Of a stretch of 51,513 nucleotides of DNA, positions 1 to 51,513 are shown piece by piece. The stretch spans positions 1-51,513 of the forward strand of contig NZ_NUGT01000023.1 of the NCBI RefSeq assembly GCF_002574545.1. Reading direction: 5' to 3'. Position numbers and translations under genes: made by a program. The number at the start of each line of letters is the position of its first letter. Within the stretch, counting starts at the first letter, position 1. The stretch is from Bacillus sp. AFS055030. Lineage in GTDB: Bacteria; Bacillota; Bacilli; Bacillales; Bacillaceae_G. Below the pieces are notes generated by a model. It was not told the DNA's origin. It saw nothing but the letters and a program-made list of their open reading frames with translations, and did not search any database.

Positions 1-20
1 GAGTAGAACGTCGCTTGGTT
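1..20 (+). rRNA. 5S rRNA, 3' end only (partial)
   Basis: The first bases (GAGTAGAACGTCGC...) resemble the conserved 3' tail of Bacillus 5S rRNA (GAGAGTAGGACGTCGC...). Its position directly before a long tRNA cluster fits the 3' end of an rrn operon. Only about 20 bases are inside the window, so the exact end is uncertain. Confidence 0.55.
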
Positions 21-30
21 CTAAGATTAT

Positions 31-105
31 TCCGCAGTAGCTCAGTGGTAGAGCACTCGGCTGTTAACCGAGTGGTCGTAGGTTCGAACCCTACCTGCGG
101 AGCCA
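31..105 (+). tRNA. tRNA-Asn (GTT)
   Basis: Cloverleaf with acceptor TCCGCAG/CTGCGGA, anticodon loop CTGTTAA and encoded CCA. An identical copy opens the second cluster at 50456. Confidence 0.97.
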
Positions 106-118
106 TTTTTAACTTAAT

Positions 119-191
119 GCTTCCATAGCTCAGCAGGCAGAGTACTTCCATGGTAAGGAAGAGGTCACCGGTTCGAGCCCGGTTGGAAGCT
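119..191 (+). tRNA. tRNA-Thr (GGT)
   Basis: Acceptor GCTTCCA/TGGAAGC; anticodon stem CTTCC/GGAAG enclosing ATGGTAA, so the anticodon is GGT. No CCA is encoded; the tail after the discriminator T is TAG. Confidence 0.93.
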
Positions 192-207
192 TAGGAAAAG
201 TTGTACT

Positions 208-282
208 GGCCCGTTGGTCAAGCGGTTAAGACACCGCCCTTTCACGGCGGTAACACGGGTTCGAGTCCCGTACGGGTCACCA
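208..282 (+). tRNA. tRNA-Glu (TTC)
   Basis: Acceptor GGCCCGT/ACGGGTC, anticodon loop CTTTCAC and encoded CCA. The same gene recurs at 50639. Confidence 0.97.
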
Positions 283-291
283 TTTTATTAC

Positions 292-367
292 GGAGGATTA
301 GCTCAGCTGGGAGAGCACCTGCCTTACAAGCAGGGGGTCGGCGGTTCGAGCCCGTCATCCTCCACCA
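292..367 (+). tRNA. tRNA-Val (TAC)
   Basis: Acceptor GGAGGAT/ATCCTCC, anticodon loop CTTACAA and encoded CCA. The same gene recurs at 50724. Confidence 0.97.
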
Positions 368-385
368 TCTAATTTAATAAATACC

Positions 386-470
386 GGAGGGGTAGCGAAG
401 TGGCTAAACGCGGCGGACTGTAAATCCGCTCCCTGTGGGTTCGGCGGTTCGAATCCGTCCCCCTCCACCA
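386..470 (+). tRNA. tRNA-Tyr (GTA)
   Basis: Class II tRNA with a long variable arm; acceptor GGAGGGG/CCCCTCC, anticodon loop CTGTAAA, encoded CCA. Confidence 0.96.
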
Positions 471-478
471 TTTATTGT

Positions 479-553
479 TGGGCTATAGCCAAGCGGTAAG
501 GCAACGGATTTTGATTCCGTCATGCCCTGGTTCGAATCCAGGTAGCCCAGCCA
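479..553 (+). tRNA. tRNA-Gln (TTG)
   Basis: Acceptor TGGGCTA/TAGCCCA, anticodon loop TTTTGAT, encoded CCA. The same sequence occurs twice more near the right end of the window (51083, 51300). Confidence 0.96.
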
Positions 554-580
554 TTTTTTTATTTTATCGTAATTTATTAC

Positions 581-653
581 GAGCCATTAGCTCAGTAGGT
601 AGAGCATCTGACTTTTAATCAGAGGGTCGAAGGTTCGAATCCTTCATGGCTCA
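581..653 (+). tRNA. tRNA-Lys (TTT)
   Basis: Acceptor GAGCCAT/ATGGCTC, anticodon loop CTTTTAA. No encoded CCA. A second copy begins at 51500 and is cut by the window edge. Confidence 0.95.
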
Positions 654-669
654 CTCTTTTTTTTTATGT

Positions 670-744
670 GCGGAAGTAGTTCAGTGGTAGAATACAACCT
701 TGCCAAGGCTGGGGTCGCGGGTTCGAGCCCCGTCTTCCGCTCCA
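670..744 (+). tRNA. tRNA-Gly (GCC)
   Basis: Acceptor GCGGAAG/CTTCCGC, anticodon stem-loop CCTTGCCAAGG giving GCC, encoded CCA. Confidence 0.96.
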
Positions 745-764
745 TTCGCATATACTTAAATAGT

Positions 765-840
765 GGGGCCTTAGCTCAGCTGGGAGAGCGCCTGCCTTGC
801 ACGCAGGAGGTCAGCGGTTCGATCCCGCTAGGCTCCACCA
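765..840 (+). tRNA. tRNA-Ala (TGC)
   Basis: Acceptor GGGGCCT/AGGCTCC with one G-U pair, anticodon loop CTTGCAC, encoded CCA. Last tRNA of the first cluster; a terminator follows 15 bases on. Confidence 0.96.
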
Positions 841-855
841 ATATACATAAAGTTA

Positions 856-884
856 AACCTTAGTCATTTGACTAAGGTTTTTTG
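856..884 (+). terminator. Rho-independent terminator of the rrn/tRNA transcript
   Basis: Perfect 10-bp stem AACCTTAGTC/GACTAAGGTT with loop ATTT, followed by a T run. Sits just after tRNA-Ala. Confidence 0.9.
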
Positions 885-961
885 TTGTATATAATCATAT
901 AATATAGCAATTTAAAAGCTAAAAATGCATATGTATACAAAAAAATGTTGAGTTGACCCAT

Positions 962-990
962 TTGATTCAAAAGATTTAAACTATTAATAT
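962..990 (+). promoter_or_regulatory. possible SigA promoter of rocF
   Basis: TTGATT, 17 bases, TAATAT: four matches to each hexamer. A transcript starting near 997 would carry the cre-like site at 1036 in its early leader. The match is modest in an AT-rich stretch. Confidence 0.3.
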
Positions 991-1035
991 AATTAATAAC
1001 TTTAATAGTCGAAAAGTTATATTTTTTCAAACTAA

Positions 1036-1049
1036 AGTAAGCGTTTACT
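1036..1049 (+). promoter_or_regulatory. cre-like site (CcpA) before rocF
   Basis: AGTAAGCGTTTACT is palindromic and fits the catabolite-responsive element consensus TGWNANCGNTNWCA at all core positions, missing only the outermost T and A. It lies 31 bases before the arginase start. A downstream cre would be expected to repress by blocking transcription, linking arginine breakdown to carbon supply. Inferred from sequence only. Confidence 0.5.
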
Positions 1050-1080
1050 TTTATGAATTTAGTTGATGGGGGAAATAAAA

Positions 1081-1980
1081 ATGTTAAAAGATATTTCAAT
1101 TATTGGGGTACCATTAGATTTAGGACAAACTAGACGTGGAGTAGACATGGGGCCAAGTGCAATTAGATATGCACAACTACACGAACGTATTGAAAGAATG
1201 TCTTATCAAGTAGAAGACTTAGGCGACATCTTAGTAGAACGTACACCAGTTAAAGAAGATAATTCAGAACATAACTTAAAAAACTTAAAATCAGTAAAAG
1301 AAACATGTGAAAAGCTTGCAGTAGAAGTGGATGAAGTTATTAAAAGAAACAGAATGCCACTAGTACTTGGTGGAGATCATAGTATTGCGATTGGTACACT
1401 AGCAGGTGTATCAAAACATTATAATAATTTAGGATTAATCTGGTTTGATGCACATGGTGATTTAAATACTGCTGAAACATCTCCTTCTGGTAATATTCAT
1501 GGTATGTCTTTAGCTGTTTCTTTAGGACATGGTCACGATTTATTAACGAAAATAGGTGGTTACTTCCCTAAAGTAAAACCTGAGAACGTAATCATTATTG
1601 GAGCACGTGATCTTGATGAAGGCGAAAGAGCAATTATTAAAGAATTAGGAATTAAAGTTTATACAATGCATGAAATTGATAAATTAGGAATGACGAAAGT
1701 AATGGAAGAAAGCATTGACCACTTGAAAGAGTGTGATGGTGTACACTTATCATTAGATCTTGATGGTCTAGATCCAATTCACGTTCCTGGAGTTGGTACA
1801 CCTGTTCCTGGAGGAATTACTTATAGAGAAGGTCATTTAGCGATGGAAATGTTATCTGATGCTGATATTATTACTTCAATTGAATTCGTAGAAGTTAATC
1901 CAATATTAGATGAAAGAAATAGAACAGCTATCGTAGCTGTTGCATTGATCGGCTCATTATTAGGAGAAAAGTTACTATAA
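1081..1980 (+). CDS. rocF: arginase
   Basis: Hydrolyses L-arginine to ornithine and urea in the cytoplasm, the first step of the arginase route of arginine use. The 299-residue protein shows all three metal-binding signatures of the ureohydrolase family: GGDHS at about 97-101, DAHGDLNT at 123-130 and SLDLDGLDP in the C-terminal third, followed by VPGVGTPVPGG; length is normal for Bacillus RocF. The ATG at 1081 was chosen because GGGGG lies 8 bases before it; the in-frame TTG and ATG at 1063 and 1066 overlap or precede that ribosome binding site. It stands alone between a cre-like site and a strong terminator. Placement beside cdaA matches the B. cereus group, not B. subtilis. Confidence 0.97.
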   Translation: MLKDISIIGVPLDLGQTRRGVDMGPSAIRYAQLHERIERMSYQVEDLGDILVERTPVKEDNSEHNLKNLKSVKETCEKLAVEVDEVIKRNRMPLVLGGDHSIAIGTLAGVSKHYNNLGLIWFDAHGDLNTAETSPSGNIHGMSLAVSLGHGHDLLTKIGGYFPKVKPENVIIIGARDLDEGERAIIKELGIKVYTMHEIDKLGMTKVMEESIDHLKECDGVHLSLDLDGLDPIHVPGVGTPVPGGITYREGHLAMEMLSDADIITSIEFVEVNPILDERNRTAIVAVALIGSLLGEKLL

Positions 1981-2044
1981 AATAAAATTCACTTTAAGAG
2001 AGTAAATTTAAGTCGTTTAGTTGAAATCCTTTTTTTCATCTACT

Positions 2045-2073
2045 GAAGCTAGCATGTGCTAGCTTCTTTTTTT
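2045..2073 (+). terminator. terminator after rocF
   Basis: Perfect 10-bp stem GAAGCTAGCA/TGCTAGCTTC with a 2-base loop and seven Ts. The rest of the gap from 1981 to 2312 is AT-rich and shows only this hairpin and the cdaA promoter. Confidence 0.93.
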
Positions 2074-2260
2074 ATCAATAAACTTTGAAGAATTGTCATT
2101 GAGAAAACTTCAAAATCACATAAAAATTTAGGTCATTCCTTCTATTATTATAGAGAGTCAACGTAAATAGTACTGTAATGATGTTTAATCTAACTAAAAT
2201 AGACGTTAAAGTATTGTTAATATATTTAATAACTCATAAATTTTGTGTATTGCAAAAATA

Positions 2261-2269
2261 TGGTATAAT
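2261..2269 (+). promoter_or_regulatory. extended -10 promoter of the cdaA operon
   Basis: TGG followed by a perfect TATAAT, 44 bases before the cdaA start. The -35 side (TTTTGT with 17-bp spacing, 2241-2246) is poor, which the extended -10 may compensate. Confidence 0.6.
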
Positions 2270-2312
2270 ACTCAAGATACAGTTTTATTCTATAGAATTT
2301 GGAGGGTAAAAG

Positions 2313-3131
2313 ATGCCTTCTTTAAATATAAATTTTTTACAGTATTTACAGAATGGATTAGATATACTAATAGTTTGGTTTGTTATATATAGATTAATTA
2401 TCATTATTCAAGGGACGAAGGCTGTCCAACTTTTAAAGGGTGTCACAATCATTATTGTCGTAAAAGTATTAAGTAGCCTATTTGGACTGCATACTTTACA
2501 ATTTTTAATGGATCAAGCACTAACATGGGGATTCTTAGCGGTTATTATTATCTTTCAACCAGAATTAAGGAGAGCACTAGAACAACTTGGACGTGGTCGA
2601 TTCTTCTCTAGAACAACAGGTAACGGGTTTAATGACCGAAATGATATTGTTGAGAATATTGCAAAAGCCACTGAATACATGGCTAAACGAAGAATCGGTG
2701 CACTTATTTCATTTGAGAGACAAACAGGTATGGGTGACTATATAGAGTCCGGTATTAGAATGAATGCTAATTTATCATCAGAATTATTGATTAATATTTT
2801 TATTCCAAATACACCTTTACATGACGGGGCGGTAATTATACAAGGTGAAAAGATTACGGCAGCAGCCTGTTATTTACCTTTGTCTGAGAGTGCATTTATT
2901 TCAAAGGAATTAGGAACGAGGCATCGAGCTGCAGTTGGTATTAGTGAAGTTACTGACAGTATTACAATTGTAGTTTCCGAGGAAACAGGTGCGGTTTCAG
3001 TAGCGAGGAATGGAAATCTATACAGAGAATTATCAAAAGACGAGCTTATAAATTTATTAAATACTGAGCTGAAATCACCAGAAGAGTCCACTACATCTAA
3101 ATGGAATTGGAAGGTGAAGCGTAATGGATAA
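2313..3131 (+). CDS. cdaA: diadenylate cyclase CdaA
   Basis: Condenses two ATP into the second messenger c-di-AMP, which controls potassium uptake, osmolyte transport and wall homeostasis. The 272-residue protein has three N-terminal membrane helices (about 15-85), then the DAC domain with the two diagnostic motifs DGA (171-173) and RHR (203-205). GGAGGG sits 8 bases before the ATG. Its stop overlaps the start of cdaR by 8 bases and glmM follows, the conserved cdaA-cdaR-glmM operon in which CdaR and GlmM bind and modulate the cyclase. Confidence 0.97.
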   Translation: MPSLNINFLQYLQNGLDILIVWFVIYRLIIIIQGTKAVQLLKGVTIIIVVKVLSSLFGLHTLQFLMDQALTWGFLAVIIIFQPELRRALEQLGRGRFFSRTTGNGFNDRNDIVENIAKATEYMAKRRIGALISFERQTGMGDYIESGIRMNANLSSELLINIFIPNTPLHDGAVIIQGEKITAAACYLPLSESAFISKELGTRHRAAVGISEVTDSITIVVSEETGAVSVARNGNLYRELSKDELINLLNTELKSPEESTTSKWNWKVKRNG

Positions 3132-4419
3132 CTTTATGGATAATCGTTGGATTTTAAGAGGGATCGCTTTATTAGTAACATTATTACTTTTTATGTCTGT
3201 CAATCTTGTTCCACAATCAAGTACTTCGGGATTAGGAGACATACCGTTTGTTAATAATAAAGAATTAGTAAAAGAAGTACCTGTAACACCTATTTATGAT
3301 CAGCGCAATCTAATTGTAACTGGTGTTCCAAAAGATGTTTCTGTGCAATTAGATGGACCTAATAGTATTGTAAAATCTGCTGAAATGAAGAAGGATTTCG
3401 AAGTGTATTTGGATCTAACTTCTTACGCTTTAGGTACATATGAAGTTCCTTTAAAAATTAGAAATATTTCAGATAAAATAAAAGCAACGATTAAACCAAG
3501 AACAGTTAGGGTCACAATTAATGAAAAAATTGAAAAATCAGTTTCAGTTAAAGTTGCTTATTTAAATGAAAAAGAGATTAAACATGGATATAAAGCAGAG
3601 AATGCTATTGTTAAACCAGGTTTAGTTACAATAGTAGGATCCAGAGATGAAGTATCACAAGTGTCATATGCAAGCGTTGGTGTGGATGTTACTGATGCAA
3701 ATCAGACATTTAGTCAGGTGTTACCTGTTAAATTATTCAATAAAAAAGGTGTTCAACTTCCGTTTGTTACAAATCCAAGAAAAGTTGAAGTAACTGTCCC
3801 AATTGTTTCCGAAAGTGCTAGCTTCCCGATTAAGTTAGTGCAAACAGGAACACTTAAGGATGGTTTAAAGCTAAGTAGTCTTACTAGTAAAGTTGATTCA
3901 CTTAGAATTTATGCATCTAAAGATTGGTTGGACAAGTTTAGTGGACCTATAGTAGTGCCAGTAGACGTATCTTCATTTGATAAAAGTGGCACATATGAAG
4001 TTAATGTACCTACTCCAAATGGAGCATTTAGAGTTGAATCAAGCACGATTAATGTAGACGTAAATTTTGATGAAGAAATAGAAAAGAAATTTAGTAATAT
4101 CCCTATTAAATTAGTGGGTGAAAATAATCAATATGAGTATAAGTTTATAAAGCCCTCTTTAGGTAAAGTAGAAGTTACAGCTAAAGGATTTAAAGAAGAC
4201 TTGGATGCAATTGATCCAAGTGACTTGAACATTACTGCAAAAGTGAATGGACTGGATCCAGGAACCAGAGATGTAGCGCTTACTATTACCGGTCCAAAGG
4301 GAGTTAAATATAGTTTAGAGTTTGATACAATAACGATTGAAATTACTGATAAAAAATCTGCTCAAGCTGATGAAAATGAAAATGAGAATTCAGGCGATGT
4401 AGGACAGTCATCGAATTAG
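3124..4419 (+). CDS. cdaR: CdaA regulator CdaR (YbbR-domain protein)
   Basis: Membrane-anchored regulator of CdaA. One N-terminal transmembrane helix (about 10-27) is followed by a long extracytoplasmic part made of consecutive YbbR-type beta domains, seen as repeated segments with V-x-V strands and conserved L-x-G-x-P patterns, and an acidic Asn/Glu-rich tail. 431 residues, slightly short of B. subtilis YbbR. The ATG overlaps cdaA by 8 bases, implying translational coupling; a second in-frame ATG lies four codons on. glmM follows after 13 bases with its own GGAG. Confidence 0.94.
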
Positions 4420-4432
4420 AAGGAGAGTTAAA

Positions 4433-5776
4433 ATGGGTAAATATTTTGGTACAGATGGTGTACGAGGAGTTGCAAATAAAGAGTTAACTCCTGAATTAGC
4501 ATATAAAATTGGACGCTGTGGCGGTTATGTTTTAACAAAAAATAATGTCAAACCTAAAATTATTGTTGGGCGTGACACACGTGTTTCAGGACATATGCTT
4601 GAAGGAGCACTAGTTGCAGGTTTATTATCAATTGGTGCTGAAGTTATGAGATTAGGTGTAATTTCTACTCCAGGTGTTGCCTATTTAACAAGAGCTCTTG
4701 GAGCACAAGCTGGTGTTATGATTTCAGCTTCACATAATCCTGTTGCAGATAATGGGATTAAGTTTTTTGGTCCAGACGGTTTTAAATTGTTGGATGAGCA
4801 AGAAGATGAAATTGAAGAACTAATGGATGCAGAAGTAGATCGTCTACCAAGACCAACTGGAAATGATTTATGTCAAGTTAGTGATTATTTTGAAGGTGGG
4901 CAAAAATACCTACAATTCCTGAAAAATACAATTGATGAAGATTTCTCAGGTCTATTAGTAGCTCTAGATTGTGCACACGGTGCCACTTCTTCATTAGCGC
5001 CATATTTATTCGCAGATTTAGAAGCAGATATTGTTACAATGGGAACGAATCCTAATGGATTTAATATAAATGATGGTGTAGGTTCTACACACCCAGAAGC
5101 TTTAGCAGCTCTTGTAAAAGAAAAAGGTGCTGACATCGGTTTATCATTTGATGGAGACGGAGATCGTCTAATTGCAATTGATGAAAATGGTGAAATCGTT
5201 GACGGTGACCAAATAATGTATATTTGTGCAAAATACTTAAATGAAAAAGGCCGTTTAAAACAAAATACAATCGTATCAACTGTTATGAGTAACTTAGGCT
5301 TCTATAAAGCAGTAGAAATGAATGGGATGAAAAGTGCAGTTACAGGTGTTGGGGACCGTTACGTAATGGAAGAGATGAGAAAAAATGGCTTCAATCTTGG
5401 CGGCGAGCAATCTGGACACATCATCTTTTTAGATCATATTACGACTGGTGACGGCATGTTAAGTGCTATTCAGCTTGTAAGCATTGTTAAAGAATCAGGT
5501 AAAACTTTATCACAATTAGCTGGAGAAATGAAAAAGTATCCACAATTATTAATTAATGTTCGCGTTACAGATAAAAATGAAGCACTAAATAACGAGCGCA
5601 TTAAAGCAACCATTTCAGAAGTAGAGGAAGAAATGAACGGCAATGGTCGTATTTTAGTTCGTCCTTCTGGTACTGAGCCTCTTATTCGTGTAATGGCTGA
5701 GGCTCCTTCTGAGGCAGAATGTAAACAATATGTAGAACGTATTGTTGCTGTTGTAAAAGAAGAAGTTGGCGAATAA
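4433..5776 (+). CDS. glmM: phosphoglucosamine mutase GlmM
   Basis: Converts glucosamine-6-phosphate to glucosamine-1-phosphate for UDP-GlcNAc, the precursor of peptidoglycan and teichoic acid linkage units. Phosphohexomutase fold: N-terminal [12 protein letters not shown], phospho-serine loop ISASHNP with Ser100, metal loop DGDGDR at 240-245, and [11 protein letters not shown] in the C-terminal phosphate-binding domain. 447 residues, standard for GlmM. Follows cdaR in one operon; its product meets GlmS, encoded downstream under a separate promoter and ribozyme. Confidence 0.98.
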
Positions 5777-5786
5777 AATAAATTAA

Positions 5787-5834
5787 AAAAATATGCATTG
5801 ATGAGCACTTTTGTGTAAGTCTATGCATATTTTT
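5787..5834 (+). terminator. probable terminator after glmM
   Basis: Inverted repeat AAAAATATGCAT / ATGCATATTTTT with a 24-base loop, ending in Ts, 11 bases after the glmM stop. The long loop makes it weaker than the others here. Confidence 0.55.
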
Positions 5835-5876
5835 GTTATATACAGCTATTCTATATTTTTTTTCATCATATTCTTG

Positions 5877-5906
5877 TTGACCATTTTTAATACAGTATAG
5901 TATAGT
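5877..5906 (+). promoter_or_regulatory. SigA promoter of glmS
   Basis: TTGACC, 18 bases, TATAGT. It puts the transcript start about 50 bases before the ribozyme cleavage site, as in other Firmicutes. Confidence 0.7.
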
Positions 5907-5962
5907 TGTTTTATTGTTTTCCTAACAGGAAAGGAGTATAGAAATAATAAAGTATTAAAAAA

Positions 5963-6215
5963 GCGCCAGAACTACACTAGACGTGAATGTGTAGTTGACG
6001 AGGTGGAGTTTTATCGAAGTTTCGGCGGATGACTCCCGGTTGCTGTATCACAACCGAAATTATTTATGAAAAACACATGGGTGACTGTGTGCACAAACGT
6101 AAATAATCTGATACACCGTTTAAAACAAAAAAATGAACTCGCTAATGAGCGGAATATGAAAGGTAGGTGGATATTGCTTGTAAGTCCTCTACCATTATGA
6201 AACATGACGAGGGAA
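5963..6215 (+). ncRNA. glmS ribozyme/riboswitch
   Basis: Self-cleaving RNA that uses glucosamine-6-phosphate as cofactor and destroys its own glmS mRNA when amino sugar is plentiful. The hallmark core is present: AGCGCCAGAAC with cleavage expected between 5962 and 5963, a P2-like stem AACTACAC/GTGTAGTT, GACGAGGTGGAG, TTATCGAAG, TTTCGGCGGATGACTCCCGG and a GGTTG/CAACC hairpin. A GGGTGACT segment (about 6081-6088) and a final GACGAGGGA (6206-6214) match the 3' elements of B. subtilis glmS. The P4 side carries an expanded hairpin (about 6160-6195). The 3' limit is approximate. Confidence 0.93.
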
Positions 6216-6312
6216 TAGAAAATTAAATAGTAGTTAAACGGTTAGGAAAACAGCGTTCCATTCCTATACATTTTGTATGTCTTGTTTTTGGACTTACTAA
6301 GCAATAGTAATT

Positions 6313-8115
6313 ATGTGTGGAATCGTTGGATATATTGGAAATGATAATGCGAAAGAAATTTTATTAAAAGGTTTAGAGAAATTAGAGTATCGTGGTTACG
6401 ATTCTGCTGGGATTTCTCTTTTAACTGACAATGGTGTAGAAGTTTATAAAGAAAAAGGTAGAATTGCTGTATTACGTAAGTCAATTCCTTCAAAAGCGGA
6501 CGGAAATGTTGGTATTGGTCATACTAGATGGGCGACGCATGGTGCGCCAAGTAAACGTAATGCACATCCTCATCAGAGCTCTACTGAACGTTTTACACTT
6601 GTTCACAATGGCGTTATCGAGAACGATGTACAATTAAAAAACGATTATTTAAATGATATTGAATTTACAAGTGATACAGATACTGAAGTTATTGTTCAGT
6701 TAGTTGAACTTAATATTAAAAAAGGATTATCTGTACTTGATGCTTTCAGAGAAACACTTAAGCTTCTTAAAGGTTCTTATGCAATTGCATTATTAGATAA
6801 ACAAAACGATGACGTAATTTATGTAGCAAAAAACAAAAGTCCATTACTAGTTGGTGTTGGTGAAGAGTTTAATGTTATTGCATCGGATGCAATGGCAATG
6901 TTACAAATTACTGATCAATTTATTGAATTAATGGATAAAGAGGTTATTGTCGTTACGAAAGATCATGTTCAATTAATGGACCTTAACGGAAATATTAAAG
7001 AACGTTCTCCATATACAGCAGAAATTGATGCTAGCGATATCGAAAAAGGAACTTATCCTCATTTCATGTTAAAAGAAACAGATGAGCAACCTTTAGTAAT
7101 CCGTAATATTATCCAAAAGTACCAAGATGAAAACGGAGAGCTTGTAATCAACTCAGAAATTAAAGCAGCATTAGCAGAAGCTGACAGATTATATATTGTT
7201 GCTTGTGGAACTAGTTATCATGCTGGCCTTGTAGGAAAACAGTTTATTGAAAAAATGGCGGGAGTTCCTGTAGAAGTACATGTTGCAAGTGAATTCTCTT
7301 ACAATATGCCATTACTTTCAGAAAAACCATTATTTATTTATATTTCACAAAGTGGTGAAACTGCTGATAGCCGAGCTTGTTTAGTTCAAACAAATAAATT
7401 AGGTCATAAAGCAATTACAATTACAAACGTTCCTGGATCAACATTATCACGTGAGGCTGAGTTCACTCTTGCTTTACACGCAGGTCCTGAAATCGCTGTT
7501 GCATCAACGAAAGCTTACACTGCACAATTAGCAGTACTTGCAATTGTTGCAAATGCTCTTGCAAAAGAAAAAGGAAAAACAGTTAACTTTAACCTAGTTA
7601 AAGAACTTGGAATTGTAGCAAATGCAATGGAATCAATTACAAACCAAAAAGACGAGTTTGAAAAAATTGCTACAGAATATTTAGCTACAACTCGCAATGC
7701 ATTCTTCATCGGCCGTAACGTAGATTACTTCGTTTGCCTAGAAGGCGCATTAAAACTAAAAGAAATTTCTTACATCCAAGCAGAAGGATTTGCTGGTGGA
7801 GAGTTAAAACATGGTACAATTGCTCTAATCGAAGAAGGAACTCCAATCTTCGCATTAGCAACACAAGAATCAGTAAACTTAAACATTCGTGGAAATGTGA
7901 AAGAGGTTGTTGCTCGCGGTGCTAACCCTTGTATCATTTCAATGGAAGGATTAAACATGGAAGGCGATCGCTTCATTTTACCAAGAGTACAAGAAGAATT
8001 ATCTCCAATCCTTTCAGTAGTACCATTACAATTAATTTCTTACTATGCTGCACTACATCGTGGTTGTGATGTTGATAAACCTCGTAATCTTGCAAAATCA
8101 GTTACAGTTGAATAA
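6313..8115 (+). CDS. glmS: glutamine-fructose-6-phosphate aminotransferase GlmS
   Basis: Makes glucosamine-6-phosphate from fructose-6-phosphate and glutamine, the committed step to amino sugars. The start is fixed by the N-terminal nucleophile Cys2 (MCGIVGYIG). The glutaminase domain covers about 1-220 ([14 protein letters not shown] motifs); two SIS sugar-isomerase domains fill the rest ([18 protein letters not shown]), and the end [15 protein letters not shown] is canonical. 600 residues. No convincing Shine-Dalgarno sequence lies within 15 bases of the ATG. Controlled by the upstream ribozyme, so its own product switches it off. Confidence 0.98.
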
Positions 8116-8183
8116 TCAAATTAGTAATCTATTAAATACTAAAATAAAGATTTGAAAATAAACTGAGCAGGGAGTGTAAAACG

Positions 8184-8282
8184 GTGATCAAATTTAACGA
8201 TGAAAATAGGATTCCTACAAAAGATGATTTTCATGTAAGTGAAATTGATGAACGTGTTGTAATAAGAAAGCCGATTAAATAA
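8184..8282 (+). CDS. 32-residue mini-protein, paralogue 1 (function unknown)
   Basis: A short GTG-start frame preceded by GGGAGTG (8170-8176) and followed 18 bases on by a terminator. It encodes 32 residues whose centre reads IPTKDDFHVSEIDERVVI and ends in KP. A second frame at 17245 encodes almost the same core, with synonymous and conservative differences, so this is very probably translated. It begins 68 bases after glmS with no terminator between, so it may share the ribozyme-controlled transcript. Very acidic centre, basic tail, no membrane segment, no Cys. I do not recognise the family. Confidence 0.7.
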   Translation: MIKFNDENRIPTKDDFHVSEIDERVVIRKPIK

Positions 8283-8300
8283 ACTAATTTAAAAATAATT

Positions 8301-8335
8301 AAGGGCTGATGGATTCCATTAGTCCTTTTCTTTTA
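8301..8335 (+). terminator. terminator of the glmS transcript
   Basis: 12-bp stem AAGGGCTGATGG/CCATTAGTCCTT with two G-U pairs and an ATT loop, then a T-rich tail. It closes glmS plus the mini-ORF. Confidence 0.88.
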
Positions 8336-8364
8336 TTTATAGCTACTGTATTTTATCCATATAT

Positions 8365-8393
8365 ATGAAATAATTACAAATATTGGGTATAAT
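8365..8393 (+). promoter_or_regulatory. probable promoter of the tetR-family gene
   Basis: ATGAAA, 17 bases, perfect TATAAT (8388-8393) preceded by GGG. Leaves a leader of about 125 bases before the regulator start; no operator-like palindrome matching the site at 15291 is visible here. Confidence 0.5.
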
Positions 8394-8526
8394 ACTAGAT
8401 GGATTTAGAAATGGCAAAATAAGAATAGTCCAATCTTAAGTAGTTTTAAATCAACACACTTATAATAAAGAAATTATCGATTCTCATATTTAGTTTATTT
8501 TTAAATTAAGGAGGTTGAATAGTAAA

Positions 8527-9105
8527 ATGGCAAGGTCAAAGGAATTTGAAGTAGATGCTGTTCTACTTAAAGCTATGCGGTTATTTTGGGAACAAGGTTA
8601 CGAAAAGACATCTATGCAAGATCTTGTCTCGCATATGGGCATACACAAAGGGAGTATGTATGACACTTTTGGCGATAAACAATCATTATATTTTAAATCA
8701 TTAGAGCGTTATATTGAGTTTTCGCAGCAAACGCTTATAAAGGAGCTAGCTAATACCCGTTCGGCCAAAGAAGCGATCCAAGTATTTTTCGAATTGTCAA
8801 TTGACAAACAGGAAGAATTACCTACTGGATGTTTAATAGTGAATACTGCGGTTGAGTTAGCAAAACATGATTTAGAAGCAAGAGATTGGGTTCTTCAAAG
8901 TTGGGGTTTTACAGAGCAGTTAATACATGACATTATACTAGAAGGTCAAAGAATGGGAGAACTTTCTAAGAAATTAGATGCAAAAGAATTATCTTATTAT
9001 TTTATTAATGCAATAATTGGATTTCGTGTAATGGTTAAGACTGATCCTGACCGAGAAAAATTACGCAAAATAATGGAAATAAATTTGTCAGTACTTGATA
9101 ATTAG
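8527..9105 (+). CDS. TetR/AcrR family transcriptional regulator
   Basis: One-domain-plus-ligand-domain repressor of 192 residues. The N-terminal helix-turn-helix is clear (MRLFWEQGYEKTSMQDL, then MGIHKGSMYDTFGDKQSLY, about 14-50); the C-terminal half is a helical effector-binding domain with TGCLIVNTAVELA, typical of the TetR_C group seen in YxaF- and LmrA-like proteins. ATG at 8527 lies 12 bases after AAGGAGG; the in-frame TTG at 8515 abuts that site. Transcribed alone. Its target is unknown; the operator-like repeats around 15291-15485, before the epoxide hydrolase, are candidates. Confidence 0.9.
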   Translation: MARSKEFEVDAVLLKAMRLFWEQGYEKTSMQDLVSHMGIHKGSMYDTFGDKQSLYFKSLERYIEFSQQTLIKELANTRSAKEAIQVFFELSIDKQEELPTGCLIVNTAVELAKHDLEARDWVLQSWGFTEQLIHDIILEGQRMGELSKKLDAKELSYYFINAIIGFRVMVKTDPDREKLRKIMEINLSVLDN

Positions 9106-9244
9106 TGTGGGACTTTTTGCTTGCCAAACCAATTTAGTGAGCACAGGTCTGTGTTTGAGAGCCAACAAAGACCTGACCAAAGTAATAAAATAAAAAGACT
9201 ACCCAATCCGTCTAGCAGATCATAATTTCGAAGTCACAAAAAAC

Positions 9245-9272
9245 CGGCCCCAAACTTCGGAGCCGTTTTTGT
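9245..9272. terminator. bidirectional terminator between tetR gene and ger operon
   Basis: 7-bp GC-rich stem CGGCCCC/GGAGCCG with one G-U pair and a 7-base loop, flanked by As on the left and Ts on the right, so it can end both converging transcripts. The preceding 9106-9240 holds a weaker AGGTCT/AGACCT hairpin and no gene. Confidence 0.85.
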
Positions 9273-9273
9273 T

Positions 9274-10374
9274 TTATTTAGATTTCCCTGTATTCGTCAT
9301 ATCTACTTTTACATTTACTTTGTAATCTATGTTTTTGTATACCTTATTCCAATCCATCTTGTTCCATCTTTCATATGATACGTGATTACGTACTAATGTT
9401 CCCATTCCAATCGGGTCTGTCTGTTCTTTTTGTAATATTTTTAGAAGTTTTTTTGAATTGGTTTTTAAGTAATTTTCGACTTGTTTCTCCAATTTTTTTT
9501 GATTTTTTTCTTTACTCAAATCCATTGTTCCTGTGTATTCAAGGATACTTCCTTTTAAATATAAATTGATTACAACTGTTGTATTTGTAAATTTGTTGAT
9601 GTTTACTTTTTTATCATTTTTAGAATTTATATTGCTTAACATTAACTGATCGATTTTTCCTGAATCTTTTATGTTAATCATTAAACTTCCATTATTAATA
9701 TCGTCATTTATAAAATTTAGTATTTGTGCTTCACTTAATGGAAGTAACCTAACATATTGATCGCCTCTAAAAGTGCCTAATCCTTTTAATGCTATGTTTT
9801 CACCTTCATATGAAAAAACAGGTAAAACTGGATCGATTCCGTCATCGTAATAATCCCTTAAAAAACGATATTTATCAGTATTTAAAATTTTGTTTTGCTT
9901 ACCTAATTTATCAATGAATGTATATAAATATTCAGACACATCTGGAACCGAAGCTATTTTCTTTTTTAGAAGTTCTTCTCCTTTGCCTTCCACAATAGCA
10001 AATTTAACTCGGGTTCCGAATTCAGGATCCCTTGTAAAGGATTTAACGATATTTATCAGTCCTTTTTTTGCCAATTTTTCTCCGAATATGATCGATCCTT
10101 GTCCTCCGACTAACTTCAAGTTCGTTAGATTTTGAAGTTTGATAAAAGTATCATGTGATGACTTTCCGGATACAGTTAGCGTTTGAGTACCGAATTTTCC
10201 TTCTTTTGAAACTGTAGGAAAAAGGACTGTTGTTATGATAGGATTTTCTTCGTTCTCCGACAAATCGTAAGCGCCAGCTTGTAGTATTGCTAAATCTTCA
10301 ATAACGTTACTAGTTCCACAACTTGTTAAAAATAAACAGCATATTGCGATTAATACAGTAATTTTATTTTGCAT
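9274..10374 (-). CDS. Ger(x)C family germinant-receptor lipoprotein (C subunit)
   Basis: Third subunit of a GerA-type nutrient receptor in the inner membrane of the spore. The signal peptide ends in the lipobox LTSC, so Cys19 should carry the lipid anchor. The 366-residue body follows the family layout of mixed alpha/beta domains, with the C-terminal domain containing the characteristic FT-NTTVVINLYLKGSI strand region and a conserved end. Its ATG overlaps the stop of the B subunit gene by 11 bases. Order A-B-C is that of the gerA operon of B. subtilis. Expected to be made in the forespore; no clear SigG promoter could be fixed. Confidence 0.94.
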   Translation of the reverse strand: MQNKITVLIAICCLFLTSCGTSNVIEDLAILQAGAYDLSENEENPIITTVLFPTVSKEGKFGTQTLTVSGKSSHDTFIKLQNLTNLKLVGGQGSIIFGEKLAKKGLINIVKSFTRDPEFGTRVKFAIVEGKGEELLKKKIASVPDVSEYLYTFIDKLGKQNKILNTDKYRFLRDYYDDGIDPVLPVFSYEGENIALKGLGTFRGDQYVRLLPLSEAQILNFINDDINNGSLMINIKDSGKIDQLMLSNINSKNDKKVNINKFTNTTVVINLYLKGSILEYTGTMDLSKEKNQKKLEKQVENYLKTNSKKLLKILQKEQTDPIGMGTLVRNHVSYERWNKMDWNKVYKNIDYKVNVKVDMTNTGKSK

Positions 10375-11458
10375 TAGCTGTCTCCCGATTAATTAGGTTT
10401 CTAATAATCTCAATAAAAAGGATAAACAATACAATGATAGGTAAGAGCCATGCTATGCCAATTCCACAATAACTCAACCAATTTAACCACTGTTCAACAT
10501 CTATTACTGAATCCGGCAACAACGCAAGTATAAAACCACTTGCTAAGATTACTAAAATCCAAATAGTGGGCTTCAATTTTTTGAACATATTTCCTAAAAA
10601 TTGTTGTGAGCCCCAGTAATATATGACTACAGTTGATAATATTTTAAAGGCAAAAACAGAAAAGCATAGATTCTCGGCTCTTGAAAGAAAAGAAACCTCA
10701 GTATATTCAAACAGTGTCATTACAGGATAAATATCATTTAATATTTGATCAAAGCTAAAAAACCCAAAACTAACAAATAGGATAATGACATAGATTAACA
10801 TCGACATAAAGTTTCCAATAAAAAGGGCCTTTGTCCATTTTTTTTCTACCATTGGAAAAAAAAGAATTGAAACTTCAATACCTAAAAACGCTGAGTAAAC
10901 TTGAAGTGATCCTTTGAGAAAATCAGTCTGACCTTTAAAAAAGAAAGTAGTAAAACGTGAAAAATTAAATTCTGGAAAAAGGTAGAAAATTAAAAAAATC
11001 ATCGGTATTACAAAGCAAAATAAAAGTGCTATGGCTTTAGTGAATTTGTAAATTCCACCCCGTAATAATTGAAAACTTAATAAAGTAAAAAGAATGATAA
11101 AGATCGAAACTGGTAAAGCGGGAAAGAACATCATTTTAAAAATATTGATATATAATCTCATCACCATGCTTGCTATTCCAACCCAAACGCCAATAATAAA
11201 CAAATAGATGGGGAACATAATCCATTTTGGAACAGTTGCCTCAATGATTTCAAATACGGAACGACCTTTTCCTAGTTTATAAATCATCACAATCATAAAA
11301 ATATTAAAATTTACGAGTATAAATATAAAAAAGATACTTATCCACCCGTTGGTCCCAAAGTATTCTGCCATTACTCGAGGTAAGCTATATAGGACAAGTC
11401 CATTTTGCATCATGTAAATTAAGATAGATAGTTGAAGTGGATGAAGTCGTTCCTTCAT
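10364..11458 (-). CDS. GerAB-type germination permease-like protein (B subunit)
   Basis: Integral membrane subunit of the germinant receptor, from the spore germination (GerAB/EndoA) branch of the APC transporter superfamily; it is thought to hold the nutrient-binding pocket. 364 residues with about ten hydrophobic helices from residue 12 onward, and the family's start pattern RLHPLQLSILIYM. The ATG at 11458 was preferred over an upstream GTG at 11488 because GGTGAT lies just before it and the family begins here. It starts 10 bases after the A subunit gene and overlaps the C subunit gene, so the three are translated together. Confidence 0.94.
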   Translation of the reverse strand: MKERLHPLQLSILIYMMQNGLVLYSLPRVMAEYFGTNGWISIFFIFILVNFNIFMIVMIYKLGKGRSVFEIIEATVPKWIMFPIYLFIIGVWVGIASMVMRLYINIFKMMFFPALPVSIFIILFTLLSFQLLRGGIYKFTKAIALLFCFVIPMIFLIFYLFPEFNFSRFTTFFFKGQTDFLKGSLQVYSAFLGIEVSILFFPMVEKKWTKALFIGNFMSMLIYVIILFVSFGFFSFDQILNDIYPVMTLFEYTEVSFLSRAENLCFSVFAFKILSTVVIYYWGSQQFLGNMFKKLKPTIWILVILASGFILALLPDSVIDVEQWLNWLSYCGIGIAWLLPIIVLFILFIEIIRNLINRETANAK

Positions 11459-11468
11459 ATGATCACCA

Positions 11469-12959
11469 TCAATTCCTTTCTCGATCACCTTTGTAATGCA
11501 TCTTTGTTTGAGCTTTCCTTATTTTGTAAAAAGGCCCTCTCACAATACTATCCATCCAATCTTTGACAAAGGTTGGTGAAATTGGCATAAAATAAGGCGA
11601 CTTTAAATTTGTCAAACCTGTTAAATGAATGGTCAGTATTCCTAAAACGAAGAAAATTCCAATATTCCCTAAAAACCCAGCCATTAATATAAATAAAAAC
11701 CTTACGATTCGTATCGAAGCACTCATAATATAACTAGGGACGATGAACGAAGCAATGGCTGATATAGCAACAACAATAATTAAGATATTACTTGTAATTC
11801 CAGCTTCTACAGCTGCTTGTCCAATAACAATACCGCCAACGATTCCAATTGTTTGCCCTATTTTTGTAGGAAGCCTTGCACCAGCCTCCCTAAGCAGTTC
11901 AATAACAATTTCTAGAAATATTGCTTCGACTAAAGGAGGAAAGGGAACTCTACTTCTAGATTGCATAATGCTCTGAAGTAGGGATTGTGGGATCATTTCG
12001 TAATGAAATGTACAGATTGAAACATAAAATGCTGTAAGAATTAATGTAATAAATAAAGCCATATATCGCAAAATCCTAACCATAGTCCCCATGATCCAAC
12101 GCTGGTTATAGTCATCTGTTGATTCAAAAAAATCAAAGAATGTAGAAGGGGTGCAAAAAATATTCGGACTATCATCTACAAGTCCAATGATCTTCCCAGC
12201 ATATAATTTTGATACGGCTACATCTGGTCTTTCAGTCGTATAAAATTGAGGAAATGGTGAATTTTGATAATCATCTATTATTTGAATTAATACATTAGAG
12301 TCAGTAATGGAATCAACTTTGAGCGATTTAATTCTTTCTTTAAGATGATTCACTTTATCTAAATCAGCAATACCATCTATATACATCAAAAGAACTTTCG
12401 TTTTAGAAATCTCTCCAACACATAGATTAATCATTTTCAAACGAGGACTTCTTACTCTTCTTCTTATTAATGATACATTCGTATTTAAAGCTTCATTAAA
12501 CGAATCATGTGGCCCATTTATAACAGTTTCCGTTTCAGACTGGGCAATGGCACGTTCCTCTAGTCCGGATACATTGATTAGATATGTATCCTCTCCATTA
12601 AACAAGGCAACATTACCGTCTAAAATTCCATTGATTACTTCTTTCTGATTATTTTCTATTCTAAACAATGATTGTTGAAATAGTTTTTCATAATTATAAA
12701 ATGCTATTTCTCTTAAAGGAGAAAGTACCTCTTTCTCTAGCGTATTGGAGTCAACTAGAGAGTTTAAATAAATAATTTTAATATCATTTTGATTAAATGA
12801 ACGATGGACAAGATCAAAACTTTCATCAAAATAATTTAGTGTTGTTTCATAAGTAGCTTCTGAAATTGTATTCTCCTCAGAATCTAATTCAGTATTATGA
12901 GAACTAACAAAACCTTTTTGTAAGAAAATCTTTTTATCTTTTGTTCGAAAGCGACTCAT
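11469..12959 (-). CDS. GerA family spore germination protein (A subunit)
   Basis: Largest subunit of the spore germinant receptor. A hydrophilic N-terminal half of about 300 residues is followed by four to five membrane helices; the signature PFPPLVEAIFLEIVIELLRE (about 330-350) and the following GARLPTKIGQTIGIVGG stretch identify the GerA family. 496 residues, normal for the family. First gene of the operon, with AAGGAAGG before its ATG. Which nutrient it detects cannot be read from sequence. Confidence 0.96.
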   Translation of the reverse strand: MSRFRTKDKKIFLQKGFVSSHNTELDSEENTISEATYETTLNYFDESFDLVHRSFNQNDIKIIYLNSLVDSNTLEKEVLSPLREIAFYNYEKLFQQSLFRIENNQKEVINGILDGNVALFNGEDTYLINVSGLEERAIAQSETETVINGPHDSFNEALNTNVSLIRRRVRSPRLKMINLCVGEISKTKVLLMYIDGIADLDKVNHLKERIKSLKVDSITDSNVLIQIIDDYQNSPFPQFYTTERPDVAVSKLYAGKIIGLVDDSPNIFCTPSTFFDFFESTDDYNQRWIMGTMVRILRYMALFITLILTAFYVSICTFHYEMIPQSLLQSIMQSRSRVPFPPLVEAIFLEIVIELLREAGARLPTKIGQTIGIVGGIVIGQAAVEAGITSNILIIVVAISAIASFIVPSYIMSASIRIVRFLFILMAGFLGNIGIFFVLGILTIHLTGLTNLKSPYFMPISPTFVKDWMDSIVRGPFYKIRKAQTKMHYKGDRERN

Positions 12960-13054
12960 TCAAGTACCTTCCTTTTAAACCAATATACCTTATAATATTT
13001 ACCAAGAATTGTACAAGTATGTATTCAAATACTACATAGAACAGTGACCTAAAT

Positions 13055-13090
13055 AGAAAAAACTGCCAGGAAACAAAACCATGGCAGTTT
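13055..13090 (-). terminator. terminator of the flavin-binding protein gene
   Basis: 9-bp stem with arms at 13060-13068 and 13082-13090 (AAACTGCCA/TGGCAGTTT); on the minus strand a T run follows. Lies between the stop of the upstream minus-strand gene and the ger operon. Confidence 0.85.
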
Positions 13091-13122
13091 AGATATGATT
13101 TAAAAAGGTATGAACTTTACTT

Positions 13123-13680
13123 TTATGACCGTTGGGGAAGTACGGTCATTCCATCTTGGAACATACGATTTGTGATTTCTTCTTTTTCTTTAGCTGAAAC
13201 TGAGCTAGCAACTAACTTATAGATACCCGTTTTACCACCTAATGGGGAAACATATCGCTCTACATGACTACTACTTAATGGGCGACTATAATAGCCTGGC
13301 ACATATTTATCCAACATTACTTGCATAGCAGCCGTTGCCTCATTTAAATCATAGACGGGTTTTATTGATCCTTCTATGATTACACTCATATAAGCTGTGT
13401 CCGTCCCGGCTGGTATAGGACTAGTAATTGTACCATAGCTCGTTCCTATCGTGAAACAAGCTAAAGCATTGTTCTCCATGTAAGTGACTTTTCTTCCTTC
13501 AGATGCACCATGAAAATAAATGGCGTTATTCAGCCAAACGAAGTTAAGTGGAATGACATATGGAACGTTTTCGGAAGATAAACCTAAAAAACCAGTTTGT
13601 GCATCTTCTAGAAAGTGTTTAATTTTTACTGGGTCAGTACAAATACGGTCATAATTACGAAGTGAAAACAAAGAAACCAT
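13123..13680 (-). CDS. pyridoxamine 5'-phosphate oxidase-like FMN-binding protein
   Basis: Belongs to the NimA-like branch of the PPOX split-barrel flavoproteins, small dimeric proteins that bind FMN or related cofactors and are often linked to reduction or detoxification. 185 residues; [20 protein letters not shown] near 31-50 and [11 protein letters not shown] near 75-85 match the first barrel strands and the flavin phosphate region. The ATG at 13680 directly abuts GAGGGAG; a TTG three codons in has better spacing, so the true start may be 13671. Alone on its transcript, terminated at 13060. Substrate unknown. Confidence 0.88.
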
Positions 13681-13773
13681 CTCCCTCTTAGTTGATTATT
13701 CATAGAGTGCAAAAAATATAGGCTGGAATGATTGATTTAATGTTTTTCATACTCGTCTTAAAATAGCTATTTA

Positions 13774-13797
13774 TAAAGCAGCCCAAGGGGACTGCTT
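13774..13797 (-). terminator. terminator-like hairpin after the epoxide hydrolase
   Basis: 10-bp stem AAAGCAGTCC/GGGCTGCTTT (minus strand) with one G-U pair and a 4-base loop, 5 bases after the stop. The T tail is short. Confidence 0.6.
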
Positions 13798-13801
13798 TAA
13801 T

Positions 13802-15001
13802 TTAGCGTTGTGATTTGAAAGCTGTACGAAGTTCTGATGTTATATATTCTGGTTGTTCCCATGCTGCAAAATGTCCACCTTTTGGAAGTCTGTTATAGTG
13901 GAACAGGTTCGGGTATGCTTTTTCTGCCCAACTCTTTGGTGCTTCATATAATTCATCAGGAAAGACGCTTACAGCAACAGGGATTTTTACACCTTTCACT
14001 CCAAAGAATGAAATTCCAGCTTTACCGTTTTCCCAGTATAGACGTGAAGCAGATATAGCAGAGTTCGTTAACCAAAAAAGTGTGATATTGTCTAATACAT
14101 CGTCACGCGTTAGACCTTCTTTAACCCCTTCAAAAGATCTAGTGATTAGGGCAAGGCTTTTCCAATCATGATCAAGCATAAATGCTGCCAAACCTACAGG
14201 GGAGTCCACTAATCCAGTAAGCGTTTGTGGGCGAGTACCCATCAGAGATGCGTATGCGAATTTATTTTCAAGAACTTGAGAGACTGCTTTTTTCTCCTCA
14301 TCTGAAAGACCTGACGGCAGCGGGTTTCCAGACCAAATCGCCGCATCAACTTCAGGAGGAATTACGCCAGCCATGTTAGTGTGAATTGCAACTAAGCCAT
14401 CTGGCTCCTGAGCACCCATGAAATCTACAACAATTGCACCCCAGTCGCCACCTTGTGCTACATACTTCTTATAACCTAAGCGAGTCATCAACTCTCCATA
14501 TGCACGTGCAATACGTTTAGGATCCCATCCAGTTGAAGTTGGTTTTCCTGAGAATCCATATCCAGGCATTGATGGAATGATTACATGGAAAGCATCTGAT
14601 GCACTACCACCGTGCGCTGTAGGATTAGTAAGTGGTTCTATTAGTTTCATTTGCTCAATAATTGAACCAGGCCAACCGTGTGCAATGATAATCGGCATAG
14701 CATCTTCATGCTTCGAACGAACGTGAATAAAGTGAATATCTAGTCCGTCAATTTCAGTAATATAATTCGGTACGGCATTTAACTTAGACTCAACCTTGCG
14801 CCAATCATACTCATTTGCCCAATATCGTGCAAGCTCTTGTATTGTTGCAAGTTGTGTACCTTGAGATTGATCAGAAACAGTTTCCTTCTCTGGCCATCTA
14901 GTAGCATTGATGCGTCTACGTAATTCAATTAATTCCTCTTCTGGTACATTCACATGAAATGGACGAATTGCATTTTTTTCTAAAGTTTTATTTTGAGTCA
15001 T
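13802..15001 (-). CDS. epoxide hydrolase (alpha/beta-hydrolase, EHN domain)
   Basis: Opens epoxides to diols through an aspartyl ester intermediate; in bacteria usually a detoxifying or catabolic enzyme. The 399 residues show the N-terminal EHN domain (IRPFHVNVPEEELIELRRR, about 12-30), the oxyanion motif HGWPGS at 108-113, the nucleophile elbow GGDWGA with Asp186, and the catalytic His in KGGHFAAWEQPE near the C-terminus. Closest architecture is microsomal-type/juvenile hormone epoxide hydrolases. About 290 bases upstream lies a large TetR-type operator with a leftward promoter, suggesting induction by a small molecule. Confidence 0.94.
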   Translation of the reverse strand: MTQNKTLEKNAIRPFHVNVPEEELIELRRRINATRWPEKETVSDQSQGTQLATIQELARYWANEYDWRKVESKLNAVPNYITEIDGLDIHFIHVRSKHEDAMPIIIAHGWPGSIIEQMKLIEPLTNPTAHGGSASDAFHVIIPSMPGYGFSGKPTSTGWDPKRIARAYGELMTRLGYKKYVAQGGDWGAIVVDFMGAQEPDGLVAIHTNMAGVIPPEVDAAIWSGNPLPSGLSDEEKKAVSQVLENKFAYASLMGTRPQTLTGLVDSPVGLAAFMLDHDWKSLALITRSFEGVKEGLTRDDVLDNITLFWLTNSAISASRLYWENGKAGISFFGVKGVKIPVAVSVFPDELYEAPKSWAEKAYPNLFHYNRLPKGGHFAAWEQPEYITSELRTAFKSQR

Positions 15002-15125
15002 TTATATCTCTCCCTATTATTGATTTATTTGTCGTGCTTCAGGGTACTAAAATTAACATCTTGTTTATGAATATAATTCAAACATCAAAACTAAACTTTT
15101 ATATTCTACAGTGTTATAGTCAGGG

Positions 15126-15275
15126 TTTATTTTTTATTTAAGCAGAAGACATCAATTCTATTTAATCCAACTATGCGAGACCAGTTCATAATGGACGCTT
15201 TTATGATAAAAAAACCATTGAATAAGCTACTAAAACGATTTTATTTTTCCTGCTTGCGATGTAACCTCCTTTCGA
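15126..15275 (-). other. leader between TetR-type operator and epoxide hydrolase; decayed start site
   Basis: On the minus strand a near-perfect AAAGGAGG (15265-15272) is followed not by a start codon but by ATC; the frame runs only 19 codons before a stop at a poly-T run, and continues another 25 codons if one T is added. This could be an eroded small gene or chance. The rest of 15002-15125 shows no gene. Confidence 0.25.
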
Positions 15276-15280
15276 GAACA

Positions 15281-15310
15281 AATTTAGCACATTAAAGAAC
15301 GTTCGGTCAA
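15281..15310 (-). promoter_or_regulatory. leftward promoter overlapping the TetR-type operator
   Basis: Minus strand: TTGACC (15310-15305), 18 bases, TAAATT. Its -35 lies inside the left arm of the inverted repeat, so a bound repressor would block it. It points at the epoxide hydrolase. Confidence 0.5.
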
Positions 15311-15339
15311 GAATTATTTTTGACCGTTCGTTCTTTAAT
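15291..15339. promoter_or_regulatory. long inverted repeat, TetR-type operator
   Basis: Two 20-base arms at 15291-15310 and 15320-15339 are complementary at 18 of 20 positions, separated by 9 bases. Each arm contains the pseudo-palindromic block GAACGTTCGGTC (left) or GACCGTTCGTTC (right), the style of operators bound by TetR-family dimers. Both arms contain the -35 of a promoter, one pointing each way. Confidence 0.75.
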
Positions 15340-15348
15340 AGGGATAAT
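15320..15348 (+). promoter_or_regulatory. rightward promoter overlapping the TetR-type operator
   Basis: TTGACC (15320-15325), 17 bases, GATAAT: strong by SigA rules, with the -35 inside the right operator arm. The first downstream plus-strand gene is the LysR regulator about 600 bases away; only a 9-codon frame without ribosome binding site starts near it. Confidence 0.55.
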
Positions 15349-15470
15349 AAATGGAAAACCCATATAAAAAATTTATTTAGCCAGTTTTAGGACTTATAAA
15401 GATAGTTATAGTCATAACTTGAAACCATTTGCTCAATGAAGAAAAAGAAAAAATTGGAACCAACCTATTC

Positions 15471-15485
15471 TTGACCATTCGTTCT
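15471..15485 (+). promoter_or_regulatory. third copy of the operator half-site
   Basis: TTGACCATTCGTTCT matches the right arm at 15320-15334 in 14 of 15 positions. It too begins with a -35-like TTGACC, followed 17 bases later by TATGGT, so it could form another regulated rightward promoter. Confidence 0.5.
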
Positions 15486-15951
15486 AAAAAATATATGGTT
15501 ATATCAAGATAATAAGAAATATCAAAAAAGTGATTAAATTTTTACTTTAATTCATTTGTCCTATTTTTCAATAAAATAGTTAGTTTAAATGACATAGAAA
15601 AATTGTAGTTAATAAAGTTTTTTATCATTCAAAAATAATTATGATCAATAACAATGGATGATGAATCATTAGAACACTTTTGTATTTATAAGACTAAATT
15701 AATCAAGTGGAAAGTTTGAAAACCACTAATTCAAATGACCCAGATATTTATAAAAGGGCATTCGGATTGAGTTCATTTATTAATTAAATCATTTTAATTG
15801 AAAATCCTGTATTGTTAATAAAACACAATACTTTTAATATTAAGCCTAGTCTAATAAAAATGTTAAAGGCAATTAACTTAGAAAATGTTTAGTTATTTAT
15901 TATGGTAGGCATCTTTAGACAAATGTTCTTTATGTTGAAATAAAATAAAAG
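15486..15951. other. AT-rich gene-free stretch
   Basis: About 465 bases with stops in every frame and no recognisable RNA, repeat or conserved hairpin. It separates the operator region from the LysR gene and may be remains of lost genes. Confidence 0.5.
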
Positions 15952-15963
15952 GTGGTGAATAAC

Positions 15964-16863
15964 ATGGAGTTGAAACAATTAGAATATTTTGTGGCGATTT
16001 GTGAAGAGATGCATTTTACTAAGACTGCAGATAAACTTGGGATAGGACAACCTACCTTAAGCTATCAAATTAAAGGATTAGAAGATGAGCTTGGCGTCAG
16101 ATTATTTGACAGATTAGGCAAAAAAATAGCTCTTACCGAAGCGGGTAAGATTTTATTAGAACACTCACATCAAATTTTTAATACAATCAAAGGTGCGAAT
16201 GAACAATTACAAGAACTACAAAAACTAGATAGAGGTAAGTTAGTAATTGGTGCACCATCAGGAGAATTAAGCCAAATTGCGTTACTAGCATTACTTGAGT
16301 TTCATTCCATGTATCCCCATATACAGATACAGTTTTTTGTTTTAGATAATGTTGTCGAAAAAATAAGACAAAACGAATTCGATTTAGCATTAACAATAAT
16401 GCCAATAGATGATGATGGACTAAAGATTATCCCATTATATGAAGAGGAATACTATCTAGTTGTCCATTCTGAACATATACTAGCTGATGTAAACTTACTC
16501 GAAATCACTAATCTTAAAGATATACCATTTATAATAAACCAAAAAGATCATTGCCTTAGAAAATGGATTGATTCTATATGTGGAAATTTGGGTATAATGA
16601 TTCAACCAATTATTGAAACTTCTGATGCAACGTCGATTGTTAACTTAGTTAAGGAGGGGTTAGGAGCCACAATTTTATCAAAGACACTTTATAATCTAGT
16701 GGATAACGGCCAATTAATGGCAATAAAGTTAAACCCTTCGCTTCAAAGAAATGTAGTAATGATTCATCATAAGGAAAAGTTTATCGGTTCAGCAATGAAT
16801 ATTTTTAGAAATTTATTGAATTCACATGTAGAGAAATTTAGTAGAAAGAAAGTCATTGTGTAA
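15964..16863 (+). CDS. LysR family transcriptional regulator
   Basis: DNA-binding regulator with an N-terminal winged helix-turn-helix (MELKQLEYFVAICEEMHF, TKTADKLGIGQPTLSYQI, about 1-60) and a periplasmic-binding-protein-like effector domain from about 90. 299 residues, typical. The ATG at 15964 follows AAAGGTGGTG by 6 bases; the GTG at 15952 lies inside that site. Similar in build to CynR/CysL-type members. No divergently transcribed partner is adjacent, which is unusual for LysR genes, so the target cannot be guessed. Confidence 0.93.
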   Translation: MELKQLEYFVAICEEMHFTKTADKLGIGQPTLSYQIKGLEDELGVRLFDRLGKKIALTEAGKILLEHSHQIFNTIKGANEQLQELQKLDRGKLVIGAPSGELSQIALLALLEFHSMYPHIQIQFFVLDNVVEKIRQNEFDLALTIMPIDDDGLKIIPLYEEEYYLVVHSEHILADVNLLEITNLKDIPFIINQKDHCLRKWIDSICGNLGIMIQPIIETSDATSIVNLVKEGLGATILSKTLYNLVDNGQLMAIKLNPSLQRNVVMIHHKEKFIGSAMNIFRNLLNSHVEKFSRKKVIV

Positions 16864-17009
16864 AGATAAATAAAAAGTGAAGAAAGGAAACTAGGGTTCA
16901 AACCTGGCCGCCTTGGTATTTGTTAACTGTAGGGAACTAAACTGTTTTTTCATCAAGAATAGAATTTAATTTATTAATAAAAGTCCAGGGATAAAGAGGG
17001 ATCTTGGGG

Positions 17010-17174
17010 ATGTGTAAAGAAAATAAATTACTTGAAGAAATTGAAAATCTAAGAATGCGTATGGTTAAATTAACAATTCAAAAATCCTTTTCGTATCCAG
17101 AAGTATTAAAAATTAGTCAAAACTTAGATAGCTTATTAAATAGGTATGATAAAAGTGTAATGAAAAAGATATAA
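17010..17174 (+). CDS. Spo0E-like sporulation regulatory protein
   Basis: Small phosphatase family that dephosphorylates Spo0A~P and so delays sporulation. The 54-residue product has the family's two-helix hairpin: LLEEIENLRMRMVKLTIQKS, then a turn with SYPEVLKISQNLDSLLNRY, where SQxLDxLLxxY at 36-46 is the signature that holds the catalytic Asp. ATG at 17010, with AGAGGG at 16995-17000. It sits among sporulation and stress genes, followed 70 bases later by the mini-protein gene with no terminator between. Confidence 0.87.
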   Translation: MCKENKLLEEIENLRMRMVKLTIQKSFSYPEVLKISQNLDSLLNRYDKSVMKKI

Positions 17175-17244
17175 GAATGAATCACGCAAAAAGAGTCATC
17201 ATAATATTAACAACCTTTAAAATAATGAAGATTGGGAGTGTTTC

Positions 17245-17358
17245 ATGATGAGTAAAATTAATAATGAAAACTTCATTCCAACAAAGGATGATTTTTATGT
17301 TAGTGAAGTTGATGAGCGTGTTGTAATCAAAAAACCGAATCAGGATGAAATACAATAA
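17245..17358 (+). CDS. 37-residue mini-protein, paralogue 2 (function unknown)
   Basis: ATG-start frame with GGGAGTG (17234-17240), the same ribosome binding site as its paralogue at 8184, and a terminator directly after. The core IPTKDDFYVSEVDERVVIKK differs from paralogue 1 only by H/Y, I/V and R/K; the termini diverge. Such conservation with conservative changes argues for selection on the protein. A second in-frame ATG is the next codon. No signal, no membrane segment, acidic centre. Family not recognised. Confidence 0.75.
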   Translation: MMSKINNENFIPTKDDFYVSEVDERVVIKKPNQDEIQ

Positions 17359-17363
17359 GTAAT

Positions 17364-17406
17364 GAGGCTATTTTCGTATATTAATTACGATAGCCTCTTT
17401 TTTATT
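17364..17406 (+). terminator. terminator after mini-protein 2
   Basis: Stem GAGGCTA/TAGCCTC (17364-17370, 17391-17397) with an inner TCGTA/TACGA pairing, followed by eight Ts. Confidence 0.85.
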
Positions 17407-17451
17407 AGTTAAGATTCTTCTCCCTATTTTATTAGGAAATGAGATAATGGA

Positions 17452-17640
17452 ACTAAACGAGAAGACTATGCTAGAATATTTGACTTGTTTTTAGATCCAA
17501 TAAAGCAAGATTAAGACGAATTGGAAGCCAAAGATTAGGCTTGGTAATTGCAAAATGGATTGTAGAAATACATAATAGTACTATTCAAGTATTCATATTA
17601 GGTGTTGTTTTTAGTACAAAAAATAATGTGTTTTCCAAAA
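17452..17640 (+). pseudogene. remnant of a sensor histidine kinase ATPase domain
   Basis: Read in one frame (from 17452) the DNA gives [10 protein letters not shown]; shifting frame near 17490 it continues [17 protein letters not shown], then [17 protein letters not shown]. Together these match the end of a HATPase_c domain: F box (IFDRFYR.DKAR.R), a damaged G2 box (GG.GLGL replaced by GSQRLGL) and IAKWIVE.H.GTI. The front of the kinase is missing and the G-loop is broken, so it is dead. The second part is in frame with mgsA, giving a falsely long mgsA ORF. Confidence 0.82.
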
Positions 17641-17657
17641 AGAAAGGAATGTTGACC

Positions 17658-18110
17658 TTGAAAATTGCTTTCATTGCACATGATCAAAAGAAAAATGACT
17701 TAGTAAATTTTGCGATGGCATATGAATCTATTTTATCTAAACACGAATTATATTCTACAGGAACAACTGGAACAAGAATAATGGAAAATACAAATTTAAA
17801 CATACATCGTTTTAATTCTGGACCACTGGGTGGAGATCAGGAAATCGGTGCTTTAATAGCGAAGAATTTGATGGATATTGTTATCTTCTTTCGGGATCCA
17901 CTTACAGCACAACCACATGAACCGGATATTTTAGCTTTAATTCGTCTATGTGATGTTTACTCAATTCCTTTAGCCACAAACATGGGTACTGCAGAAATAT
18001 TAATCCATGGTCTAGAGCGAGGGGATTTAAAGTGGAGAAACATTGTACATGGTAAACAAAATAAAGAAAATATAAGCAAAAATCTTAAAATAGATGAAGG
18101 AATCGAATAA
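17658..18110 (+). CDS. mgsA: methylglyoxal synthase
   Basis: Turns dihydroxyacetone phosphate into methylglyoxal plus phosphate, a glycolytic overflow bypass. The 150 residues contain the whole family core: [10 protein letters not shown] at the start, [39 protein letters not shown] and [17 protein letters not shown]. Start taken as TTG at 17658, 9 bases after AAAGGA and exactly where the family begins (MKIA...); longer frames run into the kinase remnant. About 13 residues longer than B. subtilis MgsA at the C-terminus. In Bacillus mgsA normally sits with dapB and bshB1; here it is alone, so it may be a moved or second copy. Confidence 0.93.
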
Positions 18111-18163
18111 TAAACTTTGATGAAGGAAATAGTAATTCTAGTTCGTTTATAAGGAGGTTTATG

Positions 18164-18328
18164 ATGGATAATCAAGGAATTGGACATACACATGATACAG
18201 GTGAAACAGTCAAGATTTCTGGCTATTATACTGACCAAGACGGAGAGCATATTGAATTACAAGCAGGACAAAAATTCCCTAACTGCCCTTCATCAGGAAA
18301 GCCAACGAAATGGAGACACGGACGTTAA
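18164..18328 (+). CDS. YjzC-like small protein
   Basis: 54-residue product with AAGGAGG 6 bases before the chosen ATG (18164; an ATG three bases earlier is too close). The sequence has a GETVKISGYY segment, then LQAGQKFPNCPSSGKPTKW and an RHGR end, the layout of the YjzC family of short Bacillus proteins of unknown function. It lies between mgsA and a long bidirectional terminator, so may be co-transcribed with mgsA. Confidence 0.72.
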   Translation: MDNQGIGHTHDTGETVKISGYYTDQDGEHIELQAGQKFPNCPSSGKPTKWRHGR

Positions 18329-18337
18329 TAGCAGAAG

Positions 18338-18382
18338 TTCAGTAAAAAAAGATTGTACGATGTACAATCTTTTTTTACTGAA
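18338..18382. terminator. long bidirectional terminator
   Basis: Perfect 21-bp inverted repeat (18338-18358, 18362-18382) with a 3-base loop; the stem includes A7/T7 runs. It ends the plus-strand YjzC-like transcript and the minus-strand copD transcript, and overlaps the last codons of copD. Confidence 0.9.
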
Positions 18383-19457
18383 TAGATACGCTATACATTA
18401 CTCCAAGATACATTGTAATCACAAAGCATAGACTAAATGCAATTGATAGCATGATTTTTGTCTTTTTAATAAAACTGATGACTAATAACCCTAAGAAGAT
18501 GATTGCCATGCTTATTAACATTGTACCTTCTACCGTAAAAGTAACAGCTATTCTAATAGGTAAGGTAAGGTCAATCCCCATAATCCATTCAATCCATTTA
18601 GACGGACCCTCGTTTTGCAAAGTTAAGTTAATATTATGCGGTGGAGATTTAGTGCCCATTATAGCCGTAAAACAGAATACTAGCGTAATTGTAATATACT
18701 CTGCCTTTAACCAACTACGAATAGTACTTGAAGGACCTTCAGTGGACTTTCGCATTAGTACACCATTGAAAAAAGCAAAAAACAATACTGGTATGATACT
18801 AATGTGCTTTAAAAGTAACATTTGTCCATAAGGAAGTAACCAAGCATTCGAATAGTCTTCTAATTTAACGACTTCTAGCATTAACACTAAACCACTTATG
18901 AAAATAATAACGACACATATGATGGCTAAAGGTGTAAACCATTTTAAGAATCTACCATAGTTTTTATAATCCTTAGCTAGCCATGTAACATTAAATAGAA
19001 TTCCACTCCAGATAGAAACCATTAGAAAATGACTACTTTGAAAGATAAAACCCGTCCAAAAGTTCATAGAGGTAATATGACCTGCATAACCGATACTTAA
19101 GATCATCATGAATAACCAAAAGAAATTAAAAAACGTTTTACCATCGCTATAAATATTAATGACAAGCATAATGGCAAACATACTCAAGTAAATCCATGCA
19201 TTACCTACAGCTGTTTTTATGAATACAGAATAAATGGCTGTTTTAAGATGAACATCATCTAGGAAAAAAGTAATAATTTGTAGAGCAGGAAATAGTGAAA
19301 AGAAAAGTATGCCGACAATAACTAAATAAACTGTACCTTTTGTAATGTTGATTGTTGGTTTTTTGTCTGACGGAACAAAATCTAATACAAACTTTCCTGC
19401 TAATATTGAATAAAGAATATATGTTATGAACTCAGTGATTGGAATGGTATAACTCAT
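18375..19457 (-). CDS. CopD family copper import/resistance membrane protein
   Basis: 360-residue integral membrane protein with about nine helices and the CopD domain, comparable to the C-terminal part of B. subtilis YcnJ, a copper importer. Conserved histidines and methionines lie in the helices (TSMNFW, SSHFLM, LLKHIS, MGTKSPPHNIN). Its ATG overlaps the copC stop by 4 bases (ATGA), so the two are translationally coupled. Together they replace the single fused CopC-CopD protein of B. subtilis. The last three codons lie inside the terminator stem. Confidence 0.88.
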   Translation of the reverse strand: MSYTIPITEFITYILYSILAGKFVLDFVPSDKKPTINITKGTVYLVIVGILFFSLFPALQIITFFLDDVHLKTAIYSVFIKTAVGNAWIYLSMFAIMLVINIYSDGKTFFNFFWLFMMILSIGYAGHITSMNFWTGFIFQSSHFLMVSIWSGILFNVTWLAKDYKNYGRFLKWFTPLAIICVVIIFISGLVLMLEVVKLEDYSNAWLLPYGQMLLLKHISIIPVLFFAFFNGVLMRKSTEGPSSTIRSWLKAEYITITLVFCFTAIMGTKSPPHNINLTLQNEGPSKWIEWIMGIDLTLPIRIAVTFTVEGTMLISMAIIFLGLLVISFIKKTKIMLSIAFSLCFVITMYLGVMYSVSIQ

Positions 19458-19996
19458 TTTCTATTCCAAAGAACAACTCCACCAACCATTAATGCGATTC
19501 CAAAAAGACCGATTGCAATTAGTGGAATAAAATATTTAGATCTTTCTTTTTTAGGAGTAGCTTCTTTTTGTTTTTGTTTAGTTGGGGTTTGATCCTTCAC
19601 TGCTTTGTCAGTTGTTTTAGTATCTGCTGTCGTTTTAGTTTCAGCCTGCTTTAATTCTACTTTGAAAGGAATCTGACCTGTTATTGGATGGCCATCTTCA
19701 CTTAATACTTTCCACTCAATCTTATAGTCGCCATTTTCTAACCCATTTGGTAGATCAGCAATTAATTTATTACCTTTAATAGAAACATTTGTGACTGTCG
19801 TAGCTTTTCCAGCTTTATATAATTTGATTGTACCTAATTGCTCAAGAGCTTCTTCAAATTCAAGTGTGATTTGTTTAATTGGTTCGGTGATAATTTGCCC
19901 ATTTGATGGATTAGAAGAAACAAGCTTAGTATGCGCACTCGCCAAAGTAGGGAATAAAAATAGCATTAAAATAATGATTGATAAACCTTTTTTCAT
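19454..19996 (-). CDS. CopC domain copper-binding protein
   Basis: Extracytoplasmic copper chaperone. Signal peptide of 21 residues ending ASA, so the mature protein would begin with the copper-ligating His (HTKLVSSNP); the second CopC motif EDGHPITG is present near 115-122. A Thr/Lys-rich linker (about 125-158) leads to a C-terminal membrane helix and WNRK tail. 180 residues. Partner of the overlapping copD gene. Confidence 0.9.
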   Translation of the reverse strand: MKKGLSIIILMLFLFPTLASAHTKLVSSNPSNGQIITEPIKQITLEFEEALEQLGTIKLYKAGKATTVTNVSIKGNKLIADLPNGLENGDYKIEWKVLSEDGHPITGQIPFKVELKQAETKTTADTKTTDKAVKDQTPTKQKQKEATPKKERSKYFIPLIAIGLFGIALMVGGVVLWNRK

Positions 19997-20120
19997 ATAA
20001 ATCTCCTTCTTATGTAAAAATTTGTGCTTAATTTAATATAATGTAAAAACTTGAAATTATGAAATTATATTATTTTAGTTAAATTAACCACTCTTCTCAA
20101 TTACACATTTTAGCTCAAAA

Positions 20121-20148
20121 ATGTGATGTATTTGTGAAGTAGATGTAA
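20121..20148 (-). promoter_or_regulatory. Pho-box-like repeats before the alkaline phosphatase
   Basis: Three direct repeats with exact 11-base period: ATGTGA (20121), TTGTGA (20132), ATGTAA (20143). Read on the minus strand they are TTACAT, TCACAA, TCACAT, near the PhoP motif TT(A/C)ACA with 11-bp spacing. They lie in the 290-base gap between copC and the alkaline phosphatase gene, which otherwise shows no structure. Orientation is opposite to the gene, so this is tentative. Confidence 0.4.
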
Positions 20149-20288
20149 CTAATTAAAGAATAGTATTGTTAGTTTTAATAAAGAAAATTAATTTATTATT
20201 TACAGAACCTCCAAAGTAAATTAATAAAATTTCATTAAAATTAAGAAGTGGAAAATAATGAAAATTTAATTTTTTAGGAGGTTATTTT

Positions 20289-21677
20289 ATGTTTAAAAAC
20301 AAACTTAAGAAAAAGTTAATTCCAGTGGCAGTGCTTTCAACTATGGCATTTGGTTCAATTATTGGCTCATTTGCTAACCATACAGTACAAGCTAAGGAAG
20401 CAAACAAGAACGAAATTAGGAATGTAATTTTTTTAATTGGTGACGGAATGGGTGTATCATATACTACTGCTTATCGTTATTTAAAAGATAATCCAAAAAC
20501 AAAAGAAGTTGAACAAACAGAATTCGATCATTACTTAGTAGGGCAACAAATGACATATCCTGAGGACCCAAAACAAAATATTACTGACTCGGCAGCAGCT
20601 GCAACTGCAATGTCAGCGGGAGTTAAAACATATAATGCTGCAATTGGCGTAGATAATGATGGAGCAAGAGTAAAAACAGTACTAGAAGCTGCAAAGGAAA
20701 AAGGAAAAGCAACAGGGCTTGTAGCTACTTCAGAAATTACACATGCTACACCAGCGTCATATGGGGCGCATGATGTAAGTCGTAAAAATATGAATGCAAT
20801 TGCTGATGATTATTATGATGAACTAATTAAAGGTGGACATAAAATAGATGTCATGCTTGGTGGCGGATTAAATAACTTTGTACGAGAAGATCGTGATTTA
20901 ACAAAGCAGTTTAAAAAAGATGGCTACTCTTACGTAACGAATAAAAATCAACTGTTAAAGGATAAAAACAATAAAATATTAGGTTTATTTGCTCCTGGTG
21001 GAATGCCAAAGATGATCGACCGTGAGGCATCTACTCCGTCATTAAGTGAAATGACAAATACAGCGATTAATAAATTAAGTAGAGATAAAGACGGTTTCTT
21101 CTTAATGGTAGAAGGTAGTCAAATTGATTGGGCTGGACATGATAACGATATCGTTGCGGCAATGAGTGAAATGGAAGACTTTGAAAAAGCATTTAAAGCT
21201 GCTATTGCTTATGCTAAAAAGGACAAGCATACATTAGTCGTTGCAACTGCAGATCACTCAACTGGGGGCTATTCTATTGGTGCAAAAGGTGATTACAATT
21301 GGCACGGGGAACCGGTTGCTGCAGCAAAACGTACGCCAGATTTCATGGCTGAACAAATTAGTAAAGGCGCAGATGTAGAAAAAACATTGAAATCGAATAT
21401 TAACTTAGAATTAAAGCCCGAAGAAATTCAATCTGTAAAAAAAGCAGCAGAATCAAAAAATATGGTAGAGATTGATAATGCAATCGAAGCAATTATTGAT
21501 AACCGTTCAGTAACTGGATGGACTACTAGTGGTCACACAGGTGAAGACGTAAATGTTTATGCGTATGGACCTGGTAGCCAATTATTTGCAGGGAAAATTG
21601 ATAATACTGATCAAGCAAAAAATATCTTTAGAATTTTAAAGAATGGTAAAGAAGTAAAAACAGATCCAGTTAAATGA
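20289..21677 (+). CDS. phoA: secreted alkaline phosphatase
   Basis: Releases phosphate from organic monoesters outside the cell. 462 residues, as in B. subtilis PhoA/PhoB. Signal peptide with KNKLKKKL start and cleavage expected after VQA (about 35). Catalytic Ser101 lies in ITDSAAAAT; metal ligands in LIGDGMG (Asp52), QIDWAGHDND, TADHST and SGHTGED. AGGAGG precedes the ATG by 8 bases. Expected to respond to phosphate starvation; 11-bp spaced repeats upstream may be a PhoP site. The lipoprotein gene follows after 28 bases. The symbol is by family; phoA and phoB cannot be told apart here. Confidence 0.94.
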   Translation: MFKNKLKKKLIPVAVLSTMAFGSIIGSFANHTVQAKEANKNEIRNVIFLIGDGMGVSYTTAYRYLKDNPKTKEVEQTEFDHYLVGQQMTYPEDPKQNITDSAAAATAMSAGVKTYNAAIGVDNDGARVKTVLEAAKEKGKATGLVATSEITHATPASYGAHDVSRKNMNAIADDYYDELIKGGHKIDVMLGGGLNNFVREDRDLTKQFKKDGYSYVTNKNQLLKDKNNKILGLFAPGGMPKMIDREASTPSLSEMTNTAINKLSRDKDGFFLMVEGSQIDWAGHDNDIVAAMSEMEDFEKAFKAAIAYAKKDKHTLVVATADHSTGGYSIGAKGDYNWHGEPVAAAKRTPDFMAEQISKGADVEKTLKSNINLELKPEEIQSVKKAAESKNMVEIDNAIEAIIDNRSVTGWTTSGHTGEDVNVYAYGPGSQLFAGKIDNTDQAKNIFRILKNGKEVKTDPVK

Positions 21678-21705
21678 CGGGATTTAGTGATGAAAGGTGA
21701 TTTAG

Positions 21706-22377
21706 ATGAAAAAATTGATTCCATTTATTTTACTTTCATTCATGCTTACAGGATGTAGTTTAGTTGAGAAGGAGAAAACAACTGCTTCAGCAGAGAATAT
21801 AAAAAACGTCTCAACGATCTCCAAAAGCCGGGCAAAGACTTTAGACGATGTATATGTAACAAATCCACAGGTTTCAGATGATACGAGGTTAATTCTTAAA
21901 GGTCAAACGCAAAAAGATGAGAAAGGTGAAGTTACTTTAGAAGACATTGCTTCATTAAATCAGTCTTACACAATTGGACCAATCGTTATGAAAATTAAAC
22001 AGGTTAAGCTGATTAAAAACTTACCAACGTATTCTCTTATGGATTATTTTCATTATTATACAGAAAGCTATGAAAGTTTTCGATTCATTAAGGTTGAGGT
22101 AGAAATCATAAATCACTCGAATAAACAATTACACTTTGGTCCAGTTGCCCATTTGATGACAAGTAATCATGAAGTAAAGGAATTTAAAGATGACTTCTAT
22201 ATTGAATATTTAGGTGGAGAAATCAATCCAAATAGTTCAAAACAAGGCGCAATGGGATTTATTGTTGATCATACTGATCCTAGCTTGAAATGGATTGAGT
22301 TAACAACTAGTGATGTATTAGATGATCAACATAAAGTGATTGCTAAAGCACAAAAAATAAAAGTGGATTTTCATTAG
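21706..22377 (+). CDS. putative lipoprotein with Ig-like (DUF4352-type) domain
   Basis: 223 residues; signal peptide ends in lipobox LTGC (Cys17), so it should be anchored outside the cytoplasmic membrane. The C-terminal half (about 90-220) is a beta-rich domain with the F-I-K-V-E-V-E-I-I-N-H-S pattern and a late SLKWIELTTSD strand, the layout of DUF4352-like domains. Translated from its own GGTGAT 28 bases after the phosphatase gene with no terminator between, so probably co-transcribed. Specific function unknown. Confidence 0.8.
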   Translation: MKKLIPFILLSFMLTGCSLVEKEKTTASAENIKNVSTISKSRAKTLDDVYVTNPQVSDDTRLILKGQTQKDEKGEVTLEDIASLNQSYTIGPIVMKIKQVKLIKNLPTYSLMDYFHYYTESYESFRFIKVEVEIINHSNKQLHFGPVAHLMTSNHEVKEFKDDFYIEYLGGEINPNSSKQGAMGFIVDHTDPSLKWIELTTSDVLDDQHKVIAKAQKIKVDFH

Positions 22378-22385
22378 ATTACACA

Positions 22386-22426
22386 AAAAAAACTCCTTTC
22401 TAAAAAATAGAAAAAGGAGTTTTTTA
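22386..22426. terminator. bidirectional terminator
   Basis: AAAAAAACTCCTTTCTA pairs with TAGAAAAAGGAGTTTTTT (one or two A bulges). A run on the left, T run on the right; serves the lipoprotein gene and the converging hxlR-type gene. Confidence 0.85.
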
Positions 22427-22428
22427 TT

Positions 22429-22794
22429 TTATAAGGTGATTTCATCCTCAACTGGTGGAAGGAGTACGTCATTTTTATCAGGATACATTGTTTCAATATG
22501 ATTTTCTCCCCAAGAGCACAGTAGGTCTAATACTTCTTTTAATGACCATCCGTAATCCGTTAAGGAATATTCCACTTTTGGCGGAACTTGATTAAATACT
22601 TTTCGGTGAACGATATTGTCTTCCTGCAATTCTTTAAGCTGCTGAGTTAACATTTTTTGGGTAATGTTCGGCATCAATTTTTTCAACTGAGAAGTTCTTT
22701 TTGTACCTTTTGTCAAATGACATAGAATGACAACTTTCCACTTACCACCGATTACATCTAACGAAGCTTCAACCGGAATATTGTATTTTTTCAT
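22429..22794 (-). CDS. HxlR family transcriptional regulator
   Basis: 121-residue winged-helix regulator: SLDVIGGKWKVVILCHL at 11-27 and ITQKMLTQQLKEL near 44-56 are the family signatures, followed by VEYSLTDYGWSL. Cys24 in VILCHL is not at the N-terminal position used by thiol sensors such as YodB. It is divergent from the MFS transporter and aldo-keto reductase genes, and a perfect palindrome lies between, so it probably controls them, as YodB/HypR-type regulators do for stress genes. Confidence 0.92.
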   Translation of the reverse strand: MKKYNIPVEASLDVIGGKWKVVILCHLTKGTKRTSQLKKLMPNITQKMLTQQLKELQEDNIVHRKVFNQVPPKVEYSLTDYGWSLKEVLDLLCSWGENHIETMYPDKNDVLLPPVEDEITL

Positions 22795-22922
22795 TTTCTC
22801 CTCTCCTTCATTATTAATGATTCAAATATCATAACATTCTCTTCGCAAACTGTGTAGTTTCTAGTTCGATAAAAAACTTTTTTGAGAATTTTTCACTGTT
22901 TTAAACCTTTATTCTCTTAAAT

Positions 22923-22938
22923 GTTACTAAAAAGTAAC
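22923..22938. promoter_or_regulatory. HxlR-type operator palindrome
   Basis: GTTACT-AAAA-AGTAAC: perfect 6-bp arms. Similar TTACT...AGTAA elements are bound by HxlR/MarR-DUF24 regulators in Bacillus. It lies in the 398-base divergent gap between the regulator (22794) and the transporter (23193), which has no other evident feature. Confidence 0.6.
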
Positions 22939-23192
22939 TATATCACTTCAAAGTACATACTTCTTTTACTTAATCCTATCGGTCATAATGACAATAGTTA
23001 ATTGATTAACACACACATTTACGAAAAGTATTTTTCCATTGTTCCTTAAATGTATAGAGGAATACGTTAATCTTTTACTATTTCTTTTCATTTATGTTTT
23101 GAATGATAATGAGACTTTATTCAGGCGCCATGTCTCTTTGTATTCAAACTAAAAATAAAACGCACAATAAAAATAACAAGGAGGATTTATAT

Positions 23193-24395
23193 ATGAGTTC
23201 AACTGCTGCTTCGATTAAGATACAAGAGAAAAAAAGTGGCACTCCTGCGTTAATGGCTCTTGCTATTAGTGCATTTGGGATTGGGACAACGGAATTTGTT
23301 CCTGTAGGTTTATTATCAACTCTTGCTGGTGATTTGAACATTTCAATCACATTAGCGGGATTATTAATTTCTGGATATGCGATGGGTGTTGCATTTGGAG
23401 CACCAATTTTAACTGCATTAACAAACAAAATTGGTCGAAAATCATTACTAATGCTATTAATGATTATTTTCATCATTGGGAATAGTGTTGCAGCCTTTTC
23501 AAGTAGTTTTGGTCTATTGTTAGTTGCGCGAATCATTACATCATTTTCGCATGGTGTGTTCTTTTCAATCGGTTCAACAATTGCAGCCGATGTAGTACCT
23601 GAAAATAAACGTGCAAGTGCGATTGCCTTTATGTTCACAGGCTTGACTGTTGCGACTGTAACGGGTGTTCCATTAGGTACATTTATTGGTCAACATTTCG
23701 GATGGAGATCAACTTTTGGAGCCGTAGCAATATTAGGTGTTATTGCAATCATTGCAATTGCGTTATTAGTTCCAAAAACAATTAAACAGCCACCAGCATC
23801 AAAGTTTAGTGATAACCTGAAAGTTTTAAAAAATGGACCATTACTTTTAGCCTTTGCTATTACAGCTTTAGGGTATGGAGGTACGTTTGTAGCTTTCACA
23901 TACTTGTCACCAATTCTTGAAAAAATTACCGGCTTTGCTCCAAACTCTGTAAGTATTATCTTACTTGTTTATGGTATTGCAGTAGCACTTGGTAACACGA
24001 TCGGTGGAAAAGCGGCTAATAAAAATCCTTTAAAAGCACTAACATGGATGTTTGCTGTTCAAGCTATTGTTCTTATTATTCTTTCGTTTACAGCTCCATT
24101 TAAACTAGTAGGAATTGTAACGATTTTCTTCTTAGGCTTGCTTGCTTTTATGAATGTACCTGGTCTACAAATTTATGTTGTGAAATTAGCTGAGAAGTAT
24201 GTCCCATCTGCTGTAGATATTGCATCAGCGCTAAATATAGCAGCGTTCAACGTAGGTATTGCAATTGGAGCATTTATTGGTGGTTTAGTTGTAGATACTA
24301 TCGGCCTGATTCATACACCATGGATTGGTGGGATCATGGTATTAGGAGCTGTTGGGTTAAGCATCTGGAGCGCTTCTTTAGAAAAGAATAAGTAA
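23193..24395 (+). CDS. MFS transporter, DHA1 family
   Basis: Twelve-helix proton-coupled exporter of 400 residues. The first helix carries GIGTTEFVPVGLL, typical of the AraJ/YdhP-like DHA1 exporters; the loop after helix 2 has the MFS motif NKIGRKS, and helix 5 the VTGVPLGTFIG motif C that marks antiporters. AAGGAGG sits just before the ATG at 23193; an in-frame extension upstream to 23103 lacks a binding site. Divergent from the HxlR regulator and followed after 44 bases by an aldo-keto reductase gene, suggesting a small efflux-and-reduction stress operon. Confidence 0.92.
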   Translation: MSSTAASIKIQEKKSGTPALMALAISAFGIGTTEFVPVGLLSTLAGDLNISITLAGLLISGYAMGVAFGAPILTALTNKIGRKSLLMLLMIIFIIGNSVAAFSSSFGLLLVARIITSFSHGVFFSIGSTIAADVVPENKRASAIAFMFTGLTVATVTGVPLGTFIGQHFGWRSTFGAVAILGVIAIIAIALLVPKTIKQPPASKFSDNLKVLKNGPLLLAFAITALGYGGTFVAFTYLSPILEKITGFAPNSVSIILLVYGIAVALGNTIGGKAANKNPLKALTWMFAVQAIVLIILSFTAPFKLVGIVTIFFLGLLAFMNVPGLQIYVVKLAEKYVPSAVDIASALNIAAFNVGIAIGAFIGGLVVDTIGLIHTPWIGGIMVLGAVGLSIWSASLEKNK

Positions 24396-24439
24396 ATTTT
24401 TAAAATAATAAATAAATAATTTAAAGGGAGAAATAAAAA

Positions 24440-25270
24440 ATGAATAATTTAGTTAAATTAAATAATGGTTTAGAAATGCCAGTAATTGGGTTAGGAGTTT
24501 TCCAAGTAGAAGACGGACAAGTGGTAATTGATTCTGTAAAAGCTGCAATAAGAAATGGCTACCGTAGTATCGATACTGCAGCGATTTATCAAAACGAAGA
24601 AGGTGTAGGGCAAGGTATTAGAGAAGCTCTTGAAGAAAATGGTCTAAAACGTGAAGACTTATTTATTACATCAAAGGTATGGAATGCTGATCTAGGCTAC
24701 CAATCAACTTTAGATGCTTTTGAATTAAGTTTGAAAAAACTAGGTCTTGATTATTTAGATCTATATTTAATTCACTGGCCAGTTGAAGGTAAATATGTTG
24801 AATCATGGAAAGCACTTGAAACACTTTACAAAAACGGGAAAGTAAAAGCAATTGGAATGAGTAACTTCCAAATTCACCACTTGAAAGAAGTAATGGCAAA
24901 TGCTGAAATAATGCCTATGATCAACCAAGTTGAATTACATCCAATGCTAAGTCAAGTTGAACTAAGAGAATTTTTAAAAGAAAATTCAATTCAAGTAGAA
25001 GCATGGGCGCCATTAATGCAAGGGCAATTATTTGACAATGAAACTTTATTACAAATAGCAAACAAACATAATAAATCAATTGCTCAAGTTGTATTACGTT
25101 GGCATTTACAAAATGGTGTTGTCATCATACCAAAATCAATCAAAGAACATCGTATTCAAGAAAACGCAAATATTTTCGATTTTGAACTAACAGAAGAAGA
25201 TATGAACCAAATCAACTCACTGAACCAAAATCACCGTGTTGGTCCAGACCCTGACAATTTTGATTTTTAA
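24440..25270 (+). CDS. aldo/keto reductase
   Basis: NADPH-dependent carbonyl reductase with a TIM barrel; in Bacillus such enzymes reduce methylglyoxal and other aldehydes. The catalytic tetrad is visible: Asp45, Tyr50, Lys79 and His112 (DTAAIY, TSKVW, LIHWP), and IPKSIKEHR binds the cofactor phosphate. 276 residues, close to B. subtilis YtbE/YvgN. AAAGGGAG precedes the ATG. Same direction as the MFS gene, no terminator between, so likely one transcript under the HxlR regulator. Confidence 0.95.
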   Translation: MNNLVKLNNGLEMPVIGLGVFQVEDGQVVIDSVKAAIRNGYRSIDTAAIYQNEEGVGQGIREALEENGLKREDLFITSKVWNADLGYQSTLDAFELSLKKLGLDYLDLYLIHWPVEGKYVESWKALETLYKNGKVKAIGMSNFQIHHLKEVMANAEIMPMINQVELHPMLSQVELREFLKENSIQVEAWAPLMQGQLFDNETLLQIANKHNKSIAQVVLRWHLQNGVVIIPKSIKEHRIQENANIFDFELTEEDMNQINSLNQNHRVGPDPDNFDF

Positions 25271-25285
25271 ATAAAATATAAACGT

Positions 25286-25319
25286 AAACGACTGCTAAAT
25301 TCTTTGGCAGTCGTTTTTA
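25286..25319 (+). terminator. terminator after the aldo/keto reductase gene
   Basis: Stem AAACGACTGC/GCAGTCGTTT extended by TAAA/TTTG pairing, then Ts. The rest of the gap to 25563 shows no gene or clear signal. Confidence 0.9.
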
Positions 25320-25563
25320 TTTCTTATAAAGTGAAGTGTTTGCACATTCTCAAAAAATTAATTAAATCATAGAGGCATTTTTTATTAAGAGTCGAATATT
25401 CGAATATAACAATTTCATTTACAAAAACTTCCGCACCATAAGACTTAAGACTTACTAAGTTTAATACTTAAGTTCGTTTCAAAGTATATATTGTTTCGTT
25501 ACGATAAATAAGTAGTGAAAAATATTGGAGAACGGTCAAGTTGTAGTATAGGAGTTGATTACT

Positions 25564-26445
25564 TTGAAGAAAGAAACTAAGTTCAATACAATGAAAGAAC
25601 TGACGTTACACATAGTATTAGCTACGATATCGATCGTAATATTAGTCACTAGTTTACCTACTGTCATAACGATCTATAAAATATCGATTATTTTAGCAAT
25701 CATGGTAATTCTGCTTTTAGATTTTTATCTGGTAGTATCGAATCATAAAAGATTTTTAAAGGTTACAAAAATAGCGCTAATTTGTTTACTACTTTGTATA
25801 ACGGTAGTTGGCATTTTATTTTATGCTAGTCAATTTCTAGTATTCGTAGATGCGTACGGAATTGAGCGAATATTAACCAATCATATAGCAACGGCAAAAT
25901 TATTATTTTTCTTAATCTGTTTATCTCAACCGATTTTTTTACCTTTACCAGAAGCCCTTACTATTCCTGCAGGTAGTGCTGTAATCGGATCGTTTTCGGG
26001 AGCGTTATTAGGATTTTTAGGTTCAACTTTAGGTATTGTCATTATGTATTTCATAGCAAGAATAGGTGGACTTAAATTAGTTTCGAAGTTTGTTAAAGAA
26101 AGTCAGATAAAGAAATATCAGGAATATGTCAAAAAAAATGAAACAATTATTTTGACATTAATGTTTATTATTCCAATTTTACCGGATGAAATTATTTGTG
26201 TCGGGGCAGGGATTAGCAAAGTCTCTTTTAAAAAATTCCTTATAATTGCTTCGATTTCAAAATTAATTACATCATCTCTATTATCATACTCTGTGTATTT
26301 GGCTAAAATTTTCTCTTTAACAACATCACAAATAGTATTAACTAGTTCCATTTTAATTGCCTGCATCTTCTCTTTATCATTAATGATTAAGAAAACAATT
26401 AAACGAACCAATTCAAAAGAAGCTTACGTAACAGAAAGTGAATAA
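25564..26445 (+). CDS. VTT (DedA/SNARE-associated) domain membrane protein
   Basis: 293 residues, almost all hydrophobic: four helices in the first 115 residues, then a VTT domain with PLPEALTIPAGSAVIG (the re-entrant loop region) and a GFLGSTLGIVIMYFIARIGG helix. DedA/TMEM41/TVP38-type proteins move or scramble lipids, in bacteria including undecaprenyl phosphate; the exact role here is unknown. Start set at TTG 25564, 9 bases after TAGGAG; the TTG at 25555 touches that site and an ATG at 25591 lacks one. Extra N-terminal helices before the VTT domain are uncommon. Confidence 0.82.
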   Translation: MKKETKFNTMKELTLHIVLATISIVILVTSLPTVITIYKISIILAIMVILLLDFYLVVSNHKRFLKVTKIALICLLLCITVVGILFYASQFLVFVDAYGIERILTNHIATAKLLFFLICLSQPIFLPLPEALTIPAGSAVIGSFSGALLGFLGSTLGIVIMYFIARIGGLKLVSKFVKESQIKKYQEYVKKNETIILTLMFIIPILPDEIICVGAGISKVSFKKFLIIASISKLITSSLLSYSVYLAKIFSLTTSQIVLTSSILIACIFSLSLMIKKTIKRTNSKEAYVTESE

Positions 26446-26449
26446 TAAA

Positions 26450-26489
26450 AAAGGCAATGTAAGGTTAAACCATTACATTGCCTTTTTAC
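26450..26489 (+). terminator. terminator after the VTT gene
   Basis: 13-bp stem AAAGGCAATGTAA/TTACATTGCCTTT with a 10-base loop and T tail. Confidence 0.9.
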
Positions 26490-26557
26490 TTAGTTCAAAA
26501 ACTGCATTTGTCGAATTTGAAAATTTCCTGAGAAATAATGTAGAAAACATGACGAAT

Positions 26558-26866
26558 TTACATCAATACTTTAATACCTTGAACGATATTCCATATAAAG
26601 ACAATTAAATTAACGATTAGTACTAATACAAATCCACCAACTAAAGCAAAACCTGCTCCGTCACCCAAAGACATAAATGTGAAAAAGGAAATAAGCGCTA
26701 AAATAATAATCGTTAGAAATGGTAGAATATGTGAAAAAAAGGCTCGTTTAGAATGCGATTTTAGTTGTTGATCCTTTGCGACGAAATAAACAATTATTGG
26801 GAATAAGAAAGGCGCAAAGAATACACTAAAATAACATAATGAGGACAAAATCTTATTTGTTTCCAT
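26558..26866 (-). CDS. DUF4870 domain membrane protein
   Basis: 102 residues with three helices; SSLCYFSVFFAPFLFPIIVY, then KSHSKRAFFSHILPF and a C-terminal VNLIVFIWNIVQGIK match the DUF4870 family of small bacterial membrane proteins without known function. A GAGGTAAAAAG stretch (minus strand) precedes the ATG. Transcribed alone between two VTT-domain genes. Confidence 0.85.
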   Translation of the reverse strand: METNKILSSLCYFSVFFAPFLFPIIVYFVAKDQQLKSHSKRAFFSHILPFLTIIILALISFFTFMSLGDGAGFALVGGFVLVLIVNLIVFIWNIVQGIKVLM

Positions 26867-26976
26867 CTTTTTACCTCGATTTCTTAATAAATTTTAATTA
26901 ATCTTAGTATAGTTTAATTTATATATAAAAATCGATTCTTTTATTAACAATTTTTTTGATACTTAATTAAAAAAGT

Positions 26977-27621
26977 TTAGGCTGAGAAATGTGTATCCTT
27001 TTTTTGTTTCTTTTTTAAAGAAATGTAAATGAAAAAACCGACTATGATAGTTGCGGTAATACAGATTGTAATCCATGGAGAGCCAAGCAAGAAATTTCCG
27101 TATAAGGTATAAAGAACTGCGATTGGAATATTACCAGCAAAAACAATTGCAATATAGGACAAGTATTTCATATTAGTGGAGGCGGCGATAAAGCAAGCAC
27201 CATCTGTTGGAGCTAGAGGAGTTGCGACTGTTAGGAATAAGTATTTCCTTCGGTTCAAAATAATCTCTTCAAATAGAGAGGGATATTTATTTTCCATGAA
27301 TTGTTGAATTGAATCACTTAAAATACTTCTACTTAATAAGTAAATAATTGTTTCTGTGATGGCCATTCCGATTAATGATAAGAAAATGGTTTCAAACGGG
27401 TGAAAAAACAAGCTACCTACTACAATTAATAAAGAGCTAGGAATGAAAAGAAAGATTCTGGCACAAAAAATAGCGACAAATAATAACATAGGATTGATGG
27501 AAGAGTTGGCAATATAGTGTTTTATATCTTGCAATGACAAATGAAATAAATGATATCGAATAGCGAGTAGTAGCATTAAAATCCAAAAGCCGATTACAGT
27601 TAGTGGAACGACTTTTTTCAT
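26977..27621 (-). CDS. TVP38/TMEM64 family (VTT domain) membrane protein
   Basis: 214 residues, about six helices: FCARIFLFIPSSLLIVVGSLFF, a GMAITETIIYLLSRS segment, and ATPLAPTDGACFIAASTNM, where the P-x-x-P-x-D loop is typical of the VTT fold. Likely lipid transporter or scramblase of the DedA superfamily, function in Bacillus largely open. AAAGGAGAG lies before the ATG. It is the second VTT protein within 1.5 kb, of different subfamily and on the opposite strand. Confidence 0.87.
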   Translation of the reverse strand: MKKVVPLTVIGFWILMLLLAIRYHLFHLSLQDIKHYIANSSINPMLLFVAIFCARIFLFIPSSLLIVVGSLFFHPFETIFLSLIGMAITETIIYLLSRSILSDSIQQFMENKYPSLFEEIILNRRKYLFLTVATPLAPTDGACFIAASTNMKYLSYIAIVFAGNIPIAVLYTLYGNFLLGSPWITICITATIIVGFFIYISLKKKQKKDTHFSA

Positions 27622-27798
27622 GATGTATGCTCTCTCCTTTTAAGTTAGAAAATCTTCAGTTATAGTATTCTATTCCTCAAGTACAAGAAAACTGATTCAT
27701 TTTTAAAAATTAATAATAAAGGTCATAAACATGTCAAAAAATGAATAAAAATAATTAAGCACTAAATATCTCAAATCAAAGAGAATTGAGGTGGAGAT

Positions 27799-28185
27799 AT
27801 GCTTGATGAAGGCCTATTAGTTATTCGACTTGTTTTAGGTATTATTTTATTAGGTCATGGGGTGCAGAAAGTATTTGGTTGGTTTGGTGGTTATGGTATT
27901 AAAGGAACTGGACAATGGTTAGAGTCGATTGGAATCAAACCTGGTGCATTTTTTGCTTTTATAACAGGAGTGGCAGAAATCGTAGGTGGATTCTTCGTAG
28001 CGGCTGGTGTATATACTGAAATAGGTGCATGGTTGATTATAGTAGTGATGGCAGTAGCGGTAATAAAGGTTCATATAAAGAACGGATTCTGGAATAGTTC
28101 AAATGGATTTGAGTTTAATCTATTAATTATTGCAGCTGCAGTTGGGTTATTACTCACTGGTCCAGGATCAATGGTTTTATTTTAA
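27799..28185 (+). CDS. DoxX family membrane protein
   Basis: 128 residues, four helices. GIILLGHGVQKVFGWFGGYGIKG at 14-36 is the DoxX signature, followed by GVAEIVGGFFVAAG. Family members include oxidoreductase-associated subunits and detoxification partners; the role of single DoxX proteins in Bacillus is unclear. GAGGTGGAG sits before the ATG. Alone on its transcript. Confidence 0.92.
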   Translation: MLDEGLLVIRLVLGIILLGHGVQKVFGWFGGYGIKGTGQWLESIGIKPGAFFAFITGVAEIVGGFFVAAGVYTEIGAWLIIVVMAVAVIKVHIKNGFWNSSNGFEFNLLIIAAAVGLLLTGPGSMVLF

Positions 28186-28212
28186 GGGATTGATAGGTTT
28201 AAGTCTGGAGGG

Positions 28213-28239
28213 AGTCTCATGTTTTGAGGCTTCTTTTTT
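28213..28239 (+). terminator. terminator after doxX-type gene
   Basis: 7-bp stem AGTCTCA/TGAGGCT with one G-U pair, 5-base loop, six Ts after one C. Confidence 0.75.
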
Positions 28240-28314
28240 GTTCATCTTTTTTATGAAAAATATTCCTCATTCGTGATACGATAAGGTCAGTAATGATAAG
28301 ATGGAGGGATCAAG

Positions 28315-28782
28315 ATGGCAGATGCTATTTTTGAACAACTTAGGTTTACAAGAGTTTATACTTTGAAAGTTCTTAGTACTGTTTCAACAGAAGTAGTAGA
28401 TGTAATTCCAGGAGGATTCAATAATAATATTCTTTGGAATGCAGGTCACGTATTAGGGGCATATGAGCAATTACTTTATGCAAACACTGGTGATACTGGT
28501 CAACTTTCAACGGAATTCATTGATTTTTTTAAGGGTGGAACTAAACCAAGTGACTGGCAAGAGGAGCCGCCATCATTTAAGGAAATTATTACATTATTAG
28601 AACAGCAAGTTGAACAAATTATTTCTACATATGAAGGACGCTTAGATGAAATCATTCCAAAAGAGATGAAATTAGGTAGTTTTGAAATAAAGACTGTTCG
28701 AGACATGATTAGCTTTAACATTTTCCACGAAGGGCTACATGCGGGATTAATAAACGGTTTAAAAAGATCTCTTGGCCAATAG
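28315..28782 (+). CDS. DinB/YfiT-like four-helix metalloprotein
   Basis: 155 residues, DinB superfamily four-helix bundle. The metal-binding histidines are recognisable in WNAGHVLGAYEQL (helix 2) and NIFHEGLHAGLIN (helix 4). The superfamily includes bacillithiol S-transferases (BstA) and DNA-damage-induced proteins of unknown activity; a thiol transferase role is possible but not shown. GGAGGG precedes the ATG by 9 bases. Confidence 0.88.
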   Translation: MADAIFEQLRFTRVYTLKVLSTVSTEVVDVIPGGFNNNILWNAGHVLGAYEQLLYANTGDTGQLSTEFIDFFKGGTKPSDWQEEPPSFKEIITLLEQQVEQIISTYEGRLDEIIPKEMKLGSFEIKTVRDMISFNIFHEGLHAGLINGLKRSLGQ

Positions 28783-28810
28783 AGTTATTTTTACCTTTTG
28801 TCCACGCACT

Positions 28811-28842
28811 AAATCTAGGAGTTTATGCTCTTAGATTTTTTT
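28811..28842 (+). terminator. terminator after dinB-like gene
   Basis: 11-bp stem AAATCTAGGAG/CTCTTAGATTT with one G-U pair, then Ts. Confidence 0.87.
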
Positions 28843-28988
28843 GTTATAATCATGTTTAACAATTTGTTAATTTGATAGTTTGAAAATTGTGTTAATTCAA
28901 AATAAAATATGGCTCTTTCCAATTGATTTTTGTTTTTTAGTTAGCAGCAATTATGACGAAAACGGCCCAAAAAACGAGGTTATATATA

Positions 28989-29645
28989 ATGAAGAAAGAA
29001 AGTAATTTAATTATTTACGATCTAATTTTGTATTTAGTATTTCCGCTTGTTTTATATAAAGTTTTACAGAACTATTTTAGTGACTATTGGGCGATGCTAC
29101 TACCGACGATTCCAGGAATTTTATATACTTTATTTCGTTTTTGGTATACTAAACAGTTTAATGTTACTGGTCTTTTTATTATTTCAACATTAACTGTTAG
29201 TACTGCCGTTGATTTAATGGCATTAGGTTCTGCAAAAAACTTAATTTTGTACAATGTGTATTATCACTTTGGGGTTGTAGTTGTATTTTTAATTTTATTG
29301 GCTTTGAAAAAACCATTACCATATTATTTTATGATTGATATTGCTGCAATACAGGGGCAAGATCGTGAAGAAAGTAAAAAATTATATAAACATCCTTCAC
29401 TATTTAAAGTGTTTCAGTACTTGTTTGTCGCATGGATTATTAAAGATATAGTATTTGCTGTTGCGCAATGGTGGATGGTAGATACGTATGGATTAAAAGC
29501 ATACTACTCTCGTACAATTATCTTTACAATTGGTGGATATGTTTTTGGCATAATAATGGCAATTGGCTATGCAATGGTCACGATGAGAGCTCAAAAATTA
29601 AAAGGAGACGACTCAGATCAAAATTCCGATGAAATTATCATTTAG
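28989..29645 (+). CDS. VC0807-like membrane protein
   Basis: 218 residues with six to seven hydrophobic helices. LYLVFPLVLYKVLQ, TIPGILYTLFRFW and a KKPLPYYFMIDI loop resemble the VC0807 family of bacterial membrane proteins without assigned function. The ATG at 28989 follows ACGAGG by 9 bases; the frame extends 12 codons upstream without a binding site. Hydrophilic Asp-rich tail. Confidence 0.72.
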   Translation: MKKESNLIIYDLILYLVFPLVLYKVLQNYFSDYWAMLLPTIPGILYTLFRFWYTKQFNVTGLFIISTLTVSTAVDLMALGSAKNLILYNVYYHFGVVVVFLILLALKKPLPYYFMIDIAAIQGQDREESKKLYKHPSLFKVFQYLFVAWIIKDIVFAVAQWWMVDTYGLKAYYSRTIIFTIGGYVFGIIMAIGYAMVTMRAQKLKGDDSDQNSDEIII

Positions 29646-29671
29646 TAAAAGTCTTTTAAATAGAATGAATG

Positions 29672-29703
29672 CCACAAGGAATAAAATCCTTGTGGTTTTT
29701 TTA
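29672..29703 (+). terminator. terminator after the VC0807-like gene
   Basis: Perfect 9-bp stem CCACAAGGA/TCCTTGTGG, 6-base loop, seven Ts. Confidence 0.92.
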
Positions 29704-29717
29704 TTTCTGATGTTCAA

Positions 29718-30656
29718 TTATCCCCCTAATGAATTTCCTACTTCTTGTAATTCCTGCTCTTCTCTTAATCTTGCATTTAAACTATCAAGTTTTTGTATTC
29801 TTTCATTTTCGGGTTCGACATGAATTAATATTTTAGGATCTACTAAAACCTTTTTTATTTCATCTTCTATTTTGTCACATAGTAAATGAGCTTCTTCAAT
29901 GCTCATGTGTGATGGTAATACTAAATGGAAATCGATATGCTCCTGTGCACCTGAACGCCTTGTACGTAAGTCATGGTATTCGATAAATTGGGATTTAAAA
30001 GAATTTAGTACATTTTCGATTTGTTTTAACTCATCTGTGGAAAGTCCTGTATCAAGTAGTGGGGTAAATGACTTACGTCCAAGTTCGATCGATTCCTTCA
30101 TTATATAAATTGCGATTCCGATTCCGATCAATGCGTCGAGAAACTCCCAACCAGTAAGACTGACTAAAATTAAACTGACTGCTACTCCGATTGATGAATA
30201 AACATCCGTTAATAAATGCAAAGCGTTTGATTGCATTGCTACAGAATGAGTATCATTTCCTACTTTTTGAACGATTTTTCCTACTCTCCAATTGATTAAC
30301 GCTCCAATTAACATGACGACTACACCGATTATTGGCATTTTAATTGAGGTAGGATGAAGTAGCTTTTCAACAGATTCAATGATAATCCAAATACCAGCTA
30401 CAAATATTAAGATTGTTTCAACCGTACCTGAAATATTTTCAAACTTACCATGACCATAAGGATGCTCCTTATCTGGCGGTCTGTTTGAAATTCTTACTGA
30501 AAAAAATGCAATGACTGAAGCAACTAGATCCAATAAAGAATGAATTGCTTCAGAGATAATTGCTACGGAACCAGTAAAAATCCCGACTATTAATTTTAAT
30601 ATAACGATGAATGTGTTACTACAGATTGAAAGTACTGCTATTTTGCTTGAACGCAA
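29718..30656 (-). CDS. cation diffusion facilitator (CDF) family transporter
   Basis: Exports divalent metals (Mn, Zn, Fe or Co) against protons. Six membrane helices: helix 2 carries SEAIHSLLDLVAS and helix 5 HLLTDVYSSIGVA, giving the His/Asp transport site; KEHPYGHGKFE and a C-terminal cytoplasmic domain with AQEHIDFHLVLP follow the family. DxxxD rather than HxxxD in the pair would favour Mn or Fe; here helix 2 offers HxxxD and helix 5 HxxxD, so zinc-type binding is plausible. Start taken as TTG 30656, with GGGGTGA 6 bases before it; an in-frame extension to 30716 has no ATG and no binding site. Confidence 0.9.
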   Translation of the reverse strand: MRSSKIAVLSICSNTFIVILKLIVGIFTGSVAIISEAIHSLLDLVASVIAFFSVRISNRPPDKEHPYGHGKFENISGTVETILIFVAGIWIIIESVEKLLHPTSIKMPIIGVVVMLIGALINWRVGKIVQKVGNDTHSVAMQSNALHLLTDVYSSIGVAVSLILVSLTGWEFLDALIGIGIAIYIMKESIELGRKSFTPLLDTGLSTDELKQIENVLNSFKSQFIEYHDLRTRRSGAQEHIDFHLVLPSHMSIEEAHLLCDKIEDEIKKVLVDPKILIHVEPENERIQKLDSLNARLREEQELQEVGNSLGG

Positions 30657-30719
30657 TCTATTCACCCCTGTCCAATTTTTTCTACTTAAGTTAAGAGTTT
30701 TGTAATAAGGCAACAAAAA

Positions 30720-30758
30720 AGAAAAACCACTAACAGTTTGTTAGTGGTTTGTTTTTTT
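30720..30758. terminator. bidirectional terminator-like hairpin
   Basis: 11-bp stem AAACCACTAAC/GTTAGTGGTTT, 5-base loop, A-rich left and T-rich right flank. It lies upstream of the CDF start, with no gene ending here in either direction, so it may insulate the CDF and lysA units. 30759-30905 shows nothing else. Confidence 0.75.
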
Positions 30759-30909
30759 TAAAGTTAAATTATATATTTTGAAATGATTTTTCATTTTTGA
30801 ATCACCTTTTCTCTAGCATCAAACATATTCTATATTATAAATGCTATTTTTGGAAAGATAAAAATGTGTGTGAAAGTGAATATAAATCGACAAGTATTTT
30901 AAAAATGGT

Positions 30910-30938
30910 TTGACATCTATTTTTAGACTGTGTTATAC
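30910..30938 (+). promoter_or_regulatory. SigA promoter of lysA
   Basis: Perfect TTGACA (30910-30915), 17 bases, TTATAC. Transcription would start about 15 bases before the riboswitch. Confidence 0.85.
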
Positions 30939-30959
30939 ATAGACTAATATAAAAAATAA

Positions 30960-31160
30960 CAGTCTATTCGTAGAGGTTGCATTGTATATGAGTATCATTT
31001 TAGAGAACTGTGGGTTTGTTGACGAAATGAGAAAGGATCCTATGCCGAAGAAATAAATTGCCACACATTTTATTTCTGGGACTACATTTAATAAATGTAG
31101 TACTGTCACATGTGTTTGTGAAGAGCTATTGAAGAGATGTGATTGGCTAAGTCCTTTTTT
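30960..31160 (+). ncRNA. lysine riboswitch (L box)
   Basis: Senses lysine and stops lysA transcription. Conserved blocks in order: GTAGAGGTTGCA, GAGTATCATTTTAGAGAA, a kink-turn/loop arm, AAAGGATCCTATGCCGAAG, the P4 arm, CTGGGACTACATTTAATAAATGTAGTACTGTCAC split across 31077-31110 (P4 stem ACTACATTT/AAATGTAGT), and GAAGAGCTATTGAAGAG closing the core. A terminator hairpin follows at 31171. Boundaries approximate. Confidence 0.92.
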
Positions 31161-31170
31161 AAAAGCGATG

Positions 31171-31203
31171 GGCACATGAACATATCCTTCATGTGTCTTT
31201 TTT
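31171..31203 (+). terminator. riboswitch-controlled terminator
   Basis: 10-bp stem GGCACATGAA/TTCATGTGTC with one G-U pair and a 7-base loop, followed by six Ts, between the lysine aptamer and lysA. Expected to form when lysine is bound. Confidence 0.9.
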
Positions 31204-31270
31204 AATACACTAATACATTGAAGGAAGCTTCTTAGAATGATCTTACATTTGACTTGAAGGGAGAATACGG

Positions 31271-32590
31271 ATGTATTTACATGGTAATAGTCGAATTAAT
31301 AATGAAGGACATTTAGAAATTGGAGGTTGTGATACTGTAGATTTAGTAAAAAATTACGGTACGCCTCTATACATTTATGACGAAGCGTTAATTGAATCAA
31401 AATGTAGGGAATTCCATGAAGCTTTAAGAAAAACTGGAATGAAATATCAAGTTGCATATGCGAGTAAAGCGTTCCTATGTGTTGAACAAGCCCGCTTAAT
31501 AGAAAGAGAAGGCCTATGTTTAGACGTTGTTTCTGGTGGAGAGTTATATACAGCTCTGCAAGCAGGTTATCCAGCTGAGAAAATTCACTTTCACGGAAAC
31601 AACAAAACAATTGAAGAAATTGAAGAAGCTTTAAATGCAAAAATCGGTTGTTTTGTAGTCGATAATTTCTTTGAGTTAGAAGTATTACAGGCATTAGCTG
31701 AACAACGTAATGAAGAAGTTTCGATATTATTACGTGTTACGCCAGGCGTTGAAGCACATACACATGAATATGTAATGACCGGCCAAGAAGACTCTAAATT
31801 TGGATTTGATATTATGTCTGGTCAAGCGAATGAAGCAGTGGAAGTTTCATTAAATTCAAATAACCTAAAATTATTAGGGGTACATTCACATATTGGATCT
31901 CAAATTTTCGAACCAGATGGTTTTGTTCATGCAATTAATGTATTAATGAGCTTTTTAAATGGAATTAAAAATGATTTAGGTTTTACAGCTGAAATATTAA
32001 ATGTAGGTGGAGGCTTTGGTATTCGATATACTTCAGAAGATGAGCCTTTAGCTATTTCTAACCATATAGAAAAAATTACAACGATTATTAAACAACAATG
32101 TGAAGAGCTAGACTACAAATTACCAGAATTATGGTTAGAACCTGGACGTAGTATTGTTGGTGAAGCTGGAACAACACTTTATACGATTGGTTCTACAAAA
32201 ACTCTTCCTTCAATTCGTAAATATGTATCTGTTGATGGGGGAATGACTGATAACATCCGTCCTGCACTATATGGATCAAAATACGAAGCGATGCTTGCAA
32301 ATCGAGCAAATGATGTGAATAAAGAAGTTGTATCAATTGCTGGTAAATGCTGTGAAAGTGGCGATATGCTAATTTGGGATTGTAACTTACCAGTTGTAGA
32401 AAATAATGATATATTAGCTGTATCTTGCACTGGTGCTTATGGCTATTCAATGGCTAATAATTATAACCGTATCCGCCGCCCAGCTGTAGTATTTGTTAAA
32501 GATGGTGTTTCAAGAGAGGTAGTTCGTCGAGAAACATATGAAGATTTAGTTAGAAACGATAGAGTGTACATCGAAAACTCTAGTAGATAA
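31271..32590 (+). CDS. lysA: diaminopimelate decarboxylase
   Basis: PLP enzyme for the last lysine step, meso-diaminopimelate to L-lysine. 439 residues. Lys66 in VAYASKAFLC binds PLP; LDVVSGGELYTAL, GVHSHIGSQI, LNVGGGFGI and EPGRSIVGEAG mark the alanine-racemase-like barrel, and CCESGD plus GAYGYSMANNYN the C-terminal active-site part. GAAGGGAG precedes the ATG. Under a lysine riboswitch, so feedback controlled. Confidence 0.97.
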   Translation: MYLHGNSRINNEGHLEIGGCDTVDLVKNYGTPLYIYDEALIESKCREFHEALRKTGMKYQVAYASKAFLCVEQARLIEREGLCLDVVSGGELYTALQAGYPAEKIHFHGNNKTIEEIEEALNAKIGCFVVDNFFELEVLQALAEQRNEEVSILLRVTPGVEAHTHEYVMTGQEDSKFGFDIMSGQANEAVEVSLNSNNLKLLGVHSHIGSQIFEPDGFVHAINVLMSFLNGIKNDLGFTAEILNVGGGFGIRYTSEDEPLAISNHIEKITTIIKQQCEELDYKLPELWLEPGRSIVGEAGTTLYTIGSTKTLPSIRKYVSVDGGMTDNIRPALYGSKYEAMLANRANDVNKEVVSIAGKCCESGDMLIWDCNLPVVENNDILAVSCTGAYGYSMANNYNRIRRPAVVFVKDGVSREVVRRETYEDLVRNDRVYIENSSR

Positions 32591-32623
32591 TTAACGGTTT
32601 TGTAATAGTTGTTTCAATTACTG

Positions 32624-32652
32624 ACACTTCTATAAAGATAGAAGTGTTTTGT
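32624..32652 (+). terminator. terminator after lysA
   Basis: 10-bp stem ACACTTCTAT/ATAGAAGTGT, 4-base loop, T tail. Confidence 0.9.
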
Positions 32653-32713
32653 TTCGTTTTCTTTAATAGTAGATGATAATTTATCGACATATAAAGACAT
32701 ATTTATCATTTAT

Positions 32714-32730
32714 ATTACAATATTGTAACA
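32714..32730 (-). promoter_or_regulatory. WalR-like box before the cell-wall hydrolase
   Basis: Minus strand reads TGTTAC-AATAT-TGTAAT, an exact fit to the WalR (YycF) consensus TGTWAH-N5-TGTWAH. It lies 25 bases before an extended -10. WalRK controls CwlO-type hydrolases in Bacillus. Orientation is opposite to the gene and the region is AT-rich, so chance is possible. Confidence 0.45.
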
Positions 32731-32754
32731 ATTGCGACTCTCTTCGGGAATCTA

Positions 32755-32763
32755 TGGTATAAA
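32755..32763 (+). promoter_or_regulatory. extended -10 promoter of the hydrolase gene
   Basis: TGG plus TATAAA at 32755-32763; no good -35 at 17 bases (TTGCGA is 20 bases away), as expected for an activated promoter. Confidence 0.5.
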
Positions 32764-32797
32764 TATGTACGTAGATTAGCGAGAGGAGAACGCTGAA

Positions 32798-34006
32798 ATG
32801 TTAAGAAAAAAACTAGCAGTGCTGGCAATGGCAAGTACAATAGTATTATCATTAGCGCCAAATGCTTCAGTTTTAGCTGATAGCAAAGTAGAAAAAAAGC
32901 AAGCTGAAGTAGATAAGTTCCAATCACAATTTAAAGAATTAAGCAACGAGATAGCGAAAATAGATAATCAAATTAAAACAACTAAGCAAAACATAGAAGC
33001 AAAAAAAGCAGAAATTTCTGAAACAGAAGAAGTTATTAAAGATAAAAATGCAAGAATTACATATTTACAAGACAGAATTCAAAAACGTAACGATTTATTA
33101 GAGGATCGTTTAGTTGCTATGCAAAAGCAACCGAAAGTTAATCTAGTAACTGATGTTTTATTTGATTCAGATTCAATCGTAGATTTCTTTAATCGAGTAA
33201 ATTCAATTTCAACACTTTTTGAAGCTGATCAAAATATCATTAAAGAACAAAAGTCTGAACAAGCAGAAGTAGAAAAAGAAAAAAGACTTGTTGATGAAAA
33301 GAAACAATCTTTAGTAAAAGCAAAAGAAGATTTAGTTGCTCAACAAAGTGAGCTTTCTAAATCACAAGCAGAAAAACAAAAATCATTAAATACTGCTGAA
33401 GCTAACTTAAAGCTGGCTGTTAAAGAACTAGAGAATGCAAAAGAAGATGAGAGAGTTCAACGTCTTCAACGTATTGAGCAACAATCTCTTGAACTAGCTG
33501 CTTTATCTAGTGATGATGAAGATGACAGCGTTAGCACTACAGCTACTAAATCTAGTTCAAATTCTGATTCGAAACCAAGTACAAAATCTACTAGTACAAA
33601 ACCAGATTCAAAACCTACTACAAGTTCAAATAATGATGGTCCAGCAGCAACTGGAAACTCAATTGTAGATTACGCTTTAAAATACCAAGGTGTACCTTAT
33701 GTATTTGGCGGAACGTCTCCAAGCGGTTTTGATTGCAGTGGTTTCATCTGGTATGTATATTCACATAATGGATACGGCATCTCTCGTGGAAATGTAAAAA
33801 CATATTGGAGCAATGCTACAAGAATCAGCTCTCCACAACCTGGTGACCTAGTATTCTTACAAAATACTTATATTAATGGTCCATCACATATGGGTATCTA
33901 TATTGGTGGAAATAAAATGGTTCATGCTGGAAGCAAAGGAATCAGTGTAATCAGCTTAAGTAATAGCTGGGTTCGTTCTCACTTCTTAGGCTATGGAAAA
34001 TTCTAA
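32798..34006 (+). CDS. CwlO/PcsB-like peptidoglycan endopeptidase (coiled coil + NlpC/P60)
   Basis: Secreted D,L-endopeptidase cutting peptide stems during cell elongation. Signal peptide ends near ASVLADS (about 28). Residues 30-225 form a long coiled coil with DLEDRL-type heptads and a short PcsB-like break (VTDVLFDSDSIVDFFNRVNS), the part that binds FtsEX in CwlO. A Ser/Thr/Lys-rich linker (about 240-280) leads to NlpC/P60 with Cys313 in FDCSGF and His364 in GPSHMGIY. 402 residues. GAGAGGAG precedes the ATG. A WalR-like box upstream fits this role. Confidence 0.93.
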   Translation: MLRKKLAVLAMASTIVLSLAPNASVLADSKVEKKQAEVDKFQSQFKELSNEIAKIDNQIKTTKQNIEAKKAEISETEEVIKDKNARITYLQDRIQKRNDLLEDRLVAMQKQPKVNLVTDVLFDSDSIVDFFNRVNSISTLFEADQNIIKEQKSEQAEVEKEKRLVDEKKQSLVKAKEDLVAQQSELSKSQAEKQKSLNTAEANLKLAVKELENAKEDERVQRLQRIEQQSLELAALSSDDEDDSVSTTATKSSSNSDSKPSTKSTSTKPDSKPTTSSNNDGPAATGNSIVDYALKYQGVPYVFGGTSPSGFDCSGFIWYVYSHNGYGISRGNVKTYWSNATRISSPQPGDLVFLQNTYINGPSHMGIYIGGNKMVHAGSKGISVISLSNSWVRSHFLGYGKF

Positions 34007-34015
34007 TAGTTTATT

Positions 34016-34053
34016 AACCTCGTATTATAATTAGTATGGTACGAGGTTTTTTA
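34016..34053 (+). terminator. terminator of the hydrolase gene
   Basis: 9-bp stem AACCTCGTA/TACGAGGTT with a 15-base loop and six Ts. Confidence 0.87.
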
Positions 34054-34073
34054 TATTGTCTTACGGAAAAATT

Positions 34074-34105
34074 AAAAAGGTATAAGCTTTAGCTTATACC
34101 TTTTT
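34074..34105. terminator. bidirectional terminator containing the mscL stop codon
   Basis: Perfect 15-bp inverted repeat AAAAAGGTATAAGCT/AGCTTATACCTTTTT with a TT loop. On the minus strand the last mscL codons (K-G-I-S) form one arm and the stop TAA spans the loop. Confidence 0.9.
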
Positions 34106-34490
34106 GATTTGAAACCTGTTCCTTTAGTAAATCACGTATCTCAATAAGTAAAGCTTCTTCTTTAGTAGGAACAACAGGTTTAGCTTCCTCTACTTCTTTC
34201 TTTTTAAATGAAAGTTTATTAATTAAACGAACAAAGAAAAATACTGAGATCGAGATGATAAGGAAGTCGACTACTGTTTGGATGAACATTCCGTATTTGA
34301 TTTCAGTCTGATTGTATGTGTACATTAAATTCTTGAAATCTACGCCACCAGAGATCAATCCGATTAGAGGCATCATAATATCTCCCACTAATGAAGATAC
34401 AATCTTACCGAAAGCACCACCAATAATTACCCCGACTGCTAAATCAAGCACATTTCCTTTTAAAGCAAACTTTTTAAATTCTTCTAACAT
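34089..34490 (-). CDS. mscL: large-conductance mechanosensitive channel MscL
   Basis: Emergency valve that opens under membrane tension on hypo-osmotic shock. 133 residues: N-terminal amphipathic [13 protein letters not shown], first helix [23 protein letters not shown], periplasmic loop, second helix and a charged C-terminal bundle ([15 protein letters not shown]). Start at the ATG 34490, with AGGAGG 7 bases before; the frame continues 14 codons upstream without support. The 3' end is built into its terminator. Confidence 0.96.
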
Positions 34491-34640
34491 TTTATTTCCT
34501 CCTGTATAATTATCGTATAAGTTTACATACAAATCTTAATTCTTTCAAGTTAGCAATTACTCTTTTTAAGCAAAAATATTTATACTGGCTTTTAGATATG
34601 GTAAATATAATTAATGACAATTTTTAGGAGGAGTATAGGT

Positions 34641-35588
34641 ATGGGCACAGAATTAGCTACATTTGCTGGTGGATGTTTTTGGTGTATGGTAAAACCATTT
34701 GATCAACAGGACGGAATTATAAAAGTTGTTTCAGGCTATACAGGTGGGGATAAAGAAAATCCAACATACGAAGAAGTATGCACTCATTTAACGGGTCATT
34801 ATGAAGCTGTTCAAATTACATTTGATCCAGAAGTCTATCCGTATGAGAAGCTATTGGACTTATTTTGGCAACAAATTGACCCGACAGATGAAGGTGGGCA
34901 ATTTAATGATCGAGGTAGTTCATACAAAACGGCAATTTTTTATCATAATGAAAATCAAAAAGAACAAGCTCTAGCTTCAAAAGATAAACTAGAGAAAAGT
35001 GGTGTTTTCAAGAAACCAATTGTAACTGAAATTTTACCTGCAAAACCATTTTATGAAGCAGAAGAATATCATCAGCATTATTATAAAAAGCACCCAGTTC
35101 GTTACCAGCTTTACTTTAAAGGGTCTGGTCGTCAAAAATTTATAAAGGAACACTGGAAAACGGGCCAAGAGGAGTTAAAGAAAAAACTTACACCAATTCA
35201 GTATGCTGTTACGCAGGAAGATGCAACTGAACCACCATTTAGAAATGAGTTCTGGAATCATAAAGAAAAAGGAATTTATGTTGATATTGTATCAGGACTC
35301 CCTTTGTTTAGTTCATTAGACAAGTTTGATTCAGGTTGTGGATGGCCAAGTTTTACAAAACCGATTTTAAAAGGTGAAATTGAAGAGAAGAAGGACTATA
35401 GCCATGGGATGTTGCGTATTGAAGTGAGAAGTGCGGAAGCTGACTCACATCTTGGGCATGTTTTTGATGATGGACCAGGACCTGATGGCCTTCGCTACTG
35501 CATAAACTCTGCAGCTTTAAGATTTGTCCCATATGAAAAAATGGATGAAGAGGGTTATGGTAATTATAAGAGTATCTTTCTTAAATAG
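34641..35588 (+). CDS. msrAB: bifunctional methionine sulfoxide reductase MsrA/MsrB
   Basis: Repairs both stereoisomers of methionine sulfoxide in proteins. The MsrA half (1-155) has the catalytic GGCFWC with Cys12; the MsrB half (about 170-315) has [21 protein letters not shown] split near 220-240, [12 protein letters not shown] and the catalytic Cys287 in RYCINSAAL. The CxxC zinc pairs found in many MsrB enzymes are absent. ATG at 34641 follows AGGAGG; 315 residues. B. subtilis has separate msrA and msrB, so the fusion is notable though known elsewhere in Firmicutes. Confidence 0.96.
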
Positions 35589-35630
35589 TCTCTAAGGATA
35601 TTTTTCATCTAATTGAAATAATTAAAATTA

Positions 35631-35662
35631 AACCGAGATGTTTATTCGTCTCGGTTTTTTTA
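35631..35662 (+). terminator. terminator after msrAB
   Basis: 10-bp stem AACCGAGATG/CGTCTCGGTT with one G-U pair, then six Ts. Confidence 0.92.
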
Positions 35663-35786
35663 TTTGCTTATTAGTAGGGGGTATTTATCTAACATCAACA
35701 TAAGTTATAAAATATTGTCCTAAATATTTCTAAAAAGTTTTCTGAAAATATTTACAATTGAGAAATAAGTGTGTTAATATAAAAGT

Positions 35787-35806
35787 GTCACAAAGTTGTC
35801 ACAAAT
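35787..35806 (+). promoter_or_regulatory. 11-bp-spaced direct repeat GTCACAAA
   Basis: GTCACAAA occurs at 35787 and 35798, exactly one helical turn apart, about 50 bases before the small membrane protein gene and just after an AT-rich promoter-like region. Looks like a tandem response-regulator site; the regulator is unknown. Confidence 0.4.
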
Positions 35807-35852
35807 TGGGTATTGCAATTCGCAAAAAAGCCGAAACGGGAGGTTAATCATT

Positions 35853-36080
35853 ATGAAGCGCACTGATTATGAAATCGTTGAAACATATACTCAATATTCT
35901 GGTATTGCCTTTTTTATTGGTCTTATTCTTTTTTTACTATATTTCACTGGAAGCGGTTTCTTACATACTGGCGTTAGCCTAACAGTGAGCATAGTATTGA
36001 TGGGCTCTTGTTCAACCTTATTTCTATTAGGTACTTTTTTGGGATTGATGTTTTCAGTCTCTACTAAAGAACAAGTTTAA
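35853..36080 (+). CDS. small two-helix membrane protein, unknown function
   Basis: 75 residues starting MKRTDYEIVETYTQY, then two hydrophobic helices (about 16-34 and 41-68) separated by GSGFLHTGVS. GGGAGG precedes the ATG by 9 bases; the frame extends 19 codons upstream without support. I do not recognise the family. A terminator follows, so it is monocistronic, and an 11-bp direct repeat lies before it. Confidence 0.7.
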   Translation: MKRTDYEIVETYTQYSGIAFFIGLILFLLYFTGSGFLHTGVSLTVSIVLMGSCSTLFLLGTFLGLMFSVSTKEQV

Positions 36081-36096
36081 AAGTTAAAAAAAGAGT

Positions 36097-36138
36097 GGGT
36101 GTTCAATTGGCAAAAAGTCAATTTGAACGCCCTTTTGT
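36097..36138 (+). terminator. terminator after the small membrane protein gene
   Basis: 10-bp stem GGGTGTTCAA/TTGAACGCCC with one G-U pair, extended inner pairing TTG/CAA, T-rich tail. Confidence 0.87.
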
Positions 36139-36248
36139 TTTGTGTAACATATTTTACCAGAACTGTGTATAAAGTAATCTGTAACTTAAAATTCTTCCGA
36201 TACGATTTAAATAAGGAAGTTTTGATGCACTAGGAGGTGTCGCTTAGG

Positions 36249-37520
36249 ATGAATTTTTATAAAAAGTTAAAAGGTATGGATCGTAATGTGTGGATTCGAG
36301 TGATAGGAGAAACAATTACGAGTAGTGCGATGATGATGCTTATGCCATTTTTTGCTCTCTATCTAGAAGGAAAAGTTGATTCAATGCTAAAGGTTGGATT
36401 TATTATGTCAATTTCACCTATCGCATCGTTATTTGGTTCGATGGTAGGTGGTAGACTCGCTGATTTATATGGTCGAAAACGTATGATGGTTTTTTCGACC
36501 CTTGGAACATCGCTTATTTTAGTATCCTTTGCTTTAGTAGAAGGCTATATGGCATTTTTAATTTTATCGATTTTACTAGGTATTAGTAACTCATTCTTTA
36601 GTCCAGCAGCTTCTGCAATGGTGGCTGATGTAACTGAACCAGAAGAAAGAACTGAAGCGTATGGATTATTAAGGGTTGGAAGTAATGTAGGTACTGTGGT
36701 CGGTCCGTTATTAGGAAGTTCGGTTGTTTACTTTTCTAAGGATAGTTTATTTTATATTGCAGCAATCACTTTAGGACTTTATAGCATTGCGCAATTAATT
36801 CTATTAAAAGAAACACTTCCTGTAGATAAAAATGTTAAAGAAAAGAAAGAAGAAACAAAAATACCTTTTAAACAAGTTATGAAAATCATTAGTTCAGATA
36901 AATTATTACTTTTTTACGTAGCAACAGGTGTGATTATTTCAATGGGTTTCTCACAAATTGAGGGGATGCTACCTCTTTATTTTAAACAAAGCTTTCAATC
37001 GCATTTTGGTGTGTGGAATCCTTATCCATTTTTAATGTCGCTAAATGGATTGTTAGTTGTTCTTTTGCAATTTCCAATTTCAAGTTATTTATCGAATCGT
37101 TCAATTGGAAAAACGATGTTTTATGGAACAATCTTATTTGGCTTAGGCATTTTATCAATCGGTTTTGCACCTCCATTATTCATATCAATAGGATTAGGGA
37201 AATGGATGATTCTTTTTTTCTTAGCAATGATCTTCATATACTACACATTTGGGGAAATGGTCATGTCGCCAGTTCAAATGACATTTGTGGCAAATATTGC
37301 ACCTGAAGATTTAAGAGCGACCTATATGGCGGTTGGTAGCATGAAATGGACGATAGGTGGATTTCTTGGACCTTTACTTGGGGGCTTTTTATTCGATTTA
37401 AAATTAGGGATATGGCTATTTATCATTCTAGGAACAGGAGTTGTACTTTCAGGTATAATGTATCGCTCGCTTGATGAAAAAGTAGCAATCAGAGAAAATC
37501 AACAGGGTATCGCGCAATAG
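36249..37520 (+). CDS. MFS transporter (YttB-like multidrug efflux family)
   Basis: 423-residue, twelve-helix exporter. Motif A appears as GGRLADLYGRKRMM after helix 2, and VGTVVGPLLGSSV in helix 5 marks a proton antiporter. Start at ATG 36249, 8 bases after AGGAGGTG; the GTG at 36237 lies in that site. Loops are short and the N-terminus begins MNFYKKLKGMDRNVWIRV, as in the YttB-type DHA1 group. Substrate unknown. Alone on its transcript. Confidence 0.9.
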   Translation: MNFYKKLKGMDRNVWIRVIGETITSSAMMMLMPFFALYLEGKVDSMLKVGFIMSISPIASLFGSMVGGRLADLYGRKRMMVFSTLGTSLILVSFALVEGYMAFLILSILLGISNSFFSPAASAMVADVTEPEERTEAYGLLRVGSNVGTVVGPLLGSSVVYFSKDSLFYIAAITLGLYSIAQLILLKETLPVDKNVKEKKEETKIPFKQVMKIISSDKLLLFYVATGVIISMGFSQIEGMLPLYFKQSFQSHFGVWNPYPFLMSLNGLLVVLLQFPISSYLSNRSIGKTMFYGTILFGLGILSIGFAPPLFISIGLGKWMILFFLAMIFIYYTFGEMVMSPVQMTFVANIAPEDLRATYMAVGSMKWTIGGFLGPLLGGFLFDLKLGIWLFIILGTGVVLSGIMYRSLDEKVAIRENQQGIAQ

Positions 37521-37528
37521 TTCCAAAG

Positions 37529-37572
37529 GCACTCACTTTGATTGCTTAGTCAAAGGAACAGTGCTTTTTACT
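37529..37572 (+). terminator. terminator after the MFS gene
   Basis: Two nested pairings: outer GGCACT/AGTGCT-like arms and inner CTTTGAT/GTCAAAG, followed by five Ts. Confidence 0.7.
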
Positions 37573-37688
37573 CTAATAGACAAAGTATAGTTCAAGTAGA
37601 GCTATGCTTTTTTTTAGTTGTAATGAAATCACAAAACAGATATCATTGCATATGTTGTAAAGAAATATAGGTTTCTACCCATAAAAGC

Positions 37689-37717
37689 TTATACACATTT
37701 GTATAAAGTGGTACAAT
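37689..37717 (+). promoter_or_regulatory. promoter of ddl
   Basis: TTATAC, 17 bases, TACAAT with a TGG extension directly before the -10. Confidence 0.6.
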
Positions 37718-37748
37718 AGGGAGAGCAAAAAATAGTAGGGGGAACATC

Positions 37749-38846
37749 ATGAAGATTAAGTTAGGATTATTATATGGCGGTAAATCTGCGGAACACAAAG
37801 TATCATTACAAACAGCTTTTGCCGTTATTTCTGCTTTAGATCACACAAAATTTGATGTGTATCCAATTTATATAACAGAACAAGGCGAATGGTTACAAGG
37901 GAAACAAATTGAGGGGAAAGTAGAAAGTGTTGCAGCTTTAAAATTCTCAAATGAAGATCAACATGTAAATGAAATCGCTCCTGTTGCGTTAACTTCATCA
38001 ATTATTCCTGCTGCTTCAAATCAAGATTCAACTGGCCCAGTTGATGTTATTTTCCCATTATTACATGGACCAAATGGTGAAGATGGAACAGTTCAAGGTT
38101 TACTTGAGCTATTAAATATTCCTTATGTAGGAAATGGTGTATTAGCTTCAGCGGCTGGGATGGATAAAGTAATTATGAAAAACTTGTTTGCTCAAGCTGG
38201 AATTCCTCAAGCTAAATATGTACATTTCTTAAAATCAGAGTGGAAATCAAATGCAGAATCCTGCTATGTAATGGTTGAGAAAGAATTAGGTTATCCTGTA
38301 TTTGTTAAACCTGCAAACTTAGGTTCAAGCGTTGGTATTACAAAAGCTAAGAATCGTGAAGCACTAATAGCTTCGTTTGAAGAAGCATTCCAATTTGACC
38401 GTAAAATCATCATTGAAGAAAACATTGTTGGACGTGAAATTGAAATTGCTGTATTAGGTAATGATCAAGTTAAATGTTCTGTTGTTGGCGAAATCAAACC
38501 GTCAGTTGAATTCTATGATTATACTGCAAAATATGAGAGTGGCGACACTGGTTTAATTATCCCAGCTCCTGTAGAAACAGAAACATATGAAAAAATTAAG
38601 CATTATGCAGAACTTGCTTTCAAAGCAATCGATGGCTCAGGCTTAACTCGTGCTGATTTCTTTGTAACTGAAGATGGTGGCGTATTAATGAATGAAGTTA
38701 ATACAATGCCTGGATTCACTCCGTTCAGTATGTATCCTCAATTATGGCAGGCAACTGGATTAACATATCCAAAATTAATTGAAAAATTAATAGACCTAGC
38801 AATTGAACGTTACGAGCAAAAACAACAAATTAAATATAATATTTAA
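37749..38846 (+). CDS. ddl: D-alanine-D-alanine ligase
   Basis: Joins two D-alanines with ATP to the dipeptide that ends the peptidoglycan stem. ATP-grasp enzyme of 365 residues: [17 protein letters not shown] at the start, [41 protein letters not shown] and [17 protein letters not shown] for metal and D-Ala binding. GTAGGGGG precedes the ATG. Next to murF, whose enzyme uses the dipeptide. Product of alr, 7 kb on, supplies D-alanine. Confidence 0.97.
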
Positions 38847-38851
38847 CAATT

Positions 38852-38883
38852 GAAAACACTATTCATGATTGAATAGTGTTTTC
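38852..38883 (+). terminator. terminator-like hairpin between ddl and murF
   Basis: Perfect 14-bp stem GAAAACACTATTCA/TGAATAGTGTTTTC with a 4-base loop. The T run is inside the stem, so termination may be partial, and murF may depend on readthrough. Confidence 0.65.
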
Positions 38884-38925
38884 ATGTGAATAAAAGAAAA
38901 ATGGTTAGAAGAGGAGTTGGTGACA

Positions 38926-40308
38926 ATGTCAATCATACGTACTTTATCTCAAATTGTTAATATGATCCCTGGTAGCCAATTACAAGGTGAAGATTTAACA
39001 ATCAAAGGAGTTTCAACAGACTCTCGTGTAGATTTAAATGGGAAATTATTTATACCGCTGATCGGTGAAAAATTCGATGCACATCAATTTTTACCTCAAG
39101 CAATTGAAAATGGTGCAAGCGCAGTACTTTGTTCTAGAAAGTTTTCAAATATACCAACAAACACGTCTGTCATCTTAGTTGACGATACGTTAGAAGCTTT
39201 ACAGAAACTATCTAAATCATATTTACGTGAGTGGAATGGAAAAATAGTTGGTATTACAGGAAGTAATGGGAAAACATCGACAAAAGACATTTTAACTAGC
39301 ATTCTTTCAGCAAAATATAAAGTACATAAAACACAAGGGAACTTTAATAATCATATCGGACTTCCGTTAACAGTATTAGCGATGGAAGAAGATACAGAGG
39401 TCGCTGTCTTAGAAATGGGTATGAGCAATTTTGGAGAAATTGAATTTCTATCTAATTTAGCTGAGCCTGATGCAGCAATCATTACAAACATCGGTGAGTC
39501 TCATATGCAGGAACTAGGCTCAAGAGCTGGTATCGCAAAGGCGAAGCTTGAGATCGCTAGCGGGCTATCTAAAAATGGATTACTTGTCATTAATGGTGAT
39601 GAACCACTATTAATCGAAGGTACAAAAGACAAAAATTTAATCTATACAATTGAAACTTTTGGTTTTAGTGAAAGTAATGATGTTTATCCAACATTTATTG
39701 AAATGAATGAATCTGGTAGTGAATTTGAAATAAATAAAGCTAAGGATGTCCGTTTCAAATTGGGCGTACTAGGCAAACATAATATTAGTAATACATTAGC
39801 AGCTATTGCAGTTGCGAGAAAGTTTTCGTTAACATGGGATGAAATTAGTTCGGGTATGCAGAATTTAGAAATGACTAAAATGCGCATGGAACTATTAAAG
39901 AATGAAAATGGAATAACAATTATTAATGATGCCTATAATGCAAGTGTTACATCTATGAAAGCGGCTCTTTTATTTGCTTCAGAACTAAAGGGTTATCATC
40001 GAAAATTTGTTGTATTTGGCGACATGTTAGAATTAGGTGATCAAGAAATTGCTTTTCACGAAGAAATTGGAGAAGAAGTTGTAAATCTTCATTTCGATTT
40101 TCTTTATACTTTTGGACCATTAAGTAAATTTGCAGCAACGTCAGCTTTTGAAAAAATGGACTCTTCAAGAGTAAAAAGCTTCGAAGATAAAAATAAGTTA
40201 ATTGAAGATTTATTACAACAAGTTCAACCAAATGACCTAGTATTAGTTAAAGCTTCTAGGGGAATGAAATTAGAAGAAGTAGTAAATGCGTTAGTAAATC
40301 AGGGGTAA
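38926..40308 (+). CDS. murF: UDP-MurNAc-tripeptide--D-Ala-D-Ala ligase MurF
   Basis: Adds D-Ala-D-Ala to UDP-MurNAc-tripeptide, the last cytoplasmic stem step. 460 residues: N-terminal UDP-binding domain (VSTDSRVDLNGKLFIPL), central P-loop GITGSNGKTSTKD, KTQGNFNNHIGLPLT, EMGMSNFGEI and a C-terminal domain with NDAYNASVTSMKAAL and GDMLELG. ATG at 38926 lies 9 bases after GAGGAG. Follows ddl as in other bacilli. Confidence 0.97.
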   Translation: MSIIRTLSQIVNMIPGSQLQGEDLTIKGVSTDSRVDLNGKLFIPLIGEKFDAHQFLPQAIENGASAVLCSRKFSNIPTNTSVILVDDTLEALQKLSKSYLREWNGKIVGITGSNGKTSTKDILTSILSAKYKVHKTQGNFNNHIGLPLTVLAMEEDTEVAVLEMGMSNFGEIEFLSNLAEPDAAIITNIGESHMQELGSRAGIAKAKLEIASGLSKNGLLVINGDEPLLIEGTKDKNLIYTIETFGFSESNDVYPTFIEMNESGSEFEINKAKDVRFKLGVLGKHNISNTLAAIAVARKFSLTWDEISSGMQNLEMTKMRMELLKNENGITIINDAYNASVTSMKAALLFASELKGYHRKFVVFGDMLELGDQEIAFHEEIGEEVVNLHFDFLYTFGPLSKFAATSAFEKMDSSRVKSFEDKNKLIEDLLQQVQPNDLVLVKASRGMKLEEVVNALVNQG

Positions 40309-40335
40309 TCATATAATCTAGGGAGTTGAAAACAA

Positions 40336-40376
40336 GGGAAATAGGAATAAAGATTCTCCTTATTCCCTTAGTTTTG
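40336..40376 (+). terminator. possible terminator after murF
   Basis: Imperfect stem GGGAAATAGG/CCTTATTCCC (two mismatches) followed by TTAGTTTT. Confidence 0.45.
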
Positions 40377-40559
40377 CTCTTTGTTTGTTGCGTCCCTGAA
40401 ATATACGAAGTGAAAACTTTATACGCGTAATTTAACATATGAAAACTGTTCGTAATAAAAGGGGTTAAGAAGGCTCTAAATATGATTTTATGGCGAATTT
40501 AACGTTAATAAAAGGGCAAAATATTGACTGGAAACCAAATTGTTAGAATATAACTTCAT

Positions 40560-40588
40560 TTGCTTTTTAGTTAGAATGTCCGTATAAT
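40560..40588 (+). promoter_or_regulatory. SigA promoter of cshA
   Basis: TTGCTT, 17 bases, perfect TATAAT. Leaves a 5' leader of about 130 bases, a length often seen on cold-responsive helicase mRNAs. The 40309-40559 stretch shows only the weak murF terminator. Confidence 0.75.
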
Positions 40589-40727
40589 GGGTAGATATTG
40601 TTTCCTTTTCATGATACTTCGGACTATTGTTTTCCACTAAAAACGAACCTTCCATATGAACAGTCACGAAACATATAATTTTTTAAATTTTTATAGATCA
40701 ATTGAGATACAAAGGAGATTAACCAAA

Positions 40728-42269
40728 TTGACAACATTTCAAGAATTAGGATTAAGTAGTAAGATCCTGTTTGCGATTGAAAAATTAGGCTTCGAGGAAG
40801 CTACTCCAATTCAAGCGCAGACTATTCCATTAGCAAAACAAGGCCATGATGTAATTGGTCAAGCGCAAACTGGTACTGGTAAAACTGCCGCTTTTGGTAT
40901 TCCATTACTAGAAAAAATTGATGTAGATAGTAACGATGTTCAAGGACTTGTTATCGCACCTACACGTGAGTTAGCTATTCAAGTTGGTGAAGAATTACAC
41001 AAAATTGGTATGAATAAAGGTGTAAAAATCCTTCCAATATACGGTGGACAAGATATTAATCGTCAAATGCGTTCATTAAAAAAATTCCCACATATTATTG
41101 TTGGAACTCCTGGTCGTATTCAAGACCATATTAACCGCCGTACAATTCGCCTAAACAATGTAAATACAGTTGTTTTAGATGAAGCAGATGAAATGTTAAA
41201 CATGGGATTCATTGAAGATATTGAAGCAATCCTAAAAGAAGTTCCAGAAAATAAACAAACACTTCTTTTCTCTGCAACAATGCCTGACCCAATTCGTCGT
41301 ATTGCAGAAACTTTCATGACAAATCCACAAATCGTTAAAGTAAAAGCAAAAGAAGTTACAATGCCAAACATTGAACAACATTTTATTGAAGTTCAAGAAA
41401 AGAAAAAATTTGACGTTTTAACACGTTTATTAGATATTCAAACACCAGAATTAGCTATTATTTTCGGTCGTACAAAACGTCGTGTTGATGAATTATCTGA
41501 AGCATTAAATCTACGTGGTTATGCTGCTGAAGGTATTCATGGTGATTTATCACAAGCAAAGCGTGAACAAGTACTTCGTAAATTCAAAAATGGTTCAATC
41601 GACGTATTAGTAGCAACAGATGTAGCTGCTCGTGGATTAGATATTTCTGGCGTTACACATGTATATAACTTTGATATTCCTCAAGATCCTGAAAGCTATG
41701 TACACCGTATCGGTCGTACAGGTCGTGCAGGTAAATCAGGTATTGCAATGTTATTCATCACTCCACGTGAGTTCGGTCAATTAAAAAATATTGAGCGTAC
41801 AACAAAAAAACGTATGGAGCGTATGACTGCACCGACATTAGATGAAGCAATTGAAAGCCAACAACGCATTATTGCTGAAAAATTAGCTTCAACTATGGAA
41901 AGTGATAACTTAGCGTTCTACAAACGTATTGCTGAAGAATTACTAGAAGAGCATGATTCAGTAAACGTAGTAGCTGCTGCATTAAAAATGTTAACAAAAG
42001 AACCAAATGAAACTCCAATTCGCCTAACTGATGAGCCACCTATGGTTTCAAAACGTGATCGTGGCGGACGTGGTGGAAACGGCGGCGGTTACCGTCGTGG
42101 TGAAAACAGACGTGGCGGTGGCGAAGGCCGTCGTGGAGATGGACGTCGCGGTGATGGACGTCGTGGAGATCGCGACAACCGCGGAGGAAACTTCCGTAAC
42201 AAACGTAGTGAAGGTTCTCGCGATGGTAATCGTGGCGGACAACGTAGACATCAAGATAGCAACAAATAA
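40728..42269 (+). CDS. cshA: DEAD-box ATP-dependent RNA helicase CshA
   Basis: Unwinds RNA in ribosome assembly and in the RNA degradosome, important in the cold. 513 residues: Q motif [21 protein letters not shown] at 46-53, PTRELA, TPGR, DEAD at 151-154, SAT, RGLDI and HRIGRTGR, then a long Arg/Gly-rich tail (about 440-513) with repeated RRGDG units that binds RNA. Start is TTG 40728, 9 bases after AAGGAGA and at the family start (TTFQELGLS); the ORF runs 24 codons further upstream. Base composition is GC-rich in the RGG tail only. Confidence 0.97.
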
Positions 42270-42277
42270 GATAATTC

Positions 42278-42314
42278 AAGGTACATGGAATAATAATCCA
42301 TGTACCTTTTTTAA
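42278..42314 (+). terminator. terminator after cshA
   Basis: Perfect 12-bp stem AAGGTACATGGA/TCCATGTACCTT, 7-base loop, T tail. Confidence 0.93.
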
Positions 42315-42380
42315 TGCAAACTGTGTGAATTTTGACAGATTCCATACACTAACTAAAAACGTATGAGAGTTGGAATAAAT

Positions 42381-43346
42381 ATGTTGGTTAGACTTGGATA
42401 TGTCGCAATGAGTATGAATTTACAAAACGCCTCTCCCTCAAAGACAATGACGGTTGCTCAATTTTTAAAACAAAAAGATAAAGATGCGGCTATTCGTAAG
42501 CTAGAGCAAATTGCTAATACAAATATTAATAACTCCTTAAGACTACTTAAGCACAATAAGGCACATGATATATCTTTTTTTCGCCTAAGTAGTAAATTAA
42601 TTCCATTAGCTAACCATGAAGAAGTAGCGGATTGGAATTACATAAAGCCTTTAAAGGAAAGTTTACTTGAGTTGGGTAAATTTGCGATTGCAAATGAAAT
42701 GAGGATTGATTTTCATCCGGATCATTTCGTAATCTTAAATTCAACTAATGAAGAGTTATTAAAATCATCTGTAAAAACCTTAAAAATGCATTATCAGCTT
42801 TTAAAAGCGATGAAGATTAATACAGAACAACGATGTGTACTCCATATTGGTGGAGGGTATGATGATAAGGAAAAATCACTGGAACAATTAATAGAGAATT
42901 TTAGCCTTGTTCCAGCGCAAATTCAAAAAATGCTAATGTTTGAAAATGATGATACAACCTTTACGTTTGATGAAACATTATTTGCCTGTGAAAAATTAGG
43001 AGTTCCACTTGTATTTGACTATCATCATCATCTAGTTAATCATACGAATGATGACTGGATAAAAAATTGGAGTTATGCGGTCGATACTTGGAAAGCTTCG
43101 AGCTTACCGATGAAAATGCATATATCTAGTCCTAGAGATGAGAAAGACAAACGAGCTCATGCTGATTTTGTCGACCCTAACATGTTTATAACATTTTTAA
43201 ATGATATTTATGGCTCGGTTAGGCAAATTGATTGTATGATTGAAGCAAAACAAAAAGATAATGCACTATTTCAATTAATGGATGATTTGAAAGCTCATCC
43301 GTCTATTGAGATTATTAATGATTCAAGCTTTTATTTTAAACCGTAG
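42381..43346 (+). CDS. uvsE: UV DNA damage endonuclease UvsE
   Basis: Nicks DNA 5' to UV photoproducts, an alternative excision repair route found in spore formers. TIM-barrel fold, 321 residues: VRLGYVAMSMNLQNASPSKTMT at the start, LRLLKHNKAHDI, FRLSSKLIPL, FHPDHF, LHIGGGYDDK, LMFENDDTTF, VFDYHHHLVNH and MHISSPRDEKDKRAHADFV supply the three-metal site. ATG 42381 matches the family N-terminus; an ATG six codons earlier (42363) has no binding site. In B. subtilis ydbS-ydbT-ydcA occupy this place. Confidence 0.95.
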   Translation: MLVRLGYVAMSMNLQNASPSKTMTVAQFLKQKDKDAAIRKLEQIANTNINNSLRLLKHNKAHDISFFRLSSKLIPLANHEEVADWNYIKPLKESLLELGKFAIANEMRIDFHPDHFVILNSTNEELLKSSVKTLKMHYQLLKAMKINTEQRCVLHIGGGYDDKEKSLEQLIENFSLVPAQIQKMLMFENDDTTFTFDETLFACEKLGVPLVFDYHHHLVNHTNDDWIKNWSYAVDTWKASSLPMKMHISSPRDEKDKRAHADFVDPNMFITFLNDIYGSVRQIDCMIEAKQKDNALFQLMDDLKAHPSIEIINDSSFYFKP

Positions 43347-43372
43347 TACTTGAAAGTTAGGGTGAGGAAAAT

Positions 43373-43726
43373 ATGATCGTAGGTATTGGATTAGATTTAG
43401 TAGAAATTGAACGAATGAAAGAAATAATAAGCTCACAGCCAAGGTTTGCGAAAAGAATTTTAACAGAAGCAGAATATGAAATATACGAAAACCTATCAGA
43501 ACGAAGAAAACTAGAATTTTTATCAGGAAGATTCGCCGCAAAAGAAGCTTGTTCTAAAGCTTTTGGTACCGGTATTGGGAAGGAATTAGGGTTTCATGAT
43601 ATTGAAATCTTAAATGATGAAAAAGGTAAGCCTGTTTTAACCGTTGATTTGCCGTTTATACCGTTTTTATCAATTACGCATACTGAACATTACGCGGCTG
43701 CTCAAGTTGTCTTACAGCAGGTATAA
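43373..43726 (+). CDS. acpS: holo-[acyl-carrier-protein] synthase
   Basis: Moves 4'-phosphopantetheine from CoA to acyl carrier protein, needed for fatty acid synthesis. 117 residues, family length: IGLDLVEIERM with Asp8, then FAAKEACSKAFGTGIG with the metal-binding Glu, and SITHTEHYAAAQVVL at the end. GTGAGGA precedes the ATG. Starts 26 bases after uvsE; likely the same transcript. Confidence 0.96.
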   Translation: MIVGIGLDLVEIERMKEIISSQPRFAKRILTEAEYEIYENLSERRKLEFLSGRFAAKEACSKAFGTGIGKELGFHDIEILNDEKGKPVLTVDLPFIPFLSITHTEHYAAAQVVLQQV

Positions 43727-43736
43727 CACACTTTTA

Positions 43737-43768
43737 AAAGTCACTCGTTTGAGTGGCTTTACTTTTTT
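43737..43768 (+). terminator. terminator after acpS
   Basis: 10-bp stem AAAGTCACTC/GAGTGGCTTT with one G-U pair, GTTT loop, then ACTTTTTT. Confidence 0.85.
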
Positions 43769-43893
43769 GTACCGACCAAATTGCTAATTTTAAGGATTTT
43801 TAATATAAGTACCTGCACCATTGTCCTCACTTACAGCCCTCTGCAATCATAAAATCTTCTTAAATTTTTTAATTTAGCTTGTCATGCTAGTCT

Positions 43894-43922
43894 GCATATT
43901 TTAAAGCTTGACCTCATATAGT
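43894..43922 (+). promoter_or_regulatory. SigE-type sporulation promoter of ydcC
   Basis: GCATATT (43894-43900), 14 bases, CATATAGT (43915-43922). Against the SigE consensus KMATATT-N14/15-CATACANT all seven -35 bases and seven of eight -10 bases match. It lies 144 bases before ydcC, which in B. subtilis is a mother-cell (SigE) gene. An inverted repeat CCTCATA/TATGAGG (43912-43931) overlaps the -10. The rest of 43769-44065 contains an ATGAATAAA/TTTATTCAT inverted repeat but no gene. Confidence 0.7.
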
Positions 43923-44065
43923 TCTATGAGGATATGAGAAGCAAGGTTGCAACGTGCATGAATAAATCTAGATTTTACTTCTAAGCTACTCGCGCACATT
44001 TATTCATAAGCCTTTGCATAAAATTCTCTTTTTTACAATTTAAGAGGAATAAAGGAGCTGGGGAG

Positions 44066-45085
44066 ATGAAGAAAAAGCTTGTAGCGATGCTTTTGACAAT
44101 CATGTTAGTACTATCATTAGCTGCATGTGGCAAGAAATCGAAAGATGATGTAGTAGGTTCTCTTAGTGATCAGATGGAGAAAATGAATGGTTATAAGGCT
44201 GATGCAACTTTAACAATTAACAACGGTAATGATCCTCAAAAGTATGAGGTAGTCATTTGGCATAAAAAGCCTTCTTTCTACCGAGTGCAATTAAAAAATG
44301 CAAAGAGTGATCAAAACCAAATTATTTTAAGAAACAAAGAAGGTGTGTTTGTTTTAACGCCAGCATTAAATAAAAGCTATCGCTTCCAGAGTGATTGGCC
44401 ATCAAACAGCAGTCAGCCATATTTACCGGAATCCTTGGTTAATGACTTATTACAAGATAAGAATGCAACGTTTAAAACGACTAAAAAAGGATACGTATTT
44501 GAAACAAAAACAAATTACACAAATAGACAATTGCTCCCAACACAAGAAATTACTTTTAATAAAAAAGGTCTAACACCTGAATCAGTCAAACTACTAGATA
44601 CAGATAAAAATGTTGTTTTGGATGTTAAGTTCGATAAAGTACAATACAATGCGAAATTTGATAATGATGCCTTTGATGTGAAGAAAAATATGACAAGCGC
44701 TCGTTTAAGTGTACCTACTTCTACAAATCCAGAAAATGATCCTGATTTATTAGTGACACTTTACCCGAATTATTTAATGAAGGGCGTTGTGTTAGATGAT
44801 CAACAAGAAGTAAAAACAGACAATGGTGTTCAGGTTATACTTTCATATAAAGGTGATAAAAAATCATTTACTTTAATTGAGGAAAAAGCACGAATTTCAG
44901 AGTCTGGAACAACGATGGAAATCACTGGTGAACCAGTAGATTTAGGCAAAACGGTGGGAGCATTATCAGATAAAATGATCACATGGTCATATGGTGGAAC
45001 AGATTTTACGATTGTTTCTAAAAACTTAACTCAAAGTGAGCTAATTCAAGTTGCCCAATCAGTCGGAGATACAGGCACAAAATAA
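44066..45085 (+). CDS. ydcC: sporulation outer-membrane-lipoprotein-sorting-like protein YdcC
   Basis: Lipoprotein related to LolA/YdcC-type carriers, made in the mother cell and important for germination-related envelope assembly. Signal peptide ends in lipobox LAAC (Cys21). The 339-residue body is a beta-rich half barrel: KMNGYKADATLTINN, YEVVIWHKKPSFYRVQL, GVFVLTPALNKSYRFQSDW and, at the end, a MITWSYGGTDFTIVSKNL segment. GGAGCTGGGGAG before the ATG. Neighbours acpS and alr and the SigE-type promoter are as in B. subtilis. Confidence 0.9.
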   Translation: MKKKLVAMLLTIMLVLSLAACGKKSKDDVVGSLSDQMEKMNGYKADATLTINNGNDPQKYEVVIWHKKPSFYRVQLKNAKSDQNQIILRNKEGVFVLTPALNKSYRFQSDWPSNSSQPYLPESLVNDLLQDKNATFKTTKKGYVFETKTNYTNRQLLPTQEITFNKKGLTPESVKLLDTDKNVVLDVKFDKVQYNAKFDNDAFDVKKNMTSARLSVPTSTNPENDPDLLVTLYPNYLMKGVVLDDQQEVKTDNGVQVILSYKGDKKSFTLIEEKARISESGTTMEITGEPVDLGKTVGALSDKMITWSYGGTDFTIVSKNLTQSELIQVAQSVGDTGTK

Positions 45086-45101
45086 TATTTTTTTCAAACT
45101 T

Positions 45102-45136
45102 AAAAGGGCGTGATGATGCTTTATCACGCCTTTTTA
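45102..45136 (+). terminator. terminator after ydcC
   Basis: AAAAGGGCGTGAT pairs with ATCACGCCTTTT with one bulged G, then Ts. Confidence 0.9.
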
Positions 45137-45252
45137 AATTTTAAATAAACTATATTGTAGTAGTATAATGGTTGACATTTATAGTAAAATAAGCAAATAA
45201 TTTTACACATATAAAAAAGAGTAATGGGTAAATCGATAAGGAAGTGTATGTC

Positions 45253-46419
45253 ATGACAGAAACATCATTTTATCGCGAAACTTGGGTAGAAGTAGATTTA
45301 GATGCAATTGAGGAAAACATTAAAAATATTGTATCGCTTTACCCTAATCATCAAGAAATATATGTAGCTTTAAAAGCGAATGCATATGGACATGGTTACG
45401 TTGAAGTAGCGAAACAAGCATTAAAGTCTGGAGCAACAAGATTATTAGTTGCTTTTATTGATGAAGGAATTTTTCTGCGTAATGCGGGAATAGAAGCACC
45501 GATTTTAGTGTTAGGAGCAACTAAACCTGAGGATATTAATGTTGCAATAAAGAATAAATTAACTTTAACAGCATATAATGTTGATTGGTTAGAAGGTATT
45601 TCTAAAAATATAAAAAGCACAGATGGTACAATGATTCATATTAAATTTGATACTGGGATGGGTAGATTAGGCCTAAAAACAAAATCCGAATGGGAGCAAG
45701 CTGCATCAATCATACGAAAAAATCCATCAATTATATTGGAAGGGCTGTTTACACATTTCGCTACTGCTGATGAGTTAAATAGATCCTATTTTAATGAGCA
45801 ACTAGACAAATTTTATGAATGTATAGAATGGGTTAAGAGCAGTGGGTTCTCTCCGGAGTTAATTCATTGTGCGAATAGTGCAGCGGCCGCATTAGAAACC
45901 AACTTATTTAATACTGTACGTGTTGGTATTATCATGTATGGTTTAACGCCATCTTTGGAAATAAAACCAATGCTACCATTTACATTAAAGCCAGCATTAT
46001 CACTTTATACGAAAATCTCACATATTAAGCAATTACCCGCTAATAGTGGTATAAGTTATGGTGCAACGTATTTTACTTCTGATTCAGAGTGGATTGCGAC
46101 GTTACCAATCGGGTATGCAGATGGCTGGCTAAGAGATATGCAAGGATTTTCTGTGTTGGTTGAAGGTGAAAAGGCAGAAATCGTCGGTAGAGTTTGTATG
46201 GATCAGTGTATGATCAAGCTTTCTAAACATTATCCCGTTGGTACAAAAGTGATTTTAATAGGAGAAAGTAAGGATGGATCAGTAACGGCTGAAGATGTCG
46301 CTACACATATGAATACAATCAATTATGAAGTAACATGCCTTATAAATCACAGGGTACCAAGAGTATATAAAAAGAATGGAAATATAAAGTCCATAAGTAA
46401 TTATCTAGTATCAGATTAA
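45253..46419 (+). CDS. alr: alanine racemase
   Basis: PLP enzyme that makes D-alanine for peptidoglycan and teichoic acids. 388 residues: Lys41 in VALKANAYGHG carries PLP; the second catalytic base Tyr lies in GISYGATYF, and IGYADGW and GRVCMDQCM are present. ATG 45253 follows AAGGAAG by 8 bases; a GTG three codons earlier overlaps it. Precedes the ndoAI-ndoA pair, the order in B. subtilis. Confidence 0.97.
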   Translation: MTETSFYRETWVEVDLDAIEENIKNIVSLYPNHQEIYVALKANAYGHGYVEVAKQALKSGATRLLVAFIDEGIFLRNAGIEAPILVLGATKPEDINVAIKNKLTLTAYNVDWLEGISKNIKSTDGTMIHIKFDTGMGRLGLKTKSEWEQAASIIRKNPSIILEGLFTHFATADELNRSYFNEQLDKFYECIEWVKSSGFSPELIHCANSAAAALETNLFNTVRVGIIMYGLTPSLEIKPMLPFTLKPALSLYTKISHIKQLPANSGISYGATYFTSDSEWIATLPIGYADGWLRDMQGFSVLVEGEKAEIVGRVCMDQCMIKLSKHYPVGTKVILIGESKDGSVTAEDVATHMNTINYEVTCLINHRVPRVYKKNGNIKSISNYLVSD

Positions 46420-46563
46420 TTGTAATTTGATGTATTAAAGTATGAAACACTGTTATTTGGTTAAGATAAACGAAGATATGTGTCTTTCCAATCACTGAAA
46501 ATAATGGTATGATGTAGTATAGGGAGATATATGGGTAATAGTTGATTCTGGAGGTGCTGAAAC

Positions 46564-46845
46564 TTGTCCGAACTAAATGCGACAACTGAAATAACAGTAC
46601 GTTTACCAAAACACGTAGTAAGCGAACTAGATGGATTAGTAAAGCAAGAAAACGGTAATCGAAATGAGTATATTTATCAAGCGACTAAGATGTTTTTAAA
46701 GGATCGTAAAAGACGCCAAAGTCGTGAGCAAATGCGACGTGGATACATGGAAATGGCTAAAATCAACTTATTAATATCTTCTGAGTCATTCTATGCTGAG
46801 TCTGAAGCGGATTCTAAAGTGGAGCGCTTAGTTAGCGGGGGGTAA
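46564..46845 (+). CDS. ndoAI: antitoxin EndoAI (MazE-like)
   Basis: Ribbon-helix-helix antitoxin that binds and blocks EndoA and represses its operon. 93 residues from a TTG start (46564) 6 bases after GGAGGTG. N-terminal strand-helix-helix ([19 protein letters not shown]), then the toxin-binding tail [13 protein letters not shown]...ERLVSGG, near-identical to B. subtilis EndoAI. The toxin gene starts 4 bases after its stop. Confidence 0.95.
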
Positions 46846-46849
46846 TCAC

Positions 46850-47200
46850 TTGATAGTAAAACGTGGCGACGTATATTTTGCAGACCTTTCCCCTGTAGTT
46901 GGCTCAGAACAAGGTGGAGTTCGTCCGGTTCTCATAATACAAAATGATATCGGTAATCGTTTTAGTCCTACCGTTATAGTCGCTGCGATTACAGCACAAA
47001 TCCAAAAAGCAAAGCTTCCAACACATGTTGAAATCGATGCTAAAAAATATGGATTTGAACGTGATTCGGTTATACTACTAGAACAAATTCGAACGATTGA
47101 CAAACAACGATTAACCGATAAAATAACACATCTTGATGATGAGATGATGGATCAGGTTGACGAAGCGTTGCAAATCAGTTTAGGACTTGTTGACTTTTAA
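46850..47200 (+). CDS. ndoA: mRNA endoribonuclease EndoA (MazF)
   Basis: Toxin that cuts mRNA at UACAU in B. subtilis. 116 residues, starting at TTG 46850 behind a G-rich binding site that overlaps the end of ndo[25 protein letters not shown] and RPVLIIQND match the family; the catalytic pair Arg25 and Thr48 is in place. Translational coupling to the antitoxin is implied by the 4-base gap. Confidence 0.97.
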
Positions 47201-47250
47201 AGTTGCTATTATAGCAGCTTTACCTACATAGATTATAATAAATTGTTTTG

Positions 47251-47280
47251 TAACCCTTTCGTTTTGAAAGGGTTATTTTA
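47251..47280 (+). terminator. terminator after ndoA
   Basis: Perfect 10-bp stem TAACCCTTTC/GAAAGGGTTA, 5-base loop, TTTTA tail. A second hairpin AAAGTTGCTA/TAGCAGCTTT (47199-47221) overlaps the ndoA stop. Confidence 0.85.
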
Positions 47281-47317
47281 GGTTCTTTGAAATTACCAAA
47301 AATTGGAGGCGGTAATA

Positions 47318-49516
47318 ATGTCACAACAATTGATTAATAAAATTGCATCTGATTTATCGATTACTACAAAACAAGTAGCTACCGTAATTGAATTAAAGGA
47401 AGAAGGAAATACAATTCCCTTTATTGCCAGGTATCGAAAAGAAAAGACGGGTTCTCTTGATGAGGTACAAATTCATTCTATTTTAGAGAAATATGAGTAC
47501 GCTGTAAATCTTCAAACGAGAAAAGATGAAGTGATCCGTTTAATTGAGGAAAAAGGGAAACTGACTGCTGACTTACGTAAAAGTATTACTTTAGCTACAA
47601 AGCTACAGGAAGTTGAAGATTTATATCGACCTTATAAAGAAAAAAGAAGAACTCGAGCTACAGTTGCAAAAGATAAAGGGTTAGAACCTTTTGCCCAATG
47701 GTTATATTCAATGCCAAATGAAGGTTCTCTTGCGGATGAAGCGTTAAAATACATAAACGCTGAACTGGAAGTTAATACAGTTGATGAAGTTATTCAAGGT
47801 GGAAAAGATATTATTGCCGAATGGATTGCTGACGATGCAACTTATCGAAAGTGGATTCGTGAAATTACCTTTAAAAAAGGAACGATGGACAGTGCGGTAA
47901 AAGATTCCGAAAAAGACGAGAAAAAAGTATACGAAATGTATTACGATTACTCAGAACCAATTTCAAAGATTGTTCCACATAGAATACTAGCCATGAATCG
48001 TGCTGAAAAGGAAGATATTTTAAAGGTTGCAATTCAACCTCCTTTTGATGAGATTATTTTATATTTAGAAAAAAGGATTATTACAAAGGACACTTTTGTA
48101 CGACCAATCTTAATGGAAGTCGTTGAAGATGCATATAAAAGATTAATTCAGCCTTCAATTGAAAGAGAGATTCGTAAAGAGTTATCAGAAAAAGCTGATT
48201 CACATGCGATTAATATTTTCTCAGAAAACTTACGGTCATTATTACTGCAACCACCATTAAAAGGGAAAATCGTACTAGGAGTAGACCCGGCATTTCGTAC
48301 AGGCTGTAAATTGGCAGTAGTAGATGAGACGGGTAAAGTACTCAAAATAGATGTGATTTACCCTCATCCTTTCAGAGGAGAAAGAGAAGAGGTTCAAAGA
48401 AATAAAAGAGAACAAGCAGTTACGAAAATTAAAGATATACTTATTCAATATAAAATAGAAATGATCGCAATTGGAAATGGTACAGCTTCGAGAGAAACAG
48501 AGCTTTTTATATCTGGAATTTTAAAAGAAATGAAAAATAATACTTACTATGTAATCGTAAATGAAGCGGGAGCAAGTGTTTATTCAGCATCTGAATTAGC
48601 AAGAGAAGAGTTCCCCGATTTACAAGTTGAAGAACGAAGCGCAGTTTCAATTGCCAGACGACTACAAGATCCGTTAGCAGAGCTAGTAAAAATTGATCCT
48701 AAATCGGTGGGGGTAGGATTATATCAACACGATGTATCTCAAAAAAGCTTAAATGAATCATTATCATTTGTTGTTGAAACATCTGTTAACCAAGTTGGCG
48801 TAAATGTAAATACAGCATCGGTCTCACTACTTCAATACGTATCAGGCTTGTCTAAAACAGTTGCGAAAAATATTGTTAATTACCGTGATGAAAAAGGGAA
48901 AATAACAAACCGAAAAGAGCTTAAAACAATTCCAAGACTAGGTGCTAAAACATATGAGCAATGTATTGGATTTTTACGTGTCCTTGAAGGAGATGAACCT
49001 TTAGACCGTACAAGTATTCACCCAGAGAGCTACGTACAAGTAAAAAAATTATTAAAGCAATTAAATTTCTCAACAAGTCAAATTGGTTCAAATGAACTGA
49101 AAGAAAAGCTAAAGACAATTAATATAAAAGAAGTGTCAGAGCAATTAGATATTGGTGAAATTACGCTAAAAGATATTCTAGCATCATTAATGCAACCTGA
49201 ACGAGATCTACGAGATGAATTAGCAGCACCAATCCTTCGCCAAGATGTTCTTCAAATTGAAGATCTAAAAATAGGGATGGAACTTGAAGGGACAGTAAGA
49301 AATGTAGTCGATTTTGGTGCGTTTGTAGATATTGGACTAAAGAACGATGGTCTTGTTCATATTTCTAGAATGAGCAGCAAATTTATTAAGCATCCACTTG
49401 ATGTTGTATCAGTTGGTCAAGTAGTAAAGGTCTGGATTGCTGAAGTAGACCAAAAGAAACAAAGAGTAGGTTTATCTATGCTACCAATTGAATCGAAAGA
49501 AATCATCAAAGCTTAA
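47318..49516 (+). CDS. tex: Tex family RNA-binding transcription accessory protein
   Basis: Cytoplasmic nucleic-acid-binding protein similar to eukaryotic Spt6. 732 residues: helical N-terminal Tex domain (PFIARYRKEKTGSLDEVQI), YqgF/RNase H-like domain (VLGVDPAFRTGCKLAVVD), helix-hairpin-helix (SGLSKTVAKNIVNYR) and a C-terminal S1 domain (GTVRNVVDFGAFVDIGLKNDGLVHIS). ATG 47318 lies 5 bases after GGAGGCGG; the frame extends five codons further. Its last 11 bases overlap cmpA on the opposite strand. Confidence 0.97.
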   Translation: MSQQLINKIASDLSITTKQVATVIELKEEGNTIPFIARYRKEKTGSLDEVQIHSILEKYEYAVNLQTRKDEVIRLIEEKGKLTADLRKSITLATKLQEVEDLYRPYKEKRRTRATVAKDKGLEPFAQWLYSMPNEGSLADEALKYINAELEVNTVDEVIQGGKDIIAEWIADDATYRKWIREITFKKGTMDSAVKDSEKDEKKVYEMYYDYSEPISKIVPHRILAMNRAEKEDILKVAIQPPFDEIILYLEKRIITKDTFVRPILMEVVEDAYKRLIQPSIEREIRKELSEKADSHAINIFSENLRSLLLQPPLKGKIVLGVDPAFRTGCKLAVVDETGKVLKIDVIYPHPFRGEREEVQRNKREQAVTKIKDILIQYKIEMIAIGNGTASRETELFISGILKEMKNNTYYVIVNEAGASVYSASELAREEFPDLQVEERSAVSIARRLQDPLAELVKIDPKSVGVGLYQHDVSQKSLNESLSFVVETSVNQVGVNVNTASVSLLQYVSGLSKTVAKNIVNYRDEKGKITNRKELKTIPRLGAKTYEQCIGFLRVLEGDEPLDRTSIHPESYVQVKKLLKQLNFSTSQIGSNELKEKLKTINIKEVSEQLDIGEITLKDILASLMQPERDLRDELAAPILRQDVLQIEDLKIGMELEGTVRNVVDFGAFVDIGLKNDGLVHISRMSSKFIKHPLDVVSVGQVVKVWIAEVDQKKQRVGLSMLPIESKEIIKA

Positions 49517-49622
49517 TTTTTTGATAATAAAACCAACATTGATTCAATAATTTAATTTGATAACGGTTTTTTTCATAAAATGCTTTTTGAATTTGAGATT
49601 TAAGCCAACTAGGCATTGCCAT
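49506..49622 (-). CDS. cmpA: cortex morphogenetic protein CmpA
   Basis: Mother-cell adaptor that helps ClpXP remove SpoIVA from faulty forespores. The 38-residue frame reads MPSWLKSQIQKAFYEKNRYQ (after two extra residues), then IKLLNQCWFYYQK, matching B. subtilis CmpA (about 37 residues, with the hallmark IKLLNQCW). GGAGG on the minus strand (49631-49635) is 8 bases before the ATG at 49622; the family-like start is two codons in. Its place between tex and the sprT-like gene is the same as in B. subtilis. Overlaps the tex stop by 11 bases, antisense. Confidence 0.9.
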   Translation of the reverse strand: MAMPSWLKSQIQKAFYEKNRYQIKLLNQCWFYYQKIKL

Positions 49623-49649
49623 GATGAAAACCTCCAACTTAAAAATCTT

Positions 49650-49674
49650 CGCCCATCTTTTTTTAGGATGGGCG
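49650..49674 (-). promoter_or_regulatory. hairpin with T run in the cmpA leader
   Basis: Perfect 8-bp stem CGCCCATC/GATGGGCG with a 9-base loop; on the minus strand AAGATTTTT follows, so it resembles a terminator placed between the cmpA promoter and start. Could be an attenuator or mRNA stabiliser. No minus-strand gene ends here. Confidence 0.5.
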
Positions 49675-49709
49675 ATGAAATAAATGAGTGAGGGGTAACC
49701 TTCCGATAC

Positions 49710-49738
49710 ATTGTATAAAAAGGATAACTGTATTGTTC
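49710..49738 (-). promoter_or_regulatory. possible SigE promoter of cmpA
   Basis: Minus strand: GAACAAT, 14 bases, TATACAAT. Five of seven -35 and seven of eight -10 positions fit SigE. It is about 80 bases before cmpA, a SigE gene in B. subtilis. The other bases of 49675-49918 hold no gene. Confidence 0.5.
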
Positions 49739-49918
49739 ATTTTGATAGTAAAAATTACGCCGTTGTAGAGAGATTTACTAAGAGCAGCCTATTTAGCATA
49801 AATCGTACTAATAAGATCTTTTGAAATTCTCATTTGTAAGTTTAATGTATGCACATACCCAAGAATATGTGAGTTGTTCAGTTATAATAAAGAAGAAAAA
49901 AGGATGGAGAATCATAAA

Positions 49919-50371
49919 ATGGATAATGAGGAGATACAAAAACTGGTTGAAGAACTATCAATCACATATTTCAATCGACCATTTCTCCACCAAGCTACTT
50001 TCAATACTAGATTGAGGACAACTGGTGGTAGGTATTTATTAAAAACAAGTAATATCGAATTAAATAAGTTTTATTTTGAAGAACACGGAATTGAAGAGTT
50101 AAAAGGGATCATATTACACGAGCTTTGTCATTATCATCTTCATATTATGAAGAGAGGATACAAACACGAAGATAAAGATTTTAAAGAACTATTAAAAAAA
50201 GTAGGAGCTCCTAGGTATTGTAAACCACTAAATTCGATAAAAAAAAGAACGCATTCATATAAGTATAAATATAGATGTTCAGGGTGTGGGCAAACCTTCT
50301 TAAGAAAAAGAAAAGTGGACATTAAACGCTATGTTTGTGGTTTATGCAAAAGTCCATTAAAACTATTATAA
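49919..50371 (+). CDS. SprT-like zinc metallopeptidase family protein (YdcK)
   Basis: 150-residue protein with a zincin motif HELCH at 67-71 and a C-terminal zinc ribbon (CSGC ... CGLC, about 121-142). Its relatives in eukaryotes (Spartan) digest DNA-protein crosslinks; the bacterial role is unsettled. ATG 49919 gives the family start ([10 protein letters not shown]) with TGGAG about 10 bases before; earlier in-frame starts at 49874 and 49904 lack a suitable binding site. Located between cmpA and a tRNA cluster, as ydcK in B. subtilis. Confidence 0.93.
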
Positions 50372-50377
50372 ATAGTG

Positions 50378-50407
50378 TTGACATCTAATATGCATATAGT
50401 TTATATT
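50378..50407 (+). promoter_or_regulatory. promoter of the second tRNA cluster
   Basis: Perfect TTGACA (50378-50383), then TTATAT after 17 or TATATT after 18 bases, about 50 bases before tRNA-Asn. Confidence 0.75.
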
Positions 50408-50455
50408 AATACTTGTCATCACGTTTTAGCACTTGATGAAAAGATTATTAATTTT

Positions 50456-50530
50456 TCCGCAGTAGCTCAGTGGTAGAGCACTCGGCTGTTAACCGAGTGG
50501 TCGTAGGTTCGAACCCTACCTGCGGAGCCA
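50456..50530 (+). tRNA. tRNA-Asn (GTT)
   Basis: Identical to the copy at 31; encoded CCA. Confidence 0.97.
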
Positions 50531-50537
50531 TTATAAT

Positions 50538-50628
50538 AGAGAAGTACCCAAGTGGCTCAAGGGGCGCCCCTGCTAAGGGTGTAGATCGTTTACGCGGTGC
50601 GAGGGTTCGAATCCCTTCTTCTCTGCCA
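50538..50628 (+). tRNA. tRNA-Ser (GCT)
   Basis: Class II tRNA with long variable arm; acceptor AGAGAAG/CTTCTCT, anticodon loop CTGCTAA, encoded CCA. The AG start instead of the usual GG is matched by the T in the 3' strand. Confidence 0.95.
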
Positions 50629-50638
50629 TTTTTTTTTT

Positions 50639-50713
50639 GGCCCGTTGGTCAAGCGGTTAAGACACCGCCCTTTCACGGCGGTAACACGGGTTCGAGTCCC
50701 GTACGGGTCACCA
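50639..50713 (+). tRNA. tRNA-Glu (TTC)
   Basis: Same sequence as the copy at 208; encoded CCA. Confidence 0.97.
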
Positions 50714-50723
50714 TTTTTATCCT

Positions 50724-50799
50724 GGAGGATTAGCTCAGCTGGGAGAGCACCTGCCTTACAAGCAGGGGGTCGGCGGTTCGAGCCCGTCATCCTCCACCA
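50724..50799 (+). tRNA. tRNA-Val (TAC)
   Basis: Same sequence as the copy at 292; encoded CCA. Confidence 0.97.
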
Positions 50800-50811
50800 T
50801 TAACTTCATAT

Positions 50812-50887
50812 GGTCCCGTGGTGTAGCGGTTAACATGCCTGCCTGTCACGCAGGAGATCGCCGGTTCGATCCCGGTCGGGACCGCCA
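50812..50887 (+). tRNA. tRNA-Asp (GTC)
   Basis: Acceptor GGTCCCG/CGGGACC, anticodon loop CTGTCAC, encoded CCA. Confidence 0.96.
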
Positions 50888-50892
50888 CTATT

Positions 50893-50916
50893 TACTACAA
50901 ATTGTAGTATTTTTTT
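50893..50916 (+). terminator. terminator-like hairpin inside the tRNA cluster
   Basis: Perfect 7-bp stem TACTACA/TGTAGTA, 3-base loop, seven Ts. It separates tRNA-Asp from the duplicated tRNA-Gln units, which may then need their own promoter or readthrough. Confidence 0.8.
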
Positions 50917-51082
50917 CTTTATTTGGAGAAAAATAGTAAGAGTGGATTTGGAGTTAGATTGTCGGATTGTTTTTATCTTGAGGGGAAAATTCGAGAGGTA
51001 AGGAGCAATACAACATAAAAAAAATCTGCGGTGCAACTTCATGAAGGTTATTCTGAGAAGTTGATTCATGATGTTATATCAA

Positions 51083-51157
51083 TGGGCTATAGCCAAGCGG
51101 TAAGGCAACGGATTTTGATTCCGTCATGCCCTGGTTCGAATCCAGGTAGCCCAGCCA
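51083..51157 (+). tRNA. tRNA-Gln (TTG), tandem copy 1
   Basis: Identical to the gene at 479; encoded CCA. Lies in repeat unit 1. Confidence 0.97.
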
Positions 51158-51299
51158 TTTTGTTTTTTGTAGAGATGTTTGATTGTTTTTTATCTTGAGG
51201 AGTAAAGTCGAGAGGTAGAGGCAGTACAACATAAAAAAAATCCTGCGGTGCAACTTCATGAAGGTTATTCTGAGAAGTTGATTCATGATGTTATATCAA

Positions 51300-51374
51300 T
51301 GGGCTATAGCCAAGCGGTAAGGCAACGGATTTTGATTCCGTCATGCCCTGGTTCGAATCCAGGTAGCCCAGCCA
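51300..51374 (+). tRNA. tRNA-Gln (TTG), tandem copy 2
   Basis: Identical to tandem copy 1; encoded CCA. Lies in repeat unit 2. Confidence 0.97.
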
Positions 51375-51499
51375 TTTTAGTTTTTTAATAATATGTTTAA
51401 GGTAAGGGATTTTCTTTTATCTTAGACGCGATCGTGTAGACAGTAAGTTGGTTTAAAAATATTTGGTATTTTGTTATACTTGTAATATCTTTATATTAC

Positions 51500-51513
51500 G
51501 AGCCATTAGCTCA
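51500..51513 (+). tRNA. tRNA-Lys, 5' end only (partial)
   Basis: GAGCCATTAGCTCA equals the first 14 bases of tRNA-Lys at 581, including the TATTACG context before it; cut by the window edge. Confidence 0.8.

Follow-up and report, generated by a model that had tools for sequence, protein, structure and literature searches.

In the 51,513-nucleotide window analysed here (the whole stretch of contig NZ_NUGT01000023.1 of Bacillus sp. AFS055030), a glmS ribozyme (RF00234; Rfam score 130 bits, gathering threshold 37) at positions 5951..6116 is followed by an open reading frame of 600 codons (6313..8115) named glmS from its own sequence and the ribozyme; these and all other window features described below lie on the forward strand. 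Past glmS, a spacer of 54 nucleotides (8116..8169; fold z +0.60) leads to the ribosome binding site GGGAGTG (8170..8176), read from the sequence, of a mini-gene of 32 codons with a GTG start, copy A (8184..8282), behind which an intrinsic terminator (8301..8337) combines a hairpin of 12 pairs (8301-8327; fold z = -4.10) with a T tract. A second mini-gene of 37 codons, copy B (17245..17358), starts with ATG ATG; it has the same GGGAGTG (17234..17240), likewise read from the sequence, and an intrinsic terminator at 17364..17404 made of a hairpin (17364-17397; fold z = -4.25) and a T tract. Before it lies a Spo0E-like gene (17004..17174; PF09388, E 1.4e-14 in a search of 17013-17171). The initial annotation had described these two frames, their near-identical cores and common ribosome binding site, a terminator for each and the spo0E-like neighbour, and all of this holds for the window; a scan for consensus terminators found the terminator of copy A and none at copy B, despite the hairpin and T tract present there.

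With copy B as tblastn query, exactly two places in the whole genome match, copy B itself and copy A, the latter at 73% identity (E 2.5e-10); the likeness of the two is thus not due to chance, and on the sequence evidence both mini-genes are confirmed as real, homologous genes. The product of copy A is a hydrophilic peptide of 32-33 residues with a nearly invariant core, IPTKDDFHVSEVDERVVIRKP. Its GGGAGTG is kept in all 10 A copies, of which the one in the window genome starts with GTG and the other nine with ATG. The window mini-proteins do not match the Spo0E-like family PF09388, which the neighbouring gene alone matches, and neither of the two peptides has a family match in Pfam or NCBIfam up to an E of 10. 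The family profile matches no PDB sequence at E <= 10, and a search of PHROGs with 24 members yields two unnamed families, one hit by five members (best E 0.034) and one by four (best E 0.038).

The mini-protein is under strong purifying selection. Among 190 pairs of 20 distinct cores drawn from 25 intact copies, dN/dS is 0.14 overall and dN is lower than dS in 189; among the glmS-linked A copies the ratio is 0.03. The codon-level constraint among homologues also bears on whether the frames encode proteins at all, or instead mark a conserved 3' RNA or terminator module downstream of glmS. Of 14 copies examined, 13 do have a T tract and a hairpin with a folding energy of -13 kcal/mol or lower after the frame (the exception is a G002 copy), yet the hairpin sequences vary from copy to copy, variation affects 17 of 22 third codon positions but 9 first and 5 second ones, and the open antisense frame has a dN/dS of 0.92. 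The other two sense frames have stops in every pair. Apart from the open one, the antisense frames lack stops in only 3 of the 190 pairs, with ratios of 0.30 and 1.23. The noncoding reading was rejected on this codon evidence and is hardly credible.

The family comprises proteins of 31-38 residues at 27 places, 25 of them intact, in 12 of 13 Gottfriedia genomes; homologues, looked for outside the window genome, are thus present in 11 others. L023 in G008 and L026 in G007 are the two broken copies, and the thirteenth genome, G004, has no member, so the mini-gene is dispensable there. Copy B occurs in nine genomes; only in the window genome and G011 is there a Spo0E-like match beside it (frames of 45 codons or more, E <= 1e-5), and in the other seven it lies 288-313 nt from copy A. 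The spo0E context to which the initial annotation had drawn attention is therefore no general rule. Of 397 genomes of the order searched with the family profile (E <= 0.1), 11 match strongly, every one of them from the genus, and another 20 match weakly, with a best E of 0.0047. Loci were at hand for 19 of these 20, and 17 were sorted, L046 and L054 being left out: 13 were rejected as pieces of frames of 125-602 codons and four, in frames of 27-64 codons that cover part of the profile only, were judged chance matches. One of these four, in L055, has an ATG and no visible ribosome binding site. At class level, 1 of 398 genomes matches at E <= 0.001, namely the window's own, and the viral contigs, phages and plasmids searched contain no family member; a scan of named genomes, which may leave out records very near the window's genome, returned 13 loci, every one from a record named Gottfriedia or "Bacillus sp." Among the genomes and collections searched, the family appears to be new and has so far been found only in Gottfriedia, for whose gene biology no paper was found in the open-library literature. 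A tree built from 24 of the 25 intact cores has poor resolution and gives no direction of transfer. When the core was compared with frames of glmS, Tns and cargo genes, the best unrelated score was 41, where the best of five shuffled queries reached 40, and a likeness was rejected.

In the window, a scan of the stretch between glmS and position 8184 finds neither a promoter-like nor a terminator-like site, as the initial annotation had held for terminators, and a strong terminator directly follows copy A; for these reasons glmS and copy A are probably bicistronic, and the ribozyme probably lies upstream of a transcript that includes copy A, which would place the mini-gene under ribozyme control. 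The spacer between the two genes measures 54-57 nt in all eight uninterrupted genomes. With purifying selection, a position fixed in eight of eight uninterrupted loci and a glmS ribozyme upstream, the earlier description of the mini-genes as duplicated, conserved and in a regulated context is borne out; their products may be the small regulators or adaptor peptides which that annotation proposed. Each of the 12 family-bearing genomes has a member as the first mapped gene behind glmS (frames of 45 codons or more were mapped): copy A in eight, a transposon-borne copy in G001 and G003, a probable relic-end copy in G008 and another copy in G006. The position of a mini-gene behind glmS is thus kept despite changes of the copy that fills it. 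The gene for CydX sits in the operon of a larger partner. The mini-proteins resemble CydX-type proteins, compared by size and position only, in being short and in probably being encoded in one operon with a larger gene; CydX, as described in the available text of PMC4325964, has 37 amino acids and is part of cytochrome bd oxidase.

TnsD of Tn7 recognises the 3' end of glmS, and insertion takes place about 20 bp past the gene (available text of PMC2918618). The spot behind glmS is the Tn7 attachment site in Gottfriedia as well, a connection that could not be seen from the window and which, with the further family members carried by Tn7-like transposons, is the main point added to the initial annotation. 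Two genomes contain complete Tn7-like transposons between glmS and copy A, of 20.3 kb in G003 (188003-208276, with 5-bp target duplications CTGAT) and 26.9 kb in G001 (8686-35597, with AAAGA); the insertion points lie 24 and 34 nt past the glmS stop, compared with the ~20 bp of Tn7, at the position of the homologue of window spacer 8116..8169. Excision of either element in silico restores alignment with the uninterrupted locus, and copy A is intact in both genomes though displaced. Like Tn7, the elements encode TnsA, TnsB, TnsC and TnsD/TniQ (Pfam: PF08722/PF08721, Mu-transpos_C, TniB/AAA_22 and PF15978/TniQ), have TGT..ACA termini and 5-bp duplications, and carry inverted arrays of ~20-bp TnsB-like sites at both ends, closely packed on the glmS side and more widely spaced on the far side, following the rule given in the available text of PMC11406308. 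G003 has four and three such sites and none elsewhere in the stretch; G001 has three (2, 4 and 0 mismatches) and two (3 and 3 mismatches). A few single matches with 4-5 mismatches occur elsewhere in the G001 stretch, and the TnsB of this element has an additional rve match under its cut-off.

Unlike Tn7, the Gottfriedia elements have their tns genes at the far end, behind the cargo, and a conserved cassette of ribosome binding site, mini-ORF and terminator inside the right end; each complete element holds its own intact mini-gene just inside this glmS-facing end. Behind glmS in 24 TnsD-bearing genomes of other genera, 20-nt-step repeats exceed a shuffled control in 21 and a tnsA-like gene lies within 1.5 kb in 11; the family motif is found there in none. 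No small gene at Tn7-like right ends was found in the open-library literature, by titles and abstract openings. From glmS through the element mini-gene, neither G001 nor G003 has a promoter-like site (shuffle means 2.1 and 2.8), and a terminator-like site is found right after the mini-gene and none before it. Two right ends away from glmS, in G003 and G002, also have a mini-gene, and in the 13 genomes a mini-gene follows all four right-end clusters of two site types; since these types were derived from mini-gene-bearing ends, all that counts independently is that no further bare ends turned up. Behind glmS in G008, three repeats in 22-nt steps (5, 0 and 5 mismatches) lie on one side only and belong to a type that also matches weakly 22 times in a 51.5-kb control, so that this stretch is at most a relic end, and probably one with a mini-gene; G008 has no TnsC, and the combination of both ends and tns genes that marks a Tn7-like transposon is lacking.

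One explanation is that the mini-gene was originally a working part of Tn7-like elements, copies A and B being domesticated leftovers of old insertions; the peptide might, for example, be made only behind an active glmS promoter and report integration or damp transposition. The presence of a mini-gene at four of four right-end clusters, including two not at glmS whose copies have a dN of 0 and a dS of 0.47 relative to each other, speaks for it, as do the missing promoter-like site in both complete elements and the hairpin after A copies, which by eye resembles the one after the copy at the solo end of G003. However, TnsC occurs in only 2 of the 13 genus genomes as against 12 with the mini-gene, neither clear site type matches within 5 kb of copy A in the window control, and TnsD is found in 55 non-Gottfriedia genomes of the order (out of 397, seemingly the set used in the profile search), none with a strong family-profile score. 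The explanation is a serious candidate, if an unlikely one. It was also considered that the mini-protein is an integration-sensing component of the transposons, switched on only after landing behind glmS, of which hosts domesticated two copies; as expression would occur only behind glmS, its output would track glmS and the GlcN6P ribozyme, and the mini-protein would signal that the element is safely homed. This is distinctly improbable.

Alternatively, the mini-gene could be cargo of no benefit to the element, its peptide having an unrelated host role; as it adjoins a Tn7 hot spot, stacked or composite Tn7-like insertions would capture it repeatedly. Tn7-like insertion in or beside another such element is known (available text of PMC8649781), single sites of a seeming second Tn7-like type lie by eye beside the ends in G003 and G002, and the copies L023 and L026 are broken. 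Capture of this kind would, however, lead one to expect varied places and decay, whereas both complete elements hold an intact mini-gene just inside the right end, and it is rather improbable.

The preferred reading, held tentatively and at somewhat less than an even chance, counts the mini-gene as part of the glmS transcription unit and sees incoming transposons as supplying a substitute for the gene they displace. The Gottfriedia glmS unit would run ribozyme, glmS, mini-gene, terminator, with copy A as its last gene, its protein being made whenever GlmS is made; copy B would be an old duplicate, now 9 kb off in the window lineage. Tn7-like elements land in the stretch that separates glmS from copy A, where an insertion severs the two, and they bring ribosome binding site, mini-ORF and terminator just inside the right end facing glmS. 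As the cassette lies by that end, the order of glmS, mini-gene and terminator would be restored after insertion. Mobile elements that target tRNA genes restore the gene end they disrupt. The Gottfriedia elements would be like such islands in supplying what insertion removes, and unlike them in that a whole downstream mini-gene is replaced and not the 3' end of the target.

Several observations count against replacement: the conservation of the copies at the two right ends away from glmS, which replacement behind glmS does not predict; the member-free G004, the intact displaced copy A in G001 and G003 and the two broken copies; the divergence of the G003 element copy (dN 0.21, dS 0.36 versus G006) and the number of complete elements, which is two; and a terminator-like hairpin just outside the non-glmS end in G003, before its mini-gene, with no good terminator after the G002 copy (hairpin only -5.8 kcal/mol). 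An action of the peptide on GlmS or on the supply of amino sugars would be a guess from its context.

If replacement behind glmS is the correct reading, insertion at glmS would not be neutral in Gottfriedia: the "safe haven" of Tn7 would hold a gene, and transposons would pay for the glmS site by carrying the mini-gene along. The new small protein, with its probable link to a ribozyme that senses a metabolite, would also become accessible to deletion analysis. Its case shows that the mobile copies of an unnamed mini-gene can serve to find and support it.

The two mini-gene frames reported in the initial annotation lie where it had placed them, copy A behind glmS (window 8184–8282, 32 codons) and copy B at 17245–17358 (37 codons), and their proposed relationship is borne out by 73% identity across the aligned stretch (E 2.5e-10); they are the only two family members in this genome. 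The shared ribosome binding site motif, the glmS ribozyme, the Spo0E-like neighbour gene and a terminator after each copy were likewise confirmed, that of copy B by folding (z -4.25), the consensus terminator scan having missed it. Counting this genome, family matches occur in 12 of 13 Gottfriedia genomes (G000–G012), at 27 places altogether, 25 of which hold intact frames and two of which carry stops (locus L023 in G008 and locus L026 in G007); copy A is present in ten genomes, copy B in nine, and other types account for six more copies. None of six genomes from sister genera of the same taxonomic family has the mini-gene; an order-wide search of 397 genomes gave strong scores solely in 11 members of the genus, and a class-wide search of 398 genomes matched the window's own genome alone. 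Eleven residues are invariant across an alignment of 24 members, the 25th intact copy (G009), whose protein is identical to that of the G010 copy, being left out. In the codon analysis, which excluded the two broken copies, dN averages 0.084 and dS 0.587 (190 pairs, 20 distinct cores), with dN below dS in 189 of the 190 core pairs; dN/dS is 0.03 within A, 0.19 within B, 0.09 for A versus B, and 0.92 for the open antisense frame. Variable columns at codon positions 1, 2 and 3 number 9, 5 and 17 of 22. Judged by these substitutions, the mini-gene is protein-coding; its peptide is hydrophilic (GRAVY -0.81 and -0.86) and returned no family match and no PDB match.

Directly behind copy B lie the remains of a histidine kinase gene (17449–17591), two pieces in different frames. 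G010 has this kinase gene intact at the equivalent place, and against it the pieces show 74% and 71% identity; its operon neighbours in G010, a 136-aa, a PspA-like and a response-regulator gene, have no match in the window. Copies A and B are likewise 9.4 kb apart in G011, and a rearrangement common to the window and G011 probably explains the gap. Elsewhere on the contig, a lysine riboswitch (RF00168, 118.7 bits) lies at 30963–31136, and tRNA clusters occupy both ends (31–837 and 50456–51371), several of their members recurring in one order and with equal Rfam scores; the contig ends may be points where the assembly broke at repeated rRNA-tRNA operons.

Wherever copy A directly follows glmS (8/8 genomes), the distance from the glmS stop to its ribosome binding site is 54–57 nt. 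As claimed earlier, nothing terminator-like separates the two in the window, and the spacer also contains no notable fold and no promoter-like site, the four such sites of the scanned region (chance expectation 4.3) all lying outside it. Because the spacer is nearly constant in length and free of these signals, copy A is probably transcribed together with glmS. The first mapped gene behind glmS is a family member in all 12 genomes having the family: copy A in G000, G002, G005, G007, G009, G010, G011 and G012, an element copy in G001 and G003, a copy at a probable relic end in G008, and another type in G006.

In G001 and G003 an island separates glmS from copy A, with an extra mini-gene at its glmS side. 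Both islands encode TnsA, TnsB, TnsC and TnsD and have TGT..ACA ends, at 188003–208276 in G003 (20,274 bp, CTGAT duplication) and at 8686–35597 in G001 (26,912 bp, AAAGA duplication); with the element removed in silico, both loci align with uninterrupted loci, part of the spacer also being missing at the G003 locus. The G003 array has four sites at 20-nt steps on the glmS side and three, more widely spaced, at the far end; that of G001 has three within the cut-off and two, respectively, besides a few isolated matches with 4–5 mismatches. These elements are like Tn7, in which the target-adjacent end has the packed sites, as given in PMC11406308, and they end 24 and 34 nt from the glmS stop, compared with about 20 bp for Tn7 in PMC2918618. 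From glmS through the element mini-gene neither element holds a promoter-like site, where shuffled sequences average 2.1 and 2.8; nothing terminator-like lies between glmS and the mini-gene, and one such site follows directly after it in both. Insertion would cut copy A off from glmS, and the element would bring its own ribosome binding site, mini-ORF and terminator, arranged as before; replacement of copy A by the element copy is the best supported mechanism. Both elements look like defence islands, a Pfam search of two G003 cargo genes having identified one as a type I methylase and the other as a SMODS synthetase. By eye, type I restriction-like genes occur in each (loci L088 in G003 and L090 in G001).

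A search of the 13 genomes for clusters of the two site types (at most three mismatches) found the two complete elements and two further right ends, one at 2150.6 kb in G003 and one on contig 38 of G002. The mini-gene follows all four right ends, the site types themselves deriving from ends discovered through the mini-gene; what this search adds independently is that it turned up no right end of either type lacking a mini-gene in the 13 genomes. Remaining matches were single, 14 against 17 for a reversed-pattern control in one search and 2 against 30 in the other. The G003 solo end has no partner within 15 kb to the left or 21 kb to the right, where only single five-mismatch matches occur; the G002 contig terminates less than 1 kb past its right end, which is thus solo at most provisionally, and G002 has no TnsC match. 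The copies at these two ends share an identical core protein at a dS of 0.47, and conserved copies at such non-glmS ends argue against a simple replacement. The mini-gene may instead have an element-borne function, or may have been captured repeatedly as a passenger. Transcription from upstream may fail to reach the G003 solo-end copy, because a terminator-like hairpin lies immediately outside the end. Single sites similar to a second type of Tn7-like end (AAGTCGGG) adjoin the right ends at about 7675 of locus L080 (G003) and about 5267 of locus L084 (G002), as if different element types were stacked there. Three 22-nt repeats lie between glmS and the mini-gene in G008, 19 nt from the stop; their AT-rich site type has 22 matches in the 51.5-kb window, which served as the control, and they are therefore only a probable transposon end. 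The setting of the broken copy L026 in G007 looks similar by eye.

Also weighing against simple replacement of copy A is G004, which has no mini-gene. Its locus L096 has, immediately past the glmS stop, a hairpin plus a start codon that match the leader of a tnsA-like gene in a Tn7-like element of G031, a genome of another genus (score 77, shuffle maximum 33). Similar leaders occur in G261 and G152, and no match was obtained in G013 and G270. By this resemblance, a transposon remnant seems to occupy the mini-gene's place in G004. TnsD is present in 57 of the 397 genomes of the order, 55 of them outside the genus, and the region downstream of glmS was inspected in 24 TnsD-bearing genomes and six relatives. 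Repeats recurring about every 20 nt rise above the shuffled control (at least 15 of 20, control maximum 13) in 21 of the 24 and in none of the six; a tnsA-like gene lies within 1.5 kb behind glmS in 11 of the 24, and the family motif behind glmS in none of the 30. Some 232 nt beyond glmS at loci L112 (G299) and L114 (G162), the interval from the end repeats to tnsA holds, by eye, a small frame of unrelated sequence that has an RBS-like motif and extends across a hairpin; it may encode a leader peptide of those elements. Because hairpins, identified by eye, lie just inside the end and ahead of tnsA in several elements of other genera, a terminator at the element end looks common. Gottfriedia alone seems to have a conserved and translated mini-gene there.
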